34,835 nt of DNA, taken from a virus. Positions 1 through 34,835 of this stretch are shown here, in pieces. The DNA lies in IMG/VR virus record IMGVR_UViG_3300021976_000043, positions 1 through 34,835 of that record, one strand, 5' to 3'. Under the pieces are notes generated by a model. That model saw only the letters and a program-made list of their open reading frames with translations, did not search any database and was not told the DNA's origin. Made by a program: the position numbers and the translations under genes. Numbering within the stretch: position 1 is the first letter of the stretch; each line of letters starts with the position of its first letter.

Positions 1-2
1 TG

Positions 3-95
3 CAGACGGTCACCGACGCTATGGCCTATGCCACGGTGAGGATGTTGCAACCTGACAGGTTCAACTGGGTTCGAGTCGACTGGATCTGGCCCTGA
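3..95 (+). CDS. C-terminal end of an unidentified early protein (partial)
   Basis: Only the last 30 codons are inside the window; the frame is open from position 3 and ends in TGA at 93-95. The tail is aromatic, ending in VDWIWP. The stop overlaps the ATG of the next gene (TGATG), the same coupling used throughout this operon, so this is very likely a real upstream gene rather than chance reading. Nothing can be said of its function from 30 residues. Confidence 0.6.
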   Translation, partial: QTVTDAMAYATVRMLQPDRFNWVRVDWIWP

Positions 96-316
96 TGGCC
101 GACAATCGTCTCGCCGAGGCCATCGACGTCCTTGTGCGCGAGCACATAGCTAGGGCGGCGCGGAAACCTTCCCACACGGCTTACCTATTCCTCAGTCGGT
201 CACAGTGGGAGGCATTCAACCAGCGGGTGATTGAGCTGACCAACCGGCCCAGCCAATCTGAGTATCAGGCGGCGCGTGAATACCTCCAGCGGCACGTCTC
301 GGAGGGCGACGAGTGA
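95..316 (+). CDS. Hypothetical early protein, 73 aa
   Basis: I do not recognise a family. The protein is mostly helical in character, with an Arg/Lys-rich segment near residues 17-24 and no Cys clusters or membrane segment. The start is an ATG that overlaps the previous stop by one base, and its own stop overlaps the GTG of the metallophosphoesterase gene by four bases. No good ribosome site precedes it, so translation is probably coupled to the upstream gene. Operon position suggests an early accessory role only. Confidence 0.7.
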   Translation: MADNRLAEAIDVLVREHIARAARKPSHTAYLFLSRSQWEAFNQRVIELTNRPSQSEYQAAREYLQRHVSEGDE

Positions 317-885
317 GCGTGCTCTACACCGGCGACCCGCACTTCGAACACGAGCGGATCATCGAGCTGTGTCACCGGCCGTTCCACGATGTCGACGAGA
401 TGAACAAGACGATCGTCTTTCGATGGAACCTGACGGTCCGGCCGGACGACATCGTGTACGTCCTCGGCGACGTGACCGGCGGCGGGCTGGCGGGCCTGCG
501 CTGGGTCAGGGAGCTGAACGGCCACCTGATCTTGGTCGCCGGGAACCACGACCAGTGTCATCCGATGCACAGCAACTGGCGCAAAGCGATGCCGAAGTAC
601 CGGGACGCAGGCTTCGAGGAGATCGTGCCGTTCGTCACCAGGAAGATCGGCAAGCACCGGGTCTTGTTGTCGCACTTCCCGTACACAGCCGATCACACCG
701 ACGAGCCACGCTATGGCCAGTACCGGCTGCCCGACCTCGGGATGCCCCTCATCCACGGCCACACCCACCAGCCCACGCGGGAGAACGGTCACCAGCTCCA
801 CGTCGGTATGGACGCCTGGGACTTCACCCCCGTGCCTGAGCACTTGGTCGTGGCCTGGCTGGACGGATTGGAGTTGGCAGCATGA
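313..885 (+). CDS. Calcineurin-like metallophosphoesterase, 190 aa
   Basis: Calcineurin-type phosphoesterases use two metal ions to hydrolyse phosphomono- or diesters. The ordered motifs are present: GDPH (metal ligands D8, H10), GDV (D53), GNHD (N78, H79), SHFP (H121) and GHTH (H150, H152). The order and spacing fit the small single-domain phage and bacterial members of about 170-200 residues. The start is a GTG in a GTGA overlap with the upstream stop, preceded by a GGAGGG-like site. Phage homologues are common in accessory regions but substrates are usually unknown; nucleic acid or nucleotide substrates are possible. The family call is firm, the role is not. Confidence 0.93.
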   Translation: MSVLYTGDPHFEHERIIELCHRPFHDVDEMNKTIVFRWNLTVRPDDIVYVLGDVTGGGLAGLRWVRELNGHLILVAGNHDQCHPMHSNWRKAMPKYRDAGFEEIVPFVTRKIGKHRVLLSHFPYTADHTDEPRYGQYRLPDLGMPLIHGHTHQPTRENGHQLHVGMDAWDFTPVPEHLVVAWLDGLELAA

Positions 886-1067
886 TCATGCAGTGGAACC
901 TCGACAAGCCACACCGGTGCCCGAGCTGCCACGCCATCTACATCGAACGACAGCCCAGCCGGTTCGTCATCTACCGGTGCTGTCGATGCGGCGTGGGCAT
1001 CACCCGCTGGCCGTGGCTCGCACCGATCCTGCCGGACCGAGGGGTGGTGTGCGAGGAACATGGATGA
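882..1067 (+). CDS. Small zinc-ribbon protein, 61 aa
   Basis: The sequence has a CPSC pair (C13, C16) and a second Cys set CCRC (C33, C34, C36), the layout of a short zinc ribbon. The C-terminus has a further lone Cys (C58) and a hydrophobic Trp/Pro stretch. The start ATG overlaps the phosphoesterase stop (ATGA). Zinc binding is inferred from spacing. Such phage proteins may bind nucleic acid or a host protein, but no specific function is supported. Confidence 0.75.
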   Translation: MIMQWNLDKPHRCPSCHAIYIERQPSRFVIYRCCRCGVGITRWPWLAPILPDRGVVCEEHG

Positions 1068-1551
1068 GATCATGCACAAGGTCAATTTGATCCCCGGCTA
1101 CGACCACCGGGACGACCCCGAAGGTTCGCGATCAGCGCACGGCCTGGAGTTGAGCTTCATCTCCCAGGGACCGCGCGGGGCCATCTCGTTCGACATCATG
1201 ACCGGCTGGATGGTCGCGCCCCTCTACGGCCCCATGGTCCGTGGCCCCGGTCCCCAGCGCCGCGCCCAACGGCCGGGCGTTGATCATTCCGTCGCGGACA
1301 TCTTCCCGATACCCGACGGCGTGTACTCGCACACGACCCTGCCGCCGAATGATCCCGAGAGGGAGCATTGGTACGCCTACCCCCGGGGGCGGTGCAATCT
1401 TCTCAACGTCGAGCAGTGCTACGGGATGTCGTCACACACGTTGCTGGCCGGGGACTTCCTGCGCCTGCTGGTCGAGAAGGGTGACGAGGCCGTCTTCGCA
1501 GCCCTGGACGAGCTGTATCACGATCCCGCCTGGCTGCCGGGGCCGATGTGA
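1060..1551 (+). CDS. Hypothetical early protein, 163 aa
   Basis: I do not recognise a domain. The protein is soluble in character, with two nearby Cys (CNLLNVEQC) in its second half and an acidic helical C-terminus. The ATG at 1060 is preceded by GCGAGGAAC and overlaps the upstream gene by eight bases; an in-frame ATG at 1072 is possible but lacks as good a ribosome site. The stop overlaps the GTG of the following (frameshifted) reading frame in a GTGA, which supports both the reading frame and the operon. Confidence 0.75.
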   Translation: MDEIMHKVNLIPGYDHRDDPEGSRSAHGLELSFISQGPRGAISFDIMTGWMVAPLYGPMVRGPGPQRRAQRPGVDHSVADIFPIPDGVYSHTTLPPNDPEREHWYAYPRGRCNLLNVEQCYGMSSHTLLAGDFLRLLVEKGDEAVFAALDELYHDPAWLPGPM

Positions 1552-1878
1552 GCCTCGACTGCTTCGACCGCGAGGGTAACCCGATCTCGTATGACGAGTA
1601 CGCCCGACTTCACCGGCGACCTCGCCTATTTGGTGATCATGAAGACCGACATCGACCCATACGAAGTGTCGACGGTGTGGCTGGGCATCAACCACCAGTT
1701 CCAGAGTGGACCGCCCTTGATCTTCGAGACGATGGTGTTCGGTCCCGGCCCGGAGATCGACGGCTGCTTCGGCAGGTGGTCCACGGAGCTAGAAGCCCTG
1801 ATTGGCCACGAAGAGATCGTGCAACAGGTCCGGAAGTTGATCACCGCTGACGACGTGGAGAAGCCCGATGACGACTGA
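1548..1878 (+). pseudogene. Conserved actinophage small protein, reading frame broken near 1608-1612
   Basis: The GTG at 1548 (GTGA overlap with the upstream stop) begins a sensible N-terminus, DREGNPISYDEYARL, that then turns into nonsense rich in Arg and Pro. In the frame one base later the sequence continues sensibly from about 1609 as FTGDLAYLV and later STVWLG and PPLIFETMVFG. From memory, actinophage homologues run an N-terminus of the type YDRxGxPIxxxEWxxLF straight into the STVWLG part. Together the two pieces make one protein of about 110 aa. Loss of two T residues from a CTTTTC run, a sequencing error, or recoding at CTT C would each explain it. The function of the family is unknown. 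Confidence 0.65.
1591..1878 (+). CDS. C-terminal part of the frameshifted conserved phage protein, 95 aa
   Basis: This open frame carries most of the conserved protein: STVWLG, a PPLIFETMVFG block, and a helical tail with STELEALIGHEE. If expressed alone, the first ATG is 1591, but the nearest GAGGG-like site is about 14 bases upstream, too far for efficient initiation. It therefore probably belongs to the longer broken gene starting at 1548. The stop overlaps the next gene (ATG at 1868) by 11 bases. Confidence 0.65.
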   Translation: MTSTPDFTGDLAYLVIMKTDIDPYEVSTVWLGINHQFQSGPPLIFETMVFGPGPEIDGCFGRWSTELEALIGHEEIVQQVRKLITADDVEKPDDD

Positions 1879-2320
1879 CATGAATCGCCCCGACATGCAG
1901 GGCATCTCCCAGCGGGGCAGGCGGTACTTCACGGACAGCACGGTGATCTTCGGCGCTGACCTCGCGCACCTCGCGTTCGATTTCGGTCAGCTCATCGGGT
2001 ATGTGCATCGCTTGGAGACCGAGCGCAACACCTGGGCTCGACAGATGGCCGACCTCCATGATGTCGTCGAGACGGCCGACCAGATCGCAGCCGCAGCCTT
2101 GCAGCAGCGCTCCGACGTCGAGACGGAGCGCAACGTGCTCACGGTCGAGGTCGAGGATCTTCCGAAACGGATCGGCCGGGACGTGATCAACATCGCCCTG
2201 GACTACACCGACGACAGCCGGGACATCATCGCCTCGATGCCATTCGGGGCAACGATCATGCAGGTGTTCGGCGAGAAGTACGGGGCCGAACTGGAGTGGG
2301 AGCGGACGAATGGCAACTGA
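1868..2320 (+). CDS. Hypothetical early protein with helical/coiled-coil centre, 150 aa
   Basis: No recognised domain. Residues about 45-100 are a long charged helix (LETERNTWARQMADL, then alternating Ala/Gln and Glu), likely a coiled coil and so perhaps oligomeric. The C-terminus is more mixed, ending in an acidic stretch. It overlaps the preceding gene by 11 bases and the following membrane-protein gene by 11 bases, so it is embedded in the operon and probably translated by coupling. Confidence 0.75.
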   Translation: MTTDMNRPDMQGISQRGRRYFTDSTVIFGADLAHLAFDFGQLIGYVHRLETERNTWARQMADLHDVVETADQIAAAALQQRSDVETERNVLTVEVEDLPKRIGRDVINIALDYTDDSRDIIASMPFGATIMQVFGEKYGAELEWERTNGN

Positions 2321-2957
2321 TCTCGGCGAGGCCTGGTACGCCCATCCCGATGACCTGATCGGAGGTTGGTGCGTCATCACCGCCGATATGACACCCGGTG
2401 ATGCGCAGGACAAGCTCGGAGTCGGCCCCGATGCCGGGTGGCGTGAAGTCGCCAATTTCGTGCGCGAGGCAGACGCCCGCCACATCGCCTTCCTGCACAA
2501 CCTGGCCAACGAGATGCTACCGATCACGCGCGCGCAGATCCGGACGATATACCACCAGGCCGACCATTCGATCCCCGACCCCGTGGTGAAGGCTGCGCGC
2601 GAGATGGCCGACGCGGCCCAGGCGTGGCACCGGGCATCCGTCATCAATCTTTGGCTTCTTGGCATCGTCACGTTCTTTGCCCTGCTCGGCATCGTGACCG
2701 TGACCGTGCGACCGTTTGGCGACTGGACCAGGCTGATCGGGTTCATCGCCAACGGGATCACGATCGGCCTGTCGGCGGTGTCGGTCACCTGGGTCCGACG
2801 CGTCATGAAGCGCAAGCGGGAGCGATTCCGGGAGACCGTGGTGACCTACCTCACGGCCATGACCGACTCTGGACGGCTAGACGCCGACATCGCCCGGCTG
2901 GAGGCTGAGGTCGGCATCCGCGTCCGGCCGCTGCCACGCCAGAGGAAGGGCCAGTGA
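2310..2957 (+). CDS. Two-pass membrane protein, 215 aa
   Basis: Residues 1-105 are soluble and acidic. Two hydrophobic segments follow at about 110-132 and 141-163, each long enough to cross the membrane, then a strongly basic stretch (RRVMKRKRER) and a C-terminal helix. The positive-inside rule places the basic tail, and so probably both termini, in the cytoplasm. No catalytic motif is seen. It is the last gene of the first tightly overlapping block. Membrane proteins in phage early regions can act in exclusion of other phages, but nothing here shows that. Confidence 0.8.
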   Translation: MATDLGEAWYAHPDDLIGGWCVITADMTPGDAQDKLGVGPDAGWREVANFVREADARHIAFLHNLANEMLPITRAQIRTIYHQADHSIPDPVVKAAREMADAAQAWHRASVINLWLLGIVTFFALLGIVTVTVRPFGDWTRLIGFIANGITIGLSAVSVTWVRRVMKRKRERFRETVVTYLTAMTDSGRLDADIARLEAEVGIRVRPLPRQRKGQ

Positions 2958-2995
2958 TGGACGCCATCGAGAGGGACGTGCTCGATGAGCCTTAG
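2957..2995 (+). CDS. Possible 12-codon upstream ORF before the HTH gene
   Basis: An ATG at 2957 shares its A with the upstream TGA (TGATG) and reads MDAIERDVLDEP before TAG. It overlaps the first 11 bases of the Zn-ribbon/HTH gene. It may be a translational bridge that carries ribosomes across the gap to the start at 2985. It is too short to judge by composition and may be chance. Confidence 0.2.
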   Translation: MDAIERDVLDEP

Positions 2996-3263
2996 TGAAC
3001 AGGAGTGCGTGGCCTGCGGCGACAAGGTGCTGTACCTGGCTACCGACGGCCGGTGCGACGGGTGCGTGGCCCAGGGGCACGGCTGGTGGACCACGAAGGA
3101 GGTCGCCGACTACCTCGGGGTGAAGCTCGGCACGGTGAGCGCCTATCACCACCGTGGCGAGATGCCGCGAGCGGAGGAACGGTTCGGGCGCACCTACGTC
3201 TGGCGCCCGAGGACGATTACCGAATGGAACGAAAACCGGCCACGGAGGCGGCATAAGGCGTAA
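2985..3263 (+). CDS. Zinc-ribbon plus helix-turn-helix DNA-binding protein, 92 aa
   Basis: Two domains are visible. Residues 8-27 carry CVAC and CDGC (C8, C11, C24, C27), a four-Cys zinc ribbon. Residues about 34-85 match the MerR/excisionase-like winged HTH fold: WTTKEVADYLGV, then GTVSAYHHRGEMP, a YVWRP wing, and a basic tail RPRRRHKA. Excisionase-like HTH proteins bind short DNA sites and act as directionality factors or small regulators. The start ATG at 2985 follows a GAGAGGG site. Position just before the methyltransferase-lipoprotein pair suggests a regulator, but no operator has been linked to it and no integrase is seen in the window. Confidence 0.82.
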   Translation: MSLSEQECVACGDKVLYLATDGRCDGCVAQGHGWWTTKEVADYLGVKLGTVSAYHHRGEMPRAEERFGRTYVWRPRTITEWNENRPRRRHKA

Positions 3264-3308
3264 TGCCATACACTAAGCCGACCAATCACCACGAAAAGGA
3301 GCAAGACC

Positions 3309-4082
3309 ATGCAATTCCTCACCCGCCTGAAGGACCGCCTGAAAAGCGCGCGCCCGGATATCGTCGAGCCGTCGCTTTTCCGGCTGGCACTCCACACCGA
3401 ATCCCTGCGCCTCAAGGACACCAAGCTCGGCAGCGCGTTACGAACGGTAAAAGCCAACGAATGGACCGACGAAGACCTGTCGATATTCGCGCGCATCGAA
3501 CTGGCCAGGCACCAGATCATGGCTAGCACCATGCCGCTGGGCGAACCCTACGGAGTCGGAACGACTGTCGGCCGGATGGCCGAGCGGGCGTCCAAGGGGT
3601 CGGACGAGGCCCGGCTGTTGTACCTGCTGACCCTCATCCAGGAGCCCATGGCTCCGCTGGAGATGGGCACCTGCTGTGGAATTTCCACGGCCTACCAGGC
3701 CCATGCCCTGCCGCTGCACTCGCTCCTGACGTCCCTGGAGCTGTCGCCGACCCTGGCTGGCGCTGCCCGCATGGTCCTCGACCTGTCCGGCGTCGACCCG
3801 AGCAAGGTGGACATCAGCATCGGGGACTTCGCTGACACCTTCCGGGACGCCATGGGCGACCCGGTGCCGGACTACGCGTTCGTGGACGGCAACCACTACT
3901 TCGGCCCGACCATGGCGTACTTCGGCGCGTTGGTCGACGAGTGCAAGCCGGGCGCGATGCTCGTCTTCGACGACATCAACTGGTCCGACGAGATGAAGCG
4001 CGCGTGGGCCGAGATCCAACAGCATCCGCGCGTAGCCGAGTACGCCGACGTCCACACCATGGGCATCGTGGTGCTCCGATGA
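3309..4082 (+). CDS. Class I SAM-dependent methyltransferase (Methyltransf_24 / O-methyltransferase-like), 257 aa
   Basis: A Rossmann-type methyltransferase follows an N-terminal helical region of about 110 residues. Motif I is LEMGTCCG (E118, G120, G124). The acidic residue after strand 2 is E144 in SLELS. A later DYAFVDGNH block (D188, D193, H196) and LVFDDINW (D221, D222) resemble small-molecule or sugar O-methyltransferases rather than DNA methylases; no DPPY/NPPF-type motif is present. A strong AAGGAG site precedes ATG 3309, making this a separately initiated gene after a 45-base, more AT-rich gap. It overlaps the lipoprotein gene by ATGA, so the two are coupled. The substrate is unknown; a cell-surface target would fit the neighbour. 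Confidence 0.85.
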   Translation: MQFLTRLKDRLKSARPDIVEPSLFRLALHTESLRLKDTKLGSALRTVKANEWTDEDLSIFARIELARHQIMASTMPLGEPYGVGTTVGRMAERASKGSDEARLLYLLTLIQEPMAPLEMGTCCGISTAYQAHALPLHSLLTSLELSPTLAGAARMVLDLSGVDPSKVDISIGDFADTFRDAMGDPVPDYAFVDGNHYFGPTMAYFGALVDECKPGAMLVFDDINWSDEMKRAWAEIQQHPRVAEYADVHTMGIVVLR

Positions 4083-4639
4083 AGGGCCTCGTTCTGGCCG
4101 TGGTGGCGCTGCTCGCCGCCGGGTGCTCAGGGGCCAACGGAGCGAGCGAGCCGGAGGGGACGCAGGTGACCGAGGAAACGCCCCAGGAGGCCAGCAGCGC
4201 CCCGTGGGACGATCCCTGGCCACTCAGCACGCCGGTGACGACCTCCGGCTGGGAGATCACCGTCAACGAGGCTTACGCGAGCACCGGCGCGCCCGACCCG
4301 GAGAAGCCGGACATGGGCGTGCCGGAGCCGGGCACCGTCAACGTGATCGCCAACATCGAGGCCGTCCGGATCGGCCCGGACCCCGGCGAGGTCTACTCGT
4401 TCGACGGCGGCTTCAGCCTCGGCCTGATGTCGAATAGCGTGGAGATCGGCGAGATGTACGCCGTGCGTCCGGCCGACGAACTGACCAATGGTCTGGTCGC
4501 GCCCGGCGGGGTGATCACCGGCTCGTTGATCGTCGCCATGGACGTGCCCGAGGATGCTGTGGCCGGTTCGGTGCTGATGGTCCGGGATCACGGCGTGGGC
4601 GAGGTCGGCTGGCTGGAGTGGTCGGGCGAGATGCGCTGA
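4079..4639 (+). CDS. Secreted lipoprotein, 186 aa
   Basis: The N-terminus is a classic lipoprotein signal: MK, a hydrophobic run, and lipobox LLAAGC with the lipidated Cys at position 16. A Ser/Glu/Pro-rich acidic linker follows to about residue 50. The remainder is a beta-rich domain with TTSGWEITVNEA and GEVYSFDGG, reminiscent of DUF4352-type immunoglobulin-like folds, though this match is weak. It is expected on the outer face of the host membrane. It overlaps the methyltransferase gene (ATGA) and is followed directly by a strong terminator. Surface lipoproteins of temperate phages often block superinfection; that role is inferred from type and context only. Confidence 0.85.
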   Translation: MKGLVLAVVALLAAGCSGANGASEPEGTQVTEETPQEASSAPWDDPWPLSTPVTTSGWEITVNEAYASTGAPDPEKPDMGVPEPGTVNVIANIEAVRIGPDPGEVYSFDGGFSLGLMSNSVEIGEMYAVRPADELTNGLVAPGGVITGSLIVAMDVPEDAVAGSVLMVRDHGVGEVGWLEWSGEMR

Positions 4640-4653
4640 TCCGGCCCAAAGTC

Positions 4654-4690
4654 GAACGGCCCTCCTTACCGCGAGTAGGGAGGGCCGTTC
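4654..4690 (+). terminator. Strong hairpin terminator after the lipoprotein gene
   Basis: Arms 4654-4669 and 4675-4690 form a 16-bp stem with one G-T pair around the loop CGCGA. It lies 14 bases after the lipoprotein stop. The following T-run is weak (TCTGT), as is common in high-GC phages. Confidence 0.85.
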
Positions 4691-4715
4691 TGTACGCTGA
4701 TCGAGATTCACATGA

Positions 4716-4788
4716 TGACCCGTAGCTCAGTTGGTAGAGAGAGTGACCGTTAATCACTAGGTCGCAGGTTCGAGTCCTGCCGGGTCAG
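4716..4788 (+). tRNA. tRNA-Asn (anticodon GTT) with C at position 33
   Basis: All cloverleaf parts are present. The acceptor stem is 4716-4722 with 4781-4787 (7 perfect pairs) and the discriminator is G4788. The D arm is 4725-4740, where the outermost pair is a G-A mismatch. The anticodon stem is 4742-4746 with 4754-4758 (5 perfect pairs), with loop CCGTTAA. The variable loop is AGGTC. The T stem is GCAGG/CCTGC with loop TTCGAGT. The anticodon at 4749-4751 is GTT, reading AAC/AAU. CCA is not encoded. The base before the anticodon (position 33, base 4748) is C, not the nearly universal U. It sits between two terminator hairpins. Phage tRNAs usually supplement or replace host tRNAs. Confidence 0.92.
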
Positions 4789-4794
4789 CGTGAC

Positions 4795-4819
4795 CCCTCC
4801 CCGTCGCAGCCGGGGAGGG
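4795..4819 (+). terminator. Hairpin terminator after the tRNA
   Basis: Arms 4795-4803 and 4811-4819 pair perfectly over 9 G/C-rich base pairs with a 7-base loop, starting seven bases after the tRNA. The downstream T-run is short. It may end the tRNA transcript or help define the tRNA 3' end. Confidence 0.7.
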
Positions 4820-4850
4820 TGCACTATTTCCCCTGATGGAGGGCATACCA

Positions 4851-5075
4851 ATGGCCACACGCGAGCACCGCGCCCTTGCTGCTGCCGTCTTGAATGACGC
4901 AGCCACGGCGCTGGAGACTGACCCGGCCATTCGGCCGTCGCAGTTCGCCTGGCTGTACTACCCGGACCAGATGAAACAGAAGAAACGGGACCTGGAGTAT
5001 GCCGCCCAGAAGCTGCGGTACCGGGCTGAGGACATCTTGGCCGGAAAGATCGACCTGCCCGAGGGGGGCGAATGA
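4851..5075 (+). CDS. Hypothetical early protein, 74 aa
   Basis: The start is ATG 4851, seven bases after a GGAGGG site at 4838-4843; an in-frame ATG at 4836 overlaps that site and is rejected. The protein is a small helical polypeptide with an Ala-rich N-terminus, a YYPDQMKQKKRD segment and an acidic end. No domain is recognised. The stop overlaps the next ATG by four bases. Confidence 0.75.
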   Translation: MATREHRALAAAVLNDAATALETDPAIRPSQFAWLYYPDQMKQKKRDLEYAAQKLRYRAEDILAGKIDLPEGGE

Positions 5076-5368
5076 TCGGCGATCCGAAGCTGATGACCGA
5101 GCACCTAACAGAGTTCGTCGAGGACATCGCGGATCAGTTCGCCAGGGAACCTGCCGCCGCCCTGGCGCGGTTCTCCTCAGCAAATATCCCCGCCGCCCGG
5201 TGGCAGGAACTACTTGACGGCACCGGCAAGCCCATGAGCCTCCTGGAGGCGTCAGATCTCGGCCTGTGGATGGGGCCAAGTCTCGCGTTCTGGCAGAACC
5301 TGTGGCGGATCAACAACCCGGAGTCGACGATCGCGAAGAAGTACAAGGGGCGAGGCGGCACAGCATGA
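5072..5368 (+). CDS. Hypothetical early protein, 98 aa
   Basis: No domain is recognised. The N-terminal half is acidic and helical (LTEFVEDIADQFARE) and the C-terminal half has a Trp-rich stretch (LGLWMG, FWQNLW) and a basic end. It is coupled to both neighbours by ATGA overlaps (5072 and 5365), which supports the frame and start. Confidence 0.72.
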   Translation: MIGDPKLMTEHLTEFVEDIADQFAREPAAALARFSSANIPAARWQELLDGTGKPMSLLEASDLGLWMGPSLAFWQNLWRINNPESTIAKKYKGRGGTA

Positions 5369-5544
5369 AGGACATCATCACGCGGCGCTTCGCGTTGCTG
5401 TGGGGCTGGGAGACCATGGCGGTCTGCCAGCACATGAAGATTCAGCAGCGGCGCATACGGCTAGGGTCCCCGTGGTCGGATATGAGGTTCTGGTACGGCC
5501 AGGCTCGGGTCGTTATCGAGCCCTCAGAGGCCGAAACTCCCTGA
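5365..5544 (+). CDS. Small basic hypothetical protein, 59 aa
   Basis: The ATG at 5365 overlaps the previous TGA (ATGA). The protein is basic and aromatic, with MKDIITRRFALLWGWE at the start and RRIRLGSPW in the centre. No Cys cluster or membrane segment is seen. It is the last gene of the first + strand operon, ten bases before the structured region at 5555-5610. Confidence 0.65.
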   Translation: MKDIITRRFALLWGWETMAVCQHMKIQQRRIRLGSPWSDMRFWYGQARVVIEPSEAETP

Positions 5545-5554
5545 CCTGCGTGTT

Positions 5555-5610
5555 TAACCCTGTCTTAAGTCATGTATGGACTTGCCCATACATGGATTAT
5601 GACTGGGTTA
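5555..5610. terminator. Nested inverted repeat between convergent genes, probable bidirectional terminator
   Basis: The inner arms CATGTATGG (5571-5579) and CCATACATG (5586-5594) pair perfectly with a six-base loop. Outer arms TAACCC (5555-5560) and GGGTTA (5605-5610) extend the structure with unpaired flanks. It lies exactly between the end of the + strand operon (5544) and the end of the - strand lipoprotein gene (5622). The inner stem is AT-richer than other terminators here, so a protein-binding palindrome is an alternative. Confidence 0.6.
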
Positions 5611-5621
5611 GCCCAGCACGT

Positions 5622-6017
5622 TCACGAGGTCTTCAGGTCGATGTCGGGGATGATGGTCTCGGGCTTGAAGATCACCCGGTAGTGATACTCGTCCACGTCG
5701 ATGGCCTCGGTCTGCTCGACGAAGTAGGACACGTTGTCGGATAGCCCGAGGAAGTGCTTCTTGAACTCGTCGGGGCCGATCTTGCAGGTGACCTCCAGGG
5801 AGCCTCCGAGTGCGGAGTCCCCGGACTCGACGGAGCACCGCCCCTCGATGGTCAACAGGTACTTGTCGGTGATGCCGTTGAAGAACACGATGCGGCGCTC
5901 AACCTCGAACTGCTCTGCCGCCTTGGACAAGTTCTTCGAGGCAACATCAGCATCCGATGAGCACGCACCGATCAGCAACAGGCTCGCCAGCGCCAGTCCT
6001 GCAAGAATTTTCTTCAT
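5622..6017 (-). CDS. Phage lipoprotein, 131 aa
   Basis: The start is ATG at 6017, giving MKK, a hydrophobic run and a lipobox ending IGAC, with Cys at residue 19. The mature part has ASKNLSKAAEQFEV, RRIVFFNGITD, EGRCSVE and LEVTCKIGPD, then a long C-terminal beta-type stretch. Two further Cys probably form a disulfide. From memory this matches a lipoprotein found widely in actinophages and prophages, with conserved FEVxRRIVFFNGITDxY and HFLGLSDNVSYFVEQ blocks; its function is unassigned. It stands alone on the - strand between hairpins, so it probably has its own promoter in 6018-6058. A role in superinfection exclusion is possible but unproven. Confidence 0.88.
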   Translation of the reverse strand: MKKILAGLALASLLLIGACSSDADVASKNLSKAAEQFEVERRIVFFNGITDKYLLTIEGRCSVESGDSALGGSLEVTCKIGPDEFKKHFLGLSDNVSYFVEQTEAIDVDEYHYRVIFKPETIIPDIDLKTS

Positions 6018-6058
6018 ACCAATCCGTCCGTTTCCGTTGTCATGCCATACTGGTCCGG

Positions 6059-6204
6059 CTCCATCCGGGGATGGAGTAGGCCCGGCCAGACTCCCACATT
6101 CGTACCCCGTTCTGGGGCTGGCCGGGCCGCTCAAACGTGGTGATACAGTCGGAACTCCTTTCGTGGTGAAAGGAGAGCGGCCCGGGGAGCCAGTCCCCGG
6201 GCCG
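6059..6204. terminator. Cluster of four hairpins between two - strand units
   Basis: Four separate inverted repeats lie in 146 bases. They are CTCCATC/GATGGAG (6059-6065, 6070-6076), GGCCCGGCCAG/CTGGCCGGGCC (6079-6089, 6118-6128, with an inner CCCC/GGGG), CTCCTTTC/GAAAGGAG (6155-6162, 6168-6175) and CGGCCCGGGGA/TCCCCGGGCCG (6178-6188, 6194-6204). The last is 15 bases beyond the stop of the 6220-7151 operon and can end that transcript. The others may be leader structure of the lipoprotein mRNA. The stretch 6018-6219 holds no gene. Confidence 0.6.
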
Positions 6205-6219
6205 TTCGCTTTCCGCAGG

Positions 6220-6438
6220 TCAGAGGTCACAGGTGCGCCAATGCGTCTCGGCCAAGTCGACGCAGACCGCACACCAGTCTTCCTCGCCGGTGATCTCTTC
6301 AATTACTTCGTCGTCGGCGACCCTGACACCGCACAGCGCGAAGTCCGGGTTGCAGTAGCAGATGAAGTGATCGAGGTCGCGGCCGTCGACATCTGGCGGC
6401 GTTTCAGTCGGCAGGGTCTGGGTGGACACGTTCCTCAT
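6220..6438 (-). CDS. Small Cys-rich protein, 72 aa
   Basis: The start is ATG at 6438, after a GTGGGAGT site. Cys residues at 27, 29, 36, 56, 59 and 70 include CYC and CAVC, consistent with one zinc site. The N-terminal 20 residues are Thr/Pro-rich and probably flexible. The gene overlaps the end of the next upstream gene (6404-6733) by 35 bases. Proteins of this kind are common in actinophages and have no known function. Confidence 0.7.
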   Translation of the reverse strand: MRNVSTQTLPTETPPDVDGRDLDHFICYCNPDFALCGVRVADDEVIEEITGEEDWCAVCVDLAETHWRTCDL

Positions 6439-6733
6439 ACTCCCACTCGGCAGTCTGGGCACGCATCTGCTCGCACTCCTCGCAGTGGCAGAGCCAGAGC
6501 GCCAAGCAGATCTTGCCGGTGACCGACCAGCCGAGCACGCACACCTTCCGGCCGTACTCGTCGAAGCCAAAGCCAACCGGCAGCAAGCTCTTCCAGCTCT
6601 GCCAGTAAACCTGTGGCCGGTAGAACCACCAGCGCCGTCCGAGCACGGAGTGCCGCTCAGGTTTGTCGCAGCAGTAGTTGGCGAAGTAGTCGTCCTCGAC
6701 CTCGCGCGTGATGGGGCAGTAGTAACGGCTCAT
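6404..6733 (-). CDS. Cys/Trp-rich hypothetical protein, 109 aa
   Basis: ATG 6733 follows a strong GGAGGG site and overlaps the upstream stop by ATGA. There are eight Cys (6, 21, 22, 65, 76, 82, 84, 87), including CHCEEC, and a WWFYRPQVYWQSW aromatic stretch. A hydrophobic segment around 62-83 (VCVLGWSVTGKICLALWL) may be a membrane or buried helix. Metal binding is likely but no family is recognised. It belongs to the four-gene - strand operon. Confidence 0.7.
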   Translation of the reverse strand: MSRYYCPITREVEDDYFANYCCDKPERHSVLGRRWWFYRPQVYWQSWKSLLPVGFGFDEYGRKVCVLGWSVTGKICLALWLCHCEECEQMRAQTAEWEYEERVHPDPAD

Positions 6734-6912
6734 CGACCCTCCCCCGTGGGGTCGATGAGCCGTTCGTCCTCGCCGGTGGTGTTGATCGCCAGCGACAGCC
6801 CATCCGGGAGCCCGGTAAATGCGTGGCAGGCACCGCAGTAGCCGTGCTTGAGGTCTTCGGGGTGATGACTGGTCCGGCCACACGCCGGGCAGGTGAAGCT
6901 TTCGTCGGTCAT
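6730..6912 (-). CDS. Zinc-ribbon protein, 60 aa
   Basis: The N-terminal half is a compact zinc ribbon with CPAC (C8, C11) and CGAC (C26, C29). The C-terminal half is acidic and probably disordered. ATG 6912 overlaps the upstream TGA (ATGA) and follows GAAGGGT. The role is unknown; small ribbons of this kind often mediate protein or nucleic-acid contacts. Confidence 0.75.
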   Translation of the reverse strand: MTDESFTCPACGRTSHHPEDLKHGYCGACHAFTGLPDGLSLAINTTGEDERLIDPTGEGR

Positions 6913-7151
6913 AGACCCTTCTTCCAGGCCCGGCGCTCGCGCTTGTGCGCGCCCCGCTTGATGCTGCGGCGGGCTTTGTTGTGGTTGTTCAGGTAGCAGT
7001 ACCAGCGACGCCAGCCGGTGAACATGTCCTGCTCGGCACCCGTCACTTTGACCCGTCGGCCCATGCCCTCGGCCTTAGCTGCATCGAAGGCAGCGATCAC
7101 GACCTCGACGGGCTCGTCGTCCTCGTAGAAATCATCAGGTGGCAGTGTCAC
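6909..7151 (-). CDS. Basic hypothetical phage protein, 80 aa
   Basis: The chosen start is GTG 7151, giving an acidic N-terminus with DDFYEDDEPVE, a pattern I recall from many small actinophage proteins. The C-terminus is strongly basic (KARRSIKRGAHKRERR), suggesting nucleic-acid or membrane-surface contact. A longer in-frame extension to 7343 exists but runs through the inverted repeats of the control region and looks non-coding. The ribosome site (AAGG) is weak. It is the first gene of the leftward operon. Confidence 0.65.
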   Translation of the reverse strand: MTLPPDDFYEDDEPVEVVIAAFDAAKAEGMGRRVKVTGAEQDMFTGWRRWYCYLNNHNKARRSIKRGAHKRERRAWKKGL

Positions 7152-7408
7152 GAACGGGGACCTTACAACCAGCCTGGCCGGTCCGGAGGGCGATTCTCCC
7201 TTTGCCCCAAATGCCCGAACAGCGCGGTCCCCGGGGCAGGCACACGCGCCCCGGGGACCGCTGAAGGCTGGTCGCGAAAGCGGAGAGGACCAGCCCTCGA
7301 CCAAGACACTACCGGGCGTAGTGTTCGCCTGTCTGGCGCGCATGTGAGCAGCTACCGTGGTATATCCGAGGCGGGACTGTTCGTCTCGCGAATCCCCGGA
7401 GGGACCGA
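7152..7408. promoter_or_regulatory. Divergent control region with palindromes
   Basis: This 257-base gap separates leftward genes (start 7151) from rightward genes (start 7409), so both promoters should lie here. A perfect 14-bp inverted repeat occupies 7224-7237 and 7248-7261. A palindrome ACACTAC-5-GTAGTGT at 7306-7324 looks like an operator half-site pair. GGCTGGTC/GACCAGCC arms flank 7266-7295. A TATATC at about 7361 could be a -10 box, but no convincing -35 is seen. No gene is supported in this stretch. Confidence 0.55.
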
Positions 7409-7537
7409 ATGGATGACGACTGCGATATCTGCGAACGTTTACGAGCCGAGCTTCAAGAGGTCATAGGCAATAGCGAGGCCCACATGGACGTCACCGCTAA
7501 GTGGGAAGAACACGTTTACCGCGACCATGCCATCTGA
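7409..7537 (+). CDS. Small CxxC protein, 42 aa
   Basis: ATG 7409 lies five bases after a good GGAGGG site and is the first start after the divergent control region. The product begins MDDDCDICERL, with one CxxC pair (C5, C8) and then a charged helix. It could bind metal as a dimer. It overlaps the next gene by 11 bases, which fits the operon style. It is short, so confidence rests on the ribosome site, position and overlap. Confidence 0.6.
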   Translation: MDDDCDICERLRAELQEVIGNSEAHMDVTAKWEEHVYRDHAI

Positions 7538-7820
7538 GGTCGAGCAGCACTTCGAGGCAGCCAAGGCGGCTGCGCTGGGGGCTGCACTCGGGTACCGGTC
7601 AGAACTCAAGTTCCAGATCGATCTTCTGCTGAACGCAGCTATGCCGCACCTGCGCGCGATCATCGAGCAAGACACCATCGACGACGACGTGTTCACCCTC
7701 GTCGATGAGAGCTTCGGCTGGCCAGGTGGGTCGGCCCGGGAAGTGGGAAACATCTTCATGGCCTACGGGGCCGTACTCATCAAGCGAAGGGAAGAAACGC
7801 GTAATGCCACGACGAATTAA
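7527..7820 (+). CDS. Hypothetical protein, 97 aa
   Basis: The sequence is mainly helical, with an Ala-rich N-terminal segment (FEAAKAAALGAALGY) and a more mixed centre (DTIDDDVFTLVDESFGWPGG). No motif is recognised. The start overlaps the upstream gene by 11 bases and its stop overlaps the following gene by 17 bases, suggesting coupled translation. Confidence 0.72.
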   Translation: MPSEVEQHFEAAKAAALGAALGYRSELKFQIDLLLNAAMPHLRAIIEQDTIDDDVFTLVDESFGWPGGSAREVGNIFMAYGAVLIKRREETRNATTN

Positions 7821-8214
7821 GTCGGCTCCGACGCCGGACACCGCGTCGATCGAGGACGTGTGGGAACTTGTCGGCGAACTCACGCCCCAGCAGCGACACT
7901 GCCGCGAGAAGGGGCACCGGTTCGACATCCCCTACGACGTGGACGTCGACCTCTTCTCCAACGAGTGGATCGAATACACCAAGTGTGCGTGCCACGTCTT
8001 AAAAATCCAGCGTGTGCACCGCGACAGTGGCAGGCTCGGCAAGAAGAGGACCGACTACTCCGAGTCCCCCGGCTACGTCATGAAGGGCAAGGGGCGCATC
8101 GACAAGGACGGCCGGGGCGTTTTCCGGATCGCCAACCGGGAAGGTAACCCGATGTATCGCAAGGCGCTGGCCAAGGCGCAGCGCAACCAGAAACGCACAC
8201 GGAAAGCGAGCTGA
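7804..8214 (+). CDS. Conserved actinophage hypothetical protein, 136 aa
   Basis: ATG 7804 follows AAGGGAAG. The protein has REKGHRFDIPYDV, a CACHV pair of Cys, and SPGYVMKGKGRIDKDGRGVFRI near the end, followed by a basic Lys/Arg/Gln tail. I recall actinophage proteins with the same order: a Cys/His segment, then GYxMxxGxGRI and a short strand. Their function is unknown. The N-terminal HCREKGH plus CAC could form a metal site. Confidence 0.75.
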   Translation: MPRRIKSAPTPDTASIEDVWELVGELTPQQRHCREKGHRFDIPYDVDVDLFSNEWIEYTKCACHVLKIQRVHRDSGRLGKKRTDYSESPGYVMKGKGRIDKDGRGVFRIANREGNPMYRKALAKAQRNQKRTRKAS

Positions 8215-8216
8215 TC

Positions 8217-8840
8217 ATGGTCCGCTGGGTAGAGACGATCATCGTCGAGGTCTGTAGCCGTTGCCATGAGAACAGCGGCTCGATGGTCCCGACGGATGCC
8301 TCGGAGGATGTGACGATCGGGGGTGTCGCGTACCGGCTCGATCTTTGCGCCGAATGCAAGAAGGAAATGTTCGACCCGTTCGCCACTGAGATCCAGCGGA
8401 TCGGCATCAAGGCCGGACCGCCCAGTCCGGGCAAGCCCCCAGCGTCGATGGCGAAGGCGTCGCAGCACTTGGTCCCCGGGCACCCGGAGATCACCAATGC
8501 ACTGGAATGTCCCGTATGTAAGCGAGTTACCACCATGTTCAACAATCTGCGAAAGCACATCGAGGACAGTCACTCGAAGTTCTACACATCCGACAAGGGC
8601 TTGCCCTGGGTCCTGTCGAGGAAGGGCAGCGGCCATAGCGTCCCCTGCCCATACTGCGGCGCGACGCCTAAGGGGGTGACCGGCCTCGGATACCACCTTT
8701 CCGCGCAACACGACAACATCTACCAGCCTGGACAGGCTGCACTGATCGTTGGTTTCCATCTCGCAGATGCGATGCGAGCCAACAAGACAGTTGAACCGTC
8801 GCCAATCCCTGGCATGGACAAGGCGAACAGTTCCGGCTAA
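8217..8840 (+). CDS. Zinc-finger protein with a four-Cys domain and two C2H2 fingers, 207 aa
   Basis: Three metal sites are readable. Residues 13-47 have CSRC and CAEC around GGVAYRLDLC, similar to the N-terminal zinc/strand domain seen in some phage Lsr2-like proteins. Then two regular C2H2 fingers follow: C98-x2-C101-x12-H114-x4-H119 and C144-x2-C147-x12-H160-x4-H165, identical in spacing. The fingers suggest sequence-specific DNA or RNA binding. A Pro-rich linker (67-77) separates the first domain. The gene starts two bases after the previous stop. It is followed by a 129-base gap (8841-8969) with no gene that I can support. Confidence 0.82.
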   Translation: MVRWVETIIVEVCSRCHENSGSMVPTDASEDVTIGGVAYRLDLCAECKKEMFDPFATEIQRIGIKAGPPSPGKPPASMAKASQHLVPGHPEITNALECPVCKRVTTMFNNLRKHIEDSHSKFYTSDKGLPWVLSRKGSGHSVPCPYCGATPKGVTGLGYHLSAQHDNIYQPGQAALIVGFHLADAMRANKTVEPSPIPGMDKANSSG

Positions 8841-8969
8841 GTTCATGGTCAACGCGAGCGCGGTGACGCCACACACACCTGCACTCCGGCCATGGGGGGC
8901 TCAGCCGAGGACAGGGGCCGACGCCGCGCTCGCGGACATCACATCCAGTGATCGCGGAAGGAGTGTCAG

Positions 8970-9311
8970 GTGCTCCAACTCAACCGGCCCACGGTGGAAG
9001 GTGCGTGTGAACTCACGTGGGTGAAGGGGGAATCCCGGTACCTCCATCGCCAGGTGGATTTCGTACAGATGCGTGACGTCAGGCAGGGTGCCGCGTCACC
9101 GGTCGTACAGTTCACCCGGCGCGACTGGTCCCGTTTCCAGAAGGTCGCCCATCGGCTACAGCCAGCAGTGGGTGGTGGCTACCGCCTCGGCGACCTCTTC
9201 TATCGCACGAACGACTGGGACGCTTTCTGCGCGGCCATCCGGGTCAACGCAGTTCGTCTTCCTAGCAGGGCACGACACGCGAGACTCACCCCGGCGGTTG
9301 TCGGGGTGTAA
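8970..9311 (+). CDS. DUF397-like protein, 113 aa
   Basis: GTG 8970 follows AAGGAG at a spacing of six. The first half resembles DUF397 proteins of Streptomyces and relatives: a Trp/Cys N-terminus, then VQMRDVRQGAASPVVQFTRRDWSRF, where DUF397 has V-x-V-R-D-S-K ... F-T-x-x-x-W-x-x-F. A second FYRTNDWDAF motif later in the protein looks like a partial repeat. In bacteria DUF397 genes sit beside XRE-type regulators in developmental loci, with unclear biochemistry. The match is by eye and should be treated as probable. A terminator follows the stop by five bases. Confidence 0.65.
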   Translation: MLQLNRPTVEGACELTWVKGESRYLHRQVDFVQMRDVRQGAASPVVQFTRRDWSRFQKVAHRLQPAVGGGYRLGDLFYRTNDWDAFCAAIRVNAVRLPSRARHARLTPAVVGV

Positions 9312-9316
9312 ACGAT

Positions 9317-9362
9317 GACGGCCCGGACGGCGTTCCGCCCTGCACGCGGCGTCCGGGCCGTC
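9317..9362 (+). terminator. Hairpin terminator after the DUF397-like gene
   Basis: Arms 9317-9329 and 9350-9362 are a perfect 13-bp inverted repeat (GACGGCCCGGACG) with a 20-base loop, followed by TTCGATTT. It begins five bases past the preceding stop. Since the next gene begins at 9401-9439, that gene either has its own promoter or receives readthrough. Confidence 0.78.
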
Positions 9363-9400
9363 TTCGATTTCCATGACTTGCATCGAGGAGGAGAGCCGAC

Positions 9401-9442
9401 ATGCAAGTTCAACCACCACGAAGGGAAAGGCACACATCATGA
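9401..9442 (+). CDS. Possible 13-residue leader peptide
   Basis: ATG 9401 follows a very strong GAGGAGGAG site and encodes MQVQPPRRERHTS before TGA. The TGA overlaps the ATG of the DUF4190 gene (ATGA at 9439-9442). The strong site in front of such a short frame, and only a weaker GGGAAAGG before the main gene, suggests a translational-coupling leader. Alternatively the strong site could be chance. Confidence 0.4.
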   Translation: MQVQPPRRERHTS

Positions 9443-9810
9443 ACCAGCAAAACCCGAGCTTCCCGCCAGTACCTCCGGAACCTGAGCAGCCGCAGATGCC
9501 GCAGCCTCAGCAGTTCATCCAGCCGGGCTACGCCATGCCGTACGTCAGTATCGCGCCGCAGCAGAAGACCAGCGGCCTGGCCATCGCGTCCATGGTGCTC
9601 GGCATCGTCTGGCTGGGGTGGCTGGGCAGCCTCCTGGCGGTGATCTTCGGGCACATCGCGCTCAGCCAGACCAAGGACGGTAGAGCCGGTGGCCGGGGTA
9701 TGGCTATCGCCGGTCTGGTGCTCGGCTACGTGGGCGTCCTGACGTTCGTGTGGTTCCTGATCGCCATGGGCAGCGCCGCCGATTCTGTGGATTCGGGCTA
9801 CCAGAACTGA
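9439..9810 (+). CDS. DUF4190 membrane protein, 123 aa
   Basis: The N-terminal 42 residues are Pro/Gln-rich and disordered. The rest is a textbook DUF4190 domain: SGLAIASMVLGI, then GSLLAVIFGHIALSQTK, a short cytoplasmic turn, and GRGMAIAGLVLGYVG. Membrane segments are about 45-73 and 88-112. Hosts of the actinobacterial group carry many such proteins of unknown function, so the gene may be host-derived. The start at ATG 9439 is chosen for the GGGAAAGG site and overlap with the upstream short frame. It is the last rightward gene before the convergence zone. Confidence 0.87.
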   Translation: MNQQNPSFPPVPPEPEQPQMPQPQQFIQPGYAMPYVSIAPQQKTSGLAIASMVLGIVWLGWLGSLLAVIFGHIALSQTKDGRAGGRGMAIAGLVLGYVGVLTFVWFLIAMGSAADSVDSGYQN

Positions 9811-9834
9811 TCGTTCTGTATTAGAGTTTGACCC

Positions 9835-9887
9835 GAGGCCCTTTCCCAGGGGAGACGCTACAAAGAGTCCTCCTGGGTTAGGGCCTC
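9835..9887. other. Structured element (long two-part hairpin)
   Basis: Arms GAGGCCCT (9835-9842) and AGGGCCTC (9880-9887) enclose a symmetric TT/TT internal loop and a second stem CCCAGG (9845-9850) with CCTGGG (9872-9877). The apical loop is about 21 bases. It differs from the simple terminators nearby and could be part of a structured 3' untranslated region or a small RNA. Confidence 0.5.
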
Positions 9888-9909
9888 ATCAATTCCTGGA
9901 CACGTAGAA

Positions 9910-9945
9910 AAGGCCCCCCTCCCGCCGAAGCGAGAGGGGGGCCTT
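9910..9945 (+). terminator. Strong terminator at the end of the rightward operon
   Basis: A perfect 12-bp stem (AAGGCCCCCCTC at 9910-9921 with its complement at 9934-9945) can be extended inward by CGC/GCG around the loop CGAA, with one mismatch. It is followed by TCTCTAA. This is the strongest terminator of the window and lies about 100 bases after the DUF4190 gene. Confidence 0.88.
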
Positions 9946-9957
9946 CTCTAAGGGTGG

Positions 9958-10024
9958 CAGGCACCGGGCAGGTACTGCCGTGTGGGGGTTGGGGGGCAAC
10001 TCCCACACGCCCACCCGGTGCCTG
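9958..10024. terminator. Third large hairpin of the convergence zone
   Basis: Outer arms CAGGCACCGGG (9958-9968) and CCCGGTGCCTG (10014-10024) are a perfect 11-bp repeat. Inner arms GTGTGGG (9980-9986) and CCCACAC (10002-10008) add seven pairs. On the - strand it lies about 150 bases beyond the last late gene and may end the late transcript. The rest of 10025-10172 holds no gene; a CCGATC/GATCGG pair is the only other structure seen there. Confidence 0.6.
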
Positions 10025-10172
10025 GTCCGTCAGCCACTGTCGGTGCAGATCCGATCGCGCCTGTGCGAAGGGTACGGATCGGTTCGGCGCGACTGGCGAA
10101 CACTTCGGACTGTAAATGCCGCCCAGGCGCTCCGCAACTCCAAGATCTATTTATCCAGGTATGTGGCTTCTG

Positions 10173-10460
10173 TTACCGGTGGCGGACCTTGAGCTTGATT
10201 GTCCGGTCGTCCTCGCGCCCGCCCACGGTGACGATGTGGCAGGTGACCTCGACGTCCACAGGGACGACCCCGCCGGAGATCACAGCACTGACCACACCGT
10301 CCTCGACGGTGGGTGTCTCGATCTCCAGCGAGTCCGCCGGGTCCTGCGTGATCGTGGGCGTGCCGCTGATGACGTCGGCGTCCTCGTGCAGCAGCCAGGC
10401 CCGCCAGTCCCACTCGTACGGCAGCACGGCGTCGGGGTCGTGGAGGAAGGTATGGCTCAT
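10173..10460 (-). CDS. Fibre-tail adaptor-like structural protein, 95 aa
   Basis: This is the last gene of the late operon. The N-terminus HDPDAVLPYEWDWRAWL matches a small beta-sandwich family seen in many phages, in which a DP..xLxYxWDW..WL motif precedes strands; such proteins are often annotated as fibre-tail adaptors or Ig-like minor structural proteins. The rest is beta-rich with VDVEVTCHIVT. ATG 10460 overlaps the upstream stop (ATGA). Placement after the tail fibres supports a virion role. Confidence 0.7.
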   Translation of the reverse strand: MSHTFLHDPDAVLPYEWDWRAWLLHEDADVISGTPTITQDPADSLEIETPTVEDGVVSAVISGGVVPVDVEVTCHIVTVGGREDDRTIKLKVRHR

Positions 10461-11593
10461 GGGGTGGGGACCTCCAGTCGGCGGGTTTCAGCGGTGACGA
10501 CGAGGACCCGCGACTCGGCCTCGATAACGAACACGTGGGTCGGCGGCAGGGGCGGCGCGCCGCCCGGATCGCTGAGCACTCCGGCCAGGTCAACGAGAAC
10601 CGCCAACGAGCCCGCCAGCGACCCCACGGAGGCCGTGGGAGCGTCGAGAAGGCCCGCGAGGTCCAGGACGATCGGCAGCGTCCCGGTAAGCCCAGGAACG
10701 GGCACAGAGGGTTGCGCGAGCACGCCTGCGAGATCGAGTTCGACCGGGAGTGCGGCGGTCAGTGTCGGCACGGTCGCGATGGGCGCATCGAGCACGCCGC
10801 CGAGATCGATGGTCAGGCTCAGCGAGCCGGTGATCTCAGGCAGGCCAGAGGTCGGCCGATCTAGCACGCCGTCGAGGTCGATCTCCAGGTCGAGCCCGCC
10901 AGTGACGGTGGGGACGCTGGCGATCGGCGCGTCCAGGACGCCGCCGAGTTCAATCTCCAGGGCCAGCGAGCCGGTGATCTCGTCGACGGGTGCCGGACCG
11001 CCGCCGATCGGATCGGCCTCGAAACTGTCGACGCGGACGGTGGTGCTCGCGTTCAGGTTGGATCGGAAGCCGTCGATCCCGGCGTAGTGGCCAGTGGTGA
11101 TCGCCGCAGGAGCGCTGTCGACGATGGTGTTGATCAGCGAGCTGTTCTGGTAAACCCTGATGGTCGATCCCTCGACCTCGACCCGGAAGATCTCGGTCGC
11201 GCCGCTGAACACTAGTGCGGTGGTGTTGACGAGGTAGACGAAATCGCTGATGCCGCCGCCGTTGTATCGCCGGATCTGGTAGAAGCCGGTAAGGAACCCG
11301 CCGGTCGAGCCGCGCTTGACGCAGTACCGAGCCGGGGAGACCACGGACGACGCCGCCTGGCGCATGCAGATACCAACGTCGCCGTAACCGGCCGACGGAG
11401 TATCGGCGAAGACGATCTCGACGGACATGTCGTCCGAACCGAGATCGACCTCCATCCGCTCGACGGCCTCGACGCTGATGGTGTTGATTCCAGCCGTGTT
11501 GCTGCCGGTGACGTATCCGGCCTGGGCCGTCGTCCAGGCTTGATCAGGGCCGAGCCCAGCCCCGGTTCGGCCGTCGTACGTCTCCAGTGCCAC
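10457..11593 (-). CDS. Tail protein with lectin-like N-terminus and six 24-residue repeats, 378 aa
   Basis: Residues 1-200 resemble a concanavalin/LamG-like jelly roll (METYDG-type start, FRVEVEGSTIRVYQNSSL) such as found in carbohydrate-binding tail proteins. Residues 207-350 are six tandem repeats of exactly 24 residues with the pattern TGSLxLxIDLGGVLDAPxxxxPxx. A short C-terminal strand pair (VFVIEAESRVLVV, ETRRLEV) resembles the ends of other phage structural proteins. The start is GTG 11593; no ATG fits. The domain pattern and position among fibres suggest a host-surface binding or spacer role. Confidence 0.78.
   Translation of the reverse strand: MALETYDGRTGAGLGPDQAWTTAQAGYVTGSNTAGINTISVEAVERMEVDLGSDDMSVEIVFADTPSAGYGDVGICMRQAASSVVSPARYCVKRGSTGGFLTGFYQIRRYNGGGISDFVYLVNTTALVFSGATEIFRVEVEGSTIRVYQNSSLINTIVDSAPAAITTGHYAGIDGFRSNLNASTTVRVDSFEADPIGGGPAPVDEITGSLALEIELGGVLDAPIASVPTVTGGLDLEIDLDGVLDRPTSGLPEITGSLSLTIDLGGVLDAPIATVPTLTAALPVELDLAGVLAQPSVPVPGLTGTLPIVLDLAGLLDAPTASVGSLAGSLAVLVDLAGVLSDPGGAPPLPPTHVFVIEAESRVLVVTAETRRLEVPTP
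10544..10975 (-). repeat. Six tandem 72-bp coding repeats
   Basis: The six repeats each encode 24 residues, at residues 207-230, 231-254, 255-278, 279-302, 303-326 and 327-350 of the tail protein. The conserved core is LxLxIDLGGVLDAP. Repeats 1 and 3 are the most alike; repeat 6 is the most diverged and passes into a Pro-rich end. Constant repeat length with no indels points to a structural constraint. Confidence 0.85.
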
Positions 11594-11595
11594 GG

Positions 11596-11925
11596 TTAGA
11601 CCGGGAACGCCGCCGTGACGGGAGCGGACGTCAGGTCCAGCCGCCCGTCGGAGTTGAAGCTGACGGGGCTGTCCACGGGGCGGATCTCCCAGACACCACC
11701 GGCGTTCCGGAAGATCAGGTGCGTCACCGGGCCACCGTTGACCGGGCCGTCATACTCCAGCGTGGCGGTGATGTCGGCTTCGCCAGACGCGGCTGCGCCG
11801 TAGGTCGGAGCCAGGGCGGCGTAGCCGTTGCCGGTGATCTCGTCACCTGCCGTTGCCCCGTCGGCCAGACCGATCGACACGATGTCAGCGGTGATCATGT
11901 CGATCACGTCTTCGAGGAACGCCAT
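11596..11925 (-). CDS. Small tail fibre-like protein, 109 aa
   Basis: ATG 11925 follows AAGGAG at a spacing of eight; the longer upstream frame is rejected. The sequence MAFLEDVIDMITADIVSIGLADG, then DEITGNGYAALAPTYGAAASGEADITATLEY and GPVTHLIFRNAGG, follows a layout seen in short phage fibre proteins: an N-terminal helix, a tgGgYaR-like segment, and a final strand-rich part. It lies two bases upstream of the repeat-protein gene. A hairpin separates it from the gene before. Confidence 0.65.
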   Translation of the reverse strand: MAFLEDVIDMITADIVSIGLADGATAGDEITGNGYAALAPTYGAAASGEADITATLEYDGPVNGGPVTHLIFRNAGGVWEIRPVDSPVSFNSDGRLDLTSAPVTAAFPV

Positions 11926-11957
11926 TGCCGACTCCTTACGGTGGATGCGCGAAGGTG

Positions 11958-11983
11958 CCGCCCCCACCAATCGATGGGGGCGG
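11958..11983 (-). terminator. Intergenic hairpin in the tail-fibre region
   Basis: CCGCCCCCA (11958-11966) and TGGGGGCGG (11975-11983) form a perfect 9-bp stem with an eight-base loop between the tail protein stop at 12002 and the next start at 11925. It may attenuate transcription of the last late genes or stabilise the mRNA. Confidence 0.5.
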
Positions 11984-12001
11984 GGACAGGTGCAGGGGCT
12001 A

Positions 12002-13504
12002 CTAGATGGAGGCGACGGAGAAGACGACCGGCCGTTCGATGCTGTCGAGCAGGACGAAGGTGTCCACGCCCTCTTCCACGCCATCGTCGAGCGTGAAGAC
12101 GTTGACCGGCTCGGAGTCGGTGGTCTCCGTGAGTTCGTAGACCTCGACGTAGGACAACTTCACCGATGAGCTGCCGGTGCCGGTCACGGTGTTGTTGTGA
12201 GCCATGGTCATCGCGACCTGGGTACCCCGGCGCATATCGTCAGAGATCTGGTACTGCCAGCCCGTGGGCTCGGGGGTGCCGTCGTACCAGAGCCGCCCGC
12301 GCACCACGTCGCCGATGGCTTCCAGGCGCACCCACGTGACGGGCTTGCCGACCGTGGTGACCTCTCCGGCAAGGTTCTCGATCAGCATCGTGTAGCCGTC
12401 GAACTCGCGGTTGCCGGTCTGTGTCTCGGTCTCGTCGATGGGTGAGCGGCGAAGCAGCCGGATGATCTGCCCGGCCACGGTTTCGTCGCGGCCGGGCAAC
12501 TCGAACAACATCGAGGTACCGGGGCCGAACTTGTCGCCGGGCGTGCGCGCGCCCACGATGTCGGTCGTCATAGCCGCGCGGATCGTGGGCACCCAGAAGG
12601 CGTTCGCGTAGCCGGTCTCAGCGATCTGGTACTTGATCAGGATGCCGTGGTCGGGCGACAGGTCGTCCGGCCCGAGCAGCCATGCCTTGCTGCCGACCTG
12701 GTTGCGATCCAGTGTCAGCGTGGTGCCGGTGACGTCGGTCGAGACAGCGCCGCCGTTATCGACCTCCGTGGTCAGCCAAGCGGGCAACGTGCCCGAGGCG
12801 AAGTCGGTCAACTCGATCGTGGTCCGGCCAACCGGCGGGGCCGCTTCGGTGGCGTCGTCACCACGCCCGGTCATGTCGACGACGAGCGCGATCCGCTGAA
12901 CCCGGCCATCGGTGCCGGAAGGGGTCGCGGTGGCGTGGATGGCGAACCGGTCCACGGGCGCGAGAGAGGTCCATTGGGCGATCTGGAACCAGACCCGGCC
13001 ACCCATCGAGGCCGAGTAGGTGTACGTCTGAGTGGGCTGGTCGTAGGACAGCCGGAGCCATCCCGGACCGCCGTAGAGCACCGTGCCGAGGGTGTCGGCA
13101 GTGGTCACGTTCGCCCGGGTACCGGCGGTGTTCGTGGTGCCCCAGCGGTGGAAGGCGAAGAAGTTCCGGTCGGCCCGGAACGTGCCGGTCTGGGCCGCAC
13201 AGTAGCAGGCGGCACGGACGGCCTGCATGGTCGTAGAGTTCAGGCCGAGCAGATCGAGGCCCTGATTTTCCAGGTTGATCGACTCTTCGGCGAGCGACAC
13301 CGCGTAGTCGAAGTTGCCGCTGACGGCCGTCCAGATGTATGGCCCTTCGGGCGCGGTGACGCTGGACGAGAGCGAGTCCATGTCCTGCGATGCGGCGATG
13401 GCCAGCTCGCAGTAGCCGTCAGCGACGGTGACCGTGGAGCCGGTCGGCTGAACCGCGGTCCAGCCGTCGGGCAGCGCTACCCCGTCGAACCGGGTGATCG
13501 TCAC
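12002..13504 (-). CDS. Minor tail protein with two lectin-like domains, 500 aa
   Basis: GTG 13504 overlaps the previous stop as GTGA, so the longer frame to 13582 is rejected. The sequence has two similar halves. The N-terminal half runs TRFDGVALPDGWTA ... FHRWG ... GGPGWLRLSYDQ. The second half starts near residue 220 with TTIELTDFASGTLPAWLTT and contains VGKPVTWVRLEAIGDVVRGRLWYDG. Both look like LamG/ConA-type jelly rolls that bind glycans. The C-terminus ends in a strand-rich region. It is likely a receptor- or wall-binding fibre component; the exact partner is not visible. Confidence 0.75.
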   Translation of the reverse strand: MTITRFDGVALPDGWTAVQPTGSTVTVADGYCELAIAASQDMDSLSSSVTAPEGPYIWTAVSGNFDYAVSLAEESINLENQGLDLLGLNSTTMQAVRAACYCAAQTGTFRADRNFFAFHRWGTTNTAGTRANVTTADTLGTVLYGGPGWLRLSYDQPTQTYTYSASMGGRVWFQIAQWTSLAPVDRFAIHATATPSGTDGRVQRIALVVDMTGRGDDATEAAPPVGRTTIELTDFASGTLPAWLTTEVDNGGAVSTDVTGTTLTLDRNQVGSKAWLLGPDDLSPDHGILIKYQIAETGYANAFWVPTIRAAMTTDIVGARTPGDKFGPGTSMLFELPGRDETVAGQIIRLLRRSPIDETETQTGNREFDGYTMLIENLAGEVTTVGKPVTWVRLEAIGDVVRGRLWYDGTPEPTGWQYQISDDMRRGTQVAMTMAHNNTVTGTGSSSVKLSYVEVYELTETTDSEPVNVFTLDDGVEEGVDTFVLLDSIERPVVFSVASI

Positions 13505-14352
13505 GGAGCCAGCCGCCTCACGATGATGTCGCCGTCGACCGCGCCCACCGGCGTCGGGTCGTCGTGATCGATGACCGGCCACACTTTGGCCACATCGGCG
13601 ATGTTGACCTTGGCGTCGAGCGCGGCCTGTAGGCCGCTGATGCTGACGAGCGTGTGGGTATGGTTACCGGCGGCGACCTGAGACGAGCCGCTTCCCACCG
13701 GGAGCCTGGCCACGTCGACGGTGCCGGACGTGATGGCCGCGCCCGAATGGGAGTGGTCGGTGGGGGCCGCGCCAACCTCGGTCGGGCCGAGCACCACGAC
13801 GCCGGTCTGTCCGTTGACCGACGAGACGGGTGACACGATGTCGCCGGGATCGGCGGGCACGAAATGGCTGGTGCCGTCGTCCCAGATCCAGGTGAAGCCG
13901 TCTGTCGGTGGCCAGTCCGACTCGTCGAATAGCGCGCGGAACTCCTCCAGCGCGACCAGCCGCTCGAAGATCTCATCGGAGAACGGGGTGAGCCGGAACG
14001 TCGGGTCGGTGAATGGAGTGCCGCCCTGGCCGACGATGTAGACGTCGCCGTCCGGGGCGTCGAGCACGGTGAACGTCAGGATCTGCCCGGCCGTCTCCCA
14101 GACGTCCGACGACGAGATCGTCGTCGCAGGGGTGCCCGTGTGGTCGAGCAGGTCGGTAAGCGCGTTGGAGTCGACGTCGTAGATCTGGAACTGCTGGGGC
14201 AGGGTCGGGATGAGAACGTCCCAGCCGAGCAGTGGGTCGCCCGGCGGTTCCGGGTCGACGATCGGGTCGCCCGCCTCGTCGGTCAGCCCGGCGGTTGCCC
14301 CGAGGGCTATGGCAAAGTCGGAGGGCGTGCCCGCGTACCGGCGGTCAACCAT
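13501..14352 (-). CDS. Tail fibre protein, 283 aa
   Basis: ATG 14352 follows an AGGGG site. The C-terminal half has motifs typical of trimeric phage fibres: SSVNGQTGVVVLGPTEVG, then DHSHSGAAITSGTVDVARLPVG and GNHTHTLVSISGLQAALDAK. The HxH pairs often bind a metal along the trimer axis. The N-terminal half (about 1-150) is a mixed domain probably attaching to the tail tip. It is followed without a gap by the lectin-like minor tail protein. Confidence 0.85.
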   Translation of the reverse strand: MVDRRYAGTPSDFAIALGATAGLTDEAGDPIVDPEPPGDPLLGWDVLIPTLPQQFQIYDVDSNALTDLLDHTGTPATTISSSDVWETAGQILTFTVLDAPDGDVYIVGQGGTPFTDPTFRLTPFSDEIFERLVALEEFRALFDESDWPPTDGFTWIWDDGTSHFVPADPGDIVSPVSSVNGQTGVVVLGPTEVGAAPTDHSHSGAAITSGTVDVARLPVGSGSSQVAAGNHTHTLVSISGLQAALDAKVNIADVAKVWPVIDHDDPTPVGAVDGDIIVRRLAP

Positions 14353-14390
14353 CGGATGAGTCCCCTATCGAGTTGTGGCGGACGGCCAGC

Positions 14391-14732
14391 TCAGCCCTGG
14401 GTCAGCGGCGTGGGCTGCGGTGACACCTGTGCCCGCGTGATGAAGGCGTAGGTCGCGAGGATCAGGCCGGTGACACCGCCGACGAAGGCGTCGGACATCT
14501 CCAGGCCGTATTCGGCGAACAGCGCCACGAGTGCCGAGAAGGCACCGGTGAGCAGAGCGGGAGCGACCGGTCGAGTCGTCCACGCGAGCACGATGGCGGC
14601 GATCACGGCGGTACCGGCGGCAGCCTGGCCAGCGTTCAGCCAGGACAGGTTCATCGCTGCGAGAACGACGAGGACAGAACCGAGCAGGGCTATGAAGGCC
14701 GCAGGCTCGCGGCCGAAGATCTTGAACTGCAT
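14391..14732 (-). CDS. Holin-like membrane protein, 113 aa
   Basis: Four hydrophobic segments (about 10-29, 36-52, 57-74, 83-98) and a short polar C-terminus are present. Length, segment number and location in the lysis cassette fit an actinophage holin, which forms holes that let the endolysin cross the membrane. ATG 14732 follows AAAGGAAG. No other signature is available, and the other two membrane proteins of the cassette are alternative holins. Confidence 0.7.
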   Translation of the reverse strand: MQFKIFGREPAAFIALLGSVLVVLAAMNLSWLNAGQAAAGTAVIAAIVLAWTTRPVAPALLTGAFSALVALFAEYGLEMSDAFVGGVTGLILATYAFITRAQVSPQPTPLTQG

Positions 14733-14773
14733 GGGTGCTTCCTTTCGAGGGCGGTAGCACGCGGATGGGCACG

Positions 14774-15478
14774 TCAGGTCACGGCGCAGGTGTAGGTCGG
14801 GTTGGCCGGGTCGAACGGGTCGGTGCGTTCGCAGACGTAGCTGAAGGTGAGGTAGCTGAACGTCCAGGACTGGGGCGGCTCCCCGTCGGTGCCGGGCTCG
14901 CCGTCAGGTCCGGGTTCACCCGGTTCGCCCGGTTCGCCTTGTGGGCCAGATGGTCCAGGCGCGCCCTCCGGGCCTGGTTCACCGGCGGGTCCTTGCGGTC
15001 CGGTTCCGCCTTGCGGCCCGGTCGCTCCCGGCTCGCCGTCGGTTCCGGGTTCGCCGGGAGTGCCGGGCTGCCCTTCCGAACCAGTTGCACCAGGAAGACC
15101 CTGATCGCCCTGCGACCCAGTTCCACCGGTCGGTCCAGGCGGGCCGGTCGGACCGGCCACTCCGGGAGGTCCGGCGGGGCCACGATCACCGGCCGGTCCC
15201 TCGCGCACTTCGACGTCCGGGATGTCCTCGACCCGATCTCCCGGGTCCGGCACGGCAGGCTCATGGCCGGTGTCCTCGACCTGCTGTCGGAGGGTTCGTA
15301 CGTCGTCGGCCAGCAGGTCGATGGCTGTCTGCCGGGACTCGGAGGTCTGCTCCGAATTGGAGATCCGACCGGTCAGGTCGTACATGATCAACAGGAGGAT
15401 GGCGAAGCCGATGGCTAGAGCCGCGACGACCAGCCAGTAGCTGATCGACCCTCGGTTCCGATAGATCCGAGTCATCAT
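14774..15478 (-). CDS. Membrane-anchored collagen-like protein, 234 aa
   Basis: Four regions are clear. Residues 13-33 are a single membrane segment. Residues about 39-70 are a coiled coil ([20 protein letters not shown]). Residues 94-201 are 36 uninterrupted Gly-X-Y triplets rich in Pro, Glu and Asp. The C-terminal 32 residues have two Cys (C216, C231) in FSYVCERTD and YTCAVT. The signal-anchor should place the collagen-like rod outside the membrane, where it would trimerise through the coiled coil. The start is ATG 15478 in a TGATG overlap, six bases after GGAG. It sits between the XhlA-like and the holin-like genes. Confidence 0.88.
14876..15199 (-). repeat. Collagen-like Gly-X-Y coding repeat
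   Basis: This stretch encodes 36 consecutive Gly-X-Y triplets. The DNA is a 9-base-like low-complexity repeat, GGxCCxGGx in the coding sense, which may favour slippage and length change. Confidence 0.85.
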
Positions 15479-15795
15479 CAGGTGCTCCGGTAGGCGACGA
15501 TGGCACCGACGATGATGCTCACGAGGATCGGGAACACCAGGCCCGTGAGCGCCGCCCGCCAGGCCCACGTCAATCGGCTCTTCAGGTCGTCGATCTGCTT
15601 CTGCATGCGCTCGTTCGCCGAGGCGACATCCGTCGCGATGTCAGTGAGCTGCGCCTGGAAGTAGTTCCGCTCGGCCGTGTACAGCGCGACGTCAAGGTGC
15701 TTGGCGTCTGCGGCCCGGCGTTCGGCAGCGTGCCGCTCCTCGAAGCGATCGAGGCGTCGGGTCAGCTCACCGATGGTGGTCGGGTCATCGGCCAC
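15478..15795 (-). CDS. XhlA-like coiled-coil membrane protein, 105 aa
   Basis: GTG 15795 follows GGAAG at a spacing of six and overlaps the endolysin gene by 11 bases. Residues 5-75 are a highly charged coiled coil ([28 protein letters not shown]). Residues 80-102 are one C-terminal membrane segment. The layout matches haemolysin XhlA-type lysis proteins of phages, which assist holin function. An N-terminal extension to 15837 is open but inside the endolysin gene. Confidence 0.75.
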
Positions 15796-16672
15796 GATCA
15801 GCTTCCGAGTCGACGACCAGCTCCACGCGCGCCTCATCGACGAAATCGCGGAACACGTCGTCGACCTTCGCCCCGAACGCCGCCATCAGCGCGTCCGCGT
15901 CGATGCCCTGACCCTTGGCCAGTTCGGCGACGGCACCGACGAGCCCGGCTACTGTGGCCTGGAGCTTCACCGTGTTGGCGTGGGTGCTGTAGAGAATGTC
16001 GGCGACGGTGCGCAGGTCCCGGACCTTGTTGCGGTCCTCGTCGACGTATTCCTTGTACTTCGCGCCGAGGATGCGTCCGGCCACCTGGTCACCGGTGGGC
16101 AGCGACATGACGCGTTGGAGCGCCATGCCCGCCGTGCTGGTCGACTTGCCCAGCTTCATGCCGTGAACAGCGGCCTGGATGACAGGCGTGTCAGCCTTCT
16201 TATCGAGCATGTCGTCGTCTCCTGTCGCGTTCGCTGTGGCCCGGTACTGCTCCCAGGGCACGATCGACACCCTTGGTCCGTCGTCGGCTCGTTTGTTGGC
16301 GAGGCCGTTCCGTCCGGCCTTGTAGTCGTTGACCTGGTTCTTCGCACTGGAGGAGAGGTCGGAAGATCCGATGGCGATGCCGTGGATGTGCTCGCCCCAG
16401 TTGCCCTGATCCGGGGTGCGGTACCAGGCGGCGAAACCGACCTGGCGAAGGATCTTGACCAGCCTGTTGCGGTCGGCGGCGGTGAGGTCGCGTGAGCGGA
16501 GGTCAACCGCCCCGTTGCCCGCGTGCGTACCGGCCGACTCCTTGCCCTGGCTGTACGAGCCCTGGACGGCGACCAGCGGCCTGCCGAATAGGCGCTCGGC
16601 CTCGACGAGCATGTCGCGGGTGCGGGCGTCGAACCGGTAACCCTTCCAGGCGACCGTGCTCGGCCCGCCCAT
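15785..16672 (-). CDS. Endolysin, M15/VanY-type peptidase, 295 aa
   Basis: The N-terminal domain (about 1-130) carries zinc ligands in the M15 pattern: SAGTHAGNGAVD (H50, D57) and GEHIHG (H95, H97), with a preceding QGSYSQGKES. M15 peptidases cut peptidoglycan peptides (D-Ala-D-Ala or L-Ala-D-Glu). Residues 125-295 contain a linker and a helical C-terminal part without a known wall-binding motif; it may bind the cell wall or assemble as a multimer. The start ATG shares a base with the stop of the minor tail gene (TGATG). It opens the lysis cassette. Confidence 0.87.
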   Translation of the reverse strand: MGGPSTVAWKGYRFDARTRDMLVEAERLFGRPLVAVQGSYSQGKESAGTHAGNGAVDLRSRDLTAADRNRLVKILRQVGFAAWYRTPDQGNWGEHIHGIAIGSSDLSSSAKNQVNDYKAGRNGLANKRADDGPRVSIVPWEQYRATANATGDDDMLDKKADTPVIQAAVHGMKLGKSTSTAGMALQRVMSLPTGDQVAGRILGAKYKEYVDEDRNKVRDLRTVADILYSTHANTVKLQATVAGLVGAVAELAKGQGIDADALMAAFGAKVDDVFRDFVDEARVELVVDSEADRGR

Positions 16673-17712
16673 CAGCTCGCGCCTACGACGTCGACCTGCT
16701 GGACGGAGAAGAACGACCGGCCAGAGGTCTCAGCGCCCTGGATCGTGCCGGTGGTCCCGTTGCTGACCGAGAAGTGGTATCGAGTGCCCTCGGTCAGCAA
16801 GAGGATGTCGTTGAGGAACGCCGAATTGCGTAGGTAGCCGTTCACCAGGACCGAGGTCGACTCCAGCAGCAGCGATCCGCTGTTGGGTGTGTTCGCCGTG
16901 GTGTTGCCACGCATTTGCAGGTAGACGTATCCGAGCTGCCCCGATACGGCCCGCTCGTAGTTGAACTGGGCGGTCAGCCGGTAGTAGCCGGTCTCCGGCA
17001 CCCGGAACTGCGAGGAATGACCACCGCCCGCCCAGTCACCACGAGAGAAGTTGTCCGCCATGGTGCCGAGGAAGTCGACAGTCGCCGTTGGAACGCTGCC
17101 GCCTGCTGTGACGCTGCGCCGGAGGAGGTTAGCCCCGCGGCCGTGGGCGATCTCGGCGTATGTGCCGTCGATCGGGACGCGCAGCGACTTCGACGGCGCG
17201 TAGAAGATCAACGAATCGAGGTCCGCGTGGGGGGCCGTGGCGATCGACTGGATGAAATAGAAGTCGGTCGGCGGCGGCGTCGCGACGCGGGTCAGGTCGC
17301 CGGAGGCCAGCGCACCCTGGTTGTGTGCGATCTCAACCTGAGCGATCGGCAACTGGTACTGAACGCCCTCGTTCCTAATGACGCTGACGTACGGCGGCTG
17401 CGGGTTCGGGCTGGAAGTGCCGGGGACGCGGGCGAGAGTGACGGCCTTGGTAGTCCAGTTGGCGTTCAGCACCAGCAGGTCGATGCGCCCCAGACCGGAC
17501 GTGTTCGACGGGAACTGGAAGATCTCGGCCTCGGTGAACTCGGTAAAGATGCCACCGACGTTGGCGGTGCCCGTGCCCACGGAGACCCTGCGGTCGCCGG
17601 TCGTCGCGGTGACGACCAGATTCTCCACGGCGTCGTTGGCGACCAGCCCCTGGAACTTGGACCACTTCAGGTCGTCGTAGGAGCCGGGGAATCCAGCGGT
17701 GACGATGGTCAT
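16672..17712 (-). CDS. Minor tail protein with C1q-like C-terminus, 346 aa
   Basis: ATG 17712 overlaps the previous stop (ATGA) and follows GGAGAAG. Residues 1-200 resemble phage baseplate/fibre attachment regions (FQGLVANDAVENLVV, a GIFTEFTEAE block, GRIDLLVL). Residues about 205-343 look like a C1q/TNF-type jelly roll: VDFLGTMADNFSRGDW, SQFRVPETGYYRLTAQF, YVYLQMRGN, LLLTEGTRYHFSVSNG, SGRSFFSVQQV. Such trimeric domains bind surface ligands. The protein probably sits at the tail tip, attached to the Gp37-like hub. Confidence 0.8.
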   Translation of the reverse strand: MTIVTAGFPGSYDDLKWSKFQGLVANDAVENLVVTATTGDRRVSVGTGTANVGGIFTEFTEAEIFQFPSNTSGLGRIDLLVLNANWTTKAVTLARVPGTSSPNPQPPYVSVIRNEGVQYQLPIAQVEIAHNQGALASGDLTRVATPPPTDFYFIQSIATAPHADLDSLIFYAPSKSLRVPIDGTYAEIAHGRGANLLRRSVTAGGSVPTATVDFLGTMADNFSRGDWAGGGHSSQFRVPETGYYRLTAQFNYERAVSGQLGYVYLQMRGNTTANTPNSGSLLLESTSVLVNGYLRNSAFLNDILLLTEGTRYHFSVSNGTTGTIQGAETSGRSFFSVQQVDVVGAS

Positions 17713-18908
17713 AGGTTCTTCTCCAGGCTCTCGATCCGTCGGAGGGCAATGCGGATGGTCCGCGCAGTCATCTCGTCCATGTCCTCCATCGGCGCGCCCA
17801 CTTGGACGGTGCCGCTCTCGCCCGAGGCCGACCAGCTCGCCTCGACGGTTTCGATGAGCCCGTCGACGAGCCCAATGGGCTGGCCGTTGTCGTCCTGGTC
17901 GATGTAGGCGCGCACCCGGTCGCCGGGCGCGTAGTGGACGAATGGCCGAGCGTCGGGGGCCGCTGAGATGTCGGTCATGAACGACGAGCGGGCGATGTTC
18001 TCCTGGAGGAATTCCAGGCCATCGACGGCGAGCAGGTCTTCGAGGTTGGGGTCGGTCGGCGAGATGTCGCGCCGGTCCTTGAAGACCTCGTAGATGCCCC
18101 ACGCGGCGCGGTCGTCGGCGTCGATGTACCGGCGGAAAACGCGCAACTCCATCTCGCCACCGGCACCGGTGATCACCGTGTTACCGGCGGTCTCCCTCGA
18201 CGTGCGGTTCCACGACAACACGGTGCCCAGCGACGGGGAGAACTGGACGTCGAGCCGCTTGTCGACCGGTGTCGACTGGTAGAGGTAGAGCGCCCGGTCG
18301 GAGTCGCGCTGCATCACCTTGAAGTTGATGTCCAGCCCGGCGATCTGCTGCGACAACTCCAGCAGGCCCGCAAACCTGGCCTGCGACGTGGCGCTGGGGC
18401 CAAGGGTCAGCGCGGCACCGCCGTTGGCACCAGGGATGGCCAGCCGTGTCACGACGTTGGCGTTGAAATAGCCCCGGATGCGGCTGGTGGCGGTGCCGAC
18501 GCGGACGTCGTGGGTGTCGGTCTGGAGGTTGACCGCCGCCGTGGGCTTCGGCCAGCACAGGGTGCGGAGCATCAGGTGCGTGTCGTCGAAGCCGCTGAAC
18601 GTCCATACCGTCTGGCCACCGGAGTGCTGGATCTCCGGCTCCTTGGCCAGCCAGCCGGACATGAACGTGACCGGAGTACCGACGGCGTTCTCGCGCCGCA
18701 AGATGATGCCCCGGTTGGCGGTGATCTTGCCACTGGAGTTGATCACCGGCGAGAGGATCGCCGCGTCTTCGGGGCTGGATGTGACCAGCGTCCACTGACC
18801 GACATCGTTGCGCCGGGCTACCACCGACAGCGAGTGCCAGGTGGACGTCGAGCCGATGACTTGTCGATTCTGGTCGCGGATGTAGACCTGTACGCCGTGG
18901 TCGATCAT
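17709..18908 (-). CDS. Siphovirus Gp37-like tail-tip protein, 399 aa
   Basis: The sequence begins MIDHGVQVYIRDQNRQVIG, then SLSVVARRNDVGQWTLVT, a pattern I recognise from the ReqiPepy6 Gp37-like family (Sipho_Gp37), a tail-hub relative. Later parts have VWTFSGFDDTHLMLRTLCWP and a C-terminal block GLIETVEASWSASGESGTVQV. The start ATG 18908 overlaps the upstream stop (ATGA). These proteins form the hub beneath the distal tail ring, linking the tube to fibres. Confidence 0.83.
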   Translation of the reverse strand: MIDHGVQVYIRDQNRQVIGSTSTWHSLSVVARRNDVGQWTLVTSSPEDAAILSPVINSSGKITANRGIILRRENAVGTPVTFMSGWLAKEPEIQHSGGQTVWTFSGFDDTHLMLRTLCWPKPTAAVNLQTDTHDVRVGTATSRIRGYFNANVVTRLAIPGANGGAALTLGPSATSQARFAGLLELSQQIAGLDINFKVMQRDSDRALYLYQSTPVDKRLDVQFSPSLGTVLSWNRTSRETAGNTVITGAGGEMELRVFRRYIDADDRAAWGIYEVFKDRRDISPTDPNLEDLLAVDGLEFLQENIARSSFMTDISAAPDARPFVHYAPGDRVRAYIDQDDNGQPIGLVDGLIETVEASWSASGESGTVQVGAPMEDMDEMTARTIRIALRRIESLEKNL

Positions 18909-19903
18909 GCGGTCAGATACCTCGGTCGGTAGGTCATGGTGATTGCCGACTGGTCCGGCACGGTGCCGGTGAACAGCACGGTGACCCGGTTCGAGCCAGG
19001 CTGGAGCGACCACATGACTGGCCAGTCACCGGCGACGGCAGCCCAGACGTTGACGCCGCCGATGGTGAACTTCTGACTTGCCGGGGTGGCCGGGTCGGTG
19101 CGCACGATCAGGTTCTGGCCGTTGACGATGTTGGGCGTCAGCGAGAGCGTCTTTCCGGTGTCCCGGTTGCGCAGCGTGGCCGTGGCGATCGGGCCGTCGA
19201 GCCCCCAGCCGGGGAAGACATTGACGTCGCCGTCGATGACGACGGTACTGTCGCCGGTTGTCGTCGATGACGAGATGTAGAAGACGTTCACGGGGTCGCC
19301 GGGCGGGGCGAAGAAGCTGTAGCTCTGCGACGGCTCGAACAGCAACGACCGCTCGGTGCCGTATGGGAATGGGTTACGCGCCTTGAGCACGACAGTGAAC
19401 GAGTCCCGGTAGGGGAACCCGGCCCGTCCGATCTCGGCGACGTCGAGGCCGGACGAGTAGGCCGCATCGATGCTGCGGCGCTCCCCACCCGGGTAGGCGA
19501 TGGTGAGCACACCATTGCCCCGAGTCGGGTTGAAGCTGGCCATCAGCTCGCGCCGGTAGCCCTCCAGCTCGTCGAGGGTGTCGGCGTGGATGACGATGGG
19601 CAGCCCGATCTGCCGGGCTGCCCATCGCCGTCCGTTGAACAGGTCGCCACCGGCCGGGAGTGGCGTGTCGAACTCTTCCTGCGGAGGCATGTCCAGCCCG
19701 ATGACAGTCCGACCATCGTCATCGACGCCGCCGAGCATGATGCCCGCATAGATGTGCTTCGACAGGGTGAGCGACGGCCCGCCGTTCGGCACCCATTCGA
19801 CGTACGGCCAGTCCGGTGCCGGGGGTGCCGGTGTCGGGCTGGGTTCGACGATGACCGGCGGCTCCGGCGCGACCGTGCCGTATATGAGCGCGCGTACAGG
19901 CAC
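18905..19903 (-). CDS. Distal tail protein (Dit-like), 332 aa
   Basis: The gene directly follows the tape measure, the usual Dit position. A Pro-rich segment (about residues 12-33) interrupts the N-terminus. The body has LPIVIHADTLDELEGYRRELMASFNPTRG and GVLTIAYPGGERRSIDAAY, typical of the phage tail family that builds the ring at the tube end, followed by a carbohydrate-binding-like C-terminal half. GTG 19903 lies three bases after the tape measure stop, with a GGGGG-type ribosome site. Confidence 0.85.
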   Translation of the reverse strand: MPVRALIYGTVAPEPPVIVEPSPTPAPPAPDWPYVEWVPNGGPSLTLSKHIYAGIMLGGVDDDGRTVIGLDMPPQEEFDTPLPAGGDLFNGRRWAARQIGLPIVIHADTLDELEGYRRELMASFNPTRGNGVLTIAYPGGERRSIDAAYSSGLDVAEIGRAGFPYRDSFTVVLKARNPFPYGTERSLLFEPSQSYSFFAPPGDPVNVFYISSSTTTGDSTVVIDGDVNVFPGWGLDGPIATATLRNRDTGKTLSLTPNIVNGQNLIVRTDPATPASQKFTIGGVNVWAAVAGDWPVMWSLQPGSNRVTVLFTGTVPDQSAITMTYRPRYLTA

Positions 19904-19906
19904 GGA

Positions 19907-22900
19907 CTACCCCCTCATTACTGGTCGTCTGGCCTGTCGCCGGGTCTCCAACATGAAGGCGACCTCGTGCGTCAGTGAGGCGGGAGTGCCGTAAGCCTGA
20001 ACGGTCACCGAATTGCCGCCGTCGTACGAGCGCGTGTCCGACGGGTCGAGAATCCGCTCCGGGACGCCGGTGCCGTTGTAGGCCATCGTCAGCCCCGGCA
20101 TCAGGTAGCCGCCGGAGTCGAACGTGAGGAACCGGCGCGGGTCGACGACGGAGCCGTTGACCCGGAATTCCTGATGCAGGTGGGGGCCGGTCGAATTGCC
20201 GGTCGAGCCTGAAAGGCCAACCAGTTCGCCCGGCGACACCACCCGGCCGGTCTTCCCGGCGAACGCCGACAGGTGGGCCTGGATGCTGCGCACGCCGCCC
20301 GCGCCCTGGATGCTGGCGTACTTGCCGTACGACCGGTTCCCCTTGTTGATGAAGTTCACGACACCGGCCATCGGCGCGAGGACCGCGTTGCCGGTCGGTG
20401 TTGGGAAGTCCTGGCCGGTGTGGCCGGGATACCCGTTGATCGGCACGCCGACTCGGTAGCTTCCAGGCAGGAGCGGGAAGGTGAAGCCGTCCTTGCCCCT
20501 ACCGCTGAAGCCGAAGTCGATGATCGTCGGGGGACGCTCGGTGTCCTTGTCCTTCGCCCAGCCGAACAGCGAGTTGTAGGCGTGGTCGATGGTGCTGCGC
20601 GCGGCACCACCGGGGATCAGTGGCTTCTCGGGAAGTACGTCGAGCACCTTGTTCTTGGCGGGCTCCAAGGTGTTCTGGATGACGAACGCCAGACCCTTCT
20701 CCAGCAGCTTCGCCGCGTCGTTGATCAGGTCCGGGTTCTGGCCACGACTGAGGCCGAGGCCCAGGCCCACTTTGACCGTGTCCCAGGACCAACCGTCGAA
20801 GGGTCCGCCGAAGCCTTCGCCGTTGTTCAAGGCGTTGACCACGGCGGGACCCAGCGTCTGGGTGGCCTTCGGGTTCAGCACGGCCTCGCCGCCGAGCAGC
20901 ATCCGGGGGGTCTCCCCGGTTCCCGGCACGATGCCGCCGGAGTGCATCTTGATCGGGTCGATCGGCTCGATGCTCGGGATGCCGGGGATGACGTCGAGGA
21001 CGATATTCAGGCCACCGATGAAGAAGTCGTTGATGACCCCGATGACCCAGTTGATGCCCTGCTTCACCTTGGTTAGCGCGCCGGAGAAGATGCCGCCGAG
21101 GAAATCGCCGATGCCCTGGAAAATTCCGACCACGCCGTCGTAGAGGCCCTGGGCGGCGTGGACGATCCCCCAGAATCCGGCGACGAGCGGGTCGATGACG
21201 TTCGTCTTGATCGCGGCCCAGGCACGCTTCAGGCCTGCGACGATCGAGTCCCAGTTTCGGATGATCGCCAGCGCGGCCAGGCCGACCGGGCCGATCAGGA
21301 TCGCGAGTATGAGCGGCCAGTTGTCCTTGACCCAGTTGAAGACGAACTTGATGGCCCCCCACACGGCGTTGAACACGGCGTCGACCACGTTCCGGAAGGT
21401 CTCCGAGGTCTCATAGGCCGACACGAGCGCGCTGGCGAGCCCCAGGATCAGCGAGATGACCAGCAGGAGGACGTTGGCCTTCATCGTGTTGTTCAAGATG
21501 GCCTGGGCAATGGTCCAGACCTTGATGCCTGCGGCGATGCCGATCAGCCCGGACACGATCGACGCCAGGATTATCGGGTCGATCGTCGCGATGACGGTGA
21601 AGATCCCGGTCAGCACGCCGAGCAGCGGCCCGCCCAGCGGTGCCATCGACTGGATGATGTTGCCGATGGCCCGGACGAACGCGGCCAGCATCTCCTTGAC
21701 CTTCGGCCAGTTCTGCTGCACGTAGGCCAGGAAGTTCTGGAAGCCCTGGTTCTGGTCGAGGCTCGTGCCCCAGTCCGCGAACGCCTCGGTGAGGTCTACC
21801 AGGCCGTTCATGATGTCGCCGGACACCGGTCCGAAGGCCATCAGCAGGCCAGCAAAGCCGGTGGCGATGTTGCCAAGGGCCTGCCCGAACGCGGTGGCGC
21901 TCGGTCCGGCGGTCGCCGCCAGGAAGCCGAAGAAGTCCTGCCAGAATGGACTGCCCAGCGCCGCCTCCGCTGAGTCGAGCAGACCGGCGAACGCACCGGC
22001 CACGGCCAGCACGATCGGGGTCAGCATCGGCAGCAGCTTCTCGATGATCTGCATGCCCCGGATGAACAGCGGCAGCACCGCAGGCTCCAGCGACGTGGCC
22101 CAGGCCAGGAAGGCGTCGCGCAGGTGCAGGAAGCCGTCCATGAGCTTGCGCTGCTCGGGGGTGAGCTGGTCCATGGCGTAGGCGAGGTTCTGGATCGCGG
22201 CGTTGCCGCTCTCCATCTGCATCGCCGCAAGCTCGGCCTGCTGGGCCTGTGCCGCCAGGGCGTCGGTGACTCGACGAGACGCGTCCTCGTTGGCCTGAGC
22301 CGCGTCCTGCCGGGCGCGGGCCAGCTCCAGCTCGGCGTCACGGTTGCCCCGGAGCGCCTTGGTTACGGAGAGGGTGGCGTCTTCCAGGCTGTCCTGGGCG
22401 TTGACCACCTGCTCCATGCCGTCGATGCCCCGGCGCTCGGCCTCGTTGAGTTCGTCGGTGGCCCGGCCCTGGTCGCGCTTGACGTCGGACAGCCGGTCCT
22501 CGGCCTCCTCGACGTCGAGGGCAGCCTTGCGGCGGTCCAGGCCGAGCTGGAGGGAGTCCCGCTGCACCTGCTGAAGGCGCTCTTCGGCCTGGGCGACGTC
22601 GAGCAGCGCGCGGCGGCGGTCCAGCTCCGAGGAGGCGCTGTTCTTGTTGACCTCGGCAAGCCGCGCCCTGGCGTCGGCGAGCGCGATTTGCGCCGCCTCG
22701 GCCTGGGTGTCGTTGCCGCCAGCCAGGCCGGTCAGCCGGTTCTTGGCCTCTTCCAGCGCGATCTCGGCGGACTGCTCGTCGCGGGCCAGGTCGGAGACCA
22801 GCTCACGCATGTCCTCCAGGGTCCGCAGGGCGTCCTGTCGAGCCCGGGTGAGATCTTCCTGTGCCCGGCGCTGGTCCTCCTGGGCGTTGAGCAGCGCGAT

Positions 22901-23827
22901 GCCGGAGTCGATGACGCGTTCCTGAGCAGACGCGATCCGGCGGTCGCCGTCCTCGGCGGTCCGGGCCACGTCACGCTGAGCGTCGGCGACCCGCTGGGCA
23001 GCCTGCTGGGCCGCGTAGGCGTTGGAGAGCTGCTGGGCAGCCCTGGTGCCTGACGTGGTGGCGGCAGACTTCTCCGCAGTCTCCTGAGCCTTCACAGCCT
23101 CGGTCACGGCGCTGATGGCCGGGAGGGCGACGGCGATGAGCCCACCGACGCCGACACCGGCACCGGCGAACGCCGCCGCGAGCCCGCCGACGGCGACCGT
23201 GACCGCGCCGAGCCCGGGGAGGAACGCCGGGGCGATAGCGCCGCCGAGCAGAATCAGGCCACCGATTTGGGTGGCCAGGAATCGGGTCGAGCCGATGGCC
23301 TGGCTGTCGTTGACGTGGACGTCGACCTCGGCGTCTTCGCCATCCAGTCGGTTGATCATCGCCTGGACGGCGGACAGCTCGGCGATGGCCTGACCAGCGT
23401 TGACCCGGACGTCGACGGAGGCGTCGTCGCGGGCTACGGCCTGGAGTTCGGCGACGAGCGCGGCAAGCTCAGCCTGAGCCTCACCGGCGTCGATGTCCAC
23501 GCCGATGCGCAGGTCGCGCATCGCGTCCAGGCGGGCGCGGAGGCCCGCCAGGGCAGCATTGACACCGGTGATGTCCGCGCTGATCGGGATGTCCGGCAGC
23601 GCCTTGTAGGCGGCGTCCAGGCGCTTGCGGAAGGCGTCGGAGAACTTGCCCCCGGCGCTGACCCCGGCCCGGTCGAAGTCGCGGTCGAGGACGCGTCCGT
23701 CGACCGTCGGCTGTACCGGGATCTCGACCTTCTGCGAGTTCTCGCGCAGTTCCCTGCTGATTTGCTTGTTGAAGCCCCGGAGGCTCGGAACGACATCGAT
23801 GAACGCCTGGCCAGCCTTGTAGGCCAC
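19907..23827 (-). CDS. Tape measure protein with M23 peptidase domain, 1306 aa
   Basis: This is the longest gene of the window. GTG 23827 follows GGGGAGG. The N-terminus MAYKAGQAFIDVVPSLRGF is typical of tape measures. Hydrophobic segments at about 183-240, a long coiled-coil region at about 245-530 rich in Ala/Arg/Glu/Gln, and further hydrophobic segments in the middle match the family. Near the C-terminus (about 1130-1225) is an M23/LytM endopeptidase with H1136-x3-D1140, H1185 and HLH 1216-1218. Length sets the tail-tube length (roughly 1.5 angstrom per residue by the usual rule). The peptidase can open the wall during DNA entry. Confidence 0.95.
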   Translation of the reverse strand: MAYKAGQAFIDVVPSLRGFNKQISRELRENSQKVEIPVQPTVDGRVLDRDFDRAGVSAGGKFSDAFRKRLDAAYKALPDIPISADITGVNAALAGLRARLDAMRDLRIGVDIDAGEAQAELAALVAELQAVARDDASVDVRVNAGQAIAELSAVQAMINRLDGEDAEVDVHVNDSQAIGSTRFLATQIGGLILLGGAIAPAFLPGLGAVTVAVGGLAAAFAGAGVGVGGLIAVALPAISAVTEAVKAQETAEKSAATTSGTRAAQQLSNAYAAQQAAQRVADAQRDVARTAEDGDRRIASAQERVIDSGIALLNAQEDQRRAQEDLTRARQDALRTLEDMRELVSDLARDEQSAEIALEEAKNRLTGLAGGNDTQAEAAQIALADARARLAEVNKNSASSELDRRRALLDVAQAEERLQQVQRDSLQLGLDRRKAALDVEEAEDRLSDVKRDQGRATDELNEAERRGIDGMEQVVNAQDSLEDATLSVTKALRGNRDAELELARARQDAAQANEDASRRVTDALAAQAQQAELAAMQMESGNAAIQNLAYAMDQLTPEQRKLMDGFLHLRDAFLAWATSLEPAVLPLFIRGMQIIEKLLPMLTPIVLAVAGAFAGLLDSAEAALGSPFWQDFFGFLAATAGPSATAFGQALGNIATGFAGLLMAFGPVSGDIMNGLVDLTEAFADWGTSLDQNQGFQNFLAYVQQNWPKVKEMLAAFVRAIGNIIQSMAPLGGPLLGVLTGIFTVIATIDPIILASIVSGLIGIAAGIKVWTIAQAILNNTMKANVLLLVISLILGLASALVSAYETSETFRNVVDAVFNAVWGAIKFVFNWVKDNWPLILAILIGPVGLAALAIIRNWDSIVAGLKRAWAAIKTNVIDPLVAGFWGIVHAAQGLYDGVVGIFQGIGDFLGGIFSGALTKVKQGINWVIGVINDFFIGGLNIVLDVIPGIPSIEPIDPIKMHSGGIVPGTGETPRMLLGGEAVLNPKATQTLGPAVVNALNNGEGFGGPFDGWSWDTVKVGLGLGLSRGQNPDLINDAAKLLEKGLAFVIQNTLEPAKNKVLDVLPEKPLIPGGAARSTIDHAYNSLFGWAKDKDTERPPTIIDFGFSGRGKDGFTFPLLPGSYRVGVPINGYPGHTGQDFPTPTGNAVLAPMAGVVNFINKGNRSYGKYASIQGAGGVRSIQAHLSAFAGKTGRVVSPGELVGLSGSTGNSTGPHLHQEFRVNGSVVDPRRFLTFDSGGYLMPGLTMAYNGTGVPERILDPSDTRSYDGGNSVTVQAYGTPASLTHEVAFMLETRRQARRPVMRG

Positions 23828-23842
23828 GACGCCTCCCCGGGT

Positions 23843-24690
23843 CTACTCGTCTTCGTCGCTGACGCGTAGCGCCCGCTTGACTCGATTGGCATGTGCTGGG
23901 GTGACAGCGGTCACGATGTCCAAGACATCGCGCGCGCCCCAGCGCTTCTTGGCGCGGTCCCGGGCCGTCTCCGGCCGAGGGAACGGCTTCGGAGCTTTCG
24001 GCTTGCCCTTCTTCTTGCCGCTGTTGGCGACGATGAAATTCGTGTTGAGCATCCCGAGCAGGTCGTGGATGCCCGCCAAGATCTCTTCGGTGGTGCCGAA
24101 CTCGGTGATCGGTGGCCGGTACTCGCGCACCGGCGCGTCGCGCGTCAGGTCGACGATCTCGTCGTCCTGGGCCATGGCCTCGACGAACCTCGACGTGCGG
24201 GGGAAGCCGTCGATCAGGTTCAGCAGGAAGCGGTACCGGTGGCGGCGCAGGAGATCAGCGAGGTCCCAGCCCCCGCCGAACCCCTGCCCGCCGAGGGCCA
24301 GATCAGCTTCGATGGCTTCCCAGTACCGGACCAGAATCGCTATCAGCCGAGAAAATTTGCCGGGTCGATCCCGTAGTGCTCGTACCAGCCGCGCAGCAGC
24401 GGGTTGACCTTCCAGACGGGCAGCGGCCCGGCCTCGGCGAAGTCCTCGTACCGGTCGCCCATCAGGATGGGCAGCATCATGACCTGGCCACCGGGGGAGT
24501 TGCCGAGGTTCAGGATCTGCACGATGTCGACCTCGGCCGGATCGGCGAGGATGAACTTCTTGCCGCCGTGGGTGAACTCGAACGGCTTCTTGACCTCCCC
24601 CTCGCGGGTGAGGCCGTCCAGGTTGAACGCGGCACCGGCGCGACGTGCGGGCGGCTTGCGATCCTGGGGCTTACGAGGCGCTGTTGCCAT
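23843..24690 (-). CDS. Tail assembly chaperone G-T, made by -1 frameshift, 282 aa
   Basis: Ribosomes reading the upstream chaperone slip back one base at A-AAT-TTT (24358 to 24352) and continue without any stop to 23843. I checked every codon of the gap: it stays open, encoding RLIAILVRYWEAIEADLALGG, then a GWDLADLLRRHRYRF and LLNLIDGFPRTSRF, as in known G-T proteins, then joins the frame with MAQDDE at 24175. The product is 113 residues of the first frame plus 169 of the second. The C-terminal T part is basic with a KKKGKPKAPKPF stretch. These chaperones help load the tape measure and tube. Confidence 0.88.
24343..24690 (-). CDS. Tail assembly chaperone G, 115 aa
   Basis: This is the unshifted product. 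Residues 1-45 are basic and Pro/Ala-rich, then FEFTHGGKKFILADPAEVDIVQIL and VMMLPILMGDRYEDF, ending GIDPANFLG. It matches the short chaperone of the G/G-T pair in layout (about 110-140 residues) and in location between the major tail protein and the tape measure. The slippery heptamer lies within the last five codons. Confidence 0.87.
   Translation of the reverse strand: MATAPRKPQDRKPPARRAGAAFNLDGLTREGEVKKPFEFTHGGKKFILADPAEVDIVQILNLGNSPGGQVMMLPILMGDRYEDFAEAGPLPVWKVNPLLRGWYEHYGIDPANFLG
24352..24358 (-). other. -1 ribosomal slippery heptanucleotide
   Basis: The coding-strand sequence is AAATTTT, read as A-AAT-TTT in the zero frame, the canonical X-XXY-YYZ pattern. It is positioned three codons before the stop of the first chaperone and opens into the second frame, as expected for a tail chaperone recoding site. 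Confidence 0.88.
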
Positions 24691-24706
24691 GGGGGTCGGC
24701 TCCTAC

Positions 24707-24988
24707 TCAGGCTGTGGGGGTATCGGGGGTTTCGGTGGCTCGCGCGCGCCGGGCCTGGGACCGGCTCACGATGGCGGGCGGGGAGCCTGGCACCGGCTCC
24801 GAGCGCCGATGTTCGGCCTCGTCCTCCGGCAGTGGCGGTGTCTCGATGCGGCTGTCGTCGTCGAACGGCTGCGGCAGCTCGAACGAGGGCTCGACTTCCT
24901 GCCAGCCCTCGGCGATGAGCTGGGTGGCGTTGGAAGCGGTCTTGGTGCTGACGGTCTTGCCGCCGCGCGTGAAATGCCTCTCGCGCAC
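24707..24988 (-). CDS. Hypothetical protein between major tail protein and chaperones, 93 aa
   Basis: Two GTG starts are possible. GTG 24994 overlaps the AAGGAG site, so GTG 24988, with a spacing of five, is chosen. The N-terminal half (HFTRGGKTVSTKTASNATQLIAEGW) resembles the short phage proteins found at this position; the C-terminal half is Pro/Glu/Arg-rich and disordered. A structural or assembly role is inferred from place only. Confidence 0.7.
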   Translation of the reverse strand: MRERHFTRGGKTVSTKTASNATQLIAEGWQEVEPSFELPQPFDDDSRIETPPLPEDEAEHRRSEPVPGSPPAIVSRSQARRARATETPDTPTA

Positions 24989-25028
24989 GTTCACTCCTTA
25001 CGTGGGGGGTGGGGGTGATGGGGGTAGA

Positions 25029-25068
25029 GCGCGGGCGAGCCGTCACCCCCGCGACGACTCGCCCGCGC
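25029..25068 (-). terminator. Hairpin after the major tail protein gene
   Basis: Arms 25029-25039 and 25058-25068 form a perfect 11-bp stem (GCGCGGGCGAG and its complement), extended inward by CGTC/GACG after one mismatch. It lies seven bases beyond the major tail protein stop on the - strand. A partial terminator here would keep major tail protein mRNA above that of downstream tail genes. Confidence 0.8.
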
Positions 25069-25074
25069 CGCCTA

Positions 25075-25728
25075 TCAGGTGCCGGGGTCGGGCGGGAAGC
25101 CCTCGTCCTCGGGCACGCGGCCGGGACCGGCGAAGAAGTGCCTGACGGCAGTGCCTTCGTCGCTGTCCTGGAACGCGGTGTAGGTGAGCTGGTAGGAGAC
25201 CGGCGTGTCCGAGTCCTGCCAGGTCTGCTCGGCAACCTCGGTCACCTTGGACCGGAGGAAGTGCTGGCCTCGGTAGTATTCGCCGCCCGCTGCCGTGTCC
25301 CGGGCGATCACGAGGATGCGCCGGTACGGGAACGGGGGCAGCGGAGCCTCGTCGAACGAGGACTCGCCGCCGGTGGCGGTCAGGACGGTGGACAGATCCT
25401 GGCCGATGTACTCCTGGAGCACGGTCAGGCTCGTCTCCATCGCGGTGACGGTGAGTCGCTTGGTCGCCCGGCGGATGTCCGACCGGACCGGCTCAGCGCC
25501 GCCCCAGCCGAAGATCTCGGAGACCTCGGTCTCACGGGGCCATGCCACGCCGTCCTCCGTGATCCATCCCAGCGGCTCATAGTCGGTGGGGATGGCCACG
25601 AGAGCACCGGTCGTGTCGGTGATCGCGGTAATGACAGCGGCGGACATGGGCGCAACGAACACAGCGCCAGCCATGCCCTTGCGCACCAGGTCGTTGTTCC
25701 TGACGTTGATGTCGTCGAAAAGGGCCAT
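25075..25728 (-). CDS. Major tail protein (tail tube), 217 aa
   Basis: The sequence has the tube-protein pattern of actinophages: a starting MALFDDINVRNNDLVRKGMAG, then YEPLGWITEDGVAWPRETE, and EIFGWGGAEPVRSD followed by beta strands. Hexameric rings of this protein stack to form the tube. ATG 25728 follows GAAGGGAA. The gene is bracketed by hairpins (25029-25068 downstream and 25747-25776 upstream), which fits separate control of a high-copy protein. Confidence 0.92.
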   Translation of the reverse strand: MALFDDINVRNNDLVRKGMAGAVFVAPMSAAVITAITDTTGALVAIPTDYEPLGWITEDGVAWPRETEVSEIFGWGGAEPVRSDIRRATKRLTVTAMETSLTVLQEYIGQDLSTVLTATGGESSFDEAPLPPFPYRRILVIARDTAAGGEYYRGQHFLRSKVTEVAEQTWQDSDTPVSYQLTYTAFQDSDEGTAVRHFFAGPGRVPEDEGFPPDPGT

Positions 25729-25746
25729 GACGACGTTCCCTTCTAT

Positions 25747-25776
25747 GCGGGGCGGTTAGACCCCGCGAGGGCGGGG
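25747..25776 (-). promoter_or_regulatory. Mutually exclusive hairpins upstream of the major tail protein gene
   Basis: Three six-base blocks alternate: GCGGGG (25747-25752), CCCCGC (25761-25766) and GCGGGG (25771-25776). The centre block can pair with either neighbour but not both, an attenuator-like arrangement in the 71-base gap before the major tail protein start. It may instead simply stabilise the mRNA. Confidence 0.45.
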
Positions 25777-25799
25777 CGATTGGATTTCGGGGGTGAGCG

Positions 25800-26183
25800 T
25801 CAGCGGCGAAAGCTGAGCCGGTATGTCGCCGTGTGGTACCGGGTAGATGGGTCCGGCCACGGCAGTTCAAAGGGGCTGGCCTCGGTCTCGCAGCGGTCGA
25901 GACGGCCAGCCGTGGTGATGTGCGGGTAGCTCAGAAGTCGCTGACGGACGGCCTCGGAGAGGTCGCGAGAGGTCTCGTAGTCGGCGGCGTAGACGTCGAC
26001 GACCATCCGCACGAAATCGGTCAGCTTGTCGTCGGTGCCGCCGACCTTGCGGACGCGGATCACCGGCATGTCCTGCTGGAAGTCCGGCTGGAGCTGGGAC
26101 CCAACGATGTCGCTCACAATGAGGTCGTCGAGCAGGTTGACCAGCACCAGGTGGGGGTCCGGCCACGGAGCCAGGTCGGCCAT
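25800..26183 (-). CDS. Tail terminator protein, 127 aa
   Basis: ATG 26183 shares a base with the previous stop (TGATG). The layout LVLVNLLDDLIVSDIVGSQL, then MPVIRVRKVGGTDD and VVDVYAADYETSRDLSEAVRQRLL, is typical of proteins that cap the tail tube and join it to the head (gpU/gp17-like). It directly precedes the major tail protein gene, the standard place. Confidence 0.82.
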   Translation of the reverse strand: MADLAPWPDPHLVLVNLLDDLIVSDIVGSQLQPDFQQDMPVIRVRKVGGTDDKLTDFVRMVVDVYAADYETSRDLSEAVRQRLLSYPHITTAGRLDRCETEASPFELPWPDPSTRYHTATYRLSFRR

Positions 26184-26497
26184 CAGAACTGGTACCGCTC
26201 GATGTAGTCGACGGTGCGCGACAGCACGTGGTGGCCGTGGAACCATTCGACGGCGGCTGCGTGGTCGGCCTTGTTGTGGAGCCTGGCCATGGCACGGCGG
26301 CTGTTGGCACGGCGGCCGATGCGCCCGCTGGTGAGGCCCCTTTCGACCTCGAACGACTTGGCGTACTCGCCGCTGTCCACCGGGGAGATCGCCACGGCGT
26401 AGTTGCGTCCGGCGTCGGCGAAGGTGCCGACGAGCTTGTGCATCTCGGGGCCGTTCAGCATCTCGGCGATGCCCTTGTGGTCGGGGACGTAGCGCAT
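26183..26497 (-). CDS. HK97 gp10-like head-tail joining protein, 104 aa
   Basis: ATG 26497 follows AGGGGGC. Features are a basic small fold with SGEYAKSFEVERG and GRIGRRANSRRAMARLHNKADHAAAVEWFHG, resembling HK97 gp10-type tail completion proteins. Order adaptor-stopper-gp10-terminator is the standard connector block, which supports the assignment. A longer frame to 26575 overlaps the stopper gene and lacks a ribosome site. Confidence 0.78.
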   Translation of the reverse strand: MRYVPDHKGIAEMLNGPEMHKLVGTFADAGRNYAVAISPVDSGEYAKSFEVERGLTSGRIGRRANSRRAMARLHNKADHAAAVEWFHGHHVLSRTVDYIERYQF

Positions 26498-26508
26498 CGA
26501 CTGGCCCC

Positions 26509-26865
26509 CTAGCCGTTGGCCCGCTTGAGGGCGATCTGGGTACCGATGTGGATGTGGGTCCAGGGCGACTGCCACCGGCCGGGCTCGCCGTCGACCTGCC
26601 AGATGACGGTCTCTTCGCCGTCGTTGGTCAGGTGGATGATCTCCGGGATGAGCACTTCGTCGGTGGCCTGGATGTCAGCGCCGAACGGCACGAACAGCCA
26701 GTAGCCGACGATCACCGTCTCGCGCAGGTCGGTCTCTTCGTCCGAGAAGCGCGGTGCCCACGCGCACCCCTCCTGCTCGCGCGTGGTGTGCCCGGTGGGG
26801 TCGTTGAAGGTCGTCCGACCTGAGGGCCGGCGAATTATCACCGGCCCCATGACCGGCGGGAACAT
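26509..26865 (-). CDS. Head-tail connector (stopper-like), 118 aa
   Basis: ATG 26865 is preferred: it makes a TGATG overlap with the adaptor gene and lies eight bases after GAGAGG, whereas GTG 26871 lies only two bases after it. The protein is beta-rich, with RRPSGRTTFNDPTG, VIVGYWLFVPFGADIQATDEV and GRWQSPWTHIH, as in head-tail stopper proteins that close the portal channel before tail attachment. Confidence 0.78.
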   Translation of the reverse strand: MFPPVMGPVIIRRPSGRTTFNDPTGHTTREQEGCAWAPRFSDEETDLRETVIVGYWLFVPFGADIQATDEVLIPEIIHLTNDGEETVIWQVDGEPGRWQSPWTHIHIGTQIALKRANG

Positions 26866-27281
26866 CAGCACAACCTCTCGGCGTCGAAGACGCGCCGTGG
26901 CAGGTCAGTGGGCGTGGTGTCGATCTGGAAGGCCCGGCCACCGGCGCTGCCGAGCAGTTCGCGGCGTTCGCTGGGCGACAGGAAGCTTCCACCCGGCTCG
27001 TCGCCGCTGTGCGTGTAGCCCCGGGTGAACGGCCCGGTGGTCTCCTGCATCTGCCGGTACCCCTCGGGGTTCCTGGCGTGCCGGATGACCATCCGGGCGA
27101 CGATCTTCTGAACTCGTTCCAGCGGGACCCGGCCGTCGCCGATACGTTCGGCGATGTCCGGGACGGAGGCCACGATGGTGTCCTCGGCGTCGTCGATAAG
27201 CGTTGCCAGCGTGGCTGCGTCGGGGATCTCCCCGGAACCGAGCCAGCGGTCGCAGACGTCCTGGGGCGACGTGTAGGCCAT
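26865..27281 (-). CDS. Head-tail adaptor (Gp19/Gp15-like), 138 aa
   Basis: Residues 1-85 are helical and fit the adaptor family: YTSPQDVCDRWLG, LIDDAEDTIVASVPDI and VQKIVARMVIRHARNPEG, then GPFTRGYTHS. The C-terminus has SLSPSERRELLG-type sequence. The adaptor ring attaches under the portal. ATG 27281 follows GGAGGG at a spacing of five. Confidence 0.85.
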   Translation of the reverse strand: MAYTSPQDVCDRWLGSGEIPDAATLATLIDDAEDTIVASVPDIAERIGDGRVPLERVQKIVARMVIRHARNPEGYRQMQETTGPFTRGYTHSGDEPGGSFLSPSERRELLGSAGGRAFQIDTTPTDLPRRVFDAERLC

Positions 27282-27294
27282 CAGGACCCTCCGG

Positions 27295-27612
27295 TCAGCG
27301 TGTCGGGATACCGGCTCTGTCGAGTACGTCGATGACGTGTGTGCGCGTCATCTCGGCGTTGACCTCGACGCCGTGGTCTCTGGCGTAGTCGAACCACGCC
27401 TCGACGGTCGAGCCCTTGCCATATCTCGGGGGTGGCGTGGCCTCGTCGGGTACCGGCGGGACCTCCGAGTCGTCCTCGGAGGTCCACGCCGATTCCTCGG
27501 TGATGAGGTCCGCCGCCCAGTCGGGCACGTGCTCCGTCTCCGGGCCGAACGCCTCCACGAGGAAGGTGTTGGGGTTCCGGAGCAGGAAACGGCCAGTCAG
27601 GCGGCGGGCCAT
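27295..27612 (-). CDS. SAP/Rho-N-like small head-region protein, 105 aa
   Basis: ATG 27612 starts one base after the capsid stop. The first 70 residues are acidic and Pro-rich (DDSEVPPVPDEATPPPRYG). The C-terminal 40 residues, VEAWFDYARDHGVEVNAEMTRTHVIDVLDRAG, match the small helical SAP/lysine-binding-like module often found just after actinophage capsid genes. Its role is unknown; it may help capsid or connector assembly. Confidence 0.75.
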   Translation of the reverse strand: MARRLTGRFLLRNPNTFLVEAFGPETEHVPDWAADLITEESAWTSEDDSEVPPVPDEATPPPRYGKGSTVEAWFDYARDHGVEVNAEMTRTHVIDVLDRAGIPTR

Positions 27613-27613
27613 G

Positions 27614-28654
27614 TCACAGCACCGTCGCGACGAACGACAGGTCCGGGTTGGCGAGCACCGGCAGGCCAATGGCATCGCCAATGACCTCAAGCCCATGCGG
27701 GGGCTTGTCGTGCTGGTACACACCGACCACGACGCCGGGCTGGTCCGAGTCCTCGATCCCGTAACCGGGAACCGTGGACGAGAGCGTGCGGCCCCACCAG
27801 GTGCCACCCAGGTCCGTGCCTTCAGCGTCATTGGTGTCGACGGCAGCAGGCAGGAGGTACACCTTGTTGTCGGGCAGCACCTTGGTGAGGGTGCCATTGA
27901 CCTTGACCCGACGGTCGTAGAGCGTGATCGGCGGGAGGCCATTGCCGATCACCAGGTCGCGAACGTCCTGAGTGATGGCGGGCCGGGTGGCACCACCCTG
28001 GAGGACCATCCGGAACTGGTCGCCGTTGCACAGCGCCCGGAAGGCCCGGGTCGACATGAGCAGCGCGCCCGGCTCCGAGCCGGTGTCGTCGGTGTACGTC
28101 TGCGACCAGGTGGAGAGCTGGGTCAGACGGTCAGCCGCCGTGTTCGACCAGAGCGTGCCTGCGGTGACGGCGTGGTCGGCATCGCGGCCGAAGTTGTCCG
28201 CGCTCTTGAAGTTGTACTGGTCGATCGTGGCGATGCCAGTGTCGATCACGATGCCGCGCAGCCGCTCGATCGCATCAGCGATGGCGCGGACCGTGCGGTC
28301 CGTCGCCCCCTGCACGGTCACCAGGGCCAGCTCGGCGCTGACGCTGCCGCCACGGGCGCGAAGCTGCTCGTACTCCGTGATCGGCTCGCTCCGGCCGAGA
28401 GCAGGCAGCTCGATCGTCACCCGACGGGAGACGTCGCGGTTGCCGATCTCAGGCTCGGCGTCGAACGCGCGGAAGTTCGCGACGTCGACCAGGCCACCGT
28501 TCTGGCCCGCGACGAAGCGCGCCACAACGTCGGAGATGAACCGGTTGGGGAGGAAGCGGGCCAGAGTGCCCTGTCGGGCCTCGTACGCCGCCAGGGACTC
28601 ACGGGCGTACCCCGAGAGGGTCGCCGGGTCAATGACCTCAGTCCAGAGCGCCAT
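27614..28654 (-). CDS. Major capsid protein, 346 aa
   Basis: The sequence shows HK97-fold capsid features of the phage capsid E type: RFLPNRFISDVVARFVAG, NGGLVDVANFRAFDAEPEIG, IELPALGRSEPITEYEQLR, and a C-terminal PGVVVGVYQHDKPPHGLEVIGDAIGLPVL. It lies after the decoration and scaffold genes, as usual. ATG 28654 overlaps the decoration stop (TGATG). Confidence 0.93.
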   Translation of the reverse strand: MALWTEVIDPATLSGYARESLAAYEARQGTLARFLPNRFISDVVARFVAGQNGGLVDVANFRAFDAEPEIGNRDVSRRVTIELPALGRSEPITEYEQLRARGGSVSAELALVTVQGATDRTVRAIADAIERLRGIVIDTGIATIDQYNFKSADNFGRDADHAVTAGTLWSNTAADRLTQLSTWSQTYTDDTGSEPGALLMSTRAFRALCNGDQFRMVLQGGATRPAITQDVRDLVIGNGLPPITLYDRRVKVNGTLTKVLPDNKVYLLPAAVDTNDAEGTDLGGTWWGRTLSSTVPGYGIEDSDQPGVVVGVYQHDKPPHGLEVIGDAIGLPVLANPDLSFVATVL

Positions 28655-29046
28655 CAGCTACCAGCCCCCGCCAGGAACACAACAGTGGTGCGGTTGTTGG
28701 CCGCAGTGGGAACGGTGAATCCGACCGGCAGGAACTCCGTCTTGACTCGACCGTGGTCGAGCATGGGAGCGGGGATGTCGCCGGTGCCGATCACCGACTG
28801 GTCGGTGAAGAGGAAGCCCCAGAGGACTCCGGTGCCAGTGCCGCCGCCCGAGACATACGGGACGGCGAGGCCGCTGGCGATTCGCGCCAGCGGGGTGCCG
28901 GACAGGATGTAGCCGTCCGGCCAGTAGGTGTTCTCGGTGAAAGCGGAGATGTCGAGAGTGACGGTCTGGCATTCCCAGATGCCATGCGCCGACCCCAGCC
29001 ACCGCTGGTCGCCTGCACCGAACTGCTCAGTCCGAAGACGAGGCAT
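28654..29046 (-). CDS. Head decoration protein, 130 aa
   Basis: The layout IWECQTVTLDISAFTENTYWPDGYILSG and LARIASGLAVPYVSGGGTGTGVLWGFL matches phage decoration proteins that bind the capsid surface as trimers (gpD-like). The N-terminus is polar and the C-terminus strand-rich. ATG 29046 follows AAAGGACC. Location between scaffold and major capsid genes supports the call. Confidence 0.85.
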   Translation of the reverse strand: MPRLRTEQFGAGDQRWLGSAHGIWECQTVTLDISAFTENTYWPDGYILSGTPLARIASGLAVPYVSGGGTGTGVLWGFLFTDQSVIGTGDIPAPMLDHGRVKTEFLPVGFTVPTAANNRTTVVFLAGAGS

Positions 29047-29061
29047 GATTCGGTCCTTTCA

Positions 29062-29718
29062 TCAGGTGTTTTTGGTGCCCACACGGGCCTTGAAGAGGTC
29101 CCTGCCCGCCGTGACGGAGCCCTTGGCGGGCGCACCGTTACCACCACCGGACTGCGGCACGTAGCCGGGTCGGTGCTGGTCGGGGACTGGCGCGGGAAAG
29201 AGCTTCAGAAGCTCGTCCGCGTCTACCACCAGCTCTTCCTTGGTGGCACCGGTCAGCCGTGCGGCTTGAGCCGGGGTGAGGCCCTTCTCGTTGGCGACCT
29301 CGGCGCGCCAGCGGGCGGCGCGTTCGGTGGCCAGTTGCTCCTCGTGCTTGGTGACGCGCTCGGTGAGCTTGTCGACCTCGGAGGGGTCCTTCGCGTCCTT
29401 CGCGCCCAGTACCTCAGCGAGTTTTTCCAGCGGTGCCAGCTTCTCGACCTGGGCCTTCAGCGCGTCGTTTTCTTGGCGCGCGGCGATCAGGTCGGGGAAT
29501 TGCTTGGCCCGCTGTTCCCACTTCTTGGCTTCGGCCTCCCAGTCCGTTTCGGCTGGGGGCTTGTCGTCGGGCTTCGGCTTCGGGTCGCCGCCCGGCTTCG
29601 GCTGGGGATCGCCGCCACCACCTGCTGGCGGGTCGGCATCGAAGCCGAGTCCGATCAGGTGTTGCGGGAGCCCGGAGAAACCGGTGCGGGGATGAGTCCG
29701 GAGAAGGGACGAGGGCAT
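29062..29718 (-). CDS. Capsid scaffolding protein, 218 aa
   Basis: Residues 1-60 are Pro/Gly/Asp/Lys-rich. Residues about 65-165 are a long charged coiled coil (DWEAEAKKWEQRAKQF, ALKAQVEKLAPLEKL, DKLTERVTKHEEQL). The C-terminus has a small basic end with GRDLFKARVG. This is the usual composition of phage scaffolds, which template the capsid and are then released. ATG 29718 follows GGGAGGAA at a spacing of seven. Confidence 0.85.
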   Translation of the reverse strand: MPSSLLRTHPRTGFSGLPQHLIGLGFDADPPAGGGGDPQPKPGGDPKPKPDDKPPAETDWEAEAKKWEQRAKQFPDLIAARQENDALKAQVEKLAPLEKLAEVLGAKDAKDPSEVDKLTERVTKHEEQLATERAARWRAEVANEKGLTPAQAARLTGATKEELVVDADELLKLFPAPVPDQHRPGYVPQSGGGNGAPAKGSVTAGRDLFKARVGTKNT

Positions 29719-29813
29719 GGTGATTCCTCCCGTGCGGGATGTGGTGGCCGTGCGGCCGGAGGGGGTTTCAAGCGATTTGCAAGTAGAGTGCAAAACCGCA
29801 GGTCAGAGGTCCG
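29719..29813 (-). promoter_or_regulatory. Leader/control region before the scaffold gene
   Basis: This 95-base gap contains an exact 16-base element CCCGCACGGGAGGAAT that holds the ribosome site and can form a small CCCG/CGGG hairpin. About 60 bases upstream is CTGCGGTTTTG. A palindrome TTTGCA-7-TGCAAA lies at 29776-29794. The first two elements recur before terS, so this may be a second late start or control point. Confidence 0.5.
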
Positions 29814-30545
29814 TTACTTGAACGGATGATCTTTCAAGTAGTCCGTGAAGCCGTCGAGAGTGACCGCGCCACGGACCGACTCGGAGTAGGTGTCCCACTT
29901 CTGCTGCGCGCGCTGGATGATGTCCGGCAGGTCATCCTCGTTATCGACCCGGATCTCGCGCGCCTGGCAGAAACAGTGGTCGTGGTAGCGCATGGTGTCC
30001 GGCCGACCGCTGGTGCCGGTGGACCGGCCAGTGGTCGCCGTGGCTGTCAGCTCGGTGTGGTAGACCGCGCCCCGGGAGGCGAGCATCAGGCAGAACGAGC
30101 ACGGATCGTCGCCGGTGGGCACCCGGGCGAACCGGGTCTTGGCCTGCACCGTGGCGTCATAGATCGTCGTCCGGTTCGGCTCGTCGACGTGGCGCTGGAG
30201 CGAAGCGGTTAGCTGGCGCTCGACCAGCTCCAGATCCCCGGTCGTCAGTGGCCGGGTTGCCCAGCCGAACGACCGCTCCAACTCGTCGATCGAGATCCGA
30301 TCCGACGGGCGCGGGCTGGGCAGCCTGACACCGGCCAGAGTTCGGTCGAGTTCGAGGTACCGGATGGCCGACATCGCGGCCTGCTCGCCCATCAGGAAGG
30401 CGATGTCGATGAACGCCTCGCGCAAGGTCTCCCAGGCGCTCTCCGGCGTCGACATGTCCGCGTCAGCCATCGCCGCCAGCAGCATCGAAATGGCGATGAG
30501 CCGGATCGACTCCAGCTCCGTCGTCATGTCGTCGACGGGAGCCAT
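29814..30545 (-). CDS. VG15/MuF-like capsid protein, 243 aa
   Basis: The hallmark is DPCSFCLMLASRGAVYH (C149, C152) followed by YHDHCFC (H188, H190, C191, C193), the metal-site pattern of VG15-type minor capsid proteins. The N-terminal 130 residues are helical. These proteins associate with the portal during head assembly. ATG 30545 shares one base with the portal stop (TGATG). Confidence 0.87.
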   Translation of the reverse strand: MAPVDDMTTELESIRLIAISMLLAAMADADMSTPESAWETLREAFIDIAFLMGEQAAMSAIRYLELDRTLAGVRLPSPRPSDRISIDELERSFGWATRPLTTGDLELVERQLTASLQRHVDEPNRTTIYDATVQAKTRFARVPTGDDPCSFCLMLASRGAVYHTELTATATTGRSTGTSGRPDTMRYHDHCFCQAREIRVDNEDDLPDIIQRAQQKWDTYSESVRGAVTLDGFTDYLKDHPFK

Positions 30546-32011
30546 CAGGCCTCTTCTTCCTCGGTCTCACGCTGGCTCAGCGCGCGGGCGCGCGGGTCAG
30601 CGCCCCCGGCAGCCTGGGCGAGTTGCAGGCGGGCGATCTCAGCCGCCTGGACACGGTTCTCCAGCATCAGCCGGTCGATCGTCGACTGGTCCAGGCCAAG
30701 CTGCTCGAAGGTGATCTCAGAGCGGGGCAGGTACACGCCGGTGCTGACCAGAGACATGACCGACTGGGCTGCCGCCTGCCGCGTCCTGGTGGCCGGGTCT
30801 CCCCAGCGGTCCCGGAGCTGGCGCAGCTCTGGCCGCAGCACGTTGGTGCCCTCGCGCAGCATCAGGGCGAGCTGCCCGAGCTGCACCCAGCCGGAGCCGA
30901 AGGAGTCGTGCGCCCGCTCGGCGATCTTGTTCAGCTCGGCCTCGGCCGCGTTGATCGCGTCGGCCGAGGACGGGTTGTCGTGGATGATCCCGAGGTAGTT
31001 CACCGGGATGGCGGTCTCCCCGGCGAATCCCGTGGCCACCTGCCGCAGCATCTCGATGTGCGGCTGCATGGACGCGGCCGGGAACTGGCCAACCTTCGGC
31101 AGCTCGGGTCGGTCCAGGCCGTCGTCGTCAGGCTCCGGCTGAGGGATGGCCCAGATCCGGCCCAGAATGGTCTCCCAGCCGGTACGGACGTTGCCGTCCT
31201 TGTCCTGGAACGCCGACTCGTCGGCACCCATGACCCACCGCTGGGGACTGCTGTAGAACTCGGCCGAAACCTCGGTGCGGAGCATCGTCCGGACGGCGGT
31301 GTCGGTGATCGACATGACGGGCCGGGTGATCCGGGACATGCCGAACTCGCGCTCCAGGAACGGCCGGTACACCAGCGGGGAGCAGAGCACACGGCCGGTC
31401 GGGTTGTCCGTCCGGGAGATCGTCTCCCGGCCGTTCTCGTCCCGCTCCAGCGTGATGATCTGGTCCGGCAGATACAGGATCTCCGCACGCTCGGACTTCC
31501 GGTCGCCCTGGACGACCTCCAGCGCCGCGCTGAGGCGACGTCGGCGGCGGTCGTATATGGCGGTGGCCTGCCGCGCCGACCGCACGGAGATCACGATCTC
31601 CGGGTCACCGACGCTGGGGTCGCCGATGGTGGCGAACCCGAACGCCGTGCCGTGTGTCAACCCCGAGATGTGGGCCTGGCTGCGCTCCAGCGTCATGTTG
31701 TTCTGGGCGTCGATGTCGGCCAGCATTTCGACCAGCTCGGACTCGACGGGGAGCACGAAGCCCTGGAAGTTCAGCCGCTGTTCGAGCACGTCGACGGCCT
31801 TCGCTGGCCAGCCGATCACCGTCTCGATGGTGGCCATGCTCGGCGGGATCGAGATGCCGAGGGTGTCCAGCCGCTTGCGGCCCTCGTAGTAGTGCGACCG
31901 CAGGCGGTTGCGGTTCTCCTTCTGCCGGAGCTTGCCGCGCAGCCGGGTCAGGATGTCCCGCTCGTTGTCGGACAGGCCCTGGAGCGTCAGGAGGACGGGA
32001 GGCTCAGCCAC
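30545..32011 (-). CDS. Portal protein (SPP1 gp6-like), 488 aa
   Basis: Length and order after the large terminase fit a portal. Recognisable stretches are LRSHYYEGRKRLDTLGISIPP, IGWPAKAVDVLEQRLNF, TEVSAEFYSSPQRWVMGAD, and AIPVNYLGIIHDNPSSADAINAAEAELN, all typical of the SPP1 gp6-like family. It forms the dodecameric ring through which DNA is packaged. GTG 32011 overlaps the methyltransferase stop by one base and follows AAGGGAG. Confidence 0.93.
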   Translation of the reverse strand: MAEPPVLLTLQGLSDNERDILTRLRGKLRQKENRNRLRSHYYEGRKRLDTLGISIPPSMATIETVIGWPAKAVDVLEQRLNFQGFVLPVESELVEMLADIDAQNNMTLERSQAHISGLTHGTAFGFATIGDPSVGDPEIVISVRSARQATAIYDRRRRRLSAALEVVQGDRKSERAEILYLPDQIITLERDENGRETISRTDNPTGRVLCSPLVYRPFLEREFGMSRITRPVMSITDTAVRTMLRTEVSAEFYSSPQRWVMGADESAFQDKDGNVRTGWETILGRIWAIPQPEPDDDGLDRPELPKVGQFPAASMQPHIEMLRQVATGFAGETAIPVNYLGIIHDNPSSADAINAAEAELNKIAERAHDSFGSGWVQLGQLALMLREGTNVLRPELRQLRDRWGDPATRTRQAAAQSVMSLVSTGVYLPRSEITFEQLGLDQSTIDRLMLENRVQAAEIARLQLAQAAGGADPRARALSQRETEEEEA

Positions 32012-32544
32012 TACGCGCTCCCTTCGGCGTGAAAGATCGTCTGCCTGCCGACGGTGGCGACCGGCGTGAAGCCGAGTCCGGCGTAGTCATGGATGAAGTT
32101 GTGGTCGGCTACCGGGCCGGTTGCTGGCTCGGTCCAGTCGACGGTGTAGACGTCTCGACGTGACCAGGCGCGGAGGTTGTCGACGGCGGCTTGGAGGTCG
32201 GACGGCGGGATGTGCATCAGCACTTCCACCGCCAGCACAAGATCAGATGCCCGTACCGGCCGGTACGTCAGCAGGTCGGCCTCGACCAGCCGGGGCCACT
32301 CGCCAAGAGCGGCGCGGGCCTCGGCCAGCCGGTCGGTGGAGATATCGATGCCGATATACGAGGCATCCGGCCACAGCTTCAGAGCGAGGGCGGCGATCCG
32401 CCCCTGGCCGACGCCGACTTCGAGAATCGATTTCGGGCTGATCTTGGACCACTCGTCGAGAAGAACAATCTCCTGAGCCCGGTGCGCCGGGCGATTGGGA
32501 AATGGCGGATGGATGGCCCAATAGGCGCGTGGGTCATATCCCAT
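32011..32544 (-). CDS. Class I SAM-dependent methyltransferase, 177 aa
   Basis: Motif I is ILEVGVGQGRIA, followed by YIGIDIS (acid at the ribose-binding site), VEADLLTY and VLAVEVLMHIPP, the order of a class I methyltransferase. No DNA-methylase motif is present. The start is ATG 32544. It lies directly between large terminase and portal, an uncommon position. The substrate is unknown: a virion protein, DNA-linked or small-molecule target are all open. Confidence 0.83.
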   Translation of the reverse strand: MGYDPRAYWAIHPPFPNRPAHRAQEIVLLDEWSKISPKSILEVGVGQGRIAALALKLWPDASYIGIDISTDRLAEARAALGEWPRLVEADLLTYRPVRASDLVLAVEVLMHIPPSDLQAAVDNLRAWSRRDVYTVDWTEPATGPVADHNFIHDYAGLGFTPVATVGRQTIFHAEGSA

Positions 32545-32561
32545 GCCGCAACCCCTGTCAG

Positions 32562-34250
32562 TCAGCTCAGGACGAGGACTCTTTGCTTCCTCGGTTCGCG
32601 GGTCTTCCCGATCCCCTTGGCAATCGCATCGAGGCGGGCCTTCCAGGCCAGCACCCCCGCGTAGGCGGCGTCGATCTTGTTGGGCGAGTCGGGGTAGCTC
32701 TTGTAGAGCAGGTAGCCCTGCGGCACCGTCCGGCGACGTGCGTTCAGCACATGCGCCGTGAGGTAGTAGCCGCCGTCGTGGGTCATCTCGCCGTTGACGA
32801 TGGCGTCGTGGGTGCGCTTCACCCACTCGACCATCCGGACGTCCTTGCCACGCGGCCACACCGCGATCGGGGCAGTCTGCGAGGCCTTCACCCTGAGCCG
32901 GTGCCCGAACTTGGCCTCCCACTGGGCCACGTAGGCGTTCCAGCCCGACGGGTCGGCGTAGAACCCGGCCACCTTGTACGTGGTGAACGCGGTCTTGACC
33001 GCCGAGTCGATCTGGTCGACCGGCGGCACCCATTCACGGTCCTTCGGGTCGCCCTGCCACACGGCGATCTCGAACAGGTGGCCGTCGGCCACCCGGCAGC
33101 CGATGAGCGCCGTCGCGTCGGCCCGACCGCGGGTGCGGCCCATCGAGCCGTCGAAGCCCATCGTGATCACGTCACCGGCCTTGACCGGCTCGACGTAGAC
33201 GCGCTCGCCGTCCTCGTCGACCGCGTGCTCGTAGTGCCGGGCTCGCCATTCGACGGCCGACACCCACGAGTCCGAGGCGTGGGTGATCTGGTTCAGGTAG
33301 TCCGACCGGGCGAGCTGGGGGTCCGTCGCCGGGTCCCAGATCCGCTCGATCTGCGACTCCAGGTCCACGTGCCCGGGCGCGCAGGGCGGCTCATGGAGCA
33401 CGCATCCGTCCGTGTGGCCGGACGAGTCGCCGTAGGAGTGACGCAGGCCAATGGTCAGCGATTCGCGGTCGCTCATGTCCGTGTCGGCCGGTGCCTCACG
33501 GTGGTCCCAGAGGATGCTGTCGGTGCGCGAGCGGCCCTCCCGGGCCAACTGCCACGCCTCAGCCGACTTCTCGGCCACCGACTCCTCGCCGGGGATGTAG
33601 GCGTTGGGAGCCTCGACCGTCCGGCCACCGTTCTTCGAGCAGTTGGTCCGGATGTACTGGGCCAACCGGATGCCGCCGTTGGACGGCACCCACTCCTCGG
33701 TCTGGTCGAGCACGGCGAACGTGGCCGGTGCACCCTTGGTGGTCCGCGCCGAGGACGTGATCTGCCGTATCGAGCCGCGCGGCAGGGCCACGAACGTGTC
33801 CATCGGGTCGACCCGGTACTCGTCGACGACCGGGCCTTCGCGCAGCATCTCCAGCAGCGGCTGCCAGGTGTTGCGGGTCTGCTCCTCCGACACGGCGGCA
33901 ATGTTCACCAGCGGTGTGCGGATCGTCGACCATGGCTTGCCGATCGGTTGGCCCGTGGCGTCCCAGCCGTCGAACACGGTGTCGGCCAGGCCCTCGACGA
34001 TCGCGAGCGCACCCAGCATCGGGGACTTGCCCCAGCCACGAGGCCTGCCGAGCACGGCCCGGTCGTACCGGAACCGGCCGGTGGCAGGGTCGATCTCGTA
34101 GTAGCGGAGCACGAAGTCTTCCTGCTCGCGGTACAGGATGAACGGCTCGTAGGAACCCTTAGCTGGTGCAGCCAGGTATTCGGCGATCCAGTCGATCACG
34201 TACCAGCCGAGTGTCGGAACCTCGCCCTTTGCCTTTGGCTTCCAGGGCAT
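32562..34250 (-). CDS. terL: Terminase large subunit, 562 aa
   Basis: The ATPase domain has Walker A GRPRGWGKS (K75, S76) and Walker B FAVLDQTEEW (D182, E185). The nuclease domain has GFDGSMG (D367), ADATAL (D378), GFYADPSGW (D433) and KIDAAYA (D527) as acidic metal ligands. Length and arrangement fit phage terminases that cut and pump DNA into the portal. ATG 34250 overlaps the TerS stop (TAATG). Confidence 0.95.
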   Translation of the reverse strand: MPWKPKAKGEVPTLGWYVIDWIAEYLAAPAKGSYEPFILYREQEDFVLRYYEIDPATGRFRYDRAVLGRPRGWGKSPMLGALAIVEGLADTVFDGWDATGQPIGKPWSTIRTPLVNIAAVSEEQTRNTWQPLLEMLREGPVVDEYRVDPMDTFVALPRGSIRQITSSARTTKGAPATFAVLDQTEEWVPSNGGIRLAQYIRTNCSKNGGRTVEAPNAYIPGEESVAEKSAEAWQLAREGRSRTDSILWDHREAPADTDMSDRESLTIGLRHSYGDSSGHTDGCVLHEPPCAPGHVDLESQIERIWDPATDPQLARSDYLNQITHASDSWVSAVEWRARHYEHAVDEDGERVYVEPVKAGDVITMGFDGSMGRTRGRADATALIGCRVADGHLFEIAVWQGDPKDREWVPPVDQIDSAVKTAFTTYKVAGFYADPSGWNAYVAQWEAKFGHRLRVKASQTAPIAVWPRGKDVRMVEWVKRTHDAIVNGEMTHDGGYYLTAHVLNARRRTVPQGYLLYKSYPDSPNKIDAAYAGVLAWKARLDAIAKGIGKTREPRKQRVLVLS

Positions 34251-34678
34251 TAGGCACTCTTGAGCGGGCCTCGGCGCGCGCGGGCGGATGCACCGGTGTC
34301 CTTTTTGTCGCGCCGATCCTCGGCCTCGTCGGCCTGGACGAACTGGATTCGCAGTCGTGCGCGATCCTCGGGAGTAGCGCCGAACTTAGCAACTCGCAGG
34401 CGCAATTCGGCGGCGACTTTTGTATCGCCATTCCACAATTGCGAATGGAGAATTGCAGCGTCGAGCATAAAGTCCCAGTCAATGTCGGAGAATTCCGTCG
34501 ACAAGGGCGACTCGCCCCAGTGCTGCCACCAGCGCAGGGTCTGCTCCGGCCACCGGACTCCACCGGGTAGATCCGGCTGCGATACAGGGCGATTGACCAC
34601 CGCGCGTAGCGGGATTGGGTCCACGTTGCGCCGAGCCCTCTTGCTCGGGTCCTTTGGGGCGCGCCCAACTCCAGCCAT
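34250..34678 (-). CDS. terS: Terminase small subunit, 142 aa
   Basis: The sequence matches actinophage small terminases: GVGRAPKDPSKRARRN, PDLPGGVRWPEQTLRWWQHWGESP, then DWDFMLDAAILHSQLWNGD and AELRLRVAKFGATPEDRARLRI. The small subunit recognises the packaging site. ATG 34678 is chosen since its spacing to GGGAGG equals that of the scaffold gene; ATG 34684 lies too close to the site. The frame to 34750 is rejected. Confidence 0.9.
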   Translation of the reverse strand: MAGVGRAPKDPSKRARRNVDPIPLRAVVNRPVSQPDLPGGVRWPEQTLRWWQHWGESPLSTEFSDIDWDFMLDAAILHSQLWNGDTKVAAELRLRVAKFGATPEDRARLRIQFVQADEAEDRRDKKDTGASARARRGPLKSA

Positions 34679-34835
34679 GATCATTCCTCCCGTGCGGGTG
34701 GGGCCTGAAGCCCCGTGCGAGGCTGATTCAGGCGTGGTCAATCGGTACATAACCGCAGCTCAGGCGGGCATTGAGAATCATTCCCATTAGATCGACCAGA
34801 TACGTCCGAATTGCGAGCACCAATGCGGAACGTGC
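34679..34835 (-). promoter_or_regulatory. Leader/control region before the terminase genes
   Basis: This is the upstream end of the late operon. It repeats the 16-base element CCCGCACGGGAGGAAT (34683-34698), and CTGCGGTTATG lies about 60 bases upstream. An inverted repeat GCCTGAA/TTCAGGC is at 34703-34733. A late promoter should lie here or just beyond the window, but I see no convincing -35/-10 pair. The last 45 bases hold nothing that I can name. Confidence 0.5.

Follow-up and report, generated by a model that had tools for sequence, protein, structure and literature searches.

Uridine at position 33 (U33) is held to be invariant in elongator tRNAs. How is a phage-encoded tRNA-Asn(GUU) with a cytidine at this position (C33) to be read, i.e., as a working tRNA, as a gene in decay, or as an adaptation to enzymes that recognise U33? 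We studied this question for a 34,835-base virus record with 66% GC (the window in the following, i.e., the whole stretch of DNA that was analysed). In our best explanation, to which we assign a probability of about one half, the window gene is a supplementary phage tRNA with a recurrent viral C33 variant that is tolerated; the tRNA is real and probably functional. Its interest lies in a recurrent viral exception to U33 that host chromosomes hardly ever show. Natural C33 tRNAs furthermore offer a means to probe the U-turn base in decoding as well as the modifying enzymes of the host and the defence nucleases that read U33.

The tRNA-Asn gene of the window

The right part of the window holds leftward genes for terminase, portal, major head, tape-measure and collagen-like tail proteins, while its left part consists of small, mostly rightward genes with the tRNA-Asn(GUU) among them. 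With 66-67% identity, the large terminase resembles those of the Gordonia phages BearBQ, Apricot and Kuwabara as well as that of Mycobacterium phage Cornie. Based on this identity, we take the window phage to be a fragment of an actinobacterial siphovirus, where the siphovirus label is deduced from the tape-measure gene and these relatives.

A preliminary description of the locus had reported a tRNA-Asn(GTT) with C33 at 4748 in a good cloverleaf as well as a G-A mismatch in the outer D-stem pair, and had proposed a tRNA model search and a comparison of related phages. The reported structure was borne out. ARAGORN calls a tRNA-Asn(gtt) at 4716-4789 on the plus strand, which is the sole tRNA of the record, and the Rfam model RF00005 aligns end to end with 4716-4788 (62.8 bits compared to a gathering score of 29, E-value 1.6e-11), i.e., the gene is recognised as a tRNA cloverleaf by both. 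The position audit places G10 (4725) opposite A25 (4740). In standard numbering, the anticodon loop reads C32 C33 G34 U35 U36 A37 A38, and with C33 the tRNA departs from the canonical elongator form. According to the preliminary description, another loop register that restores U33 would have overturned the claim; none was found. A register shift that puts a U at position 33 is ruled out, since it would break the anticodon stem with its five Watson-Crick pairs. The features are listed in Table 1.

Table 1. The tRNA-Asn gene, its parts and the neighbouring hairpins in window coordinates.
Feature	Position	Strand	Basis and remarks
tRNA-Asn(GUU) gene, positions 1-73, without encoded CCA	4716-4788	+	ARAGORN; Rfam RF00005, 62.8 bits; position audit
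D arm (10-25)	4725-4740	+	outer pair G10/A25 mismatched, remaining three pairs Watson-Crick; position audit
Anticodon arm (27-43)	4742-4758	+	five Watson-Crick pairs, loop CCGUUAA; holds U36AAUC|A41, an AriB-type cleavage motif (PMC12409363)
C33, base 5' of the anticodon, where nearly all elongator tRNAs have U	4748	+	position audit
Anticodon GUU (34-36)	4749-4751	+	ARAGORN; position audit
Hairpin just upstream of the tRNA, strong, 16 pairs, loop of 5	4654-4690		RNA fold
Hairpin closely following the tRNA gene, 9 pairs, loop of 7	4795-4819		RNA fold

The position audit further shows perfect acceptor and T stems and an equally perfect anticodon stem (27-31/39-43). The conserved positions U8, A14, G15, C48, G18, G19, A21 and Y32 are intact, and so are R37, G53-C61, T54, T55, C56, R57, A58 and Y60. 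With regard to charging, GUU and G73 are Asn identity elements, complemented by U1-A72 for GatCAB (PMC9976931, PMC4206432), and all of them are present in the window tRNA. GatCAB requires U1-A72, and in some Actinomycetales Asn-tRNA is obtained only via the GatCAB route (PMC4206432). The score is mid-range for phage tRNAs; the tRNA-Asn of Severus (62.1) and Shady (63.3), both with U33, reach comparable values. Where a tRNA pseudogene would show several broken stems or lost conserved positions and a low score, we find one mismatched pair, one lost conserved position and 62.8 bits.

Thermodynamic folding gives a less favourable picture. The bare transcript favours a non-cloverleaf structure by 3.2 kcal/mol, in which G30-A31-C32-C33 is paired with G45-G46-U47-C48. 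The anticodon stem has a probability of about 0.01, and it is equally improbable in only 2-4% of the phage tRNA-Asn genes compared. Given that the calculation leaves out modifications and tertiary contacts, we read the predicted misfold as a hint at a weakness and not as proof. The earlier suggestion that the tRNA may be impaired thus holds in part: the G-A mismatch and the predicted misfolding leave room for impairment, but the tRNA is otherwise intact and its score unremarkable. No evidence was found in support of a special decoding task or of a decoy, both of which had been proposed as well. Within a rough ORF set that includes a few overlapping frames, Asn makes up 2.6% of the codons (205 AAC and 30 AAT).

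Occurrence of C33 in viral and cellular tRNAs

C33 is not peculiar to the window phage, i.e., it recurs in phage tRNAs of many isotypes. The nearest isolate tRNA is the tRNA-Asn(GUU) of Rhodococcus phage Jace (NC_047974, 53697-53769), which was isolated on Rhodococcus erythropolis; it is 85% identical to the window tRNA over 73 bases. These two actinophage tRNAs have C33, the loop CCGUUAA, U1-A72, G73 and the lack of an encoded CCA in common. Unlike in the window, the Jace tRNA shows a normal G10-C25 pair and another anticodon stem and is part of a cluster of six tRNAs. The loop CCGUUAA is also found in the tRNA-Asn of Bacteriophage 4A; U33 is found in the tRNA-Asn of Gaia, Nebkiss, Severus, Shady, Targaryen, C48C1 and PA5oct. 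That of Severus, a Fromanvirus mycobacteriophage, shares U1-A72 with the window but differs in its U33. Since some U33 tRNA-Asn are equally similar to the window tRNA, one cannot claim that Jace and the window owe their C33 to a shared ancestor. The nearest phages by terminase (BearBQ, Cornie) contain no tRNA in the stretches scanned.

Exact patterns of C33 tRNA-Asn match 91 stretches in IMG/VR, 48 with the D-loop GGTAG and 43 with GGCAG. For the closest stem class, 2 C33 stretches compare to at least 120 with U33, and for the GC-rich stem class 22 to at least 120, where the U33 counts are lower bounds such that the C33:U33 comparison provides bounds only. The mean number of anticodon-stem mismatches is 0.32 for C33 and 0.05 for U33 tRNA-Asn.

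In cells, C33 tRNA-Asn is rare and, where present, often an extra copy, as follows from the counts for Actinomycetota and species genomes. The U33 tRNA-Asn pattern occurs in 284/397 Actinomycetota genomes; the matched C33 pattern occurs only in the seed genome, which had been picked for having it, and in 0/396 others. This is in accordance with the near invariance of U33 in elongator tRNAs stated in the preliminary description. When about 85,000 species genomes are searched, 32 stretches match the C33 pattern with GGTAG. Several of these lie within tRNA arrays, and for one of them ARAGORN does not call a tRNA. A separate U33 tRNA-Asn, insofar as it fits the pattern used, is present in at least 15 of the 28 bacterial genomes with a C33 copy. 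Taking the Actinomycetota genomes as a proxy for the host, the anticodon loop of the window tRNA differs from that of the host tRNA, as would be expected of an escape-type phage tRNA. A Micromonosporaceae MAG (L170:86-2017) contains an array of 21 tRNAs with C33 in Asn and six others, which looks like a prophage or mobile element.

We also read base 33 by ARAGORN for all tRNAs in the fetched viral loci and counted the distinct non-Asn tRNAs. In loci with U33 tRNA-Asn, C33 is found in 14/1466 (1%) of them below 50% GC and in 5/102 (5%) at 60% GC or more, compared to 47/306 (15%) in loci with C33 tRNA-Asn at 60% GC or more. The latter two differ with p=0.0055 (Fisher test), where the tRNAs of one or of related contigs are not independent. 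Between 50 and 60% GC, C33-Asn and U33-Asn loci show no difference in C33. Above 55% GC, Val(GAC), Thr(CGU, GGU) and Arg(CCU) tRNAs carry C33 most often, and samples of 13-22 tRNAs contain none with C33 for Trp, Tyr, Phe and Arg(ACG). There may be a constraint at the level of isoacceptors. With regard to stem mismatches, U8, A14 and the D-loop GG, C33 tRNAs are as good as U33 tRNAs above 50% GC. C33 as an Asn-specific feature is ruled out, since many isoacceptors carry it.

The high-GC contigs richest in C33 are L343 (10/35 tRNAs), L012 (10/30), L349 (8/27) and L339 (5/9), of which L343 and L349 have most of one tRNA array in common. Seven contigs (L343, L349, L012, L347, L322, L339 and L342; GC 0.64-0.68) hold 5 to 10 C33 tRNAs each, of various isotypes and with otherwise sound anticodon arms. 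In the literature searched, we found no mention of C33 in the tRNA sets of high-GC viruses. We consider C33 across the tRNA sets of some of these viruses more interesting than the single window gene.

Expected effects of C33 and competing explanations

Eukaryotic initiator tRNAs carry C33 and function on the ribosome. They resemble the window tRNA-Asn in this base but are initiators and not elongators, and are unrelated to it by descent. The minimal motif of the bacterial TGT is U33-G34-U35 in a 7-base loop (PMC4425180), and Q34 should therefore fail in the window tRNA if the host makes Q. A review counts C33 among the anti-determinants of the bacterial t6A enzyme (PMC9654439), so t6A37 is perhaps blocked as well; the human mitochondrial OSGEPL1 is insensitive to base 33 (PMC7102964). 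In yeast, U33C results in an impaired tRNA-Gln phenotype, and a SUP4 U33C was built to probe the U33-dependent Elongator reaction (PMC3664417, PMC11096365). By inference, C33 probably yields an undermodified and somewhat weaker tRNA, which should still be chargeable given that the Asn identity elements do not include base 33.

For a tolerated variant, we picture a maintained and structurally intact extra tRNA-Asn of an actinobacterial siphovirus, which would receive its Asn from AsnRS, or through ND-AspRS and GatCAB, and would decode AAC and AAU. C33 would be tolerated because the tRNA merely tops up a host pool that already holds U33 tRNA-Asn, and high genomic GC may raise the frequency of C33. 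The tRNA would be expressed, charged and able to decode, more slowly but sufficiently, at the loss of U33-dependent modifications. Sequence and comparison directly provide the cloverleaf, the identity elements, C33, its viral recurrence and its near absence in actinobacterial genomes. In favour of tolerance are the normal score, the intact conserved and identity positions and the perfect acceptor, anticodon and T stems, together with the C33 of Jace and of the 48+43 IMG/VR stretches, the many isoacceptors, the link to high GC and the soundness of C33 tRNAs in general. The near absence in hosts and the U33 copy beside C33 in at least 15/28 genomes fit as well. Against it stand the G10-A25 mismatch, the predicted non-cloverleaf fold, the anticodon-stem mismatches within the C33 tRNA-Asn set, the lack of tRNAs in the scanned stretches of the nearest phages by terminase, and the reduced function of U33C in yeast.

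A possible but doubtful alternative is an escape, i.e., C33 would render the tRNA a poor substrate for VapC-type nucleases or for the Q34/t6A37 enzymes, so that the phage tRNA would persist while the tRNA-Asn of the host is cleaved in defence. The nuclease resistance suggested in the preliminary description is plausible and agrees with a published hypothesis, by which mycobacteriophage tRNAs escape anticodon nucleases through mutations in the loop (van den Berg et al. 2023, PMC10264068); these tRNAs are phage-encoded with a loop unlike the host's, as in the window, and that text names neither Asn nor position 33. The tRNA-Asn(GUU) of mycobacteriophage D29, an actinophage tRNA like that of the window, is cut in its anticodon loop by M. 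tuberculosis VapC52, which depletes host tRNA-Asn (PMC13273310); therefore, a suitable nuclease exists in actinobacteria. The TGT motif (PMC4425180), the t6A anti-determinant (PMC9654439) and the frequency of C33 in viruses, with its near absence from actinobacterial genomes, point in the same direction. However, the window tRNA keeps the target sequence preferred by AriB, a known tRNA-Asn nuclease (PMC12409363), and C33 is therefore no general nuclease shield. Other actinophages, moreover, keep U33 in their tRNA-Asn, and the scatter of C33 over many isotypes and its tracking of GC, as expected of drift, are explained by tolerance or drift no less well than by a targeted escape. Early decay, in which a redundant phage tRNA is losing its function with C33 and G10-A25 as the first two lesions, appears unlikely to us. 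Two departures from the consensus in one tRNA, the rarely seen anticodon-stem probability and the tRNA-free scanned stretches of the nearest phages would agree with it, but the remaining conserved positions, the identity elements and the score are those of a normal tRNA, and C33 also occurs in the otherwise sound Jace tRNA and in further tRNAs that are not otherwise degenerate.

The window stems from a single metagenome contig, and the true base at 4748 might be a T. Such a sequencing or assembly error is very improbable, since the isolate phage Jace and dozens of other contigs show the loop CCGTTAA as well. Even less credible is a cytidine deaminase that edits C33 to U33 after transcription: a trans-acting corrector would allow for the many C33 tRNAs found together in some high-GC contigs, but no deaminase is among the scanned ORFs, which are a subset of the ORFs of a genome fragment. 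For bacteria, we are not aware of any earlier case of editing at position 33. Going beyond the window gene, it is conceivable, if a long shot, that viruses of high-GC bacteria repeatedly swap U33 for C33 across their tRNA sets, which would give them tRNAs that translate and are poor substrates for U33-needing VapC-type nucleases and for Q34/t6A37 synthesis. If true, viral and host tRNAs would differ in a general and hitherto undescribed way, on which defence and counter-defence act.

Surroundings of the tRNA gene

The tRNA gene is closely flanked on both sides by strong hairpins (4654-4690 and 4795-4819). Judged from their predicted folds, the upstream one is possibly a terminator of the upstream gene or a processing signal, the downstream one possibly a terminator. 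A promoter and terminator scan found nothing, including no U-tailed terminator at 4654-4690.

For the upstream methyltransferase, the sole homologue found (L049) is not accompanied by a tRNA, and for the downstream 74-aa ORF no relative was found. No tRNA-Asn is present in 80 loci that encode relatives of a VG64-like protein near the tRNA gene. This VG64-like protein (5625-6026, minus strand) is related to Mycobacterium phage VG64 (PF25682), has 174 relatives in viral contigs and is labelled a recombination directionality factor in some phages. Methyltransferase-like proteins are encoded at 3309-4082 (plus strand, Methyltransf_24 match) and at 32014-33033 (minus strand, Methyltransf_25 match), where the latter frame partly overlaps the terminase gene. 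Finally, a 207-aa protein at 8217-8840 (plus strand) shows weak matches to C2H2-type zinc fingers.
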